DNA from: Gordius sp. MW1 | Lineage: Eukaryota; Nematomorpha; Gordioida; Gordea; Gordiidae | Assembly: GCA_964036665.1 (NCBI GenBank) | Contig: OZ038528.1 | Location: 7,880,501-7,944,500, forward strand | Reading direction: 5' to 3' | Length of the DNA stretch: 64,000 nt | Part shown: positions 1-64,000 of the stretch, piece by piece | Position numbering within the stretch: the stretch's first letter is position 1 | How the letters are laid out: each line of letters starts with the position of its first letter | Made by a program: the position numbers and the translations under genes | Notes under the pieces: model-generated | What the model was told of the DNA's origin: nothing | Database searches by the model: none | What the model saw: only the letters and a program-made list of their open reading frames with translations

Positions 1-930
1 ATACTTACGACTCGTTTCTTAAAATGGCTTCTTTGATCAACAGTATGTACCTTTCTTTCAGCCCGTTGGAAGCAGAATGGTAAGGGGCTGTCCATCGCTG
101 ATTAATTCCTCTCATCTTGCAAAAATGCTGTAACTCCTGTGTTGTAAAAAAGGCTGGGTTTTTGTTTGGTCGACCTTTGATTAGTCAACTAAACATAAAC
201 TGACCAAGAGTTTGACCAAAATTTCTTTGGTCTGTTTATGAGACTGAGAAAAACACACCAAAAAACATTTGGTCTGTTTGTGTTTAGTAGACTAAAACTA
301 AAGGTCGACCAAACAAAACTTAGCCGTTTTTACAACAATATTCCTGACCTTTGAATTGCGGCCCCTATCTTATGAGACTGAGAAAAACACACCAAAAAAC
401 ATTTGGTCTGTTTATGTTTAGTAGACTAAAACTAAAGGTCGACCAAACGAAACTTAGCCGTTTTTACAACAATATTTCTGACCTTTGAATTGCGGCCCCT
501 ATCTGATATTAAAAAAGATGGGATCACGAATCTCGCAAACGTTTCGCCATGTTTTTTATTATGGTCATCTCAAACATTTCTACCCATTGAGCTATTGCCC
601 ACAATAATCAGGTATGATTTACCCTTTAGAGGGCCCATAATATCCATGTGTACTTGAATCCCAAGGTCTGTGGCTAGGTTGACAATCTATCACGGTGCTT
701 TCTTCGCCGCCGCGGCGGTGTAATTGCAACTCCGGCACCCTTTTGCTAGGCTCAACAAGTCATCGTCGAGAGTCGGCCAGATTCTTAGACTATCATGCCC
801 CTTCATGCATTCACTTGATCCCCACGCAGCCCATATGTAGTCTTCGGAGTACGGCTCCTATTAATTTAGCCAAAATTTTTTATTCGTCGCAATTTGTAAA
901 ATACTATGTTTTTGGACTCGTATAACTTTG
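1..930 (-). pseudogene. Decayed Ty3/gypsy (Mag-like) integrase, split by a MITE
   Basis: Read on the minus strand, pieces of a retroelement integrase core appear. Near 620-670 there is a run like HMDIMGPLKGKSYLIIV, near 510-530 the LISDRG stretch, and near 20-120 the block with FCK, RGI, PYH, SNGL and ERY that surrounds the catalytic glutamate in gypsy integrases. Several stops and frame changes separate them, so this is a dead copy. It most resembles the integrase of the Mag-type element at 21105-25323 (shared GKSYL and PYHxAS motifs). The MITE-like unit at about 140-505 sits inside the integrase, between the second Asp and the Glu. The element continues to higher coordinates (RNase H at 2230-2610) and runs off the left edge of the window. 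Type is inferred from motifs only. Confidence 0.7.
140..505. mobile_element. MITE with inverted ends and a tandemly duplicated right half
   Basis: The left end TTGTAAAAAAGGCTGGG followed by TTTGTTTGGTCGACC is repeated in inverse at 300-337 (GGTCGACCAAACAAAACTTA, then GCCGTTTTTACAACA), so the unit has imperfect terminal inverted repeats of about 50 bp. The right half plus about 35 bp of flanking integrase sequence (TTGAATTGCGGCCCCTATCT) is then repeated directly, copy one ending near 372 and copy two near 505. The duplication includes host-element flank, so it happened after insertion. Superfamily not assigned. Confidence 0.6.
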
Positions 931-1182
931 CCAAGTGTTTTTCGTAGTGGCGTTTTGGCCCATAAGTGACAATCATCTTCTGTTTGCCTCACACTTTTAA
1001 CTGACGTAACCCAAGATCGTTCAAGCTACGTTGTCTCACTATGTCCAAAGATATAAATAGATTTGTAGAGTCTTTAGGGATTTTCTAGTTAACGTGATAC
1101 GCGTGTTCGTTCTTTCTGGACAAAAAATCTTCGTATTTTTCGATTACTTGTTGTACTCAAACTTTGTCATGTAACCTGATAC

Positions 1183-2182
1183 AAGAGAACTGCACGAGTT
1201 AGGTTCGGGTTGAAAATATTAAAATGCTTTCGGGTCGGGTTTGGGTTGAAAATTTTAATATGCTTTCGGGTCGTATCGGGTTGGATTTAAAACGTCGTGT
1301 CAAAAGTTATGAATCTTACATAGTAGAATACAAGTGGCAGATCTTTTAAATTAATGCTATTTTAATATCCAAATGTATAATTGAAGATCATTCATTCAGT
1401 TAATTAAATTCCTTTTGTTTTTTAAATCTAATTGTTTTAATTTGGACGCAAATTTGAATTTGACTCTTGAAAGGTAAAATATATCAAAAATAATATTTTT
1501 AAATTTTAAATAGTGTGAAGTGGTAGTTTATTATTAATTTAAAACTACATAAATATATGTTCATAAAACAAATAAAAGTAAATTTATTAAATGATTCATT
1601 TGCAAAACTATATATTTCAAATTAAATGTTATCCGATATTGTAGATGCTGTCATATTTATACATCACTAAAATAAATCATTCAAATATATTTAGTAATCA
1701 AAATCTGTGGTTTCATTTAGTTTCATAAATTCCACTCTAATTTGTCGATTAAATTTTAAACACACCCTCATGGGCGTAACCAGGATTGAAATTAGAGGGG
1801 GGCAATAATGATTAAGGGAGGGACAAATTAACCATTTTTTTAAATTTTGGCCAACTGATAAAATATCTAAGATTTTTCGGATTTAAAGGGGGCAGCCGCC
1901 CGTCACTGCCACCCCTTGGTTACGCGTTACGCCCATGCACACCTTAATTTGTCTTAGGCTCGCCTTGAAAAACAAAATTTAAAACACGTTCGGAAGGGAT
2001 TCGGTTAAAAAATTTAAACGCTTTCGGGCCGGGTCGGGTTAAGGTTAAAAATTTTAAAATGCTTTGGGTAAGGTTCGGGTTGAAAATTTAGAAATGCTTT
2101 CGGGTCGAGTCGGGTTGAAAAACTTAAAGTGCTTTCGGGTTGGGCGGGTTCGGGTTGAAAAAAGTGACTTTGCAGTTCTCTA
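1183..2182. mobile_element. Non-autonomous hAT-like element rich in CGGGTCGGGT repeats
   Basis: Ends are AGAGAACTGCA on the left (from 1184) and its inverse TGCAGTTCTCT on the right. The flanks are CCTGATAC (1175-1182) and CCTCATAC (2183-2190), a 7/8 match for an 8-bp target-site duplication. The subterminal regions (1204-1300 and 1985-2165) are built from degenerate repeats of GGGTTGAAAATTTTAAAATG plus CTTTCGGGTCGGGT. No coding sequence is visible. It lies between the gypsy RNase H and integrase remnants and carries a smaller MITE at 1769-1937. Confidence 0.55.
1769..1937. mobile_element. MITE of the CATGGGCGTAGCC family
   Basis: The ends are CATGGGCGTAACCAGG and the inverse GGTTACGCGTTACGCCCATG. 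The 8-bp flanks are CACACCCT (1761-1768) and CACACCTT (1938-1945), 7 of 8 identical. The inside is A/T plus G-runs (AGGGGGGCAATAATGATTA) with no ORF. Related copies or fragments occur at 7390-7516, 14305-14484, 18958-19000, 20690-20781 and 36190-36258. The 8-bp duplication suggests hAT mobilisation. Confidence 0.7.
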
Positions 2183-2229
2183 CCTCATACCAAGAGGGCC
2201 CATCTAGTTAATCGTGAAACCATTGTTCC

Positions 2230-2610
2230 TTGCCTCTTTTGCTTTAGTCAAAAATATAAACTAACGGTCTATGATCCATCATAGATGTAACGCATCGTTC
2301 TTGTATATAGTTATTAAACTTTTAAAACATATAGACTACCGCCAGCGCTTCCCGTTCAAAAAAATTGAATATCAACTTTTACTATCGCTTAACACTCTTA
2401 AAGCCTATGCAACCATTTGTCATTTCTCCTCTGTGGCTCGTTGTTGTAAGATAGCCCATAATCCTTTATCAGATGCGTCTATGACAAGGCGTGTCTCCCA
2501 ATCCATTAAAGTCTGCTAGCACGGGGCCTCAGTAAGCGCGGACTTGATAGCATCAAATGCAGCTTGTTGTTCTCCACCCCAGTGGTAAATCACGTTTTTT
2601 TCCATAGTTG
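2230..2610 (-). pseudogene. Decayed Ty3/gypsy RNase H fragment
   Basis: On the minus strand, from about 2610 down, the frame reads GGEQQAAFDAIKSALTEAP, a stop, then a VIDASDKGLWAILQQ segment. This is the end of a gypsy reverse transcriptase and the first RNase H motif (Asp-Ala-Ser). Several in-frame stops follow. Together with the integrase remnant at 1-930 in the same orientation it forms one broken gypsy copy that the 1183-2182 element interrupts. Confidence 0.7.
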
Positions 2611-2897
2611 GAGAGTCCCCGAAAGGATATCCTCCAATCTCGAGTTTATTTTATTTTATAAAGCTACAATTATAAACGCGTAATTTATAAATATGTATGT
2701 AAAAAAGGTCGTATTATAGTAATAAGGGAAATTTCAGGGTAACGCGGAGTCGGGGTTTGTGTTAGGCAGGGAGAAGCAAGGTGAAGAGTAAATTACTGTG
2801 TCTGATTATACTATCATTACTAGACTTTTTTGTGGCCTAAAGTACTATTGCAAACTGGTTGTGGTTACATTTGTTGGCCTTAAATTTTGCTTATTTT

Positions 2898-4230
2898 TTA
2901 TGCTTTGATAAGTCTTTGTATGTTTTCTAATGCAAGGGCATCAGGAAACCATTCTCTGGAGGGGAGATATGCAGGATTCTTATCAGTTGGTACCCATTCC
3001 AAGCATTGCTTTATCAAAATTACACGGTCCATACCATTACTATAGAAAATTCGTGACAACGCTTCTTTTTCAATATGTAAAACGCATTCTTGGAGTCTGT
3101 GCAAACGTTTGGATTCATGTTGGGGTATGAAGAAATCACTCTCATTAAAGCGATGGGTATCGCCACGAGTTCCAGAAGATTTATGGATGGAATAAACTTT
3201 TGACAGCCAAATAATGCCAGTGCGTCCGATTTTAAGACTGACATCATAGTTACCCGGAAGAATATGCCAATGTATGATGTAGAGGTGTCAGCGGCCACGA
3301 TTTGGTTTAAAGGTATTTCCATCGGGAACAGGAAGGTGAGAGCTTCTCGTGGCTCAAGCAATTTGACTGTTAACTACTTTGTGTTGAAAGGAGGAAGTAT
3401 TGTTGAGGAAGAGGTTATAGCGGAGACAAACCTACTTCATTCAATTATCATATAGCTTTAGTGTGTAAGTATATCCGGGCACACTTGAACAACTAACGGG
3501 TGTGGCTTTAAATTTGAAGTATTGTAGTATGTCATTATTGAGATACCTGAATCAATTTTACGGAAGAATTTATCGTTGATTGTGAGAGAATGGGTAGCAA
3601 GGTTTAAATCAATGGCCAAGTATGACAGGCGGGATGTTGGAGTAAGGATGGACTTGGAATAATTTATGGTGAGGTTCTTTTTCTTACACAGTTTTTTAAA
3701 GTTAGCCATATCCTTAGTGACATCTTGTAGATTGTTACCATAAAATTCGAATTTCATCGAGATATACGTTATAGTGGCATTTCATCACCGCTATCTTACA
3801 AAGATGGAGCATTATTTGCTGATGTACATAGGGGGGAAAACTAGCACCCATTGGTAATACTTTGTACCAGTACTTGCTCCGTCCTAATTTGAAACCGAAT
3901 AAGTGGCTAATGGCTGGTCTAATCGTATAGCGAAAAATGTCGACATATTAATTTTTGTAGCGTTTATGGCCCAACGTAACGACGATGTAATGAGAGATAT
4001 TGTATTGACTTTAATGAGAAGGTATAATGAATGAAGTTCTTTGACACTGCACTAAGATCTGCTATAAGACGTGGACTGCCATCGCACTTTTGTATGAAGT
4101 ACATAAGGGAGGCAATTGTTCTCGGATTTTCTTTGGCAATATCGGCGCCAGGAATTCATTGACCAAGTTGCGGTAAACTTTTGGGATCAAAGGTAAGTAA
4201 GATGGAGTTATGTATCTTTCGTTGTTTTTA
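2898..4230 (-). pseudogene. Decayed reverse transcriptase-RNase H of an unclassified retroelement
   Basis: Minus-strand frames show a reverse transcriptase and then RNase H in the expected order, broken by frameshifts. At 4080-3830 there are pieces of the palm including a VLPMGASFPP-like motif. At 3757-3458 the post-catalytic part reads KKNLTINYSKSILTPTSRLS followed by YLAIDL, typical of the IN..KS.L.P....YLG region. At 3361-3020 RNase H motifs appear (ADTSTSYIGIFF, INLLELVAI, CTDSKNAFYIL). At 2990-2900 the domain ends with WVPTDKNPAYLPSREW, the usual VPT..NPADLPSR ending. This differs from the gypsy and BEL copies elsewhere in the window. It could be DIRS-like or an unusual LTR element; no LTRs or tyrosine recombinase were found. 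Confidence 0.65.
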
Positions 4231-4239
4231 ATTATAGAC

Positions 4240-4870
4240 GTCTCGAGATCCTGGGTTTAAATCCTTTCTTTGCACGTTATACCTAAACGACGATTGAGAG
4301 CGGTGTGGACGAAGGATAGATGTGGCAAAGTTAAGGGGTTGGACGGCTCGCCAATGATAGGGAAACTTCCGCCATCAGGGTCTACCTTCGTCCATTGGGA
4401 AAGAAGATGTTCTGGCACACTGGAGAAGGGCGGTGGCAGCATGATAGGTGAAAAACGTCTGGTTCACCTACCCAAGGACCATGGCAAGGGTATAAAGTTT
4501 ATGAGGTATCTGACGACTGTAGTTGCATTAAAGAGCCATCCAGGAAGCTGTCTATTCCCCAATGGCTTCGGCGGGTGTACACCACTGCCGAGGGTTGCTG
4601 CCACCGTCCTGACGTAAGCCCGTTCACTGCTCCAGAGTCTCAGGCGCCTCTTTTCCGCGAGATGGGGGCGCCTTCCTTTGAGCTATATATCTATGATTTG
4701 GGGGGGAAAGAGTTTTTGGGTTCGATCCCCAGGTCAAATTGCCACATTAGACCCTACCCGAACCCCGGTTAATTTATAATTTACTCCAGCCCGGCCCAAA
4801 ATGGTCGGGTCGAGCTTCGGGGGTGGGGCCATGCAAGGTTCTAACCCTTCCCCAAAAGTTATATCTTCAT
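4240..4870. repeat. Unclassified GC-richer repeat with a B-box-like motif
   Basis: This block is clearly more GC-rich than its surroundings. It contains GGGTTCGATCCCCAGGTC near 4719-4736, which fits the Pol III B-box consensus of tRNA-derived SINEs. No A-box, clear ends or duplication could be placed. Open frames of up to 115 codons run through it, but none resembles a known protein. It could be a SINE or a LINE 5' end. Confidence 0.35.
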
Positions 4871-5429
4871 CAACAAATTTTACATTATATTATAGCCATG
4901 TCTTAACTTGGGATTGATTCTTAACAAATTTGTATGTCCGACATATAACAAAGCAGCGATTAACGAGATGCAAAAATTAAATAAATTGATTATTGATATG
5001 GAAGCGTTATAATCTAAATTTTAAATCTTAAATAAAAGAAATATAAAAAATATCTTTAAGTTTTGAATCGAATATTGGCACAAAAAATGAATATAAGCAA
5101 AAATTTGAATTTGAATTCGAAATTTAAATATTAAATTCTCCTCCCCCCATCCTCTATGTTTTTCCCTCTTGATCAATATTTGCTTTACAATGTCTAAGAG
5201 TTATTCTATTTTAGATGATGATAACATTTAAAAAAATCTTTATAACTTCTTAAATTAATTTTAAAGTTAAATGCCATAAGTTAACTGCTTAAGGTTGGAA
5301 TAACTATGTATTAAACAAATTAAGTCAGATGCCTAAAGTCACGTGAACCAATAAACTGTTGTATGCAACGGTAGTTTTGAAACTGATTTATTGTATCAAC
5401 AAGTTTAAATTTAGAATATAGATTTAATA
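4871..5429. other. Intergenic stretch upstream of the fuseless-like gene
   Basis: AT-rich sequence with no ORF or repeat recognised. It must contain the promoter and 5' leader of the gene starting at 5430, but no TATA or initiator motif stands out. Confidence 0.5.
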
Positions 5430-8355
5430 ATGTTCACAAATTTTTCATTTAAAAGATGGATCCAATTTATTATTCAACCTTTAGATTATTTAATAGCCAT
5501 ATTTTTAATAGGTCCATTGGTGGTAATATTTTGGCGTTCGGTTTGGGTTGCTCCTGACATAATTTCCATATCAAATCAGACGATTCAAATGATAGAAAAT
5601 GAAAAATCAAATCATTTAATGGAACCAAAAATGTTTCGGAAAACATTGATCCCCATTACCTCTTCGACAGATAATTCCATATTTGAGACAGACTATGAAA
5701 ATATCAAAAAAAATATGTTTAATAACAGCAACAATGTGTCGGATGATATAGATTTTCACTCAAAAATTTATGATTTCCAAAGACTCAGTCAAATTCAGAA
5801 ACGCCTGGCCGTCGCATTTTTTATTATCGGAACTATTTCCTCATTGCTAGCCGTTTTAGGGCAATATAAGATGCAGGATATCATGTCACCTTTGGATGAT
5901 TCAGAGGGAATAATTTATAAGTCCAACCAAAATGATATTGATAAAATAGCATCAAATGCTAAAAATTTATCTTTTATAGACTATAGAGATTATTGCAATA
6001 CCCCGATTACGACCCACAATTTAAAAGAATTAATTCACAACAGAGTTTATTCTTCTATGAATAAATTAAGTTTACCCACATCAATTATAGAGGATAGAGA
6101 TGCAAATGTCAAACATAACAAAAAAATTGCAAGTATTAGTAATTGGAGAAAAAGAATACTTTTCCCTATATACGCATACATAATGTCGGTTTTAGTAATT
6201 TTTCAATGGCGAGGCCTATGGAATTTGTTAAACATATTCGTGGGCTCAACTATCGTCCCAGCTTCAATAATATTTTCGATTGGAATATCAATTTTATTAG
6301 TAAGCGGCTGCGTAAATAATTGTATATCGGTTCCTTTAAATGTATTTACGGATTGGAATCTACAAGATGACATTTTTTTGATACCCACCTTTCTGAAAAC
6401 TCAAGTAAACCACTTGGCTTATTAAGTGAATAAGTTTTTTTGTATTCATAATAATTTCTCAAACACTAATGTGTATAATATTTTAAAAATAATAAAAAAC
6501 TTTGTATATTGTGTCAGGAAATTGAATTATTAATCAATCAAAATGCTTATTTAATTTGAGTTCTTTCGTTATTTTTTGTATAATATTCTTAAATTTTTTG
6601 AAAGCGTTTTTTGATTATCTAGTAGTAATAATTGTAAATTGTCTGTTGCAAAAGCAAAGCATCTATTAATATTTATAGAAAAATTCCTGCGAAATATTTT
6701 AAAATTCAAAATAAAATACAGTAACTTGAATATATTATTAAAATAGCCAGATAGGGATGGAATCTGGTCGTTTTTCAAAGACGCCTGTATAACGGTATTG
6801 CTACTCAACAATTCTGTCGTTCTTTGTTGGAATGGTGCATGGAATATTATTCAAGGATTAGGGAATCTGCTGGGTGTCCCTTCATCATATTGGGTTACTC
6901 TTTACTCGGCAGCAGTTAGCATACCCTTAGTAATTATGATCAAAATTATACTGTATTTCGCATGTCCTTCGATCTGTTACACGGATTACAGAAAAAAACC
7001 TCACAACTCAGGAGACAATTGCGAAATTGTCAATCAAAAATTATTTGATTTGTACGATGCAGACTTCAACAATACGGTAAATAAACAGAGGAAGGATAGC
7101 CCCCGAAAGCAATGCAATCCAGAATTTCAAAACTTAAGTGCGATGAAAGTGGTCGATCGAATAAACGTCGAGAAATCTTCAAAAAAAACTTTAAAATTTT
7201 CATACGTCTGCAAAAATTCATACACATTCCTGGCCAAATTATTTAAATTGAAACGCTTGATTAGCTTGCTCATTCGTCACAGCATATTAACATTGGCTTT
7301 TGCAGCAGTTTTGTCTTATTGGGCTGGTAAGTGAAGCTCTCTTATAAAGGTTTTTTTGTTTTGTTAAAATAACAGTGGTACGCTGAAATCATGGGTGTAG
7401 CCAAGGGGGGCAGGAAGGGATGGGTGCCCCCTCTAAATCCAAAAATTTCATAAATTGATCTATTTGCTCCTCCCTAAACATGCCCCTCTCTAATCGCAAT
7501 GCTGGCTACGCCCGTGGTTGAAATATTAATTTTTTGCCTATACATATTAATATTTACGTGGGCAAAAGCTTCTTAATATTAAAAATGTGTTATATTTAGC
7601 AACTTCATATATAAAAATAAACAAGGCCATTATTATGATTAATTTGAATTGCCAAGTTATACTAGTATAATAAATAATTCCTCATAGTTTTACTACAATT
7701 ACACGTTATAATTTAAACATTTGAAGCAATATCTATAATTATACATTAATTGAGTCGCTTAAAACCCTGAAATATGGCTATCAAAATTTGGTCCAAATAG
7801 CACTTATTTAAAATCACTCGTCTAATACTATGGCAGAGCGACACCCAATGTTGCCATCTTTAATATTGAATTGTCCTAAATTAGAAATCTTTGGCCAAAA
7901 TAACATTAGGCATATATCAACAAACGACAAAATGTTCTGGAATTACGTTGAAAAAATTAAATTTTTTTGTATAAAAATCAAAACACTTTTTGTTTCCGAG
8001 AATTTTCGTTGAAGACCTCTAATGCGGAATTGTAACTTCGGTTCGCCATTAAATAAAATAACTTTAGGATTTATTAAAAACTTATTAAAAATATACATTT
8101 ACAGGTATATGGCTCCTACTGGACTACTACGTTCATTTCGATTATTTCATCATGATGCACTACTTATCATTCCTAGCCTTAGTATGTATGTTTGCCTCAA
8201 ATTCGTTGATTTTCAGGGGCATAATCACGGATAAAGATTTCTTCAACACTAACAACGCCCCTAACACACGCTATGGATCACAAACACTACTAACCGTTAA
8301 GGATAATTGGCTGTTGCCTAAATATATAACCAGTTTTCCGTTAAAACTTCAATGA
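5430..8355 (+). CDS. fusl: Fuseless-like multipass membrane protein, three exons
   Basis: Three exons join in frame: 5430-6404, 6747-7326 and 8105-8355, giving 601 aa. Introns begin CAA|GTAAAC and CTG|GTAAGT and end AAATAG| and TTACAG|, and phases match at both joints. About eight hydrophobic segments are visible, including residues 13-38 (LDYLIAIFLIGPLVVIFW), about 130-155, 240-300, 335-395 and the last 100 residues. Repeated tryptophan motifs (FQWRGLWNLL at about 255-265, CWNGAWNII in exon 2, YWAGIWLLLDYYV across the last joint) and the overall layout match the arthropod Fuseless family. In Drosophila, Fuseless is a presynaptic membrane protein needed for calcium-channel organisation at neuromuscular terminals. 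A hydrophilic loop of about 90 residues precedes the last two segments. The ATG at 5430 is the first in frame, but an upstream exon cannot be excluded. Assignment is by motif memory, with no alignment run. Confidence 0.72.
7390..7516. mobile_element. MITE (CATGGGCGTAGCC family) in intron 2 of the fuseless-like gene
   Basis: The ends are CATGGGTGTAGCC and the inverse GGCTACGCCCGTG. The flanks GCTGAAAT (7382-7389) and GTTGAAAT (7517-7524) match at 7 of 8 bases. It is 127 bp long with no coding potential, same family as 1769-1937. Confidence 0.7.
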
Positions 8356-8406
8356 TCATATTTAAAAAAAAAGATTTTATAACACCATTCTATAAAAAAC
8401 ATAGTT

Positions 8407-8412
8407 AATAAA
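8407..8412 (+). terminator. Polyadenylation signal of the fuseless-like gene
   Basis: AATAAA lies 52 nt after the stop codon. A second AATAAA (8584-8589) could serve as a distal signal and would make the transcript approach the convergent PRORP gene. Confidence 0.5.
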
Positions 8413-8600
8413 ATTAAATGTTTCCTTGTGTAAGTTTAAGTTTTAATTTAACTTGTAAATTGCATTTATGGTAACTATCATGTTTAAAGAATAATCTTAT
8501 TAAGACATAATCCCAATCTTTGATTAAAGTAATTAGCAGAAAATTGGTATAATTGGATGGCTTAATATAAATTCAACTTATCAAATAAAACAAAAAGAGT

Positions 8601-8611
8601 TTTATTTTATT
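8601..8611 (-). terminator. Polyadenylation signals of the PRORP gene
   Basis: On the minus strand two overlapping AATAAA hexamers (plus-strand TTTATTTTATT) occur about 35-45 nt after the PRORP stop codon at 8645-8647, predicting a very short 3' UTR. Confidence 0.5.
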
Positions 8612-8644
8612 TACATAATGTGCAATATCACGGGGTAAATACAA

Positions 8645-11600
8645 TTAACGAATGGATATCTTTGATTCTTTTTGCAAACATAACCAGGTATTAATATTTT
8701 CGTAAACTTTCAACGGCACCCCTGACTCGTAAGGTATGTGCCATTTACATTCGTCTTGTCCTTGGACAACAATGTCATGTTTCAAAGGAGGCTACACAAT
8801 TAGAAGACACATAAAAATTTTAACATATAAATAAATTTATTAATTAAAAAAATTTCATTTAAAATAACAACCAAATTATATTTCAATTTGGTGACAAGAT
8901 TAGAAGAGGGCAAATAATAATATATTTTAATGAGCCTCATAAAAGTCTATAGAAATGATTTAAGAGTTTAGACAACTATTACAGATAAAGAACTAAAGAA
9001 TAAAAGTAACGGGTTAGGTTAAAATCATGAATAAATTCATATTTCTTAGAATATGAGTAATTATATTGAAACATAATAATAAATTGATATTTTAAAAAAT
9101 TGTAAATACGAAATGGTCGAACTTGCTAAACAGCCCTTTATAAACAAAAAAACGAAGGCATGAATGCGCTAAGGAACAATTAAAAAGTTATCTCTGCCTT
9201 TTAAAATAATCAAGATATTGACGAATCTTGGATCTCCTTATCATTCATTACATCTAATATATAAAAATGAAACTATGTATGTGTGTATGTATGTATGCCG
9301 CCATCAATTTTGGAAAACTACCAGACCGATTGGCTCAAAATTTCACAGTTTATTCCTGATTTTAAGATTTGTTCGAGCCAAATCGGTGCAGTAGTTTTCA
9401 AGGGGTCAAGTTTTATACGTTTTAACGTTAAAATCTCAATCAAACGTAACCTGCGTATCATCAATCGTTTGTAGTGTGATAAATGTAGGCATGTGCTGTT
9501 TTTACGATATGAAAGATTGAGTATCAAATTTTTTTTGCTTATTTTTCACGTCAATTATTAATTTTATTAATATAGGACGGTCGTGTCCCCTCCTGCGTGG
9601 CTAAATAAATTAAAAAATCTAATTTTGTCATTTTTTGCGCGTTAAATAAGGAGAAAAATTAAAATAATTTAACAAAGTGCCAATAAATGTTGATATATCT
9701 CAGTTCTTCGTAAATTATTAAGTTCAGAATTAAAAGTTTTATTCAGAAACAAATAATTATAATTATGATATTGTTTCTTAATTACAAAAAATTAAAAAAA
9801 ATAAGGGCCAGGGGGCCAAAGATTTTTCCCTTGGGGGGGGGGCATGGGGCCAGTTCTCTCTTGGGTGGGCCTGGGCCTTGGACCCACTTTAACTATTTGT
9901 TTAAAAATCTTTGCATAATAAACACTTACCAATTATATTTGATATATTCTTAATCTATTGAAACTTATCTATAAGATGATATATATTCTGCTAATACACC
10001 CGGGTAAATGGCAAAACAACGTTTGCCGGGTTCAGCTAGTTATTTATACTTGTTAAAAAAATATTTTAAATTAGTTTAAAAATGATTATTTTTAAACATC
10101 ACGCTCAAAACAAACGTTATAGTAATTAAATCTAATATTTATTTATATCCCCATCCAAAGCCTAGTTGAAATAAAAAATAGGAAATCGTTGGACAATATG
10201 CAGTTGTATAGTATTACCAACATGAGGACCGTGCCATCTAGTTTAACCTTTAGGAGGTAGAGTTGATGCATCTTGCGCCAAATATTAAAGGCGGCACCGT
10301 ATTGCCCGAGCGCGTATTTGTGGTCTCTAAACATGTCTTTGGTCAAGATCGTGGTCCCGAGTCCCGCATGCATGGCTGCGTATATCAAAAAGGGATCATC
10401 TTTCGATCTAAAATACATGGTCTTTTTGATAAATTACTTTTAAATTTAACATTATGTATCTATAAAAATTGCAATATTTCTGGTTAATACACCAAACAAT
10501 GAATGGTTGGGCCATTCCATGTCGATTCGTCGAAAAAATACGATTTCCGACAGACCATCTCAGATCAGGATAATTGAGGGTGGTAGGCCCATAGACTAAT
10601 ATATTAGTCTATGGGTAGGCCTCATTTATAAGAGTAATTTCTGAAATTTTTAGCCATTCTGGGCAAATATTTTTTAAGTTATGGACGTTTAAAGGGCCAA
10701 AATAACGTTCGGGAGCGTTTTATGGATTTTGCTATTTTTGTTATATTTTGAAAAGTAATTGCGTTATTCACTCAAATTTTGGTGCATTTTGTTCCTAAAA
10801 GAATTCTCTATCGAAATAATTTAACCAAAAACCTCAAACTTCTGGGGTTAATTTTTTGTGGTCAAATTAGTAAAAAATCTTAAAAACATGTATGAAATCA
10901 CCAATTTAACAATGTGCACTCCATATGACCCATTATCATATTTCAATCATAAAAAAATTGGGAGCGGCTACGAGATGGTCCAAAATTCGAAAAATTACAT
11001 TTCCACAAAAAATATTTATAGATGGCGGTATCAATTATCACAAGAACATATTATGATGTTTGTTTTACAAAAAATTGCAAACTTATAAAGATTATATGGT
11101 AAATAAATAATACTGGATTAAAAATCAACTTAAATTTTGAACTTTTATCTATGCGATGGGCAAGTAACTGAGTTTGAAAATAAATTTAATTTTAATTAAA
11201 ATTAAAAATGGTCACAACTAGCAAGCAAAATTTTTTAAAACAACTTTCATTCTGCAAAATTTTTTATATTTAGCATGGATCATCAGTAAAAAAATAAAAA
11301 TATATGAGCAATTTTGCCATCATATTAGTATTTATTTTTTTTCAACCTCACATTAATTTTAGTCTCCCCCTATATCATTTAAGTTAAAATTCAAGATCTA
11401 ATTTTTAAACTCGGATAATTGCCCATTGTGCAGAAAAAAAGATCTAAATTTAAGTATATTATTCCAATATTATTTATTTACCATATATTCTTTATAAATT
11501 TGCAATTTAATAATAAACAAACATTATAATATGTCATTGTGATAATTGATTATACCGCCATCTATAAATATTTTTAGGGGAAATGATTTTTCGAATAGTG

Positions 11601-14600
11601 CACATTGTTAAATTGGTGATTTCATTTAAGGGTAAATATGTTTTTAAAATTTTTCACTAATTTGACCACAAAAAATTTACCACAAATGATTGAGGATTTT
11701 AGTTAATTATTCCGATAGAGAATTTTTTAGGAACAAAATGCACCAAAATTTGAGTGAATAACGCAATTACTTTCAAAAATATGACAAAAATAGTAAAATC
11801 CATAAAACGCTCCCGAACGTGATTTTGGCCCTTAAAACCTCCATAACTTAAAAATTATTGACCCAAAATGGCCAAAATTTTCAGAAATTACTCTAATAAA
11901 TGAGGCCTACACCCTCACTAAAAATTATCTTGATCTGAAATGGTCGGTCGAAAACGTTTTGATTTGTCATACTAAATTCTGAAACCTTCTGTGGTGAACA
12001 CGAATATTTTTTTCGTTTTCACCTTATGTCAAGTTTTGAAAATTTGTGTTCAAAGTTGCGAAGACCCATTTTGAAAATGAATACTTCGTAAACAAATGGG
12101 TGTCATTTAAAAAAACTAAGAATTGAATGAAAAATATCTTGTTTGAAAGAATAGGACGCTTGTTAAGCTTGACGAGCAAAATGTTTTTACGAAAAATTAT
12201 ATATCAATTTAATTGTTTCTAATACAAATTTAACTTTATCTCGAATATATTCCCATCCATAGCCTAGTCGGCATAAAACAACAAAAAACTTATAAAGCAT
12301 AAATCGCATATCGCCCTTTAGCTTTATGAAACAATATTAATAGGCATAAAGCAAATATCCTTTTAAATGCGCCGTCTTAAAAGTGTTGGCCAAAAAAATG
12401 ATTAAAAAAATATTTACCAAATTTAAGCTGCGATGCTAGCCCTGATTCGCCATTTTGGATCACCAGCGCATGTTAAGTTGAAAATACTTATTTAAGGTAA
12501 CATAGCATAATTTTGAGTTATTAAAACTTTAAATTGCAAAATTGACTAAATTAAATTTAGTCTTCGTCTTATAATGGGCTAAATGATAAGCTAGCGTCAA
12601 GTAGTTACATATCTAAATAATTCATTTTGGGGCATTATGTCAAATTAAAAAAGGCATTTTAGCCATAACAAAAACGTTAATTAAATTCTTTAGGGGGGCT
12701 TGGGCATAAACGCTATAAAAAATTTAAAGAAATTGATATATTTTGCAGATTAAAAGGCAAATCTAGAACGTTGGTTTTTATAAGAAATTTGCAATAACAT
12801 AAACCCGATAAAATTATGCTTACATATTGTCTAACAAAAAAGTCGGATAACTTTCAAATATTTTTTCGGCTTGGCGCTTATTCCATTGTAACATGTGCCT
12901 CCTCCCGAACACAGCCACTCTTTGCTTACGATGCACGGTAAAATATTCTATGACGTTCGCCAGCTAAATAATTAACAAAATTAAAATTTTATCATGTTAA
13001 ACGAATTTTTTTTTAATTCAAAAGGTCAAATTTAATATAGGTTTTAAATAATAACTCATGGATAGCAAAGCAAGTAAACAATTAATAATTTATTAATTTC
13101 AAAATCAAAACTAATCTTTAATAATAAAAAACTTAGAGACACTGACTATAAAGTTTAACCTAATTCAACTGCGAATAATTGCAAAAACGTTTATAAGTTT
13201 GTTTTTAAATATTACTATTATTGTGATGTTTGTCATATCCGAAAAAGATTTAATGACATTAACTGAGTGGTAGATTTTATTTTTAAGACTAGAGTTGTTA
13301 AATTGCTAATTTGCTTCAACTCCGGCCACCATCTGCTCGAGTTTCTGCTCGGCCCTCGAGCATTTTTATATACTACTGCTCTGCCTAGTGCACCGAACAG
13401 CGAGCGTCTGGAGTTTAGAGAAAGTTAGCAATTTAACAACTCTATTTAAGACACACTATATAAGAAAATTCTCACGATTTTAAAACGATAAAAGTTGGTG
13501 GGCGCCTGTCCCAGGCAAACGTTCAACGCATCTATGACAACGTCAAATTTATTGGAATCAAGAAATTGCAAGTACTCATCCAACTCCTAAAATAAATTCA
13601 ACATTAATTAGTGTCAAACATAGTAATTAATTCAGGTGGTGAATACATTTAAACGTGAAGACAATTTATTTATTTCCAAATCATTATAAAAAGATATGCT
13701 AAAATATATTGAATAATGAGCAGGCATAGAACCATGGATCGTGGATTTTACACTTGCCATGGTCATTTCCTGCCCAATGGAAAAAAATTCGTTAGGGTGA
13801 TTATGGTGATAAATTTTTATATTTTTTATTAGAAATTGGCTAATCCTAAGTTACCCAGATCGTGGCCACTACTAAGACGCAAAAAAAATGTCAAGGCTTT
13901 CCCCTCTCCCCCCCCCCCTTCTATCCGTAGCAGAATAAAGTCGGGGAAGCTGTAAGATTAAGGCATTGAATAAAATTTGTAAGTTACAATTTCATTCCCA
14001 ATTAAGGTTGAATAAAATATCACAAAAGGATGTAATAGTTGGTCGGTCGTGCAAACTATATTGGAGACTCATGTTGATTTAAAACGACAATATATGAGGC
14101 GGCCTTCTAATAATTTATTTTGAAACAGTTGCCGAGCCAATAATTACAAAAAATTCATACTTTAGGCGTGGTTTTTAGGTAAACGTCATTGCCCTTAATA
14201 ACGTCTCGTAAAAAAGCTTCCTTCATATCCTTGAATTCCTCCTGAGATAACACGAGGGGTTTGAGGAATGTTTGACAATGTTGACATCTACCGCTAAATA
14301 TACATACATACAAAAACATTCAATTTTGGATTTAAAGGGGGACAATAATGATTTAGGGAGGGGCAAATTGATTTTGAGATTTTAGCCATAATTAAATTAA
14401 ATTTTAAAGGATTTTTGGATTTAGACGGTGCCAGGGTTAGATGGGGGCAGCCGCCCCTGCCACCCCCTGGCTACGCCCATGGATTTACAAGATTAAAAAA
14501 AATATTACTTATAATAAAATGTTGTATATTCAATATCCCAAAAATGTTAAGCATCTTTCATTTATGACTGCAGGCCTCGAGAGGATGACAAATAGTAGAC

Positions 14601-16903
14601 CGTGCAATTACAACCGAAAAAAACTCAATAACTTTTGCAACATCGACATCTATATTGGCATTATAACGCGAGTAAAAATGAATACTTGTTTGTGACTTTA
14701 GTGAAATTTCCCTCCCACTTCGCGTGTTTCAAACTATATTTCGGCAAATAAATAAAATGTATGTGGCTGCTATGAATGGGTTGAAATGAAATTGTTTAAC
14801 CTGCCTACTTTTCAAAGTAATCCTTTACCAAGTTCGAGAAATGTAACGAAGGGTACACGTTATGGGAGCGAGTGGGGAATGCATCGGATGCCATGTACTT
14901 CAACAAGTTTAAGCCTCTTGTTTCCCGATCGGCATCAGCTATTTAGAATCAAAAAGATGACAAGCGCTAGTTTAATCTGGCATAAGGTTTTAACCATGCT
15001 CATATAGAATTTATTTAACTTGCTAACGGTGTGTTGAAGATTGTAGTAGTTACTATAAAAAACTTCCCCAATAGTTGAACTAGCAAAAGAATATACATAA
15101 TTTTGATGTGTTTGCCTTCCTTATATAAATCCTGAGATAAAATGCAAAGCCAGTGTAATCGAATGAACTGTAAATAGACAAAAAATAGATTGTAGCTAAT
15201 TGCACTAAATTAATCTTTAAACATTTATTCAAACTATCCTGCTTTTGGAACCAAACTAAAAACACTTAATAAATAATAGCTTCAATAATATTTCCTATAA
15301 CGCATTAGCCAAAGTGCAGGATAGCAAACTTTGGGGGATCTGTTCGTGGAGCAAGGCGATGGAGAGGGGCTCTTTCAAGGCTTGGAAAGTCTGGATTTTG
15401 TCTTGGAAACGTGGCAACACATCGGGTTCCACCCATTTCAATAAATCGCAAGTCCCTTCCTGTTGTAATGATAACACTGCGCTGCTTCGAAGCAAATTCC
15501 ACCCAAATTCTCGTTCGTTAGGTTGCGAGCTTTTAAAGGCATTGCCAATTATCCTTCCCAAGTCCGCACCCGTACATTGCCCAGATATGTTAGCCGCTCC
15601 CACAAACTGCAAACATTGCTTAATTTTATCTGTCCCACTAAACCTAAAATAGAAATCCAAGATCAGGTAAATCAAATCTAGGGATCGAAATTATTCTAAG
15701 ATAAAAAAATGATCCTTGAACGCTTAGACGCCAAAATAGTGAACCCTATGAAATTTACTATTCTGGGAAACTATTCTCAATATAGCGATAAAATTATAAA
15801 AAATTATCTTAACTTTTAGTAAGGCCTGGTTTTAAATATTAAAAAATTGCGCGGCGGGCCGAGTTGCAAAAAGTCGACTTCTTGAGATAAGAAAAAAAAT
15901 ATAAGGCCAACAATTTTAATCATCAAAATGAAAACAAATTGGTGAACCTAAAGCTTTATTAAGCAATTATGTAGGGTACAAAGATGCTCCACTTTTACAA
16001 TAACTATGTTTACAAACAAGTATTTTCAACGAAATCAAGCAAATTCGCAATTTACCTAGAAAGGGCATATATAGCACGTTGACAAATGGTGGTGTCATAA
16101 TGGGGGCCCAGTGTTTGAAGGGCCGGCAACAAATTGCGGTCCATTAACTCTCGCAAAGCTTGTGTTTTAAGTCTCACTAACCTTTCCACTTGGACCTTTG
16201 AAATTTTTAAGCTAGCGGGCTCCCTCTCACTTTCGCTCCTTTTGATAGCCGTGTAGGGGTATACAAGATTATCGAAAAAAGCGGATGTTATATTAAGGAT
16301 AGTCGATTCATCTTTGTGTTTTTTATTATTATCGATGCCTAATTTGTCATAATTATGGATCCACCGCTCGGTGTTCCCTGTCCAAGTTAAGAAAAGGGCG
16401 AGTTCGTGAAGGGTAGGGAAGGCGTTATCATTAGACTTTGATACGTCGGCCTTGTAAAAGTCGTATAAAGATATACCACATTCTACGGGAGATGTGGTGT
16501 GAAATTCGTGGCTAATAAGATAATACAAAATTTGGGTGAGGTATTTCTGCGATTGCAGCGATTCATAACTTGCCAGATATTCTGGCCAATTATAAAATTT
16601 CTTGATCAAATCGTAATAATCTTGCAGGTTAAAGCGATCGCCACTCTCACAGTAGGCCGAGTAAAATTGGGTGGATTTTAGTTGAATGAATTGCTTCAAA
16701 CTGAGCTGGAATTTATTAACTATTGGGGCAGGTTTTGTGGATGAAGTCTTTATATCGGGGCAGCCGGGGATGGGTTCCTTTTCGGTCGCATAATTTGAAA
16801 TTGGGTTGTAAGTGGAATAAGAAGCTATTAAATACTTGCTGACTTTGGGATGGCATTTAGTGTAAATGGCAAAAAGGGGGAGACTATTGTTGATGCATTT
16901 CAT
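8645..16903 (-). CDS. PRORP: Mitochondrial RNase P catalytic subunit (PRORP/MRPP3), nine exons
   Basis: This is the protein-only RNase P that cuts 5' leaders from mitochondrial tRNAs, acting in animals with TRMT10C and HSD17B10. Nine exons join in matching phase: 16903-16056, 15643-15330, 14938-14809, 14733-14686, 14293-14161, 13586-13476, 12963-12824, 10407-10248, 8791-8645, giving 676 aa. The metallonuclease residues are all present: Asp510 (VVIDALNV), Asp578-Asp579 (SKDDPFLIYAAMHAG) and Asp599 (LTKDMFRDHK). The zinc site is complete: Cys450 and Cys453 (RCQHC), His646 (WHIPYE) and Cys666 (TWLCL). An FGRRHML segment corresponds to the human GRKHML. The N-terminal 400 residues (helical, PPR region) are poorly conserved. 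The first ATG follows an in-frame stop, and the leader is plausible for mitochondrial import. The only weak splice site is the exon 2 donor (A|GTTTGC), but it is the only GT before a stop and its phase fits. Human PRORP is 583 aa, so this one has a longer N-terminus. Confidence 0.9.
9253..10039 (+). mobile_element. Non-autonomous Helitron in the last PRORP intron
   Basis: It starts TCTAATATATAAAAATGAAA after an A and ends GCTAG before a T, which fits Helitron insertion between A and T with no duplication. Just before the CTAG end is a hairpin: GGCAAA, loop ACAACG, TTTGCC, then GGGTTCAGCTAG. No Rep/helicase is encoded. A G-rich tract and unrelated AT sequence at 9530-9990 suggest captured or inserted filler. 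Confidence 0.75.
10530..11970. mobile_element. Foldback element with inverted arms of about 600 bp
   Basis: The left arm (10530-11160) is repeated in inverse on the right (11400-11970). Shared blocks include TCACTCAAATTTTGGTGCAT, TTTGTTCCTAAAAGAATTCT, CGTTCGGGAGCGTTTTATGG and TTCATTTATAAGAGTAATTT-like stretches at mirrored positions. Arms differ by scattered substitutions and small gaps, so the structure is old. It lies in the PRORP intron between exons 7 and 8. A fragment of one arm recurs at 36121-36180, so it is a dispersed family. No transposase is seen, and the short apparent ORF at 10858-11088 reads through one arm. Confidence 0.7.
10582..10621. mobile_element. 24-bp palindromic P-element-like excision footprint with 8-bp TSD
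   Basis: Inside the left foldback arm, 24 bases (10590-10613) consist of CATAGACTAATA followed immediately by its perfect inverse. They are bounded by GGTAGGCC at 10582-10589 and 10614-10621. The mirror position in the right arm (near 11905) reads TGTAGGCC-like sequence without any insert. The same 12-base tip starts the P-type elements at 17814 and 42941. P transposase is known to leave the duplication plus up to 17 nt from each end on excision, which is exactly this form. Confidence 0.7.
12000..12823. other. Remainder of PRORP intron 7
   Basis: AT-rich intronic sequence. A block at 12243-12276 (CCCATCCATAGCCTAGTCGG) resembles 10146-10180 (CCCATCCAAAGCCTAGTTG) in direct orientation, perhaps the flank of a repeat containing the foldback element. 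Nothing else is recognised. Confidence 0.4.
13290..13444. mobile_element. 155-bp hAT MITE beside a PRORP splice donor
   Basis: Perfect 20-bp inverted ends TAGAGTTGTTAAATTGCTAA are flanked by TTTAAGAC at 13282-13289 and 13445-13452, an exact 8-bp duplication. The interior is GC-richer (CTCGAG palindromes) and non-coding. The insertion lies 23 nt from the donor of PRORP exon 6 (13476-13586). The TIR and TSD fit the hAT superfamily. Confidence 0.85.
14305..14484. mobile_element. Partial MITE of the GGGCGTAGCC family in a PRORP intron
   Basis: The right end GGCTACGCCCATGG is intact (to about 14484) and the interior shares GGGGGCAGCCGCCC and GGGGGACAATAATGATTTAG with the 1769-1937 copy. The left terminal repeat is missing or diverged. 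It sits between PRORP exons 4 and 5, only about 10 bp from an exon boundary (14293). Confidence 0.55.
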
Positions 16904-17813
16904 TGTAGCGACATAAATGTTTTTAGCTGGCAATCACTTAGAATATTTAGATATTTATAATAACAAATAAATGTATCAATATTTTATAAAGAATTTTTCT
17001 GATTTTAGAGGAAATTGTTGAACTTCAAAATATTCAACATAGAAATAATATAAAACAATTATATTATTCAAAAAATACAACATATATGTAATCTATGCTT
17101 TGATATCCCATATTTTTCAGTTTGATTATAAATGTAAAGAAAATCAATTTGAAGCTTAAGATCTTTTAACAACCAGTTCATTATCACAAATAAATAATAA
17201 CCTAGATTTTCCATCAATAGTTTGCTGCTTTAAATAATCCAATATAATCAATTGTAATTCACCTTGTAAATGTATGTTATAATTTTATGAAAGAATAAAA
17301 TATAAATATGCAATATTCGCATAAAAAGTCTTTAAAGATTTGAGATATTTACCCAGAAAAAATATTTGTCATTAAAACATTTTTTTAATTATATAAAACA
17401 TAAACATATGAAATGAATATTAATTTAAATTAAAGCAATATGAAAAAATCAAATATTCCCAAACTTAAAATTATCAAAAAGAAAAGAAGTTTACACTATT
17501 TTAATATATTGTTTTTTATATTAATATTAGAAAACATATTATAGATAATTTGTAATAGCTGATGTATTTACCAAAAACTTAGAATCAATTTATGAAAATA
17601 ATAAGAGCTAGCTGATCTTTAATATTTAAGCTATAAAAAAGAGGCTCATCAATTAAAAGCATATATCCCTTTGATGGGCTTTAATTTATATTTGAGAATT
17701 TAAATTACAAAATAACTGCGTTTTGTTACAAATAATTAAAGTCAGCCTTGCCTTCAAAGGATCTAGGCAAAATACCGCAAACTCGTTTCCCAAATTACGA
17801 TATTGCTTTTGCT
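16904..17813. other. AT-rich intergenic region upstream of PRORP
   Basis: This is the upstream flank of PRORP. It is very AT-rich, with no ORF, repeat or promoter motif that can be supported. Confidence 0.5.
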
Positions 17814-18113
17814 CATAGACTAATAAAAACATAGACTGACGAACAGCTGACTATTAAAATCATTCAGACACCGTTATAGCTGCCATCTTGAAGGAAAAAC
17901 TCAACCACAGGTATATTAGTTCTCCACCATATAATATTTAAAAAAATTAATAAGACTGTAAGCTTAATTTATGAATTTAAAAATATAAGGAAAATAAAAC
18001 AATTAAGTATGTTGACATCTATTGTTTGGTTTAAATTTTCCACAAAATGGCGGTTTCTATACTTGCTGAAAAATTGTCAGATGTTTGGCAGCCTATGGTT
18101 TTATTAATCAATG
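17814..18113. mobile_element. P-superfamily-like MITE, copy 1 (300 bp)
   Basis: The left end CATAGACTAATAAAAACATA is mirrored by TATGGTTTTATTAATCAATG at the right, with imperfect inverted repeats of about 38 bp (inner part ...GACGAACAGCTGA). Flanks CTTTTGCT at 17806-17813 and 18114-18121 are identical. The terminal CATAGACTAATA and the 8-bp duplication are shared with the larger THAP-bearing element at 42941-48326, so it is probably a deletion derivative of the same superfamily. Confidence 0.75.
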
Positions 18114-18121
18114 CTTTTGCT

Positions 18122-18439
18122 ACAATTTCCCAATTCACACATGTTTATAATTTCATAACTGTATAATATTTAATTAAGGAGGCATAGCAAAATTATAAGG
18201 CTAATTTTAATGAACAAAACTATAGAAATTTTTTTTAGATATTGTTATTCAATAAATCCAAAATCCACAACAAAGTTTCTTTGTTATAATGTTCTATACA
18301 TTGTTCATTGTTTTTATAATTCCATTTTAATTACTTTTAATAAATAATTAGATAATATTGGATGATACAATATAAACAATAATTCAATAGTAACAAAACT
18401 CAATGACATTTTTAAAGAGATCCGTTTATTATAATGATT
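18122..18439. other. AT-rich spacer
   Basis: No gene or repeat recognised. Confidence 0.4.
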
Positions 18440-18860
18440 ATATAGCTACAAATTAAGTCCATCGTAAGACCGATGTTGCTTTATGGAAGTGAAATCTGGG
18501 AACAAAACGTCGCGGAAGAAAAGTTGTGGCAGGCCATAAGATGAGAGTGATGCGGTGGAACTATGTCAGAAGACTTTTTCAGGACAAAAATGATATTCAA
18601 CCCATGGCCGACGTGTTAAACGAAAATCGGCTAAGGTGGTATGGGCATATACTGAAATGGGAGACGATGTAAATAAAAAAGCGACATAGAGGTACCGGGG
18701 GAAAAAGGAAGATTGCGACCTCGTGTCACGTGGAAAGGGCAAGTGGACAAAGTTATAAAAACTAAGAAGATTAACCAAGACATGGCTCTTACCTGAATAA
18801 GATGAAATAAATTCCTCAAAATAAACCCCACGACTGTGGTACCAAATACTTGATTAAGAA
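18440..18860 (+). pseudogene. 3' end of an RTE-like LINE
   Basis: Forward frames, with shifts, give the typical end of an RTE/BovB-type polyprotein: a VRPMLLYGSEIW-like stretch at 18455-18510, then MRVMRWNYVRRLF (near 18545) and ENRLRWYGHIL (18619-18652). The copy ends with a GATTAAGAAGAAGAAAAAT tail. Only the last few hundred bases of the element are present, as expected for 5'-truncated LINE insertions. Confidence 0.7.
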
Positions 18861-18957
18861 GAAGAAAAATTTTATAACTAAAAAGAAGGTATCATTTTTA
18901 TTTTATTTACACTTTTCTTATTATTTTATGATTATGGTTTAAGACTTAAGACACATG

Positions 18958-19200
18958 TGTGTAGCCAGGGTTTTGATTAAAGAAGGGGCGAAAAAAATGG
19001 GGGAAAAATTATAGAATATTTTTTTGCTCTCCGATTAATGCTCTGACCTCAACTAAAGACCCACAGGGGTGGTTTGAGCAACGCAGGCCTGAGAATTTCT
19101 GGGCCCGACCCGGGCCTTTAGTCATAGGCTTTAAAATCCATGTCGGACCCGACCTATTATTTATAAAATAGGCCCGGCCCGACATAATGAGCAGCAAGTA
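18958..19200. repeat. Fragments of MITE end and GGGCCCGACC-rich repeat
   Basis: GTGTAGCCAGGGTTTTGATT followed by G-runs resembles one end of the 1769-1937 MITE family. The next 150 bases contain GGGCCCGACCCGGGCC and CGGACCCGACC motifs similar in style to the repeats inside the 1183-2182 element. Boundaries are unclear. Confidence 0.4.
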
Positions 19201-19238
19201 GTCTTTATCTTTTAAAAACAGTCAATCATATACACATT

Positions 19239-19547
19239 CATAGACTAAAAAAACCATAGACTGCCGAACAGCTGATAATTTTCTAGCAAATATAGCAAGC
19301 GCCATTTTGTGGGAAGTTGCAAACAAACAATAGAATTCAGCAAAATTTATTTTTCTAATTTACTTATTTTTCTTTATTTATAAATTAAGTTATTAGTCTT
19401 ATTTATTTTTTTCAATATTTTATCATGGAGAAGTATAAATATACCTGTTGTTGAATTTTTCCTACAATATGGCAGCTATTTTGGTGTCTGAATGATTCTA
19501 ATAGTAAAAATCAGCTGTTCGGCAGTCTATGGTTTTATTAGTCTATG
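19239..19547. mobile_element. P-superfamily-like MITE, copy 2 (309 bp)
   Basis: The left end CATAGACTAAAAAAACCATA continues as GACTGCCGAACAGCTGAT and is repeated almost exactly in inverse at 19510-19547, giving inverted repeats of 38 bp with one mismatch. The putative 8-bp duplications (TACACATT, ATCATATT) have diverged to 5 of 8. The interior contains GCGCCATTTTGTGGG and ATGGCAGCTATTTTGGTG, as in copy 1 and in the ends of the 42941-48326 element. Confidence 0.7.
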
Positions 19548-21099
19548 ATCATATTATAATAATTTAAAAAAAAATAATTGTTTCATTCATTTTTTCGCCT
19601 TAATTTTCTTCTATTACAGAGTTTATGTTATACAGATCAAAAGATCTACTTCTTATAGATAGATGGATCAAAAAAAAATTATATAAGATTAGGCTGTTTG
19701 ATAAACTATGCTAGTCTCTTCATTAATGTTTTAAACTAGAATAAAGTGGCCGTTTTATAATGCTTGAAGCATTCATAAATGTTCTTAATGACATTTAAGG
19801 TGTACTTCAAGGCTCGACACTTATTTTAAAAGATAATAAGAATACAAAATGTTCAGGCCTTAATTTTAAAGGTTTGTAGGATTGCCAGTGATATTTAGAA
19901 GCAGATATAAAACCGAATTTGCATTTGATGGTTTTATATTATTATATATTCGAACAATATTTGATGATTTATCATTAAATATAGGGATTCGAAAGCCCTG
20001 CTCCACGATTGAATAGAAAAATTTACAAATTATGGTTTCTGAAGATGAAGTTTATATATCACAAATAATTGGTGATAATGACAGCGATTTTAGTTCAAGA
20101 TAAGTATGTAATATATTATTAGTTCATTAATAATTTTAAATTTTTATTTTATGCTTTAAATTATTTATTAAATGTTTCATGGAAAATAAATTTTGTTATG
20201 AGCATTTTTAGATTTCTATAATCATTAAATTCCGAAACGGGCCTTATATTTTATCATGTAAAAATTAGGGCTTGGGCCAGACTGCTAATTTTCTTTATTT
20301 AAGATTTGGGGCCTGATTTAAATTATTAAAATAAGATAAAAAGTTATATCATAATAAAGCTATCATTGTAGAATAATATGCCGAAAACTTTATAAAGTCT
20401 ATTTTTTCCTTCATTTTCTGTGAACACTCATTAAACACACCCATTTACGTCATCATACTGCTTATAAAATTAAACTTTTAATTTAAATAATTGTCTAAAA
20501 ACATAATTTACATGATTTGCGAAAAACATTTCTATTGTCCATATAAATTCAAATTTCGTAATAGGAAATGAATGGGTTGTTGTAAAACCGCAATTATTAA
20601 TCTCACATTGATATTCAATTTCAATAATATAAATTTAATTTACAGTGTAAATTTGCCAATGAGTTTCTATATTAATTAATGTCAAGCTTATATAGGGGGG
20701 GGGGGCATAAGACAAAAAATTTTCAGTTTTTTGAGCTATTTTTATTAAATTGCCCCGCCCCCTTCTGACTATGCCCATGATACAACATATTATATAAAAT
20801 AAATTAATAACAAGAATAGTCATTCTTTGAAAATGAGTTTATTAATTTATGATTTTTATAATTAAATGGTATTTAAAATTCGAAACATTCTATTTTGTCA
20901 TTTTTGTAATGTAATTGTGAGCACATAATCCTCTTAGCTTATTAATATAACATTCTTATAAATACTTCAGGGATTTAATGGAAGCCATCTCAAAGTCTAC
21001 TTGCCAAAATATAGGATTAAATTTAAACCTTATACATCTGCCTTGTTCAATGCTTGTTAGGAATTTTAGATATGTTTTTGAAATTTTTTTGAAGAGGAT
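19548..21099. other. AT-rich region with a partial MITE
   Basis: Mostly featureless AT-rich sequence. A fragment at about 20690-20781 (a long G tract, then GCCCCGCCCCCTTCTGACTA, then TGCCCATG) is a degraded GGGCGTAGCC-type MITE. A GGGCTTGGGCCAGACTGC segment near 20268 resembles the GGGCC-rich repeat at 19080. No gene seen. Confidence 0.45.
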
Positions 21100-21104
21100 A
21101 CCAT

Positions 21105-21338
21105 TGTTGAGGGTTGAAAGATCGTGATTAAGTTGGTGTAATAGTTTGATAAATATATGATTTTATATCGCGTTATTCCTAGTGTGACGATATTAGTTTG
21201 TCGTTCGATTATTCGATTTTACCACTTGGCTCCTTTTTTGTTTTGTCGCGTTATCTTAGCAATAAAAGGTGATTAGTGTCGGTTATGTTATTCCTTTGTT
21301 GGTAAATTCATTCCTTCTCCTTCATATTCCTTCCAACA
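21105..21338 (+). repeat. 5' LTR of the Mag-type element
   Basis: 234 bp, TGTTGAGGGTTGAAAGATCG to CCTTCCAACA. It contains AATAAAAGG near 21260, which may be its polyadenylation signal. It matches 23529-23627 plus 25119-25323. Confidence 0.85.
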
Positions 21339-21370
21339 TTTTGGCGTCCGAGTTGGATCTGAACTGAGCC

Positions 21371-21935
21371 TACACAGAATTCTATAAATTGGGAGATTCG
21401 ATTGATATTTTTCTTCTGCAATTTGAAGCGCACGTTCCTAGCCAAGCAATTCCAGTCACTGGGGCCCAAAAGACGTGCAAAATGATGAGTTGTCAACTAA
21501 CCGAAGCCTTTCGGGTAGTGGCAGAGGATGCCATTCTGGGTAACCCTATAGAATGGACATTCGAGGAATTAGCGGCAGGTTAAAGACAATATTCAAAAAT
21601 AAAAATTGCTCTCTGGATCAACGATTCCGACTGGGAAACATCAGACAGATGGAAGGGGAGCCGATAACGCAATTTGTACGTAGACTGAAACCCGCATAAG
21701 GGATTGCAATTTCACGAGCGGAGAGTTACCCAACAGGCTGTTGGACTAGTTCATTCTAGGATTGAAAAATCCGACGGTACAAGCCAGATTGATGGCTGAG
21801 GGTGAACTAATGGGACAGGGCCATCGAGTAACCCCTGGGAATGAAAACGATCGAAGAAGGGATAAGAACGGTGCACGGGCCAGTAGAAGAAGCATTCGCG
21901 GTGGATACGTCAGCCGGCCATAACTTGACCAGGTT
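21371..21935 (+). pseudogene. gag remnant of the Mag-type element
   Basis: Starting near 21371 the frame reads LGDSIDIFLLQFEAHV, then CKMMSCQLTEAF and WTFEELAAG, which resembles the capsid region of Mag-type gag. A stop at 21581 and more stops follow, and later segments shift frame. No zinc knuckle could be read. Confidence 0.5.
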
Positions 21936-21953
21936 CACCATACTTTAGATATT

Positions 21954-23294
21954 TTGACTATCGATTTATATATTAATAATAATTTGGTGCAATTTTTATT
22001 GGACACCAGGCCTTCGGTTACGATCGTGCCGGACAAGCTTTGGAGGGAGCCCCTACCAACCATGGCAGAACCCACGCCCACCATCTACGGATATGGAAAA
22101 AAGGAGATAAAGATAATTGCTGACCTAAGGGTCGAGGCCCGACTAGGCCAGTCACGGAAAATACTGCCACTGTTAGTGGCTGACGCGAAGGGACCGCCAT
22201 TACTTGGTACTAATTGAATAAAGGAATTCGGAAAAGAGATATGGGAAAAGGTGCGGTGGAACTCGAGGGTAGCAATAGAGTGCTATCGCTTTATCGACGA
22301 TCAAAGCGCGAGGGAGCCGGCGATAACGAAAAGCGACATCGATGATACGATTAGACAGATGGCAATCCAGAAGGATGCAACTCCACAGGCGGTAAGGGGC
22401 ATTGAAGTCGATGTACCAATAGAAAACGGGGTCAAGCCGATAGTTATTCCCGTGCGACGAGTTTCCTTAGCATGGAGAATGGAGGGCGATGAAGTGTCGG
22501 ACAAGGGGGTGAAGGACGACGTGATCGCGCCAGTCGAGTATTCCCCTTCGGACCTAGCGAAAAGTTGCAGGGCACGTAACTACCTGACCACAGCACCAAA
22601 AAGGGCGCAGTTGATCAAGGGTGAACAAAAGTTTGGGACTTGGACCCAGGTACACGTGGATTTGTTTGGGCCGGTGCGCGGCAAATCATATTTAGTTTTG
22701 GTCGATAATGGAACAAAATGGCTGGAGGTTTTCAAATTAGACGATATTCGTCAACCGCAACCATAATCACAAAGCTGGCTTAGGTGTTCGCCAGGTTCGG
22801 TAACCCACCAGTCCTTATATCGGATAACGGTTCGCATCTTAGAAGCCAGGAGATTCGAGGATTTTGTAAGCGTAGGGGGATAAAACAAGGTTGGTCAGCA
22901 CCTTATCACCCCGCGTCATATGGATTAGCGGAGAGGTACGTGCGGCTAGCGAAGGAGGCGGTGGTGCGCAACAATTCCGAAATTGATTTAATTCCTAGAA
23001 AATTAAAGGGCAACAATCCACCCAGCGACTGGGATAACTCCTGCAGATGGAATGTTAAAGCGACAAATTCGAACCGAGTGGGAGGTGTTAAGGGAAATCG
23101 AACCTCAACATTTGATGGAGAGCGAAAAATCGCCTACGTTCAGCGTAGGAGACAAGGTGTAGGAGCGCATGTTTTTGGGGCCTAGCAAATGTGTAGAGGG
23201 TTCTATAACAGCTAAATTTGGAAGTCGCTCCTACATAGTGTGGGCTCAAGGAAAAAAGCACCACAGACACCTGGATCAAATAAGAGAAAGATAA
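21954..23294 (+). pseudogene. protease, partial RT and integrase remnant of the Mag-type element
   Basis: 21954-22217 is a retropepsin-like domain (VQFLLDTRPSVTIVPD), in which the DTG/DSG active-site glycine reads as Arg. After a stop, 22251-22766 contains the start of a reverse transcriptase (IPVRRVSLAW to DDVIAPVEYSPSD), and the same frame then jumps straight into integrase (TWTQVHVDLFGPVRGKSYLV). The polymerase catalytic motifs and RNase H are absent. The integrase continues in another frame at 22784-23060 (LISDNGSHL, PYHPASYGLAERYVRLAKEA, with Asp and Glu of the triad). A C-terminal RHLDQIR-like stretch ends at 23294. Confidence 0.7.
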
Positions 23295-23627
23295 GCGCTA
23301 TTGGGCCGGTCGGAGTCAAGAGAACGGTTGGCTCAATAGAAATTCGCGAGAAGGCTCCCAGCATATAGTCTAAAGGGAAACGATGGAGCAAAATCAAACG
23401 GGCCCAGGGGTATAGAGAGCATTTAGCCAAAGCCGGGCTGATACACCTAGGGAGGAACCTAGATACCCACGACTTGTTCGACATGCCCCAGGATATCTAA
23501 AGCTTTATAGCTGTGAAAATGGGGGAAGTATTAAGGGTTGAAAGATCGTGATTACGTTGGTGTAATAGTTCGATAAATGTATTATTTTATATTGCTTTAT
23601 TCCTAGTGTGACCATATTAGTTTTGTC

Positions 23628-25110
23628 TAGTGTTTCGATCTTGGTCTCGAAAGCAAAATCTCGTCTCATCTCGATCTCGTCTCGGCCTAAAAAATTCTCG
23701 ATCTTGTTTCGTCTCGGCGAGAATTCTCGTCTCGTCTTTTAAAAATAATTATACCATATATATTTTTTTCTGGCTCTTCTAAATTATTATAAGATATAAA
23801 TTGTCATAATGGAACCAATTTTTTATCTCAAACCTTAAAACACAAGCTAGATGAGTAACTTAAGGTGGAAAGCATGTTATATACTACTTGACTCGAAGGT
23901 ATAAAGTTGCTAATTAATAACTTTTCAAATGCAATATAATAGGCATTATTGTTGGCAGAACATAGGAGTTTTGAGATCTTAGGTTAATTGCACATATATA
24001 ATTTAATTAAAGTTGTTAAATATAAAATTTAAACAATTTTCTTATAGTGTGACATCTTATTATATATAACAAAGTATTTACTTAATCCATTTATAATAAA
24101 TTTTCGCGTAAAATAATTACGTACTAAAAAAGCTTAGGTTCATATATTTTAATTGATTGATAAATTGCAGCGTTTTGCAAAAAATTCAGTGGGTGTGCAA
24201 TGAGTTTAGGCATAGCAAGCTCCTGACAGATTCATGAGTTTACAATGTTTTCGAATAGTCAGAGACGCCTTTGAAAACAATCTTTCGGTAGGCACAGTCG
24301 CCGGGGTGCCCAAAAAATCTCTAGCCATTGCTGCTAAATTGGGATAGTTATATTTTTTAATTAGTAATTTTTAAAGATTATGTTTTATATAAATTAACTG
24401 TTAAATGCTAAGATTTTCTGAAGCATTTAGGTTGGCTGAATAAAAGTTTTTGGACATTTAATTCCTTATTAACTTGAGTAGGGTGAAGGTTAAATCCTCA
24501 TGGTGGTAACGTTTAAGATGTCGCCGAAGACCTGAAGTATTGCTATCAGTCATTTTTACTGATTTAAAGCAGAATTTACACTTCCCCATTTTATATAATT
24601 CATCCTTGGATACTGTGAAATGTTTGAGCAGCTTGCTCTTTTTTGAATTGGATGATAAACTTGTTGCGCATAAACTCATTATAGGTCTAAGATTTTTATA
24701 TTTATTAATAATGCTATAAAAATAAGTAATAAATACGTTATCAATTGTTCATATACCCTAAAGGCCACTAATACTATGCTGTCTACTGAATAAGATTATA
24801 TTACTTGAATTTTGCGCGAAGCGGATAATTAGGTGCTTAAGTAATTTAGTATCAAAAGTTTTAAAATCATAAATTTGCATTTAATCTCTTAAATATAAAT
24901 CTCATAAGATAAAATTCTTAATTTGCTAAATGTTTCAATAGTTAAAAATAAAAATTAAAGCCAAGATCTCGCTGATAAAATCTCGTCTCGTCTCGAAGTA
25001 AAAATTTTCGTCTCGATCTCGACTTTGTTTTTCGAATTCTCGTCTCGTCTCGGTTTTTCGAGACGATACGAGACGAGATCGCGATTTTTCTCGGTTTTTC
25101 CGCATCACTA
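23628..25110 (-). mobile_element. hAT element with GAGAC/GTCTC subterminal arrays (copy 1)
   Basis: It begins TAGTGTTTCGATC and ends CGCATCACTA, with the flank GTTTTGTC repeated exactly at 23620-23627 and 25111-25118. The outer 120 bp at both ends are dense in TCTCGTCTCG-type pentamers, probably transposase-binding arrays. It encodes a BED-type zinc finger on the minus strand but no recognisable catalytic domain, so it is a deletion derivative. The copy at 53547-54694 has the same two dissimilar ends in the opposite orientation. Confidence 0.9.
24458..24679 (-). pseudogene. BED zinc-finger fragment of a hAT transposase
   Basis: A 73-codon frame contains LYKMGKCKFCFKSVKMTDS then SGLRRHLKRYHH, giving the Cys-x2-Cys ... 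His-x4-His pattern of BED fingers, the DNA-binding N-terminus of hAT transposases. The ribonuclease-H-like catalytic domain is missing downstream. Whether it continues across a splice site cannot be decided. Confidence 0.7.
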
Positions 25111-25519
25111 GTTTTGTCGTTCGATTGTTCGATTTTACCATTTTGTTCGTTTTTGTTTTGTCGCGCTATCCTAGTAATAAAAGGTGATTAGTGTCGGTTA
25201 TGTTATTCCTTGGTTCGTGAATATATTCCTTCCTGTTCGTGAATATATTCCTCGATCATGTTATTCCTTTGTTGGTAAATTCATTCCTACTCCCAGTCGT
25301 TCTCCTTCATATTCCTTCCAACAACCATAAATTGTGAGTGAATAGAGTACAGCTAAAATGAGTAAATGTACTTTTCAATTTATAAACTTGACTAAACAGG
25401 TCAGATGATATATAAAATATGCCAAAATGTTAAATCTAAATTGTAATTTTTATTATATTCTAACTATAATTATATATAATTTTATATGAATTACAACAAA
25501 TATTTAATGTTGGAACATT

Positions 25520-27526
25520 TTAATTTTGATGAAAATCTATAAAACAATTATTTTTGGGGGTAAAACATAAATATACGCCACATTTTTGGCAAGAAACTTT
25601 TGTAACAAATATGCATCCTGGCAGTTTACATCTACCCTTTTTATCATTATATTTCGGCCAGTGAGCTGTGAGGTCTTTCCTAACCTCTACATTAGGTAAA
25701 GATTGGGCTGGTCCTTTTTTACATTTATCCCGATAACCAGTCTCAACTGATTTTCTTTTGGGAATATTGCTTGTGGTGCATTTGCCATGTTTGCAAAGTA
25801 CTTCAGCCACCGAAATTTTAAATTTGTATAAGCTTAATCGATCCTTGGCTGCTATGGATATACTGTTATAATCCCGTTTGTATTGCAACCAAGAATTTAT
25901 AAGTACCATGTCGAATACATGAAATAATATTCGATGGTACCATTTTCTTGATTTAACAGGAATTCTACATAGAGAAATTAAAGAATCCATGAGATCAACA
26001 CCTCCCATGATTTATTATAAACTGTCACAATGTTTGGACATTTGATCATTATTTTCTCCTTTATTTTTCTATCGTATCTTTCGCAATCAATAAGAGGTTC
26101 AGCACCTACAAAGGTGCTCAATAATGTGACAGCACGGTTGTCGTGCCACTTGACGGAATTCAACTCGACTCCTTGAATTATTGTTTTTTTTGGAAACAAA
26201 AGACCCTCGTCCTTTTTTTTTCAACTCCTTGTCTGTTGGGGAGTTTACATTTGGGAGTCGATTACCTCTGACTGTAGCCGCGCTAAATATCCCTCTCTGA
26301 GCGAGGACCACTTGCAAATTTGGTGAAGAAAACCAGTTATCAAAAAATAATTTATAATTGATTTGCTGTGGTATATAAGAAATTAAACGTAGAACAGCAT
26401 TGCCACTTACTCCAACATCCGGCAATCCTTCTGCTGGTAGTATTTTCCCAGAGTATATTTCAAAATTATGGAGAAGGCCATCATCTCCGCATAGTAGAAA
26501 TACTTTATAGCCCCATTTTTTGGGCTTTTGGGGGTTATATAGCTTTAACCTGCTCCTCCCTTTGTATGGAATTATTTGCTCATCTACGCAAATATTTTCC
26601 CCTAAAGCCAAAGATTTTAGTATATTTGTGGTTATAGATATCAAGGGTCTAATTTTATAAAGTGGGTCATGGCCCTCACTTCCAAGTGGAATAAATTTGT
26701 CATTATCATTTATATGAATGCATGATTTGATTTGTTCCCAACGATTTAGGGTCATGACATCAGCCACCTTTGGCTGTCTTGTATTGGTGGCCCAGTAGAG
26801 ACGTGCTGTGGGAAGTTTAACAATTGCCATGTAAAAAAGAATTCCTATAAATTTTTCTAATTCATTTGTTGATAAATTCAAAGGTTTGTTGGAATTGCGT
26901 TGAATTGCATATAAATTTGATTGGTAAACAATTAGAGGTAATAAATCTTTGAGATATTGATTAAAATAATCCATTGGTTTTTTGACTTCATCAACATTTG
27001 GGTTTTCTCCTTTCCATTTTGGAATAACTAACGGTAATCTTGAATTTTTCCAAATCATTTTTTTCCCAGTTCCTTTTTTATTATTGATATTTTCATCCTC
27101 TTCCAATTCATCACTCTCATTGAAATCTAGATATTTATAGATTATATAAGAGCATACATTTTATACACAACAAATTATTTGCTAAGTATAATACCTCAAT
27201 GTAAATCATGCATAATACATAATAATTTACTAAAATCTAATGATCAATAAATATTTAGCATAAAACTAAGCATATCAAAATAAAAACTTAGTAATTTAAT
27301 AAAAAAAAAACTTAGCATTTCCTATACTTAGCATTAGGATTAAAAAAGATAGCATAAAATACTTACCATTTTATAAAAGACTTAGAACAAATTAAAATAC
27401 GTAGCTGTTAAATAACACCCTTTTAAATATACCTAAATCATTATTTTGGGTTGACAAATGCTCCTCATCAGACGATTCACTTAAATTTGAATCTTCACTA
27501 TCAATAGGTATGGTACCACAATTCAT
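25520..27526 (-). pseudogene. piggyBac transposase gene, one intron, two frameshifts
   Basis: Exon 1 (27526-27433) encodes an acidic Ser/Asp/Glu-rich start. A donor AG|GTATAT joins it in phase to the long exon starting at 27126 (acceptor ATCTAG|). The body shows the piggyBac core: ELEKFIGILFYMAIVKLP, ICVDEQIIPYKGR with the first catalytic Asp, LFFDNWFSSPNL with the second, and in a third frame MGGVDLMDSLI with the third. A C-terminal cysteine-rich domain (25700-25520: CKLPGCIF, CQKCGVYLC) is retained. Frame is lost near 26215 (a poly-A/T run) and again near 26000, so the gene is inactive as written. Piece lengths add to about 600 residues, normal for the family. TIRs and a TTAA duplication were not found. 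Confidence 0.88.
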
Positions 27527-28253
27527 AATTCTACAAATATAAAAGTCAATACCTTATTTGCATAATGTGTCTTTAAAGCAACGTACGTTTTTTACAACAT
27601 ATAATAATATATAATAATAATTATATATGTAAAATTTTATAATTATTTCTATTTACCTTTTATTTACCCAATTTTGATGTTTTGAAATTTGTGCAATATA
27701 TTATTTAACAAAATAACATGTGTACCAATAGAGAAGTTAAATTTTATAAAAAATCGCCATTGTAAAATAGGGTTTTAATAAAATGTGAAATTAAAAATAT
27801 ATAATAGGTCACGTGGGCCATATTAATATTCGAATCGAAGATATAGTTTGTGGCTTCAAATACACACCATGCACTTGAGTTAAAATTTATTTATATAATA
27901 TTTATTATATAATTTGTGGTATGTGTATTAAGATATACAGTATGCAGTAGAGGGCATTAGCATCTAGTAAGCACTGCTAGGTAGTTAATGAGTTTGATAA
28001 TATTGAAATTGCATTTGAATCTAAAGAAAAATCTTATGAGTAATTAAGCTATTACTCTGTTAACCGTCTATAGTTGTAGAGATATTTTCAACAAGTTTTA
28101 GACTTTTTATGCTAAATATTAAAAATGATAGTGTATGTTTGAATATATTTCTTAGAATGTTAGTTGTACTTGTAACCAAGCAATTTTTATCTTTAAGTAC
28201 AGCCCATTCAGTGCATTGACATATATCAGATAGCCTGCATCTATAAAACATTT
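27527..28253. other. AT-rich spacer
   Basis: This probably includes the 5' flank of the piggyBac copy. No terminal repeat could be matched with confidence, and nothing else was recognised. Confidence 0.4.
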
Positions 28254-28261
28254 GTTCGAAC

Positions 28262-29584
28262 CAGGGTTTCTTTCAGGGGGGAGCCCGTGGGGGTAATACC
28301 CCCCCAGGCAATTTTAAATACCCCCCCCCCCCCCGGATAGTTTTGATTAAAGGAAGCATGAACTCAAGTTCCATCATGAAGTCATAAATTATATTAATAG
28401 GCTAAAATTGAAATAAATTATTTTAATTTGTCAATAAAAATATAAAATTGGCGAAATTAAATTTTTTTTACAAATCAGGTGGAAATCATTCATAGACATC
28501 ATTTTTAAAATATGTGAACCCTAATTTACAATCTTGAAAGTTACAAATTATCTTTAATTAAAAAATATCAATAGGTAAATAAACATAAATAAATGCTTTT
28601 AGAATTATAATATCACTATCTTACTTATAAACTTAAAAAGAATTATTATTAATAATAGATTCTATTGTTTGTTTTTTATTGATATAATATGCCTATTTTG
28701 AATTGCAGATGTCTGGTAAATATAAAAGTACTCTTTTACACTACTTTAGTAAAAAGGAAAAGCCTAATAAAAAAGATGGTAAATATGATTTAATTTGGAA
28801 TAATTTTAATTATGTATGGGTATTTGTGTTTATATAAAATAAGACATGAATATGTATGTTTGTAATAGGTAAAGATGGGACTGAATTAAAAAAACTCTTG
28901 TTTTATCCCTTACTATGGGAAATTATGGTAAATATTTTTAAGCATTAGATATTTTAAATATATATAAGTTAAAGGCAGATATTATTCTGCTTCCAGCAGT
29001 GAAATTCACATGAACTCTGAAAGAGGCAAGAAAGATTTTGGTTTTAATATAGAAGTATTGTATATATTTTCATGTTTTAGGTCAAGAAAATTGTAATTCT
29101 GCTGGAGTGGGGAAAACTGTCTCTTTTTTTCTTATGAAAAAAATGCTGGTAATTAAAATTATGCAAGTTGTTTTTATTTTATTAATATACATTGATAAAG
29201 ATGAGTGTATTGGCAGCTCTACTAATTGCTCAGTCTCTGAAAGTGAAAAACATGGGCAAAATTTTAAAACTTAAACCATCATATAAATTTATGATTTCAT
29301 GGACATCTAAATACAAATGGCTAATTTTTGATGAAGCCTTAGGTGGGGCTTTATGCTCTGTCTGTTCTCTTTACAACATACTTTCTTAAAATAAGACTTG
29401 ACCGTTTACATGTATTTATTTAATGATTATGCGTGTTTGTATCTATTTAATCACTTATATCAACAATGAAAATCAGTAAATATTAAACAAAATGGTTTAG
29501 CAATTAAAAAATTTTTTACCCCTCCCCCCCGGAAGTTGAAAATACCCCCCCCCCCCCGGAGCATTTTTTCTGAAAGAAACTCTG
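28262..29584 (+). mobile_element. Truncated Zaphod-like hAT element with poly-C subterminal tracts
   Basis: The inverted ends are CAGGGTTTCTTTCAG and, at the right, CTGAAAGAAACTCTG (14 of 15). The flanks GTTCGAAC (28254-28261) and TTTCGAAC (29585-29592) match at 7 of 8. Both ends contain C/G tracts of 13 or more bases (28318-28334, 29543-29558). Exon-like pieces of a transposase N-terminus lie inside, and the catalytic part is absent. Confidence 0.8.
28709..29389 (+). pseudogene. 5' exons of a hAT (TTF zinc finger) transposase
   Basis: A first exon starts at 28709 (MSGKYKSTLLHYFSKKEK) and meets a donor ATG|GTAAAT at 28779. A frame at 29192-29389 reads YKFMISWTSKYKWLIFDEAL then GGALCSVC, the TTF-type zinc-finger signature of Zaphod/ZMYM-like hAT transposases. 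Small exons may lie between (28869, 29082). No dimerisation or catalytic domain follows. Confidence 0.6.
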
Positions 29585-29592
29585 TTTCGAAC

Positions 29593-30064
29593 GTTCCCTC
29601 TCCAATCTTAATATAATCATTTTCTCTCTCCACTAAAATTTAGGTAAATGATGATTATGCGTTAAACCATTTTCCATAATGTTGAAATAACATATGTTAA
29701 TTTGGCACGATATGTAGCGTTAGAATTCGCAATTTTGCGTTTCCAGGATTGTGCCTTTGAACCGCCTACAATTAACCCTTTTTCCGCTATCATTTGTTCA
29801 CTTGCATTGGAATGAAAAAAAGAAATTTGATTGAGCATTTTTTCCTTATGAAATCATCCCATCCTTCTATATCTACACCTAGTAATTCGTTGAGAGTTGA
29901 GTAGGATTCCCTAAATTTCAACTTTTTACTATCACCCACTTTGTTATGATATTTGCTTAGCGCGCGCAAAATGCAATAACCCTCTTCCCATCACATTCTT
30001 CCTTAAATTTAGTTATTTTAAATATTTTTAGAAATTCCTTGTTAAGGAATTCAATAGTGATGTT
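29593..30064. other. Spacer with no recognised feature
   Basis: Sequence between the hAT element and the BEL unit. No gene or repeat was identified. Confidence 0.4.
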
Positions 30065-30429
30065 TGTTAACACATAACATGGAGACAGACATTCATTGAC
30101 ATTTTTTCTAAAACACACACGTAATAAGTTATATTCACACATTCACACATAACAAAGTGAGATATTCACACATAACAAAGTGAGATAGCACACATTCACA
30201 CATAACAAAATTAGATAACACACAGATTCTTCATATATATTACATATTATATAATTATATTTCATTATACATATTTTTAGTATATTTAATAAAACTTCCA
30301 TAATTTACATATACATTTTTAACCACCTTTACTGGAGCTAACAAGGAATTACTACAGTTACAGTCTTTACTTAGTCCCAGCAACCACGAAAGAATAAAGT
30401 TGAAACTATCAGAACAAGTTGATATAATT
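30065..30429 (+). repeat. BEL LTR, forward copy
   Basis: It runs from TGTTAACACATAACATGG to GATATAATT, with internal repeats of CACACATAACAAAGTGAGAT. The 3' boundary is set where it stops matching the inverted copy. Confidence 0.8.
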
Positions 30430-30463
30430 GGTCCTTCGAGCCGGATAAAAATATGGTGCTGAA

Positions 30464-31965
30464 TTGTTTTGGGATATCATATGCACAGAACAAGTAAATC
30501 TTCGAAATGGATTAGTGTTTAAAAACACACAATTTGGTTGGATAATTTCGGGTCTATATTCTTTTTCTAATCCGCGGAATGCTAAAGTTACACAAACATG
30601 CAATTTGTCCACTCAACTATTAAATGAGCAACTAACTAATTTTTGGGAAATTGAAGAGATAACCCAACCAGTTTAGTACTCCAATGAAGAGCATCAATGT
30701 GAAGAGATATTCAAGGCTACTCACAGACGGAATTCATATGGCAGATATATTGTTGACCTACCACTAAAGGATCAGGTTTTGGGAAATTCTTACAAACAAG
30801 CTTTCATCCGATTTCAATCTCTTGAAAATAAGATGTTGCGGAACCCTGAACTAAGACGTGATTACACGAGTTTTATCCATGAATATCAACGTTTGGGCCA
30901 CCTAGCCCCTACTACTGAAACGAAATCACAAGATTTACCTGTTTTTTATCTGCCGCATCACGCCATATTCAAGATGGACAGCCTCACTACAAAATTGCGG
31001 GTAGTCTTTGACGGATCCGCTAAACTAACTTCTGGACTATCATTAAATGACACTCTGATGGTTGGTCCTAGATTCAGCAGGAATTAATATCAATAATATT
31101 AAGGTTTCGTAGTCACAATATCTCAATAACAGCTGACATCGAAAAAATGTACAGACAGATATTGATTAATCTAGCACATACTCAATTGCAGAGAATACTA
31201 TGGCGAGATGAAATATCACATCCGGTTCAAGCCTTTGATTTACTTACAGTTACTTATGGAACATCATCAGCACCTTACTTAGCTACTAAAGTTCTTCAAC
31301 AAGTGGCTAAAGATGAATGCAACGAGTTCCCAGTTGGAGCACGCGTAGCACAACGAGATTTCTATGTTGACGATTTATTAACAGGGGTACACAACATTTC
31401 AGAAACTAAAATTATTGTAGTACAAATACAGACCATGCTAAAAAAAGCTGGATTAAATCTAAGAAAATGGGCCACAAATTCCACCTTTTTATTCACTCAA
31501 CTACCATCAATTTCTAATGACGAAATCATACCTTTAGATAAGCATAGTAACATGAAGACTTTAGGTATCCATTGGAATCCACATGACAACATTCGATTCA
31601 ACATTAAAAATGAAATTACAAGGGATACTATATCAAAACGAAATGTTCTATCACACATTTCTCAAATGTTTGATCCACTTGGATTACTAGGGCCTGTATT
31701 GACAAGGGCTAGGTATTTATCAACTTTGGAAGCTTCAGCAATCTTGGGATGAAACACTTCCTAGTGATCTTAGCAATAAATGGACATCATTTAAAAATCA
31801 GTTTGACTTTTAAGCTCACTTGACATTCCCCGGCGTGTTATAGGCCATGACAACCCTTGAAGATAGAAATTCACGGTTTCTGTGACGCAAGCGAAATCGC
31901 TTATGGGGCATGTATATACATTCGATCTTCCGGTAATGATAACTGGTCCAGTAGACTCCTTTCTA
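30464..31965 (+). pseudogene. BEL/Pao pol fragment (A17 protease end, RT, start of RNase H)
   Basis: 30464-30676 carries the end of the A17 peptidase linker (NTQFGWIISG, FWEIEEI). After a stop, 30779-31087 begins the reverse transcriptase (LRVVFDGSAK then SGLSLNDTLMVGP). A frameshift follows, and 31147-31752 contains the palm, with DIEKMYRQI just upstream (from about 31137), TYGTSSAPYLATK and the catalytic YVDDLL (about 31363-31380), and ends with SHISQMFDPLGLLGP. A further frame gives an RNase H start (HGFCDASEIAYGACIYI, near 31870-31920). Integrase is absent. Confidence 0.88.
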
Positions 31966-32075
31966 ACCATGTTTAAATTAAATATACCTCTAATATGTTT
32001 ATTAATTTTAGTCTCTTGTTGTTAAAAAATTGAATTACTTAAAACTGTCATTAAAGGGCAATGCGGCAAGTATAA

Positions 32076-32449
32076 AATTATATCAACTTGTTCTGATAGT
32101 TTCAACTTTATTCTTTCGTGGCAGGGACTAAGTAAAGACTGTAACTGTAGTAATTCCTTGTTAGCTCCAGTAAAGGTGGTTAAAAATGTATATGTAAATT
32201 ATGGAAGTTTTATTGAATATACTAAAAATATGTAAAATGAAATATAATTATATAATATGTAATATATATGAAGAATCTGTGTGTTATCTAATTTTGTTAT
32301 GTGTGAATGTGTGCTATCTCACTTTGTTATGTGTGAATGTGTGAATATCTCACTTTGTTATGTGTGAATGTGTGAATATAACTTATTACGTGTCTGTTCA
32401 AGAAATTGAAAATGTCAATGAATGTTTGTCTCCATGTTATGTGTTAACA
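32076..32449 (-). repeat. BEL LTR, inverted copy
   Basis: Nearly identical to 30065-30429 in reverse complement. It has one longer internal repeat unit (extra TTCACACAT) and a small difference near GACATTTTC. The sequence on its inner side (CGCATTGCCC) is not the primer-binding site. Confidence 0.8.
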
Positions 32450-32454
32450 ATGTT

Positions 32455-33240
32455 GATTTGCTCCAGTGAGCATTGCTCACTGTGAGCTCTGCCCCCTCAC
32501 AAGCACTGAAAAGTAACTCATGTATAGAGCTGTCGCCAGCAGCATTATAAGTTAACTAACCGATTTAACATGAGCAAATGCTATGAGCAAGCAGTTTCTC
32601 TAAACTGCTCATAGCATCTCATCTATTGTGATAATCACACCGTGCGATGAAATGAAGCGTGTTTTTAGTTTTAGTTCATTGTGTTGTTCAACAATAACTA
32701 TGGCTATTTGAATAGGCGTAAGTAGGATTTCCTCGAGGGGGTTTAAGATCCAAATTTTTTTGTAATATTTTTTTTTAAAACGTTTTTTTCCCGTAAAGTT
32801 TTAAGTGATATTCGCGTAAAAATAATAAAATACAAAAAGTAAAATTCCAACAAATATTTTTTTATAAATATACAATGTAAAAATTATATATTGAAAATCA
32901 TGGTAGGGGTTCTAACCGGAAAACCACTCCCTCCCTACGCCAATGGCTATTTGTTATGAATTTATATTTTTAACGGGGCGTACATGATGACGCGCGAAGC
33001 GAAAAAAGTGAAGTGAAGTTTTGAGCTAATTTATCAAACTATTTATTATTTTTCTTAATATCTTTATATTCATCGTGAAATGTATTATATATTAATGGTA
33101 TTTATTGATAAGATCGTAATTATTCTATAAACATATAAAATTATATAAAAATTACCTACATATGAAATTCTATTATTTAACCATCGCGAGAAAAGTACAA
33201 AATGATTTTTATTAATTGCTATGCAATTTATGGGCTCGTT
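32455..33240. repeat. Mixed short repeats
   Basis: 32455-32640 is rich in short palindromes (GTGAGCATTGCTCAC, CTATGAGCAAGCAGTTTCTC then inverse CTGCTCATAG) and looks like part of a foldback MITE. 32713-32947 is bounded by TAGGCGTAAGTAGG and CCCTACGCCA, a diverged GGGCGTAGCC-type element. 32964-33095 is the inverted partner of sequence flanking the Harbinger insertion (51150-51245). Confidence 0.5.
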
Positions 33241-34300
33241 TTTGGTTATTCGTCGTTCGTTGTCCGTTGTCCACCAAGTTATTGGCGCCAGCTTTGTGAC
33301 CTGGATGTGTCGGGTTCAAGCCAGGGAGGGGACGAATTTTTAATTTTTTTAAATTAAATTAATATTTTGTTCTTGTTAATACCATTGATAATATGAATTT
33401 TTGACCGTCCGCTGGCTACTGACCAATTAAAAAAATGACTATTAGCCAAATAAATCGAAATTTTTAATTGCTATATGCAATTTATGGTATTTTTTCGTCT
33501 TTGAATAGGTTAACATTGATAATTACCCTATGCCCTTTCCTACAAGGGCCTATGCCTCTACTGATATGGGTCCCTGTGCCCCTTACCAAAGCCTTTGCCT
33601 TTACTGATATGGGTCCCTGTGCCCCTTACCAAACCCTATGCCTTTACTAATGTGGGTTCGAATCCCAAAGAGGGCATAATTTTTATTTATTTTTTAAATT
33701 AAATTAATATATTGTTCTTGTTAATACCATTGATAATATGACTTTTTGGTAGTCCGCTGGCTACTGACCAATGAAAAAAATGACCATTGGCCAAAATGTG
33801 AATCGAAATTTTTTTTTCGTTTTTGAATAGGTTAACATTGATAATTACCCTATGCCCTCCCCTACAAGGGCCTATGCCTATACTGATACGGGTCCCTGTG
33901 CCCCTACCAAACCCTATGCCTTTACTAATGTGGGTTCGAATCCGGAGAGGGCAAAATTTTTATTTATTTTTTAAATTAATATATTGTTATTAATACCCTT
34001 GATAATATGACTTTTTAACCGTGCCCTGACTACTAACCAATGGAAAAAAATGACCATTGGCCAAATTGTGAATCAAAATTTTTTTCCGTTTTTTTGAGTC
34101 TTATGATTGTTCCTGTTAATACCATTGATAATATGACTTTTTGGCCGTCCGCTGGCTGCTGACCTATGGAAAAAAATGACCATTGGCCAAAGTGAGCATC
34201 AAAAAATTTTTTCCCGTTTTTTTGGCTATCATTGACTTATAGAGTATCTGTTGGTACTGACCAATGGAAAAAAATGACCATTGGCCAATTTTATATATAA
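33240..34300. repeat. Degenerate tandem array with tRNA-like B-box motifs
   Basis: About four to five related units share TTGTTCTTGTTAATACCATT, GATAATATGACTTTTTGG, CGTCCGCTGGCTACTGACCA and AAAAAATGACCATTGGCC (near 33360, 33710, 33990, 34110, 34250). Several units begin with GGGTTCAAGCC or GTGGGTTCGAATCC, close to the Pol III B-box. A CCCTGTGCCCCTTACCAAA stretch is itself duplicated inside the second unit. An isolated relative lies at 37043-37120. A SINE amplified in tandem is a reasonable reading. Confidence 0.55.
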
Positions 34301-37300
34301 CCTAAAAATTTATTATAGATGGTCTAACAGACAGCCAACTATGTAATATATTTTTAACCTTATAAATGCATATATATTTTTTTATTGGGTCAATTAGATT
34401 GTGATTTCATAGAAAACCTAAAAAGTAATAGTTAAAAAAAATATAGGTATTAGATTCTAATTTACGATACAATATATTGATAGAAACTAACACAAAATTT
34501 GAAACCTCCTTCAAAGGTATAATCATAGCCCGTTCTTTCTAATTAAATTCAATCTTCTATTAAACTATTAAAACACGAATTGTACTTTATTAGATGGCGC
34601 GCGTAAGTTTATATAATTAGTAAAATTTTTCTACGTGTCATAGATATTACACCGCACGTGAATAAGTCAAAATGTATAATAGAATTTTTAATAACAATTT
34701 TAAAATAAAAATAATATATGCTAGAGATAACCCATCTTCGAAGTCTGTCAGGTAGTTAGCTTATATCATTATTAATTTTGCCTGTGTATATACTCCTTTT
34801 TGTTTTACTTGAATATTTTAGGAAGATCGAAAGGTATACTAAAAAACTTTATCCTAAAATAAACATACAAAATTTGCATAGTGGCTACAATGAATGGATA
34901 TAGTAAATAATGATTGTCACAATTTTTAAAACATAAACAAAAATTTATTTGTAGTTAGAAAATTATTGTTCATTATTTATAAATAACTATTTTAATCTAA
35001 CTATTCAAAATAATTTTTATAGCAATTGTCAAGTTGCCAAATAATTACCGTAAATTGATGCATTCTTTTACTATCATTACGACTTCTAAGATTTTAATAT
35101 TTTTTAACTATTTCATTTTAACTTATAAGGTGCTGTAATCACGGCTAAAAAAAATGTAAGTAATGTAAACAAAAATTTTAAAACTAAGCATGCTGTTAAA
35201 TTCTTTAAATTTTTAATCCTTGAAAAATATTATAATTGATTAAAATGGTACACTAATAAATTAATGTTTACAATATAATATTTTTGCACTTTAGTAACAC
35301 CTGCCGAAGGTAGTGCTAACAATTTTAATGGGAATTAAAATTTTCATTATAAATCTATTTTATATAGGGGATAAATTAATCGATCAACTCGGACGTAACG
35401 ATATGTTTTGATTTATACACCTAAGGCACTTTAAAACATTTAAAATTTGTGTATATTTATTACATATACATATAAAATTATAATTGATTTCATGAAAGAA
35501 GATAAAAAAATTATTATTTTATTAAAACATTGCTATACTAATACGAACCAAGAAGCAAAAATTTCGGAATTTAGTTATATAAGTATTTTGTAACATTTTC
35601 TTAATTATTAACTGAATAAAATATAAGTGAGTGGTGAACAACCTGTCAACTTAACTTTAAATTCTAATGATTTTAATAACTTTAATTAATTTATAGATCT
35701 TAATGCTACCCAATTAATAAGCAATTTACAAAGTAAGAATTATTTAACTTAAATTCTATTCACAATTTTATGAATTTGATTAAATGTCATAAATGTTTTT
35801 CATTGCTAGTGATTATTAATTGATTATCGATTATTGATCAAAGAACCATAACATACCTCCTTCTACTCACCCCCTCCCCCCGCCCTTCTCAATCAAACGT
35901 TATAGGCGATAGTAGCGCTTAGCTAGCTAGTATTCCTCAATTTGACCTTGGACGCGTGAGTGGCAAACATACACCACTACCCTGCCGCGATCTCAGTAAA
36001 AGTCAACCTTAGTATTAATTGCTGTCATTTTAACACATATATTCTCAAAGATTTCCTCTTTTAATTATAATTACTATTTTAATTATTTAACTAGTTTTTG
36101 GTATTTTTATTCATTTAAAGGGTTGCGAAGTTTTTAGGAACAAAATGCACCAAATTTGAGTGAAAAACGCATTTATTGTTAAAAAAATGTTAATTTTATC
36201 CCTCCTTAAATCATTTTTGCCCCCCCCCCTTTAATTGCAAGGGAGGCTACGCCTATGACTTATTATAATTAATATTGCAAAATTTTTGGTTAGTTATTTA
36301 ATAACAATTTAAGATATTTGCAATATTTGACTGCACTTCGTTTATGCTGTAATTAATTAAAAATTAACAAAAAGTTCGGCTTTGTCCGTATATCTATTTA
36401 TTTATTTATTAATATTGAATATTGTATATTCACGAGGGGGGTGTGGTAAATGGAATTGGAAATTAATTATAGGGTAAATTGATTTTGGTAAATATTTTAA
36501 TCCTAGGTTAGGTTAAATCGAATTTGCAAATGTAGAGGTCTCTAATCTTTATATTTTTATCAATCTTTAAAACATACTTAAGGGTTTGGTTTTAATCTAA
36601 ATTTATAATTAGTGTAGGGCAGGTAAATCTTTAGCCGTAAAAAATGACTAACAAGGCCTTTTGGGTGAATAATAATGATTTCAAAATTTTGTCAAATCCC
36701 CCTGACAACTCTTTTTTCCTTTTTATTATTCTGATGGCTTACTAAGATATTGACATATTTATTTTATATATGCATGAGCATAGGCCAAATATAATGATTT
36801 TTACGAAAGTAGTGTATATTCTTTACTAATTTTGGGAGTTTATATACCACATATATGTGAGAGGCCTACCATATTTAAAGGGAAAAGATTAAATTAATAA
36901 TTACCTCTTCCTACGTGTTCCTAAAAGCTATTTTACCCCTGGCCACCCTGGGCACCTACGGGTAAAGTTTCGAGCAAATCGGGCGGGTAGTTTCAGAATT
37001 TAGCCCTTTTTTAAAACTAAAAGGAATTTTTTTTTAATTTTTTTTAATTAAATTAATATTTTGTTCTTGTTAATTCCATTTGACTGTAACCATTAGAAAA
37101 TATCACCACTGGCCAAAGTGATGGAAAATTTGTATAAATAATTAATTAATCATTAGGCATTTAATACCCCCTATAGGCATTCTCGCCCCTTCCCACCTTT
37201 CTCGCCCATAAATTGCATAGCAAATATGATACATTTATACGGAGTATAGATGAGTCGTCCCCCCTTCCCCTCCTCCCCTTTCCTTCTCCCCCTTCCCACG

Positions 37301-37434
37301 ATGGCCGAAGGCCCGAATTTTCTTATTTTCGTTCGCTTTTTGCCGTAGGCAAAAATAATCGACTGCGGTTTCACCAAGAACGCATCCTATTTACAATTGT
37401 TATTTTCGTGATATATGATAAATTTTACGATTAA
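34301..37434. other. AT-rich region with scattered repeat fragments
   Basis: No gene found. Fragments: 36121-36180 matches an arm of the foldback element at 10530-11970; 36190-36258 is one end of a GGGCGTAGCC-type MITE (GGAGGCTACGCCTATG); 37043-37120 is a unit of the 33240-34300 array; 37255-37300 is a C/T-rich tract. The rest is unassigned. Confidence 0.5.
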
Positions 37435-37734
37435 GGGCTTGTCTTAATATCGGATTTTAACGCGCAGCAAAAATCGTCCTACGTGTTTTAACATAGCCGT
37501 GTCTTAATATCCGATTTACAGCAGATTTCGATTTTAGACGCATAACATAAGAGCGATTTTGTAGGATGCAACATTTTTCGTAAGCTTAAATGTTATATGA
37601 ATTTTGAGTTTTTAGGTATCAGCAAAATTTATATTTGATCAAAAGCGTTGAAAAGAATAAAATTATATGGTATGAAGGTAATGGAAAAGGTTTTTGATGA
37701 AACTCCCACCACAAGCACCTTAGATGATCTTGAT

Positions 37735-37935
37735 TGTGGTATTTAATTCACCACTTTAGTAATGTTTAAACTATTGAGTTAGGCGAGTATGAATTTATTA
37801 TAACAACAGGGAATCAAACAAACATATAAGCGAAACGCGAGCGAACGTTAATAATATGAACCGAGGAAATTGGAGGAAGATAAAAACATATGTGTTTCGT
37901 CGACTTGCTACATTCTCAATGTTCATGTCGCTACA
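37735..37935 (-). repeat. 3' LTR of the CsRn1-type element
   Basis: On the minus strand it runs TGTAGCGACATGAACATTG to TAAATACCACA. It differs from the other LTR only in ATTGGAGG versus ATTAAAGG (plus strand). Confidence 0.92.
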
Positions 37936-38006
37936 GATATTCTCCCCCTAGATTGTTTGGAGTAACACTAAACGATCGATTAGGTGGACACCATCTCGCC
38001 TGTGTA

Positions 38007-39254
38007 TCACTTGTATTGGCAAAATCTTTTGGGCCAATGGACATGTCTGCCACTGCGAGTGGTTTTGACTGGTTGTTGTTCCTGCTCTGGTTCTTGTGAA
38101 ATAGGTTTCTTGAGGGAGGTTTCTTGATTATGTACCGGTTTCTTGCTTTCTACATGAGCGGGCTTCAATCGGTCGATTGATATGGAGTCCTTTTTTCCGT
38201 TTTTCTCGATTATAAAGTACTTTAGTCTACGAAGTAAGACTTTGAAGGGCCCATCGTAGGGTGGGGTGAGTGGTTTGCGTACTGTATCATTTCTGACAAA
38301 CACTTGCGGTGTTTCCCACAGGTATCGATTTACCTGTTCTTTTGTTTCTCCATGGTGGTGTGGCACGGGGTACGGCGACGCCATCATCGCTTCTCTCAAC
38401 TTCTCGACGAGTTGATGTACTTGTTCTGCTGATTGTTGCGTTGTTTCTTGTGAGAAATAATCTCCTGGAAGACTTAAGTTAGTCCCGTATAGCATTTCCG
38501 CCGGCGTGCGACCAATGTCTTCCTTGATGGTTGTGCGGATACCTAATAGAACAAAGGGCAGAACTACACTCCATTTTGTGTTTCCTGAGGCTTGTAACGA
38601 AGCCTTTAACTGCCGGTGGAAACGTTCGACTACCCCGTTCGCGGACGGGTGGTAAGCTGTAGTTTTGATGTGTTCGCATCCTAAAATATTCGCGAACTCT
38701 CTAAAAAGCTGTGACTGAAACTGGGATCCCCTATCTGTAGTAACTGTACTCGGAACCCCATAATTTGCCACCCAGTTCTTGATAAATTTGTCCGCGATAT
38801 CGGCGGATGTTTCTTTAAGTGGTATGGCCATGGGCCATCTCGAGAAACGGTCAACTGCCGTTAGCATGTGAGTGAACCCGTTGGAGGGTGGTAGTGGTCC
38901 TACTACATCCAAGTGGACATGAGCGAATCTGGCATCGGGTTGTTTAAAAGTACCTGGTTTCGTAATGGTGAGTCGGTTTACTTTACAACGTTGACATTTT
39001 AGGCATGTTCTTGCCCAGTTAGTGACGTCCTTGTTGATAGATGGCCAGACTACGCGACTAGTGATGAGCTTTAGGGTGGATCGAACTCCTGGGTGTGATA
39101 ACGAGTGAAAATGGTCAAAAACTGTTCTCCTCAGTGCGTCAGGTATGACCGGTCGAGGTTTAGTAGTCGACAAATCGCAAAGGATTTTGTTATCTGACCC
39201 TGGGATGGGTAATACTTGTAGTTTTAGTGAAGTAGTATCTTCTAAACCTTCCAA
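38007..39254 (-). pseudogene. Integrase region of CsRn1-type pol
   Basis: A 415-codon frame contains the HHCC zinc finger (FDHFHSLSHPG ... CLKCQRCK), then the DDE core: VHLDVVGPLPPSNG, the second Asp in TVTTDRGSQFQSQLF, and Glu in HPSANGVVERFHRQLK. A C-terminal chromatin-linker-like part ends PYDGPFKVLLR. It continues from the RNase H part across a frame change near 39270. It looks intact within itself and stops 71 bp before the 3' LTR. Confidence 0.9.
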
Positions 39255-39279
39255 AGACTTGTCGTTTTTTGGTGCTTGC

Positions 39280-41164
39280 TAATGTCGTCTAATTCTGGCA
39301 TTTTTGGAAGATTTACCGCGTCTACTCCTATCCGAGATAGAGCATCTGCTGTGTTTCCTTCGCCTTTAATGAAGCGAATGTCAGTGGTATATTGTGAGAT
39401 TAGGTCGAGCTGTCGTATCTCTCTCGGGAGTACTTATCAGGCTTAGCGTCAAAGGCGTATGTGAGTGGTTTGTGGTCGGTGTACACGGTAAATATTCGGC
39501 CTTCCAGGATGTGTCGAAAATGCTTGATTGCCAGGTAAATGGCGAGAAGCTCACGACCAAATGTACTGTATCGTGATTGTGTTGGCTGAAGTTTAGTAGA
39601 GAAAAACGCTATTGGTGTAGTCTCTCCGGCCATTGTGTGTTGTAATACCGCACCGACTGCTGAATTAGAAGCGTCTGTTGTTAGTGTAATTTGGGTTTCT
39701 GGACTGGTATTCAAAAAATTTAGCTTGGTAAAATTGATTAGAGCGGATTTTGCTGTGTCGAAAGCTTCTTCCTGAAGTTTATTGAACGCTATAGATTTTT
39801 GCGGATTCTTTAGTATGTCTGTCAACGGATTTAGGGTTTTAGCAATATTGGGCAGAAATCTTCGATAGAAGTTGGTCATGCCTAAGAATCTTCGGAGTTG
39901 TTTACATGAAACTGGCGTTGCAAAGTTTTTAATAGCCTCAATCTTCTCTGGTAAAGGAATAATACCTGCGGTCGAAACTTTGTGACCCAGGAACTCTAAT
40001 TCTCGCACTCCAAATTGACATTTTGCAGGGTTGATCCTGAGGTCGTACTTTTGGAGTCGTTGCAAGACGGTCTTTAGATGTACCTCGTGTTCCTCTTCTG
40101 AGCCGCTTGCTATAAGTACATCGTCTATGTACGCGTAGGAGTAATTCAGTCCTCGCAAAACTTCGTCTATGAATCTTTGGAACGTTTGAGCTGCATTTTT
40201 TAGACCAAACGGCATCCTCGTGAATTCGTAAAGACCGAATGGTGTCGTCACGGTTGTTTTACAGATGTCGTCCGGCGCTATTGGGATGTGATGGTAGGCT
40301 AACTAAATCCAGCTTGGAAAAAATTGCTTTTCCGTGAAGGTTAGCTGTGAAGTCGTGAATGTGAGGAATTGGGTACCTGTCTGGTACGGTGACTTTGTTC
40401 AAGGCTCTATAATCTCCACACGGACGCCAGTCACCTGATTTTTTAGCCGCCAAATGTATTGGTGCCGCCCAGTTGCTTTTAGATTTTCTTATGATTCCCA
40501 GTTCCAACTTATATTCAAATTCTTTCTTAGCAACATTAAGTTTTTCAGCAGTAAGTCGCCTTGGACGTGCGTACGGCCCTTTTGTTGCTATGTGGTGAAA
40601 GATGTCGTTGGTTGAAATTTGTTGAGTGAAATTTAAAGGAGTTAGGAGTGATGGAAAGTTGTTGATCACAGATTCCAACTTAGAGTCCTGACTCGAGAGA
40701 GCTATGCGGATTCCTAACGTTTGATGATGGGTGGAAATTCCTTTTGAAGTTACGTGAGTCAGACCATCAATTAATCGCTGGTTTTTGACATCTACGATGA
40801 TGTTGTATTGGTGCAAGAGGTCGGCTCCAATGATAGGGGTGTGTACCTCGGCGATCAGAAATAACCACTGTATTGGGCGTCTCAGACCTAGATTGATGGA
40901 CAACATCTTTTGTCCATAGGTAGAGATATTGCTATTATTGGCCGCCTGCAATACTGGACCATTTGGTACCTTAGGTGAATTGACGGGTCTTGGAATGATG
41001 GACACGTCAGCTCCTGTATCAATCAGAAATTTATGTCCTGACGTACGATCAATGATGTAGAATAGGCGACTTGGTTTATGACCGTTTCCGGAAGTCGCCT
41101 GAATGGAAAGGTCAGTTAGTTTTTTGACTGGGAGTTTGAGGTAAATGCACATGGTTGTGTGCAT
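39280..41164 (-). pseudogene. pol (protease, RT, RNase H) of the CsRn1-type element
   Basis: 41164-40259 holds protease ([16 protein letters not shown]) and the start of reverse transcriptase ([27 protein letters not shown]). A frame change near 40300 moves the palm to 40251-39400: FTRMPFGLKNAAQTFQRF, catalytic YIDDVL, INPAKCQFG, LGHKV. RNase H follows (TLTTDASNSAVGAVL, ELLAIYLAIKHF, VYTDHKPL). Another frame change near 39420 leaves the RNase H end (NTADALSRI) in a third frame, down to about 39280. Motifs are otherwise undamaged, so the breaks are recent or sequencing-related. Confidence 0.9.
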
Positions 41165-41964
41165 TTTTGAGCGTTACCCTTGAACTTGTGGTGATACCAA
41201 CAAATTTCTTCCCGACGGTGTCTTGATGTTGACCGTGATCTGCTTGAGGATCTCCAAACCTTTTTACTTTGTGGTGGCTGATTGACCAGCTGGTTTACTT
41301 TCAATTCCAACTGTGCGACCATTTTTACCAGTTCCTGGACTTCGTTTGTTTGGCTCATTTGAGGGCTTGCTATGGAAGCTACGCTGTTGGCCGTATATGT
41401 CTCGTAGATTTTGTCTGCCACCGCAGCCAAATGTGCCAGAGACTTTTCTTCTCCTACGCATGTTAAGACACCTGTTACCTCCCTTGGAAGTTTTTGTGTC
41501 CAAAGGGTTTTTAGAATTTTATCACTCATTTGATGTTCCCCGACAAGGCTTTTCAAATGCCTAAACAATTGGGACGGTGTTTTGTCTCCCAAATATATGT
41601 CCTTGAACAGCTTGTCTATTCATTTTGCTTCACTCTCACCCATTCTTTTGATTAAGGCTTGCTTTAACTCATAAGGGTTTTCATCTGGGATGTTAAGTAT
41701 AAGGTCGGCCACTTCTTCGGCTATCTCAACGGGGAGAGATTCTAAAAGGTAAGCATACATGACTCTTTGTGATGTGATTTTCCTAGTGAAAAATATTGCG
41801 TCGACCTGAGCTATCCAGATTTGGATGTTTCTGAGGTGAAATGTAGGTAGCTTGATGTATACTGGTGATGTGTTTGCCGTGGTGGGAGTGTTGGATGCTG
41901 TCTCAATGTAGAGAGTTGAATTGTCAGACGATTGTGTATCCATATCACGTCGGACGGTCACCAA
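41116..41964 (-). pseudogene. gag of the CsRn1-type element, one stop
   Basis: 41964-41620 encodes the N-terminal part (YIKLPTFHLRNIQIWIAQVD, then LLESLPVEIAEEVADLI) and ends at a TGA. The same frame continues to 41116 with the capsid C-terminus (LGDKTPSQLFRHLKSLVG, LKTLWTQKLPREV). A basic Ser/Arg tract follows, then the zinc finger with spacing [14 protein letters not shown] then PC. Apart from the single stop the protein of about 280 residues looks complete. Pol overlaps its end in a different frame, as in active relatives. Confidence 0.85.
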
Positions 41965-42165
41965 TGTGGTATTTAATTCACCACTTTAGTAATGTTTAAA
42001 CTATTGAGTTAGGCGAGTATGAATTTATTATAACAACAGGGAATCAAACAAACATATAAGCGAAACGCGAGCGAACGTTAATAATATGAACCGAGGAAAT
42101 TAAAGGAAGATAAAAACATATGTGTTTCGTCGACTTGCTACATTCTCAATGTTCATGTCGCTACA
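41965..42165 (-). repeat. 5' LTR of the CsRn1-type element
   Basis: Same length (201 bp) as the 3' LTR with two substitutions. It is directly adjacent to the primer-binding site. Confidence 0.92.
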
Positions 42166-43488
42166 TGATAAAGAAAATAGACCTTGTAACAAAAGAAATC
42201 TGTTTGTTAATCAACTTAATAGACTGATTGATATAGAAGAGGCTAAATATTTAAAAGAAGAAGCTCCTGTTTATTATTATTTAAATCTATTAGATTTTCA
42301 TTCTCTTGATGTAATAACAAAACAACAATGTAAATAATTTATCAGAAAATACAATGTAATGTTTCATTTTGTATAATATATATTAGGAATGAATGTTTTT
42401 AATAAAATTTACATAATGGTGCACAAACTATTTTTTGAAATTATATATATTTTGAATGTTAAAGAGTTTAATAGTTTAAAAGTCCACATAATTTTTCATT
42501 AAAGTCTTTTAATAGTAGTTTATTAGATCTATTTTGCCAGATTTACAATCTCTTGATGTAATGGCAAAACAACAATGTAAAGAATTTGTTATGGTCTTTT
42601 CTTTTAAAAACAACAGCTCACTTACATTGTTATGTTTATACTTTGCTTGTACATATATATTATTAGCCAATATCTTAATAATCTAATAAAATTTATTTAG
42701 TCTAATTTGTTGCACTAAATTAATAGTAGACAACATAGATTTTATTCAAATCATAAAAATAACAAACATCAAGGCAATACATTGAATTTTCAATAGGTGT
42801 TTGAAAGTGATCTTGTCTCTATTACAAAGCTTCAAAGTCCAATTTATAGTTTATTCAAATATATCATAAGATCCCAATAATGCGCAATCATTACATTGTC
42901 ACGTGTTAATGCCATGTTGTTTTATATAAATATGTTTAGGCATAGACTAATAGACTGCTCATTCACTTGAAAAAAGTGATGCCAATTTTGGCAGCCATTT
43001 GTGTTAACTACAACGAGAGAGTCTATTCTAACGTTATAATGGGATTCTTATATACTCTCTATTTATTTAAAGTTTTAATGTTTATTTTTAAAATTATTAA
43101 ACTTATATTTATGCTATATTAACAAAAAAAAACTTGTATAGCCTATTAAAAATTATGGAAAATAATAATATATGGAAAAAAACTTTAAAAATTGATAAAA
43201 ATAACACTATTTATGGAAGATGAGCTATAATGTTTATAGCGCCATCTATAATGGATTTAAAATCGAATTCATATTTTTGTAAAAAATTTTATTTTTAAAA
43301 ATTACAAAGCTAATAGAAGATTGTTAAAATACATAGAATAAAAATTGTTATTCTCCTAAAAACAAAAGTGTGAAGAGATCATCAAGCCAGCATTGATTGA
43401 ACAAAAATTGTATCGTGCATTGAATTGGTTCAATAAAGGAGTTCAACCACTAACTCCAATTTTACAAAATAAAGGATGCATTTTGAAA

Positions 43489-44474
43489 AAGATCAATTAT
43501 AAATTTTGTTCATTTTTATTCCATAAAAAAAAAATTAAATATAAAATCATGTAATTATATATTGTATGAGATTCGTTGAATATATATTTAGCATTGGTAG
43601 AATTAAATTCTTAAATTAATAGTCTAGAGCATTTTGTTTAATAAATATTGAGTCAAATAAATTACCTTTTGGAGGTGAATATAATATATCCAACTTTCTA
43701 ACAAACCATTACTAAAATTATAATGTTAACTCTTTCTTTTTAAGATCAATTATAAATTTTGTTCATTTTTATTCCATAAAAAAATAAATATAAAATCATG
43801 TAATTACACATTGTATGAGATTCGTTGAATATATATTTAACATTGGTAGAATTAAATTCTTAAATTAATAGTCTAGAGCATTTTGTTTAATGAATATTGA
43901 GTCAAATAAATTACCTTTTGGAGGTGAATATAATATATCCAACTTTCTAACAAACCATTACTAAAATTATAATGTTAACTCTTTCTTTTTAAGATCAATT
44001 ATAAATTTTGTTCATTTTTATTCCATAAAAAAATAAATATAAAATCATGTAATTACATATTGTATGAGATTCGTTGAATATATATTTAACATTGGTAGAA
44101 TTAAATTCTTAAATTAATAGTCTAGAGCATTTTGTTTAATGAATATTGAGTCAAATAAATTACCTTTTGGAGGTGAATATAATATATCCAACTTTCTAAC
44201 AAAACCATTACTAAAATTATAATGTTAACTCTTTCTTTTTAAGATCAATTATAAATTTTGTTCATTTTTATTCCATAAAAAAAAATTAAATATAAAATCA
44301 TGTAATTACATATTGTATGAGATTCGTTGAATGTATATTTAGCATTGGTAGAATTAAATTCTTAAATTAATAGTCATGAGCATTTTGTTTAATGAATATT
44401 GAGTCAAATAAATTACCTTTTGGAGGTGAATATAATATATCCAACTTTCTAACAAACCATTACTAAAATTATGG
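43489..44474. repeat. Tandem array of about four 250-bp units inside the P-type element
   Basis: Units start at 43489, 43742, 43991 and 44241 with AAGATCAATTATAAATTTTG and contain TTACCTTTTGGAGGTGAATA and ATCCAACTTTCTAACAAACC. They are nearly identical apart from poly-A length and a few substitutions (43621-43630 versus 44370-44376), so the expansion is recent. The last unit runs directly into the THAP-coding ATG at 44471. Confidence 0.9.
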
Positions 44475-44580
44475 CTCCACAATGTAAATCAAAAGTTTGT
44501 GGGGCTCATTTTACCTCAGATTTTATTCCAACAACTCCTAAATATAAAATAAAAGATTGTATAAAAGATTTTTTACCGTT
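44471..44580 (+). pseudogene. C-terminal part of a THAP zinc finger, cut by a LINE
   Basis: The frame reads MAPQCKSKVCGAHFTSDFIP then TTPKYKIKDCIKDFLP. It has the Cys-x2-His pair (CGAHF), the following DF and the closing Pro of THAP domains (C2CH fingers). The N-terminal Cys-x2-Cys half would be in an upstream exon, now separated by the tandem array, and the LINE tail begins about 8 bases after the last codon. THAP domains are the DNA-binding part of P transposases. Confidence 0.55.
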
Positions 44581-44587
44581 TTTTTGT

Positions 44588-47500
44588 ATGTATGTATGTA
44601 TGTATTTTTTGCCCCGAAGACGCCCAAGAGCTTAGTAAGTGCAATCTAAGGTTGAGCCCCTTCTCACGCCAAATGGCGCATAAGGCCACGTTATTGCTAA
44701 CGTGTGATTTTATTCCTGTAACAAATGTATGTATTAAGCAGTGTAAATATGCATGATAATAAGTTAATGTACCTTAGGTGTGGGTTATGGTTAATAATTA
44801 GTCATTAGATTATGGGTAGTAAAAAAGTCATATTAGTGGAGGCGAGAAATATGGGTTTCCGAGAAATTTTTCCATGATTTTCTATCATTCATGATAGCTT
44901 GTAACGAGGTCCAATCTTTACCGAGGGTTTGCATGTCGCGGAATACTTTGTACAGCCAACTATTATTGCACGCGCGACCCCTTAATAGAGGAGGACGCCA
45001 AAACAGGGAAGATAAACAATAATTAGTTCCTTTTCTTCTTACCTGATGGGCTAAGAAGCCCCATTTTCTGGTTGAAATTATATTCTTTATCGGAGGAATT
45101 TTGCACCGAACCCACAAATCTTCGTTTGATATTATGTTAGGGTAGAAAATTCTACAAACTATCCGCAGCATTTTATTCACGTTGACTTGAAGTTTTCTTA
45201 GAGTAGGTGCTCTTAAAGACCAGGATTCACAACCGTATAACAGAACTGGTAGGATCATTACTTTGAAAATCCTGAGTCGTGTAGGGAGCGTCAAGTGGCG
45301 GGATCTCCATATGGCGGAGCAAGAGTGGAATTTAACCAGGGTACGTTGTAATTTTGACTCCACATCTACTCCGGCGTAGATGTCTGTTGTGAGGTCTACT
45401 CCTAGGTATCGAACTTTGTGGGACACATTAATAGGGTTGTTATTGATCAGTATCCTGTCCTCTGAGGGAACGTTTAGTGTTATCATTGCACATTTGTCGG
45501 CATTTATATATAGTCCAGCTTGTTTTGCCTGATCGGAGAATCTGTCCACCATAGATTGGGCCTTCTTTGTAGAGGTCGCCACCAGACATAAGTCGTCGGC
45601 AAAGATGAGTGAGGATAGCATAGTTCCGTTTAACGTAATGCCATCGGAGGCAAATATTGACCTTTTCATTATCAGATCCATCACTATAATAAAGAGAAGG
45701 GGAGACAATGGGCAGCCTTGTCTGACTCCTGTCGTCACGAGAATTGGGTCTGATAGATGATGAAGGTGAGAGACAACTACCTTCATGTCTGCGTATATAA
45801 TAAAAATGATTCTGATTATCTTCTTTGGTATTCCCAATAGGCATAGGGACTCCCATATATATAGGTGCTGTACAGAGTCGAAAGCTTTGGCTAAGTCCAA
45901 GAATACAAGGACAAGAGGGGTTTTGCTAGTACTGGAGATATCCATTATATTTCTTAGAGTGATAATATGTTCCGTGGTTGTGCGGCACCTCCTGAACCCC
46001 GCTTGATTGTGTCTAAGTATATCGTCTATCTGGTTGTAGAGTCTATTGTATAATACTTTGATAAAGAGCTTTGATTCAAGGTTTATGATTGTCACTCCCC
46101 GATAGTTGTTTGGATCAGAATGGTCTCCTTTCTTGAATAGTTTATTAAGGCGGCTTAACGACCAGGAGTTTGGTAATTCCTCATTATCCCAGACTTTGTA
46201 AAAAAGGTGGTATAGAAGTTTTCCGGATAGGTCCGAGTCCGCTTTAAGTGCTTCAGCAGTCATCCCCAACGGATCTGCTGCCTTATGTGATTTAAGAGTT
46301 TTGATCACTCTAACAATCTCGGAGATGGATGGTGGGAGTGTGTCAATCGGGAGCGGCGGAGGTCCTTTGAAGTTCTTAATAAATTCTTTATAGATGTCCA
46401 GTACAGGGACGGGCGAATGGGGGGATAGGATAGAACGGAAGTGGGCTTCCCAAGCTTTTGTCTGGTTTATTGAGTCGTTAGAGCTGTTGTCTGTTTTTAT
46501 GTTATAATGGGTGCGCTTAGCTAATGTATTGTATTTAAGGCTATCAATAATTGTAAAGAGGCGATGGCTATTGTTCGAACGTGCAGCTGATTCTGCCTCA
46601 CTTGCTTTAGAATTGATGAAAGTTATTTTGTCTTGTCGTATACTTGATTTGATACGCTTGCTAAGGGCAGACAAGCATGAGTGTTTGAACGGAAGATCCT
46701 TTTTGCAATGAAATATATTCGTCCTTGTCTTCAACAGGTCTAGTGTCTTTTGGGAAAACCATGTTTTCGTCTTGATGCGGTTTTTTTGCTTTGGTCGGTT
46801 CGCAAATATCTTTGATAACTCAATGCTGTGTTCGTTGACTGAGAGCTTTGGGAAAACAGTGTCTTTAACTTTAAGGAGAAGATTATCTTTAAACTCCAGA
46901 TTGCCTGTTATGCCTTGAGGTCTTATTATTGGGTTTCTGTTTGTACAGGGTACATGTAGAGTGGCTGATTTTATTATTAGTTCTGCGGTAATCACATGGT
47001 GATCAGCATTCACTGTAACGGGATCGTGAATTACTTTGAAGTTCTTGACGGTCTTAAAATGGCGTGACCTACAGAGCATGTGGTCAATTTGACTTGGTCT
47101 GGAGGTATTTGTACCACGGAAGGTAGCTAGCTGGTCGTTGGAAAGTTGAGAAAAGGTGGAAGCAATTCGCCACCTATATTCTTTACACCATTTTTTCAAG
47201 AAAATTCCATTCCTATTGTTGGAGCCCAACGTGTTTTGGCCGATTATGTTGGTGTCATCCCGGTCCGTAAGGGCAACAGAGGCATTGAGGTCTCCTATTA
47301 TTATTGGGACTGCCCTAGAAGTCAGATCTTTTGTTGCTTTTACAATAACTTTGAAAAATTCTTTAAGGATCTGTAGTTTGTATGATGCAGTTGGTGCATA
47401 AACATTTATAATTAACACTGTGCGAGCACCCACTTTTAGGTTTAGTATTATAATTCTATCGTTGACTCGGTTTAGGGTCAAAACAGTGAGACGCCTATTT

Positions 47501-48130
47501 ACCAGTGTGGAAACTCCTGAAGCTGGGTTGTCGGTAACCCCGAGGTGATAAAGTGTATAGTCGGGATATGTATCCGTTCTTGAGGAAGGAATTCGTGTTT
47601 GTTGTAGACATAGCACGTCTAGTTTATGTTTACGGGCAAACATGAGCATTAGTTGCTGGTTACCTTATATCATTAGTGAGTTGATGTTTATTGATCCAAT
47701 GTTTAATTTCATATTTCTTTATCTGATGGGGTACGCAGGTAGCAAGGAAGGTATATAGAAAGACTCGGTTCTAGTTTGAGGGTATAAATTCTTTGTAAGC
47801 CGTGGTGACAGTATTGCGTTTGCTGTTTGAGATTTTGTCAGAACAAGGGGAACTTAAAGATATCTTTATGCGTCGATGTCATATAAGACTGCTAAATGGT
47901 GATTATTCTTTACGGTTTTTAAATTTGGCGTTATGGAATTTTCCGTTGATTTAAAAAGTGGATAGAATTAGACTTAATCTTGGATTTTTTGTTTTTTATA
48001 GTGATTGTTTGTATTTTGTCCAGGATATTCTTATGAATGCTCTTCGGGGGAGGGATTTAGTATTTGTTTAACTATGAATAATGAAAATTAGAGATCTAGT
48101 ATCGAAGTCAAAAAGCGCGCGCGTGCTATT
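44588..48130 (-). mobile_element. APE-type non-LTR retrotransposon (LINE)
   Basis: The 3' end (low coordinate) is a GTATGTATGTATG tail in plus orientation, that is (CATA)n on the coding strand. ORF2 occupies 44833-47712. The 5' leader (47713 to about 48130) has no ORF1, and its limit is uncertain because no duplication was identified. It interrupts the P-type element. Clade not assigned. Confidence 0.75.
44833..47712 (-). pseudogene. LINE ORF2: endonuclease-reverse transcriptase with one early stop
   Basis: From the ATG at 47712 the frame reads MKLNIGSININSLMI, a TAA, then GNQQLMLM and 938 uninterrupted codons. An APE-type endonuclease comes first (LDVLCLQQTRIPS, IIIGDLNAS, RPSQIDHMLCRSRHF, NADHHVITAEL), then reverse transcriptase: NNYRGVTIINLESKLFIKVL, VFLDLAKAFDSV at about residues 575-590 of the open part, TTGVRQGCPLSPLLF, and the catalytic FADDLCLVA at about 680-690. 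The thumb ends LLYGCESWSLRAPTLRKLQ and a C-terminal region KWGFLAHQVRRKG follows. Only the single N-terminal stop prevents a full-length product, and translation from the ATG at 47649 would lose about 21 residues of the endonuclease. Confidence 0.9.
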
Positions 48131-48388
48131 TATCCTTTTATCGATGCTTATAAGAATGGAAATATAAGCTAAAATATTGTAATATACGAGTAAAAGCAGA
48201 CGAAATTTCCTAACCATTTTTTTTGTATGGAAATTTCGTCAGGTGTAGATAACAAAGATGGCGGATGGTTTTGGAATCATATTATTACATCGAATGTACG
48301 TATGATGAGCAGTCTATTAGTCTATGTGTTTAGGTAATAACATTGTATAATCATTTATTACATTTCCCTTCGCTAATTTTAGTTAGAA

Positions 48389-49345
48389 CTAAATTTCTTG
48401 AATAAGCCGCCTAAGAGGATGTATTTCTCGATTTGACCTTCGAGGCCCTGCACTTTCTGTAACGATATCTTCAACGCCTTCGTCATCGCAATTTATTTCG
48501 TCATCGCTCTCTTCTTTAACATTCTTGGTTGGCTGGTATCGTTCCCTTATCTGGTCACTATGCTTTTTCACGGTTCTATTCATCGTAACCACGTAGGAAT
48601 AAGGTCCATTTCGCTTAAGGACTTTCCCCAGCCGCCATCCTTTTTTGATCTCATTTTTTATCCATACAGCCTGACCTGGAATAAACTCTCTGGTAACAGC
48701 TTTGTCCCTTTGCTTGTTTTCACTTTTCTCTGTCTTTTGTTCTATGTAATTGCCGACTGTTGGTTGTATCCAATCGAGTGACGTTTTTAGGTTTCTCCCC
48801 ATCATCACTTTCGACGGTGTTCTCCCAGTTGATGAGTGTTCACTGATTCTATACCCCATCAACACGTCAAGCATACATGACTCGGGATCTTTGGTATATT
48901 CCCTGCATGCTTGATATCTGCTCTTTATAGTTTTAATAGCTCTTTCCACCAATCCATTTGTTTTTGGATGATATGGCGTAGATCTGATGTGTTTTATGTT
49001 TAAAGATTTGCAAAATTGTTCCATTTCATAATTTCGAAACTGAGAACCGTTGTCTGTAACGATCTGTTTTGGAACTCCCCATCTTGCAAACCATTGGCGC
49101 ATGGTTTTAATGGTCGTTGTAGTGGTGGAGCTATTTTGTAGCTGCACTTCGACCCATTTTGAATATGAATCAACAGCTATGCACCAAAAATATCCATCTA
49201 TGGGACCCGCGTAGTCCATATATATACGTTCCCAAGGCTGTTCTGTTACATTCCACGAATACAGTGAAACTTCGGGCTTGTTGCATCTATTTTTTGATGA
49301 ATTTTTACTTCTTGTGGGATATTTAATCCGAATTTTATAATCCAT
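48389..49345 (-). pseudogene. Integrase of the second Mag-type element
   Basis: A 318-codon frame shows WERIYMDYAGPIDGYFWCIA with the first Asp, QIVTDNGSQFRN with the second and HPKTNGLVERAIKTIKSRY with Glu, then a basic tail ending in VTESAGPRRSNREIHPLRR. The zinc-binding N-terminus is missing because the deletion that removed reverse transcriptase also removed it. Its first codons overlap the end of the gag-protease frame. Confidence 0.85.
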
Positions 49346-50438
49346 GGTAATCCAAACAAGGGGACATCATCTGTTTTTGTAACCACAGCTGTCAAATTAT
49401 GATTAATTTTCCCCATCTGGACATTTAATAATGTTTTGCCCAGCGTTTCTACTGGCTGGTTACCATAAGCTTTGGGAGACATACATTTGGTCAATCTGGG
49501 TCTGCCTATTTGTTTCCACATTTTAAGGTTGATAAGACTAATCTGAGCCCCCGTGTCATATTCCATTATGAAATTTGGACCATTTAATTTAACCTCTATT
49601 GTGGCTCGTTTAGATAATTGACATACACGCTTGTTAGAATCACCAGAATCATCATTATCATTTTCGAGAGTAATTTGATTTAATACACTACGACAAGCTA
49701 TAGCAAAATGACCTTTCTTTTGACATCTGAAGCATGTTGCTGTAAAGGCTGGACAACGAAATTTTGCATGTTGTTTTAGACACCTTGAACATTTAAATAA
49801 TGTTTTATCATTCTTGTTGTGATCATTCAACTGTTTCTTAGTGTCATATTTTAGTTTAAAAAGTCTTTCCTCAGAATCACCATTTGTCTCTACTTCAGCT
49901 CCCTCCATACATAAAGCCATATTTATTATTCTTTCAAACGTAAGGGGCTTGCCTTCCTCATCTAGATTATCAGGATATTTTGTCTTAAGTTCCATCTCTA
50001 GTTGTTTAAATTTAAGGGCAAAGATAAAATGATCTCGGGCTCTTTCATCAAAGTCATGCTTGTATGCACATTTACTTAAGCATATTCTAATTCTTTTTGA
50101 CAATTCTAAAATACTTTCACCAGGCAATCTGCTTAAGTTCATCAAATCTAACCTATGAGCAAAAATAGTTTTCATTGGTTGATATCTTTGATATAAGGCC
50201 TTTTCAAGATTTTCCCATCATCATTTAAAGTCATGGGATATAAAATTTCCCTCAGTTCCTTGATTATTGGTAATCCTATGTATGCCAAAACTATTTTCTT
50301 TTTAACTATTGGACTAGATTTAATTCCTTTTGTGTCTAGGATGGCATCTAAATTGTACAGATAATCTTCAATTGAATGAATTTCTGGATTAAATTCAGCC
50401 ATGGATATTCTTTTCAGTTGCTCATCCATTCTTGGCAT
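49246..50438 (-). pseudogene. gag-protease of the second Mag-type element
   Basis: 50438-50172 encodes the gag N-terminus (MPRMDEQLKRISMAEFNPEI) and a second frame, 50175-49246, carries capsid, two zinc knuckles (CSRCLKQHAKFRCP; CFRCQKKGHFAIACR) and a retropepsin with FIMEYDTGAQISLIN. A frame change near 50180 separates the two parts. Right after the protease (VPLFGLPWIIKFGL) the sequence passes into the pre-integrase region and goes out of frame. Confidence 0.85.
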
Positions 50439-50472
50439 ATATATATTTATAATAGTTTTACCTCGTCGCCAA

Positions 50473-50622
50473 TATTACAAAGCTTCAAAGTCCAATTTAT
50501 AGTTTATTCAAATATATCATAAGATCCCAATCATGCGCAATTCATTACATTGTCACGTGTTAATGCCATGTTGTTTTATATAAATATGTTTAGGTAATAA
50601 CATTGTATAATCATTTATTACA
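50473..50622 (-). repeat. 5' LTR of the second Mag-type element
   Basis: Reads TGTAATAAATGATTATAC to CTTTGTAATA on the minus strand. Contains TTATATAAAAC, a possible TATA box. Confidence 0.85.
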
Positions 50623-50639
50623 GTCTCTTGTAAAGGAGT

Positions 50640-50880
50640 GCAACCTATCTGCTTCTTGCTTATATATATATTGTGTAGGAATGCTCCTAATACAATCTTT
50701 TTAGCTTTTTGACACTTTATAAATCTAAATGGAAATACAAATTATTATACTCTAATCCAATCTGACACTGCACAATGATGTGAATTGACCTTAACTATGG
50801 CACCAAAACTCCTTCAATAATGCTATTGCACTCCTTGAAAATCTAAAACTATACTGGTGGATTAACTTTGGATTTATAAT
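50640..50880 (-). pseudogene. C-terminal remnant of a HARBI1-like transposase
   Basis: The minus strand reads, with frame breaks, an IIEGVLV or RSFGAIVK-like piece and then KCQKAKKIVLGAFLHNIYIS (near 50725-50670). This resembles the ending of PIF/Harbinger nucleases (ERxFGxLKxRF ... ACxxLHNI). It lies just inside the right end of the Harbinger-like element. The DDE motifs are not preserved. Confidence 0.4.
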
Positions 50881-51149
50881 ACTATATATCTTTAACATTT
50901 TTCCTAAGTAATAGAATGTTGAAGGAAACATTCAAGTTGAAAAAAATTTTGCTCACTACTATCAATATCATCAAAAATGTGATTATATTCTCCAAATATA
51001 TCATATTTTTCTTTCTACTACTTGTTTTTAATAATCAACTAAGTAAATTAAATGATAAAATTCGAGATTGAAGTATGAACATGAATCCGATATATGGACA
51101 AAAATAAATTCGCGCATTTCGAATCTGAATCCGATATTAAGACAAGCCT

Positions 51150-51245
51150 TAATATAAAGATAATAAGAAAAAAGAATGAATAGTTTGATAAATTAGCTCA
51201 AAACTTCACTTCGCTTTTTTTCGCTTCGCGCGTCATCACGAACGC
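51150..51245. repeat. Inverted partner of 32964-33067; target repeat of the Harbinger insertion
   Basis: About 95 bases, including GATGACGCGCGAAGCG and AGTTTTGAGCTAATTTATCA (reverse complement here), match 32977-33070 in the opposite orientation. The match continues on the other side of the Harbinger element (37434 leftwards: ATCGTAAAATTTATCATATA versus ATCGTGAAATGTATTATATA). Confidence 0.75.
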
Positions 51246-51248
51246 GGG

Positions 51249-51910
51249 GTAAGGCTAATTTTTTTTGCAATTTTCTTTATATATGCCTAAAATATGTTTA
51301 ATGATATTAAAAATTATTTTTTACGCATGCCAAAAATTTATTTAATTATAAATTTTTGAATTTTCTGTCTCACCCATGTGGTAATAATTTTTTTGTCAAT
51401 TTTAAGATGGTTTAACTTTATACTTTATCGTTTAAGAACAGGTGTCAATGTTATAATTTTTTTAAAGGTGCGAACTAATTTTTTTTCGATTTTCATTATA
51501 TATATCTAAAATGATTTTTAAAATCTATTTTTTATAAATGGCGAAATAATTTTTTATTGTATAAATATTTTTTGACATTTTTCATATGTTTAATGTTTCT
51601 AAAAATATTTAATAATATTTTTAGTCCAGGTCACAATGCAAGGTTTTATAAAAGGTGGGAAATTTCGCTTTATAGAATATTCTATATAGATGGCTAAAAT
51701 CTGTTTAATAATTTCAATTTTTACGGCTTTATACATGCCAAAAATATGTTTTATTGTTTTAAATATAAATTCTTGAATATTCTGTCTCACCCAGGTGCTT
51801 ATAAATTTTTTGACATTTTTAATATGGTTTTTTAAGCCAGGTTAAAAATGTAATAGTTTTATTAAAGGTGTGAATTTATTTTTTTGGCAAAATATTTTGA
51901 AATTTATTGT
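51249..51910. repeat. Degenerate tandem repeat
   Basis: Related segments recur, for example TTCTGTCTCACCCATGTGG (about 51363) and TTCTGTCTCACCCAGGTGC (about 51779). Each is followed by AATTTTTTTGNCA and preceded by ACGCATGCCAAAAAT or TACATGCCAAAAATATG. Divergence is high and unit length is about 210-420 bp. Confidence 0.5.
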
Positions 51911-53460
51911 TTGAAACATGGCAAAGATATTTTTATTTTATTTACATATATTTTATTTACATGTATTATATCTTTATTTGGTTCAAATTAAAGTATTGAC
52001 ACCAAATTAGCATTATTATTTTATTAAATTTCACCAAATAGACACATAAATTAAATTAACATTTCCCCAAAACTTTACACACATAATTTGTGTATTGAGG
52101 CTTTGGAAATTTGGAATGTATTAAGCTTCTCTCTTGTTGTGCTTGTGGCTTTAGTCTCGACTTATTATTATAATATTATCTAACAAAATTATGAAATTAC
52201 AGATCTCTCCTGAGGAACTTGTAAAGAAATCTCAAATTGACTCATCTGTTAATGAATTATTTGCCATATAATTTTTTGGGTTAAGCGAATAATAAAATGG
52301 GGAGAGAAGAGGTCTTTTTAAAATAAGAATAACAACGTTTCATGCTATGAGAGATAGGGAAGAGAGGATAGGCGATGATATGTCACATAAGACATAAGTA
52401 ATTAACACATTTGCTGAGCAGATTAAATGCGATATGTCACATAATTAATTAACACATTCGTTGAGCAAAATGGATAAGCAACTTGCTGTCAGCAATCGCT
52501 CGTACAAAACTACTTTTATTTAAAGTTGTAAACAAGCTCATATTCCTACTGCTTGAGCTTGTAATTGCTGTTACAACTTAACCCCTCAAGCATTTTACCC
52601 CTCTTGATGACAAAGCTTATGCGTCCAAGCAGATATGCTAGCTATGTGTTAACGTCCAAGTCGGCGCATAATAGCAACTTAACTATAGAATTCAAGTTAG
52701 CCAATTTTCCAGATTCCGGTTCGGGTTTTATAAATGTGTCCTAGGTGGCATATAAATTAGAGTTATTCTTATTTGATTCGCGATTACCACCCGTCGTAAA
52801 TCCTACCCTCTTGTCATAATTTCGTTTTTTTATCATGTCTTTGGTCCCACAGTAAAATTTATTTAATTACTTTCGTACGTCTTGATCGAATGCGGCATGT
52901 CCGAAATCATCATCTTATTTAAACCCGGTCCAATTGCCTTTTCCACTTCACACTGGGTTTTCCCATTTTTTTTTATTTGTTACCTTCATAATCAATACTT
53001 TTTAATTTACATCAAATATCCCTTTTTAGTATATGATCATACCATACCACCTTAATTTCGTTAATCGAGTTCGCCATAAGAAGTATCCATTCGTGCCTCT
53101 AGATTGTCATTCGTCAGATGGTCACGATTCGTTTATTCCGATTCGGGTACATCCAGTCTAATTTTTGTATGCATGAATCAAAAATTGATCATATTAAATA
53201 TTTAATTTGTACATATAAACATATGGATATTATAACATATTTTAATTATATAGTATTAAATAAATTAGATTTAATTGTTAATAATAATAATAGTTAATAA
53301 TTAATAAACATGTGTTACTATCAATTGGTTTAATGTGTATATATAGCATAATTATAGTTAGAGTAAGGCTATAAAACGTTTATAATTATATTTAATGTTA
53401 TATAAAACATTTCAATTACATTGTAACAAATAAACTAGATTAAACTGTTAATAATAATGA
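51911..53460. other. AT-rich region, nothing recognised
   Basis: No ORF of interest, no repeat structure and no TE motif were supported here. Confidence 0.4.
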
Positions 53461-53461
53461 T

Positions 53462-54988
53462 AGTCGCTTCTGTACAGTGGACGACTGACCTGTTAGGCGT
53501 CAACCAATTAGGTTACAGATTTATGTGCGACTAGAATGAGCTTAACTAGTGATGCGGAAAAACCGAGAAAAATCTCGGTCTCGTCTCGTCTCGTCTCGAA
53601 AAACCGAGACGAGACGAGACGAGAATTTGAAAAATGGAGTCGAGATCGAGACGAGAATTTTGATGTCGAGACGAGACGATACGAGATTTTCTCGGCGAGA
53701 TCTCGACTTTTTATTGATCGTTAGATTTTAGTAAATTATTGTGTATTTTAATTTACATTTAAGGTATTAAGTGTAAATCAATATGTATGGAATATATTTA
53801 ATATTAAAAAAATTCACAAGTGTAGTAAATATTATATATTTTTGCAAAAAAAATAAAATTTGGCAATCATTTACCTAAGTATGGTTGATTTTTGTCATAC
53901 ATTTAAATACGTACTCTTTAATTTAAAGTTTAAAACCTTATGTTCTTAATTCTATAAAAATGCTGCTTTTATTGTTGTTTTACAACGTTTTAATTTCTGC
54001 AACTAGTTATCAATTCTATAAATAATAATAACATCATTAAATGTCACTCGCATAAACATGCAATAAACACTATGGGCTATAACTGATGATGGTTATATTA
54101 ATGGACTTAAACGTTTGCCTTAAATATGTTAAGGTCTACTTTGAATCATTAGCAAAGGTTAATAAAGGGTCTCATTTTGCTCACTTATGCAACTATATCA
54201 ACTATAAGCGAACTTATAATTTTCGAAGTCCATTTATAGTTGACAGACACAGTGAATTTGATGCAAATATTATAATTTGCTAGAACAATAAAATTTAATC
54301 TTTTATATTTCAAATTTATTTATAGTTTTTTTAGTCTGCACTTTTTATAGAAAATGTTATCTTTATGAGTTAATTCATATCTTTATATTGTCAATGAGAT
54401 GTCGTGTCCCGCTAAATCTTTAAAAAGTTTGTGTATTAAAGTTTTTCCAAAAATATAAAATTTGCCATTTGGATTTTTGAACACTTATTTATATTTTTAA
54501 TAAAATAGGAGAAATTTTTATTCCGTATATATTTTTTTTTAAAAGTCGAGACGAGACGAGAATTCTCGTCGAGACGAGACGAGACCGAGATTTTTCTAGA
54601 CCGAGACGAGACGAGATCGAGATTTTCCTAATCGCTCCCGAGACGAGACGAGATTTTGTATTCGAGACCGAGACGAGACGAGATCGAAACACTAAGCTTA
54701 ACTGGAGAAAAATACAAGTGATAACCAAGTAATGAAAACCAATAAGGTTATTTGACACATTTGCACATACGTTCAGTTCATATATACACTTCCACGCAAA
54801 ATGTGGAAAGCTGGAAATACGGAAAACGAATCAAATGCATTGGCAATTTCGCAGAATATGAGTCAAACGAACTAAAACCAATATGCATGTTTTGACAATT
54901 AAGTACTTTATGTGTGATCACAAATAGAGTTCGCTTCTGTACATTAGACGATTGACCTGTTAGGCGACAACCAATTAGGGTTAGAGTA
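53462..54988. repeat. Pair of direct repeats flanking hAT copy 2
   Basis: TCGCTTCTGTACAGTGGACG ... GACCTGTTAGGCG ... CAACCAATTAGG at 53465-53515 recurs as TTCGCTTCTGTACATTAGAC ... GACCTGTTAGGCG ... CAACCAATTAGG at 54929-54979, about 85% alike. They may be LTR-like ends or two copies of a short dispersed repeat. Confidence 0.5.
53547..54694 (+). mobile_element. hAT element with GAGAC subterminal arrays (copy 2)
   Basis: It begins TAGTGATGCGGAAAAACCGA and ends CGAAACACTA, flanked by AGCTTAAC at 53539-53546 and 54695-54702 (exact 8 bp). Its ends equal the right and left ends of copy 1 (23628-25110) respectively, so the two copies have opposite orientation. The outer regions are packed with GAGACGAGAC repeats. 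An interior ORF (54086-54283) has no known domain and no BED finger was found, so it is non-autonomous. Confidence 0.9.
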
Positions 54989-55264
54989 TATTAATTGTAT
55001 AACGTAATATATATTATATTGTATTGTATCTAATCTGTTGTATAATATTTATTTTATTGTATTATATTTATGGTATTATATCATATTTATACTATATTAT
55101 TTTAATTTTTAATTTGCATAATGATTATGTTGCAGTCACGTGTTCAATGATCGCGAACTGAAAAATCCCTACATGCTCAATTGCTAATTACTCATCAGTT
55201 ATACTCACCTATTCTTACCAGAACTCACCTATTCACATCAGAACGCAGCTGATATTACCGTTTG

Positions 55265-55618
55265 TTTTTAATTTTTGAAGTGTAAAATGTCTAATGTTAA
55301 ATTTATATTATCCCAAAGAAAAAACCTATTTTAGTTTATGAAAATTTTGAATACATTCTAGTCAATATTGGAAAAGATACGCGTGTTTATTATAAATGTC
55401 GATGTAGTAATTGTTCTGGAAGAGGTTTCTACTTAAATGAAAATTTTACCTTAACCCATGAGCATGATAATATCCCACATAAAAGTAATTTATAATTATT
55501 TGCACTTATTTTATATATAGCTTATCCAAACTATGGATGCATTGATGAACCTCAACAAATATTGAATATTTACAATACTCCTAGTAGGCCTCTTCAAACA
55601 TTAGACATAAGTAAGTTA
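55265..55618 (+). pseudogene. FLYWCH-type zinc-finger gene fragment, two putative exons
   Basis: From about 55317 a forward frame reads ILVYENFEYILVNIGKDTRV then YYKCRCSNCSGRGFYLNENF then LTHEHDN. This gives the aromatic/Cys spacing and the HxH ending of FLYWCH zinc fingers, which occur in Mutator-like transposases and in some host regulators. A donor AAAA|GTAATT (about 55486) and an acceptor TATATAG| (about 55519) join it in frame to an exon that continues to ATAA|GTAAGT (about 55612). The ATG at 55286 is in a different frame, so either a start is missing or there is a frameshift. Confidence 0.5.
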
Positions 55619-55666
55619 GTTGAATACAAATTCATCATTAACGTATTTTAGATGTATTTAGGATAG

Positions 55667-56028
55667 CAATGGAACAAAATAGGTGCAGTGCAATATCTAC
55701 TTCCACCATTTTTTACATCTCATAGTTGTAAGTTTAAGAAAAATATATTATAATTTGTATAGATTGTGCCTCTAGTCATCCTCAATTTGCTCATGCCTTG
55801 CCTTTCACCATTTTTACATCTCATAGTTATAAGTTAAAAAATAATATATTATAATTTGTATAGATTGTGCCTCTAGTCATCCTCAATTTGCTCATGCCAT
55901 GCCTTCCACCATTTTTACATCTCATAGTTGTAAGTTAAAAAAATATATTATTATTTGTATAGATTGTGTCTCTAGTCATCCTCAATTTGCTCATGCCTTG
56001 CCTTCCACCATTTTTACATCCCATAGTT
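55667..56028 (+). repeat. Tandem array of four about 100-bp units with exon-like 66-nt cores
   Basis: The cores at 55763-55828, 55864-55929 and 55963-56028 are 66 nt each. They begin ATTGTGCCTCTAGTCATCC and end TTTTTACATCTCATAGTT. Each is preceded by TTTGTATAG (acceptor-like) and, in two units, followed by GTAAGT (donor-like); the 55763 unit reads ATAAGT and the last reads TGTGCC instead. An older, diverged unit precedes them at 55667-55731. Each core is 22 codons and open in the frame NCASSHPQFAHALPSTIFTS. Confidence 0.7.
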
Positions 56029-57720
56029 TGTGCCATTCATAATTTACGTTGTGCTATTTGTAAACTCTATTTTTTTATGTTTTGTTAATATTTGAAAGGA
56101 TTGTTCTATCTTGCAATAAAGTTTTTATATGTGATTGTGTCCAATATATGTTATTGCTGATAATTTTCATCTAATGTTATAAATTATTACAGTTTGTAAG
56201 TTATAAGTAGAGCTGTTAAGTAACAAGTTATTGGAACTATTTCATTTTTTAAATGTAACAAACAAAAATAACTTTAATTTTATGGTTGATATAATAACAA
56301 CATATTAAATAAGGTAGGAACTATAAATTTAGAAAATTTGGCTGGAAATTATCATCTGTAATATAAATTTTCAAAGTTTAATTCCATCTTATAAAAGCCT
56401 ATTAGATATAAATAGATTAAATGAATTATGATCCCCTAAATTTATACTGAGATTCTTAATACATTACATATTAGACAAGAAGATTGCCTCATGGGGATGG
56501 GGTGGGTTTTCAAAATTTTTGGACTTATAATTTTTTATTAAACATTTTATGAACAATAATGGATGTGCTAAAGTAATGAGTGTGAACTAACAGAGTTATT
56601 AATATTTAACCATGAGGACCTATTTATTTTATGGTATATGGAGGTAATTAATCTTGATATCACCTCAAGGTATAATTATAAAATGATGAGATGTTGAATT
56701 AAGATGTGTAATAATAGAACATTTGAATGTATTAGGTTAAGGTGGCATGATCTTATTTGCAAGCTACATGATCATACATATATTCTAGATGTAATTGAGT
56801 AAGAACTAAAAGTAGGAATTTCATTATCACCTTCATCACATATCTATTTGTCAGAAGCAATTGATAGTATTTGTTTACAAACCTTTATATTGCTTTCCAT
56901 AAGTAAAAAGATGTCATTTGTATATCAAAATTAGATCACAAAACAAATCTAGACTATTACCATTCGTTAATTGTTAAAGTCTAATTCTATCCAATAAGAA
57001 TATAAACTTATTGTACATATAAATAGATTAAGTAAATTTTATTCCCCAAATTAAAATTGAACTTCTTAATAGATTTTGTAAATCTAAATTAACTTTTTAT
57101 AATATAAAAAAACTATGATTGATGACTCATTATTTTATTGTAAAATTTGCATTACAATTTTACACTCATTTCACTTTTTATAGGATAAAAAATGTATGAA
57201 AGATGATTTATTCAATATTTATATAATCATTCTCAAAACAAACTTTTATGATCACAAATAATACAATCAAAGCCTAGGTGAGTAAATCTAAAACCGTTTC
57301 TTATTATGATATAATATTATACTCTTACACCTATACTTACTTATATTATAACTTTAAATAAGGTTTTATAAAAAACACTATTTTTAATTATTGAAAAAAT
57401 GTTGTATTTATTTTAAATGACTTTTATTTCATGTGTTTTATAATTTTAGTATGTACCAAAATGCGCTATTTGAAGCATTTGAGCAGTTAGCAATTGAGTA
57501 GGATTCTCGAAAAAGTATCACGATCGTGAGACTTTGACCCGAAGGGCATTATACCGGTTGCCCCAAAACGTTTATTCCAACCTCCAGTGGATTATTATCA
57601 TCTCCATGGGTAGTACTAAGCTTTTTCATAGTGCTTAATTCTCATGTTTAACTTTCATAGGGTAGCAACGGTCTTACGAACGATTTGTAAGCTTTCCTCT
57701 TCAACCATGTTGTATATGTG
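56029..57720. other. AT-rich region, nothing recognised
   Basis: No supported coding or repeat feature. A somewhat GC-richer patch at 57490-57720 leads into a 94-codon ORF (57722-58006, basic, no known domain) that is not accepted as a gene. Confidence 0.4.
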
Positions 57721-58006
57721 AATGAGGAGTTTCGGGAGAAGAAGACGATTAAAACTAGACAGATGTGAAAATGTAATAACACGAAGGCAAGACGATGACA
57801 GCCGATTGACAAAGAGAATCGAGGTAATATCTAGGCAGAGAAGCCTCGTGAGTGATGGAAAACAATTGTACCCAGAAGAAAAAAAACCTCAGAAGATATT
57901 CAGAAAAGATTATAAATTTTACAATTATGTTCCCTTAAAATGCTATGAATATTTGCCATTTTGTGCTTATCTTAAATATTTTACAATGAATAAAAATAAT
58001 TATTGA

Positions 58007-60810
58007 TTATAAATGGATTAATTCGCACTTAATAATGAAATTATAATCAACGTATTTAACAAATCATATTAGCATTTTATTGTCGCACATTACACTTGAT
58101 GTACGCCATCTAAGCCATTGTTTTTAGATCAATGTAATGACTTATTTTGCGAACTGCCTCTAAATGTAATATGGTCAAGGTATATAAATTTATTTACTTT
58201 TGGGATATTTCAATTAGCCATTTAGCGATGGGGTGCCTGTAACCTCATCTCCATGCATATCGTTTTCGATTGGGTCTCTCTATATGCACTGATAAATATT
58301 TATAAATATCATTAAACACCTCGTGGCACTGTAACATAAGGTCAGTTAACGCAAAAATTACGACATTTAGAATGTTGGCCGCAAATGGTAAAGGAAAGGC
58401 TTCTGAGTAGAAATCTCATATTTTCCCCAACGCAAGCATTGGGCTAGTTTCCCAGGGAAAATAGGGTAAATTAGGAAAATTATAAAAAAATATTTAGAAA
58501 GTCCAATATAGGGTCATTTAAAAATTTGAATCAAAAAATATAAACACAAAAACCAAGCCATTGAACATTAAATTTATATAAATTCATTGAGTTACGATAC
58601 GGTAAATTATTAAATGCTTCAAAAAATATAATATATCAATAATACTCAGCTTTATAATCGGGAGAATTTAGACGTTTGATGAGATGCAAGTTGTGTCTAA
58701 TTGCCACAATTTTCCGTGTCTTGTCGTTTGCCAATTTGCTTAATATATCCGAATATTGACCATATCCTTTCGGAAGTCATACTATAAGGTGTTAGTGAAT
58801 ATATTCTTATTGCTAATGCACTAATTACTTGATTATTGCATATCTTTTTCCACCAAATTAAGCTTTATAAACACTGGCCCAAATCTCAGACTCGACCCAA
58901 TTTTTTTCTACCACAAAATTCCAAGAATCCCCATAACCTTTCGGAAAAAGGTGTTTCGTATTAAGGCACATGCAGGTAACCTAAATCTTTGACATTTAGA
59001 TTATTCCCACAAAAAATGATGTCCTTTATTAATTAAACAAAAAGTTCTTTTGTAAACTATTCCACGTTTATTTTTCTTTCAATCATGTTTCTATCGAATT
59101 AAATGCTTCAACAACGTCAGATAAAAATATACGTCTTCCTCCACTTGCATTTAAAATTTATTAGGCCTAAAAAAGTAAAGTGGAATCAAACCCCAAAAGT
59201 TATAATTGTCGAACAAAATTTGCCGTGTGCCTTTATCATCAAAACCTTCACTGAGGGCTATTTCTTGAACTATAGCTTTATTTGAAGTCAAGCTGTCAAG
59301 CATATAATAACACCACCACATCTGGTAGAATCTGGAACTTAAGCGAAATTGCTTTTTCCTTTGCAATTGCCTTTTCCTTTGCAATTACCTTTCCTTCTTT
59401 ATAGAGTTTAGTATATAGATAATAAATAAAGGAATATCTGAGATAAGAACATACTTAATTAGTGATTATTCAAATCATATAATAATCTTCCCCTTCTAAT
59501 ATAGTTAAACTTTTAACAGCAATATGTTTTAAAAAGACCTTAAATAAATCAACAAAACTTTGCCATGGTATTATACTTTGTAATTATTTTAATCAAGATT
59601 GGGAGCGAAGTAATATAGACCTTATATAATTCAAAATATAATTGACATGATAATATAATCACTTAATTAGTGATTCTTCAAGTCAAATAAAAACCAGATG
59701 TTTTGAGCGCCGATATCAATTAAAAATTAAATAGCCTCCAGGTATAGTGAAACACCATTTAAAAAACAAAATATATGATATATCACATAATAATATGTTA
59801 GTAAACTCGAAGGAAAATTACAGAGATATACGCGATGTTTACTAATACAACAATCTCTCTCTTTCTCCTTCTCTTCCACTCCCGCCCCCATATCTATCCA
59901 AGCACATAAGAAAGCGGAGCGAGTGGAGGAGACGGAGAGAGAGTAGTTGGAAAAATTTTAAGGCGGGGAGGGAGATTCAAATAGACGTTAAAAATTAAAA
60001 GTAAGAATGAAACAGAAAAATAAAATTATGATCATATAGACAGATAAATGGTATGCAGTTTTATTTTTCGCGCAATGGTAAAAAAAAATTTAAAAACGTT
60101 TCTCAAATAACGAGTAAAGTAACTATAAATATTTGCAAGAATTAATAGGCGCTTATATTTTACCCGAAATTATCGTTACTGCTTGATTAATTAAACAAAT
60201 TTTCTTAACTAAAATTACAATAAAAAGCTTCAATTCGTCCTTCTATATCTGAAACTATGAAGTCTCCACCTAAATGCGTGTGTATTGAAGTATTGCTAAT
60301 TTCAAATTTGTGCTCATGAACTTTAGGTTAACAAATACAATAAAAAAAAAAGTTTAATTGTTATCTACATTGTACAGTGCAGCCTTTTGTATTGTTTTAC
60401 AATTAATCAAATTATAAACCCATTCAACTGCAATTAATTCATTCAAAAACTCATATTATTTCAAAAGGATTATTCAATTACCACCAGCAGCAACAATTAT
60501 ATATCATGAGAATGCATTAACCAATGCTAGTTTTTCCAGATATACCTCACATTTGCACAATATATTTATTATCAAATTCTACTTTGAAATATATTTTAAT
60601 ATCTCTTAACTACTATCAGAGGATGTTCACAAACATTTTATGATGCTTTCCATAAAAGGTAAGCAATTTATACCCTACAAGTTTTAATATGACCTTTGGT
60701 GAATCCTTTGAGCCATTTTTTTTCAATATCATACAATTAATAATACATTTCCATACTCTTTTGTATTATTAAACTTGCAAAATTCTTTTAAATCATACAG
60801 CTTTAAAATT
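58007..60810. other. AT-rich region, nothing recognised
   Basis: Only short open frames and a CT/GA-rich patch at 59850-59950 (CTCTCTCTTTCTCCTTCTCT, then GGAGGAGACGGAGAGAGAG) stand out. No gene, TE motif or paired repeat could be supported. Confidence 0.45.
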
Positions 60811-60814
60811 TAAA

Positions 60815-63663
60815 ATGATCCCAACTTTAATATCAATTGTTCAACTTATCCTCCTATAAATCAAGTTTTTTTATCCCACCTGTTAATCTCTAAACCCCTA
60901 TGCCCAACTTGTAAGCGACGAATATGCCTTGATAAACACAATTTTTTTTGGATTCATGGCCCTGTGTCTTCAAGGTGCCCTTCTTCTGGCAAATTACCTC
61001 CAACCTGCTTACCAATTCCACCCCTGGCTTCTAACTTTGAAGAGGCTCCCCTATTGCCAATCCCTAGCCCTGTCATCCCCCCACCCTTACAATGCTCCCC
61101 ACTAATTAAACAACCGCCTGACTTATCTTGGAGCAATTCTTTTTTAACAAATTCATTTCCTAATACTATCTCTAGAATCCCAAGAGGAGCCAGACCTTCC
61201 ATTCAACAATCTCTGCTAAATTTATTCACTTCTATTATCAAAAACCCTTATAACTTAACTAATTGGGACAAACTTTTTAAATTTCCATATCATATCCTTT
61301 ATGTTAGGGAACCTAATGAACATAATTTATCAAGTCTCATCAAGGAATCCCTTCTGTGTTTTAATACTGATGTTCCCATTACATGCACAAGCAAAACAAA
61401 ACCCTTTCCACCGGAATTTTCAATTAACCAAACTGCCAAGCACATCTCAAATAAAATCCATAATTTTAACCCAAAAAATGCCCTTAGAGCTTTTTATGAT
61501 AACAACTCAATAGCCCCTTGTTGCCCTGACTCTTATAGGAAGCTTAATCAAAAACACCCACCAGCATCCTCAGCCAGTAAATACCCCACATCTCCATCAT
61601 CAATAGTGCTTGAGTCTTCAGACATCCGTGAAGCCCTTAACTCCTTTCCTTTGGACTCCGCAGCTGGACTTGACGGATGGCGCCCAGTATATCTACAAGA
61701 TTTACTCAATTTAAATAATTTAAATACTGAACCTCTTTTAAATTCTATTACTTCTTTTTGTAATATCATCGTTAATGGAAAATTTCCTCATGAAATCATC
61801 CCTATTTTATTCGGTGCAAAACTAATCGCCATCAAAAAACCTGATAACTCAGTTAGACCCATTGCTATTGGAAGCCTTTTTCGCCGTATTATATCTAAGA
61901 TACTCTGCAAACTCATAAAACCCTCCTTGTCCGCTAAGCTCTGCCCTCATCAACTCGGCTTCGGAATTAAAGGCGGCTGTGAGGCAGCCAGCCATGCTGG
62001 CCGGATCACACTTCAAAATATTTCTACCGAGTCCTGCTTTGTTAAATTAGATTTCGCCAATGCTTTTAACAGTATTCGAAGAGAAACCCTTATTAACACT
62101 TTTTTAGCTGAATTCCCACAATTTTTAAATTACATTTTATTAAGCTATGGTTCTACAACCAAGCTTCGATTCGGCGAATACGTCATTGATTCGTCCGAAG
62201 GCATCCAACAAGGAGATCCATTAGGCACTCCCTTGTTTTGTTTGGCCATTCATAATTTAGTCGAGGCAATATCATCTCAGTGTACCCTCGATTTAAATGT
62301 TTGGTACCTCGACGACGCCACCCTATGTGGCTACCCGGAGGCGATTAGTAAAGCTACAGAAAATATCAACAATTTTGAACCCACTCTAAATCTTAAATTA
62401 AACACGAAAAAATGTGAAATCTCTCAGGCCCCTAACACTATTGACTTTCCCTTTTTTAAAACTTTTTTAGTTTTAGATAGAGAAAACATATCGCTTTTGG
62501 GATCACCTATTGGCGGTGAAAAATCTCTTTTAAATTTTCTTCATAAAAACCTCGAAATTTTAAAATCTAAAACGGAACTTTTATAATGCTTGCCTGCACA
62601 TCATTCTTTTTACATAATCAAAAACTATTTTAACATTTCAAAGATTAATCATTGTTTTCGCTCATCTGGTGCATTTTTACACCCAGAAGTTTTAAAGTCG
62701 TACGAAGGCTTTTTAATAACTTTATTAGAAAAAATTTTAAATTTAAAATTTTACACTAATAATTGGGTTCAGGCATCCCTTCCAACCAAATCTGGAGGAT
62801 TGGGAATTCGTCCTCCCGGCAGCATATCGCTAGCTGCTTTTATTTCCTCTTTTAAGTCGGTCCAAAACTTAATTTTTAATCTCACAAAACATGATTCCGA
62901 CCCTCTGCTAACTCAAGCTTTAGAGCTTTGGAATTTGAATGTCACACCCGAGACCGTTCAACCTCAAAGTACGAGACAAAAGGATTGGGATTCTGGACTC
63001 GTATCGCGCTCCGTTGATTACCTTTTATCGAGCAGCGACGATAGCCAGCATTACAACCTTAGGTCCCTCGCTTTTGATGGTTCCGGTCACGAGTGGCTTG
63101 AAGCCTATCCCAGCAAACTTTTGGGAATGCTGCTTGAAGACTTTGAGCTATCATATTCCATAGCTTTAAGGTTGGGGATCAGCTAGCAGAGAAAATGTCG
63201 AAACTGTCTTACCATTGTAGACGAATATGCTAGGCACCCTCTACACTGCCTAGCAAACAAATATAAATATGTTAGGCACACTAAAGCGAATTTATTAATT
63301 CAAGCTGCCCTCAAAAAGGCAAAAATCCCCTCAATTCTTGAGCCGTCAGATCCCTCTCTCGAGGGTAGGATGCGCCCTGACGGCTCTTCTCTAGTCCCCT
63401 GGCAAAATGGCCTATCCCTCAAATGGGATTTTACTTGTATTGACCTATTTGCCCCTTCCCATTTTAATTACGACCCTATCGCTACAGCAGAAGGGCCTAA
63501 AACTACCAAGTACTCTGCCCTTTTGGCATCCAATATTTTTATCCCTGTCGTTGCCTCGTGCTCCGGTTCCTTCGGTAAACAGGCAATGGGGTTTTTTAAA
63601 GAAGGGGAAAACGCTCACCGAAATCTAAAATTTCCACATCCTTTTTACTCAGGCAACAACTAG
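60815..63663 (+). pseudogene. Reverse transcriptase with C-terminal restriction-like endonuclease, two stops
   Basis: A single frame of about 950 codons runs through, interrupted only by TAA at 62584-62586 and TAG at 63184-63186. It starts with a Cys/His finger (PLCPTCKRRICLDKHNFFWI, near 60897-60957) and a proline-rich stretch. The reverse transcriptase follows: NSVRPIAIGSLFRRIISKIL, LGFGIKGGCEAASHAG, FVKLDFANAFNSIRRE with the first Asp, EGIQQGDPLGTPLFCL, and the catalytic VWYLDDATLCG. After the second stop come a Cys/His motif (KCRNC ... HPLHC) and a PD-(D/E)xK-type endonuclease: MRPDGSSLVPWQNGLSLKWD, FTCIDLFAPSH, EGPKTTKYSALL, FIPVVASCSG. The arrangement recalls R2-like site-specific LINEs, but the RT subtype was not placed. 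Confidence 0.8.
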
Positions 63664-63840
63664 GGATTCTTGTTGTACGATACAACTTTAAATCCTTCGC
63701 CGACTCATGGCCCGTTTTAGAAGATAATGATATAGATCTTTGTATTTAACCAAATGTCTTTCTTTATTTATATACTTCGCTTATTTATGTAACCTTGTTT
63801 CGTAAAAATAAACTTTTTAACCAAAAAAAAATAATAATAT
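63664..63840 (+). other. 3' UTR and A-rich tail of the RT-endonuclease element
   Basis: After the stop at 63661-63663 a 160-bp untranslated part ends with AATAAA near 63808 and a run of nine A at about 63824-63832. This fits an RNA-templated insertion. Beyond it (63841-64000) nothing is recognised. Confidence 0.55.
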
Positions 63841-64000
63841 TAAACATAAATTTAAAATGGCGTGGGTATATAGCCACAAAGAAGGTTAAAGGGTATGTTT
63901 TGCACCTTTAGTCTCATTCCTCACGAAATCTGAACAATTAAGGGAAAAAACATAATAATGTTAAGCGTAAAATTCTTTATCAGAATTATTTGTCAGCTAA

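Follow-up and report, generated by a model that had tools for sequence, protein, structure and literature searches.

An inverted-LTR BEL/Pao element within a single target duplication in Gordius sp., probably formed by template jumps during reverse transcription

Described elements with rearranged or inverted LTRs

Complex LTR retrotransposon insertions in the Triticeae, each lying within a single target duplication (TSD), were ascribed to template switching by Sabot and Schulman (2007; PMC1950507). The complexes presented in that report contain three LTRs and two complete cores, and the two Angela complexes among them belong to Copia. Inverted LTRs have been described in autointegration products of Ty and retroviral elements, which are characterized in the account cited here as extrachromosomal circles (PMC4751563). 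They are also found in DIRS-1, where they surround the interior of an element that has a tyrosine recombinase and, according to the description cited, probably integrates in circular form (PMC5633606). Among the matches listed from the open-licence literature, as represented by titles and the beginnings of abstracts, none concerned an integrase-type LTR element integrated with its LTRs inverted inside one common TSD.

The element reported here occupies 30060-32454 of the window, the whole stretch of 64,000 nucleotides from Gordius sp. MW1 that was analysed, and has the layout ATGTT, LTR(+), PBS-like site, broken pol, LTR(-), ATGTT (Table 1). It is probably a rearranged BEL/Pao cDNA that was inserted once and that arose from template jumps of reverse transcriptase. 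In common with ordinary BEL/Pao elements it has reverse transcriptase (RT) and Peptidase_A17 regions, a possible DUF1759 gag, a putative primer binding site (PBS) and a short TSD of fixed length, in this case the 5 bp typical of BEL/Pao. Unlike ordinary BEL/Pao elements, in which the two LTRs are direct, the LTRs are inverted, there is no integrase region, and pol is found beside the PBS and ahead of the gag-like stretch.

The likeness to the Triticeae complexes described by Sabot and Schulman lies in a rearranged element with a 5-bp TSD and, if the origin favoured here is correct, in abnormal template switching followed by one integration event; the diagnostics common to both are the single TSD around the rearranged element and the similarity of the outer LTRs (PMC1950507). 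The element differs from those complexes in having two inverted LTRs, U3 at both outer ends and a core consisting of a small pol-gag patchwork, and neither a third internal LTR nor two complete cores were found in it. Similar to the autointegration products described, the LTRs are inverted and an LTR end is joined to internal sequence; however, the form is linear and is located in genomic DNA between target duplications (PMC4751563). The arrangement of inverted LTRs around an internal region is also that described for DIRS-1 (PMC5633606). In contrast to DIRS-1, the coding pieces are of the BEL/Pao type, the flanking TSD is of the kind generated by integrase and the inverted layout is apparently accidental; no tyrosine recombinase was detected in the element pieces scanned. 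The kind of event would be one already known from template-switch insertions, and the inverted-LTR copy is probably a one-off.

Arms, primer binding site and coding pieces

Table 1. Features of the rearranged element in window coordinates
Feature	Position	Strand	Remarks
Left target duplication copy, ATGTT	30060-30064	.	5 bp
Left LTR	30065-30428	+	U3 end outward; last CA at 30415-30416, then 12 nt to PBS
Primer binding site, TGGTCCTTCGAGCCGGAT	30429-30446	+	18 nt, adjoins left LTR
Presumed pol upstream of RT and into RT	30449-31087	+	one frame, single stop 30674-30676
Pol piece, RVT_1 and start of Peptidase_A17	31072-31752	+	Pfam E 3.8e-5 / 5e-5
Two further pol pieces	31703-31810, 31851-31973	+	Peptidase_A17 profile positions 31-60, 78-112; stops, frame changes
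Gag-like stretch	32012-32074	+	DUF1759 profile positions 28-44, E 0.063; weak, below cut-off
Right LTR	32077-32449	-	inverted, U3 end outward; homology through 12-nt spacer to PBS boundary; no PBS
Right target duplication copy, ATGTT	32450-32454	.	5 bp

All parts of the layout proposed in the sequence-only reading of this DNA, from LTR(+) through the PBS-like site and broken pol to LTR(-), with TGTTAACA at the outer ends and an exact ATGTT duplication, were found to be present. The inner junctions, which that reading had located near 30460 and 32050, are corrected to ~30446/30447 and ~32075/32076, the outer of the internal joins.

Alignment of the two arms revealed 355 identical bases at 362 ungapped positions, with 7 substitutions and 3 indels (4, 8 and 3 nt). 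The motif TGTTAACA is located at 30065-30072 and 32442-32449. Since TGTTAACA is palindromic and is about as frequent as chance predicts (2 copies in the window versus a chance mean of 2.12), the orientation of the arms is based on the whole arms and not on the end motif. A BLAST search of the window for further copies of the arms or the inside returned nothing beyond a 29-nt LTR match at 27883-27911. The divergence of the arms bears on an assembly mis-join or library chimera, errors to which inverted repeats are prone. A library artefact from one molecule folded back is disfavoured because the arms would then be identical, and they differ by 7 bases and 3 indels. Were two copies mis-joined, the match between the target duplications would have arisen only by chance (0.0021), and the window contains no N; an artefact of either kind is highly improbable.

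The ATGTT duplication abuts a U3 end on each side of the element. Moving both assumed LTR ends by 1 or 2 bases, whether away from or into the element, destroyed the match: none of the 4 shifts gave a duplication. The chance of two random 5-mers matching, based on the 5-mer composition of the window, is 0.0021 (0.0024 for ATGTT itself), roughly double the ~1 in 1000 estimated from the letters at first. This composition effect is in favour of a rearrangement after insertion, or of a truncated plus-strand element and a minus-strand LTR that had inserted independently and were then joined, with ATGTT matching by chance; BEL/Pao copies often decay and nest. Nevertheless, the chance of a match is small even so, and LTR(-) considered alone is without a duplication, the bases to its left failing to match ATGTT at all 4 candidate left ends. 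For an inversion, a breakpoint would be needed exactly at the LTR/TSD boundary, and homologous LTR recombination after insertion should not alter which LTR end meets the flank. Taken together, rearrangement after insertion or the joining of two insertions is considered quite unlikely. A separate solo LTR(-) was also considered, and was rejected for want of a matching duplication around it.

A search tolerating up to 3 mismatches located the 18-nt PBS at a single site in the window and in none of 100 shuffles. The PBS presumably represents a copy of the end of tRNA-Tyr; no tRNA gene for comparison with the PBS was found in the 64-kb window. The end of the left LTR is placed, tentatively, at the CA preceding the PBS, a conserved CA being the terminus given for retroviral att sites (PMC12789967). 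With the LTR ending at this CA, the spacer of 12 nt between LTR and PBS is long compared to that of Achilles, an olive-fly element for which a legend gives a tRNA-Tyr PBS ~2 nt after the LTR (PMC4580426).

In the right arm, homology to its left counterpart ends at 32076, the base aligned with 30429, where the PBS begins. A right LTR that has no PBS and is homologous exactly as far as the LTR/PBS boundary, opposite a left LTR with an 18-nt PBS, is a new feature of this element. If the LTR ends at the CA, the right arm retains a 12-nt spacer that is absent from an integrated 3' LTR; these extra bases would then have to derive from unprocessed cDNA or from a 5' LTR. Minus-strand cDNA primed by tRNA starts at the PBS boundary, and plus-strand strong-stop DNA usually has its 3' end after the 18-nt tRNA copy. 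The right inner end would be the start point of tRNA-primed minus-strand DNA, again if the LTR ends at the CA. The natural ends of strong-stop DNA could account for both outer joins, exactly for the right join and, provided that the upstream frame is pol throughout, to within a few bases for the left.

Scanning of seven element pieces against Pfam identified pol domains of the BEL/Pao type. Peptidase_A17 was matched in three pieces (E 5e-5, 2.2e-4 and 5.3e-9), two of them above the curated cut-off; the match in 31703-31810 (E 2.2e-4) is just under the cut-off, and that in 31851-31973 has the E of 5.3e-9. RVT_1 was matched in one of the seven pieces with an E of 3.8e-5, below its curated cut-off. 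An integrase domain is expected between RNase H and the 3' LTR; the matches stop in the Peptidase_A17 region, and no integrase family was matched in the element pieces scanned.

The two most upstream pol pieces gave no Pfam match. They are assigned to pol because they share the frame, precede RT and have a presumed resemblance to pol. To the left, the frame at 30449-31087 is closed off by a stop codon (30446-30448) overlapping the PBS end; a limit of this sort is no proof of the point at which pol starts. The pol frame so assigned lies close behind the PBS, where a leader and gag would normally sit.

A further new feature is the gag-like stretch that appears to follow the RT and Peptidase_A17 pieces just before LTR(-). 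It is suggested by weak matches to DUF1759 located after pol (E 0.063 and 0.073, and 0.15 for a longer piece), all of which are below the cut-off; an evident chance match in the same kind of Pfam scan, Defensin_1, reached E 0.05. Chance is less likely for the gag-like match because the sole family returned is DUF1759, which we take to be the gag domain of BEL/Pao elements themselves. The pol pieces and the gag-like stretch have the same direction, in an order that is wrong for BEL/Pao. Should the gag match be genuine, gag would come after pol, opposite to the usual arrangement; an extra join would then be located within 31962-~32020, bringing the internal joins to at least three.

Origin of the joins

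In an autointegration product, an LTR end processed at CA would be joined to internal sequence. Here the right LTR joins the gag-like sequence, itself a weak match, with the arm homology running 12 nt beyond the last CA. A join of internal sequence to U5 is of the autointegration type, and inverted-LTR products of that type have been described for Ty (PMC4751563). The element might derive from the fusion of two cDNAs, either integrase-mediated or end-joined, in which the unprocessed U5 end of one was joined to the gag of the other in opposite orientation and the outer U3 ends were integrated. Recombination between LTRs would later have left a solo LTR(-), with which the full-length single LTR(-) is compatible, and the part missing after the PBS would have been deleted. 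Trimming to the CA is expected of integrase, yet the homology extends past the last CA; this objection falls if the LTR truly ends at 30428, in which case there is no spacer. The autointegration products described in the account cited are circles that have no free ends to integrate (PMC4751563), and the fusion requires the extra recombination as well as a separate deletion that stopped near the end of the PBS. Fusion of two cDNAs is accordingly judged unlikely as the origin of the element.

Template jumping, the preferred origin, would have proceeded in the particle, where DNA synthesis is proposed to have jumped between templates during reverse transcription. The pol copy would have been connected at one end to a plus-strand strong-stop DNA, at the 3' end that followed the 18-nt tRNA copy, and at the other end, past a short gag stretch, to a strong-stop DNA ending at the PBS boundary. 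The second strong-stop DNA would be without a tRNA copy if the tRNA had already been removed or had not been copied. The product would be a linear DNA with U3 at both termini, and integrase may have inserted it by its two U3 ends in a single normal integration that generated the 5-bp ATGTT duplication, followed by decay of the inserted copy. The inverted arms, the duplication, the presence of a PBS on the left only and the position of the right join are evident from the sequence; the strong-stop origin of the arms, the order of the jumps and the use of two U3 ends by integrase are what we infer for this locus. Points against template jumping include the weak gag match, the length of the 12-nt spacer, the lack of a Pfam match for pol directly behind the PBS and the surplus of pol lesions when 1 LTR indel is counted; in addition, three jumps in one molecule are a lot, and the 0.2% chance of the TSD match is not zero.

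Two origins had been offered in the sequence-only reading. The first, an aberrant cDNA with two U3 ends usable by integrase, provides the best fit, with ATGTT adjoining U3 on both sides. The second, inversion after insertion, is disfavoured by its need for a break exactly between LTR and TSD.

If template jumping is the true origin, the element preserves a failed strand transfer in genomic DNA, with joins that mark the ends of strong-stop DNA, and shows that a BEL/Pao integrase is capable in vivo of inserting DNA with U3 at both ends. More copies of this kind would make a genome-wide record of errors in reverse transcription.

Age, hairpin potential and surroundings

Six lesions were counted by hand in pol, comprising 3 stops and 3 frame changes. 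When the 3 LTR indels were counted, the number of pol lesions expected from the LTR divergence was 5.1 and the probability of six or more was 0.41, consistent with one age for all parts of the element. Counting 1 LTR indel alone lowered the expectation to 2.2 pol lesions and gave a probability of 0.027 for six or more, which would imply either that pol already carried some of its damage when it was inserted or that the arms were homogenised afterwards. A template that had already decayed is unneeded with 3 LTR indels and is suggested only with the count of 1.

The arms are predicted to pair over 356 bases with an energy of -555 kcal/mol, versus -65 kcal/mol for a control stretch. Inverted LTR pairs of this kind would be natural sources of hairpin RNA. 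It is conceivable, though very unlikely, that the inverted-LTR form constitutes a small non-autonomous family mobilised by BEL/Pao particles with strong-stop DNAs serving as end adaptors, and that a read-through hairpin could yield small RNAs against the parent family.

Relatives were sought in viral contigs with two pol pieces, the LTR/PBS junction, the LTR core and the left and right outer joins, and in prokaryotic genome contigs with the LTR core and one pol piece; none was found in either. A tblastn search of a plasmid collection with one pol piece also gave no match. Short patterns from the pol pieces matched 3 and 7 stretches in the viral contigs and 23 in the genome contigs, none of which was confirmed. 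The collections searched were viral, prokaryotic and plasmid and the queries were pieces of the element, so that absence from them says little about the host.

Several other elements are present in the window. A PiggyBac-like transposase (DDE_Tnp_1_7) is encoded on the minus strand at 25523-27160 by two open pieces that share a frame. At 38010-41985 (-) there are LTR-retrotransposon frames with few breaks, with RT, RNase H and integrase in the scanned part at 38010-40302. The minus-strand region 48392-50217 contains a degraded LTR element in which an aspartic-protease frame (49249-50217) overlaps an integrase frame (48392-49366) that is read in a different frame; since no space is left for a reverse transcriptase, this element is an internal deletion derivative. 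A LINE-like frame of 943 aa at 44836-47664 (-), open throughout and containing endonuclease and RT domains, is possibly a young copy. A reverse transcriptase frame is located at 60814-63663 (+), with RVT_1 in 60814-62583 and two more in-frame open stretches, each past a single stop. The window also contains a tandem array at 43489-44472 with a period of 249, 3.9 copies and 97% matches, and a frame at 5415-6422 (+) that matches Fuseless (PF15993, E 6e-15) and is apparently a host gene.
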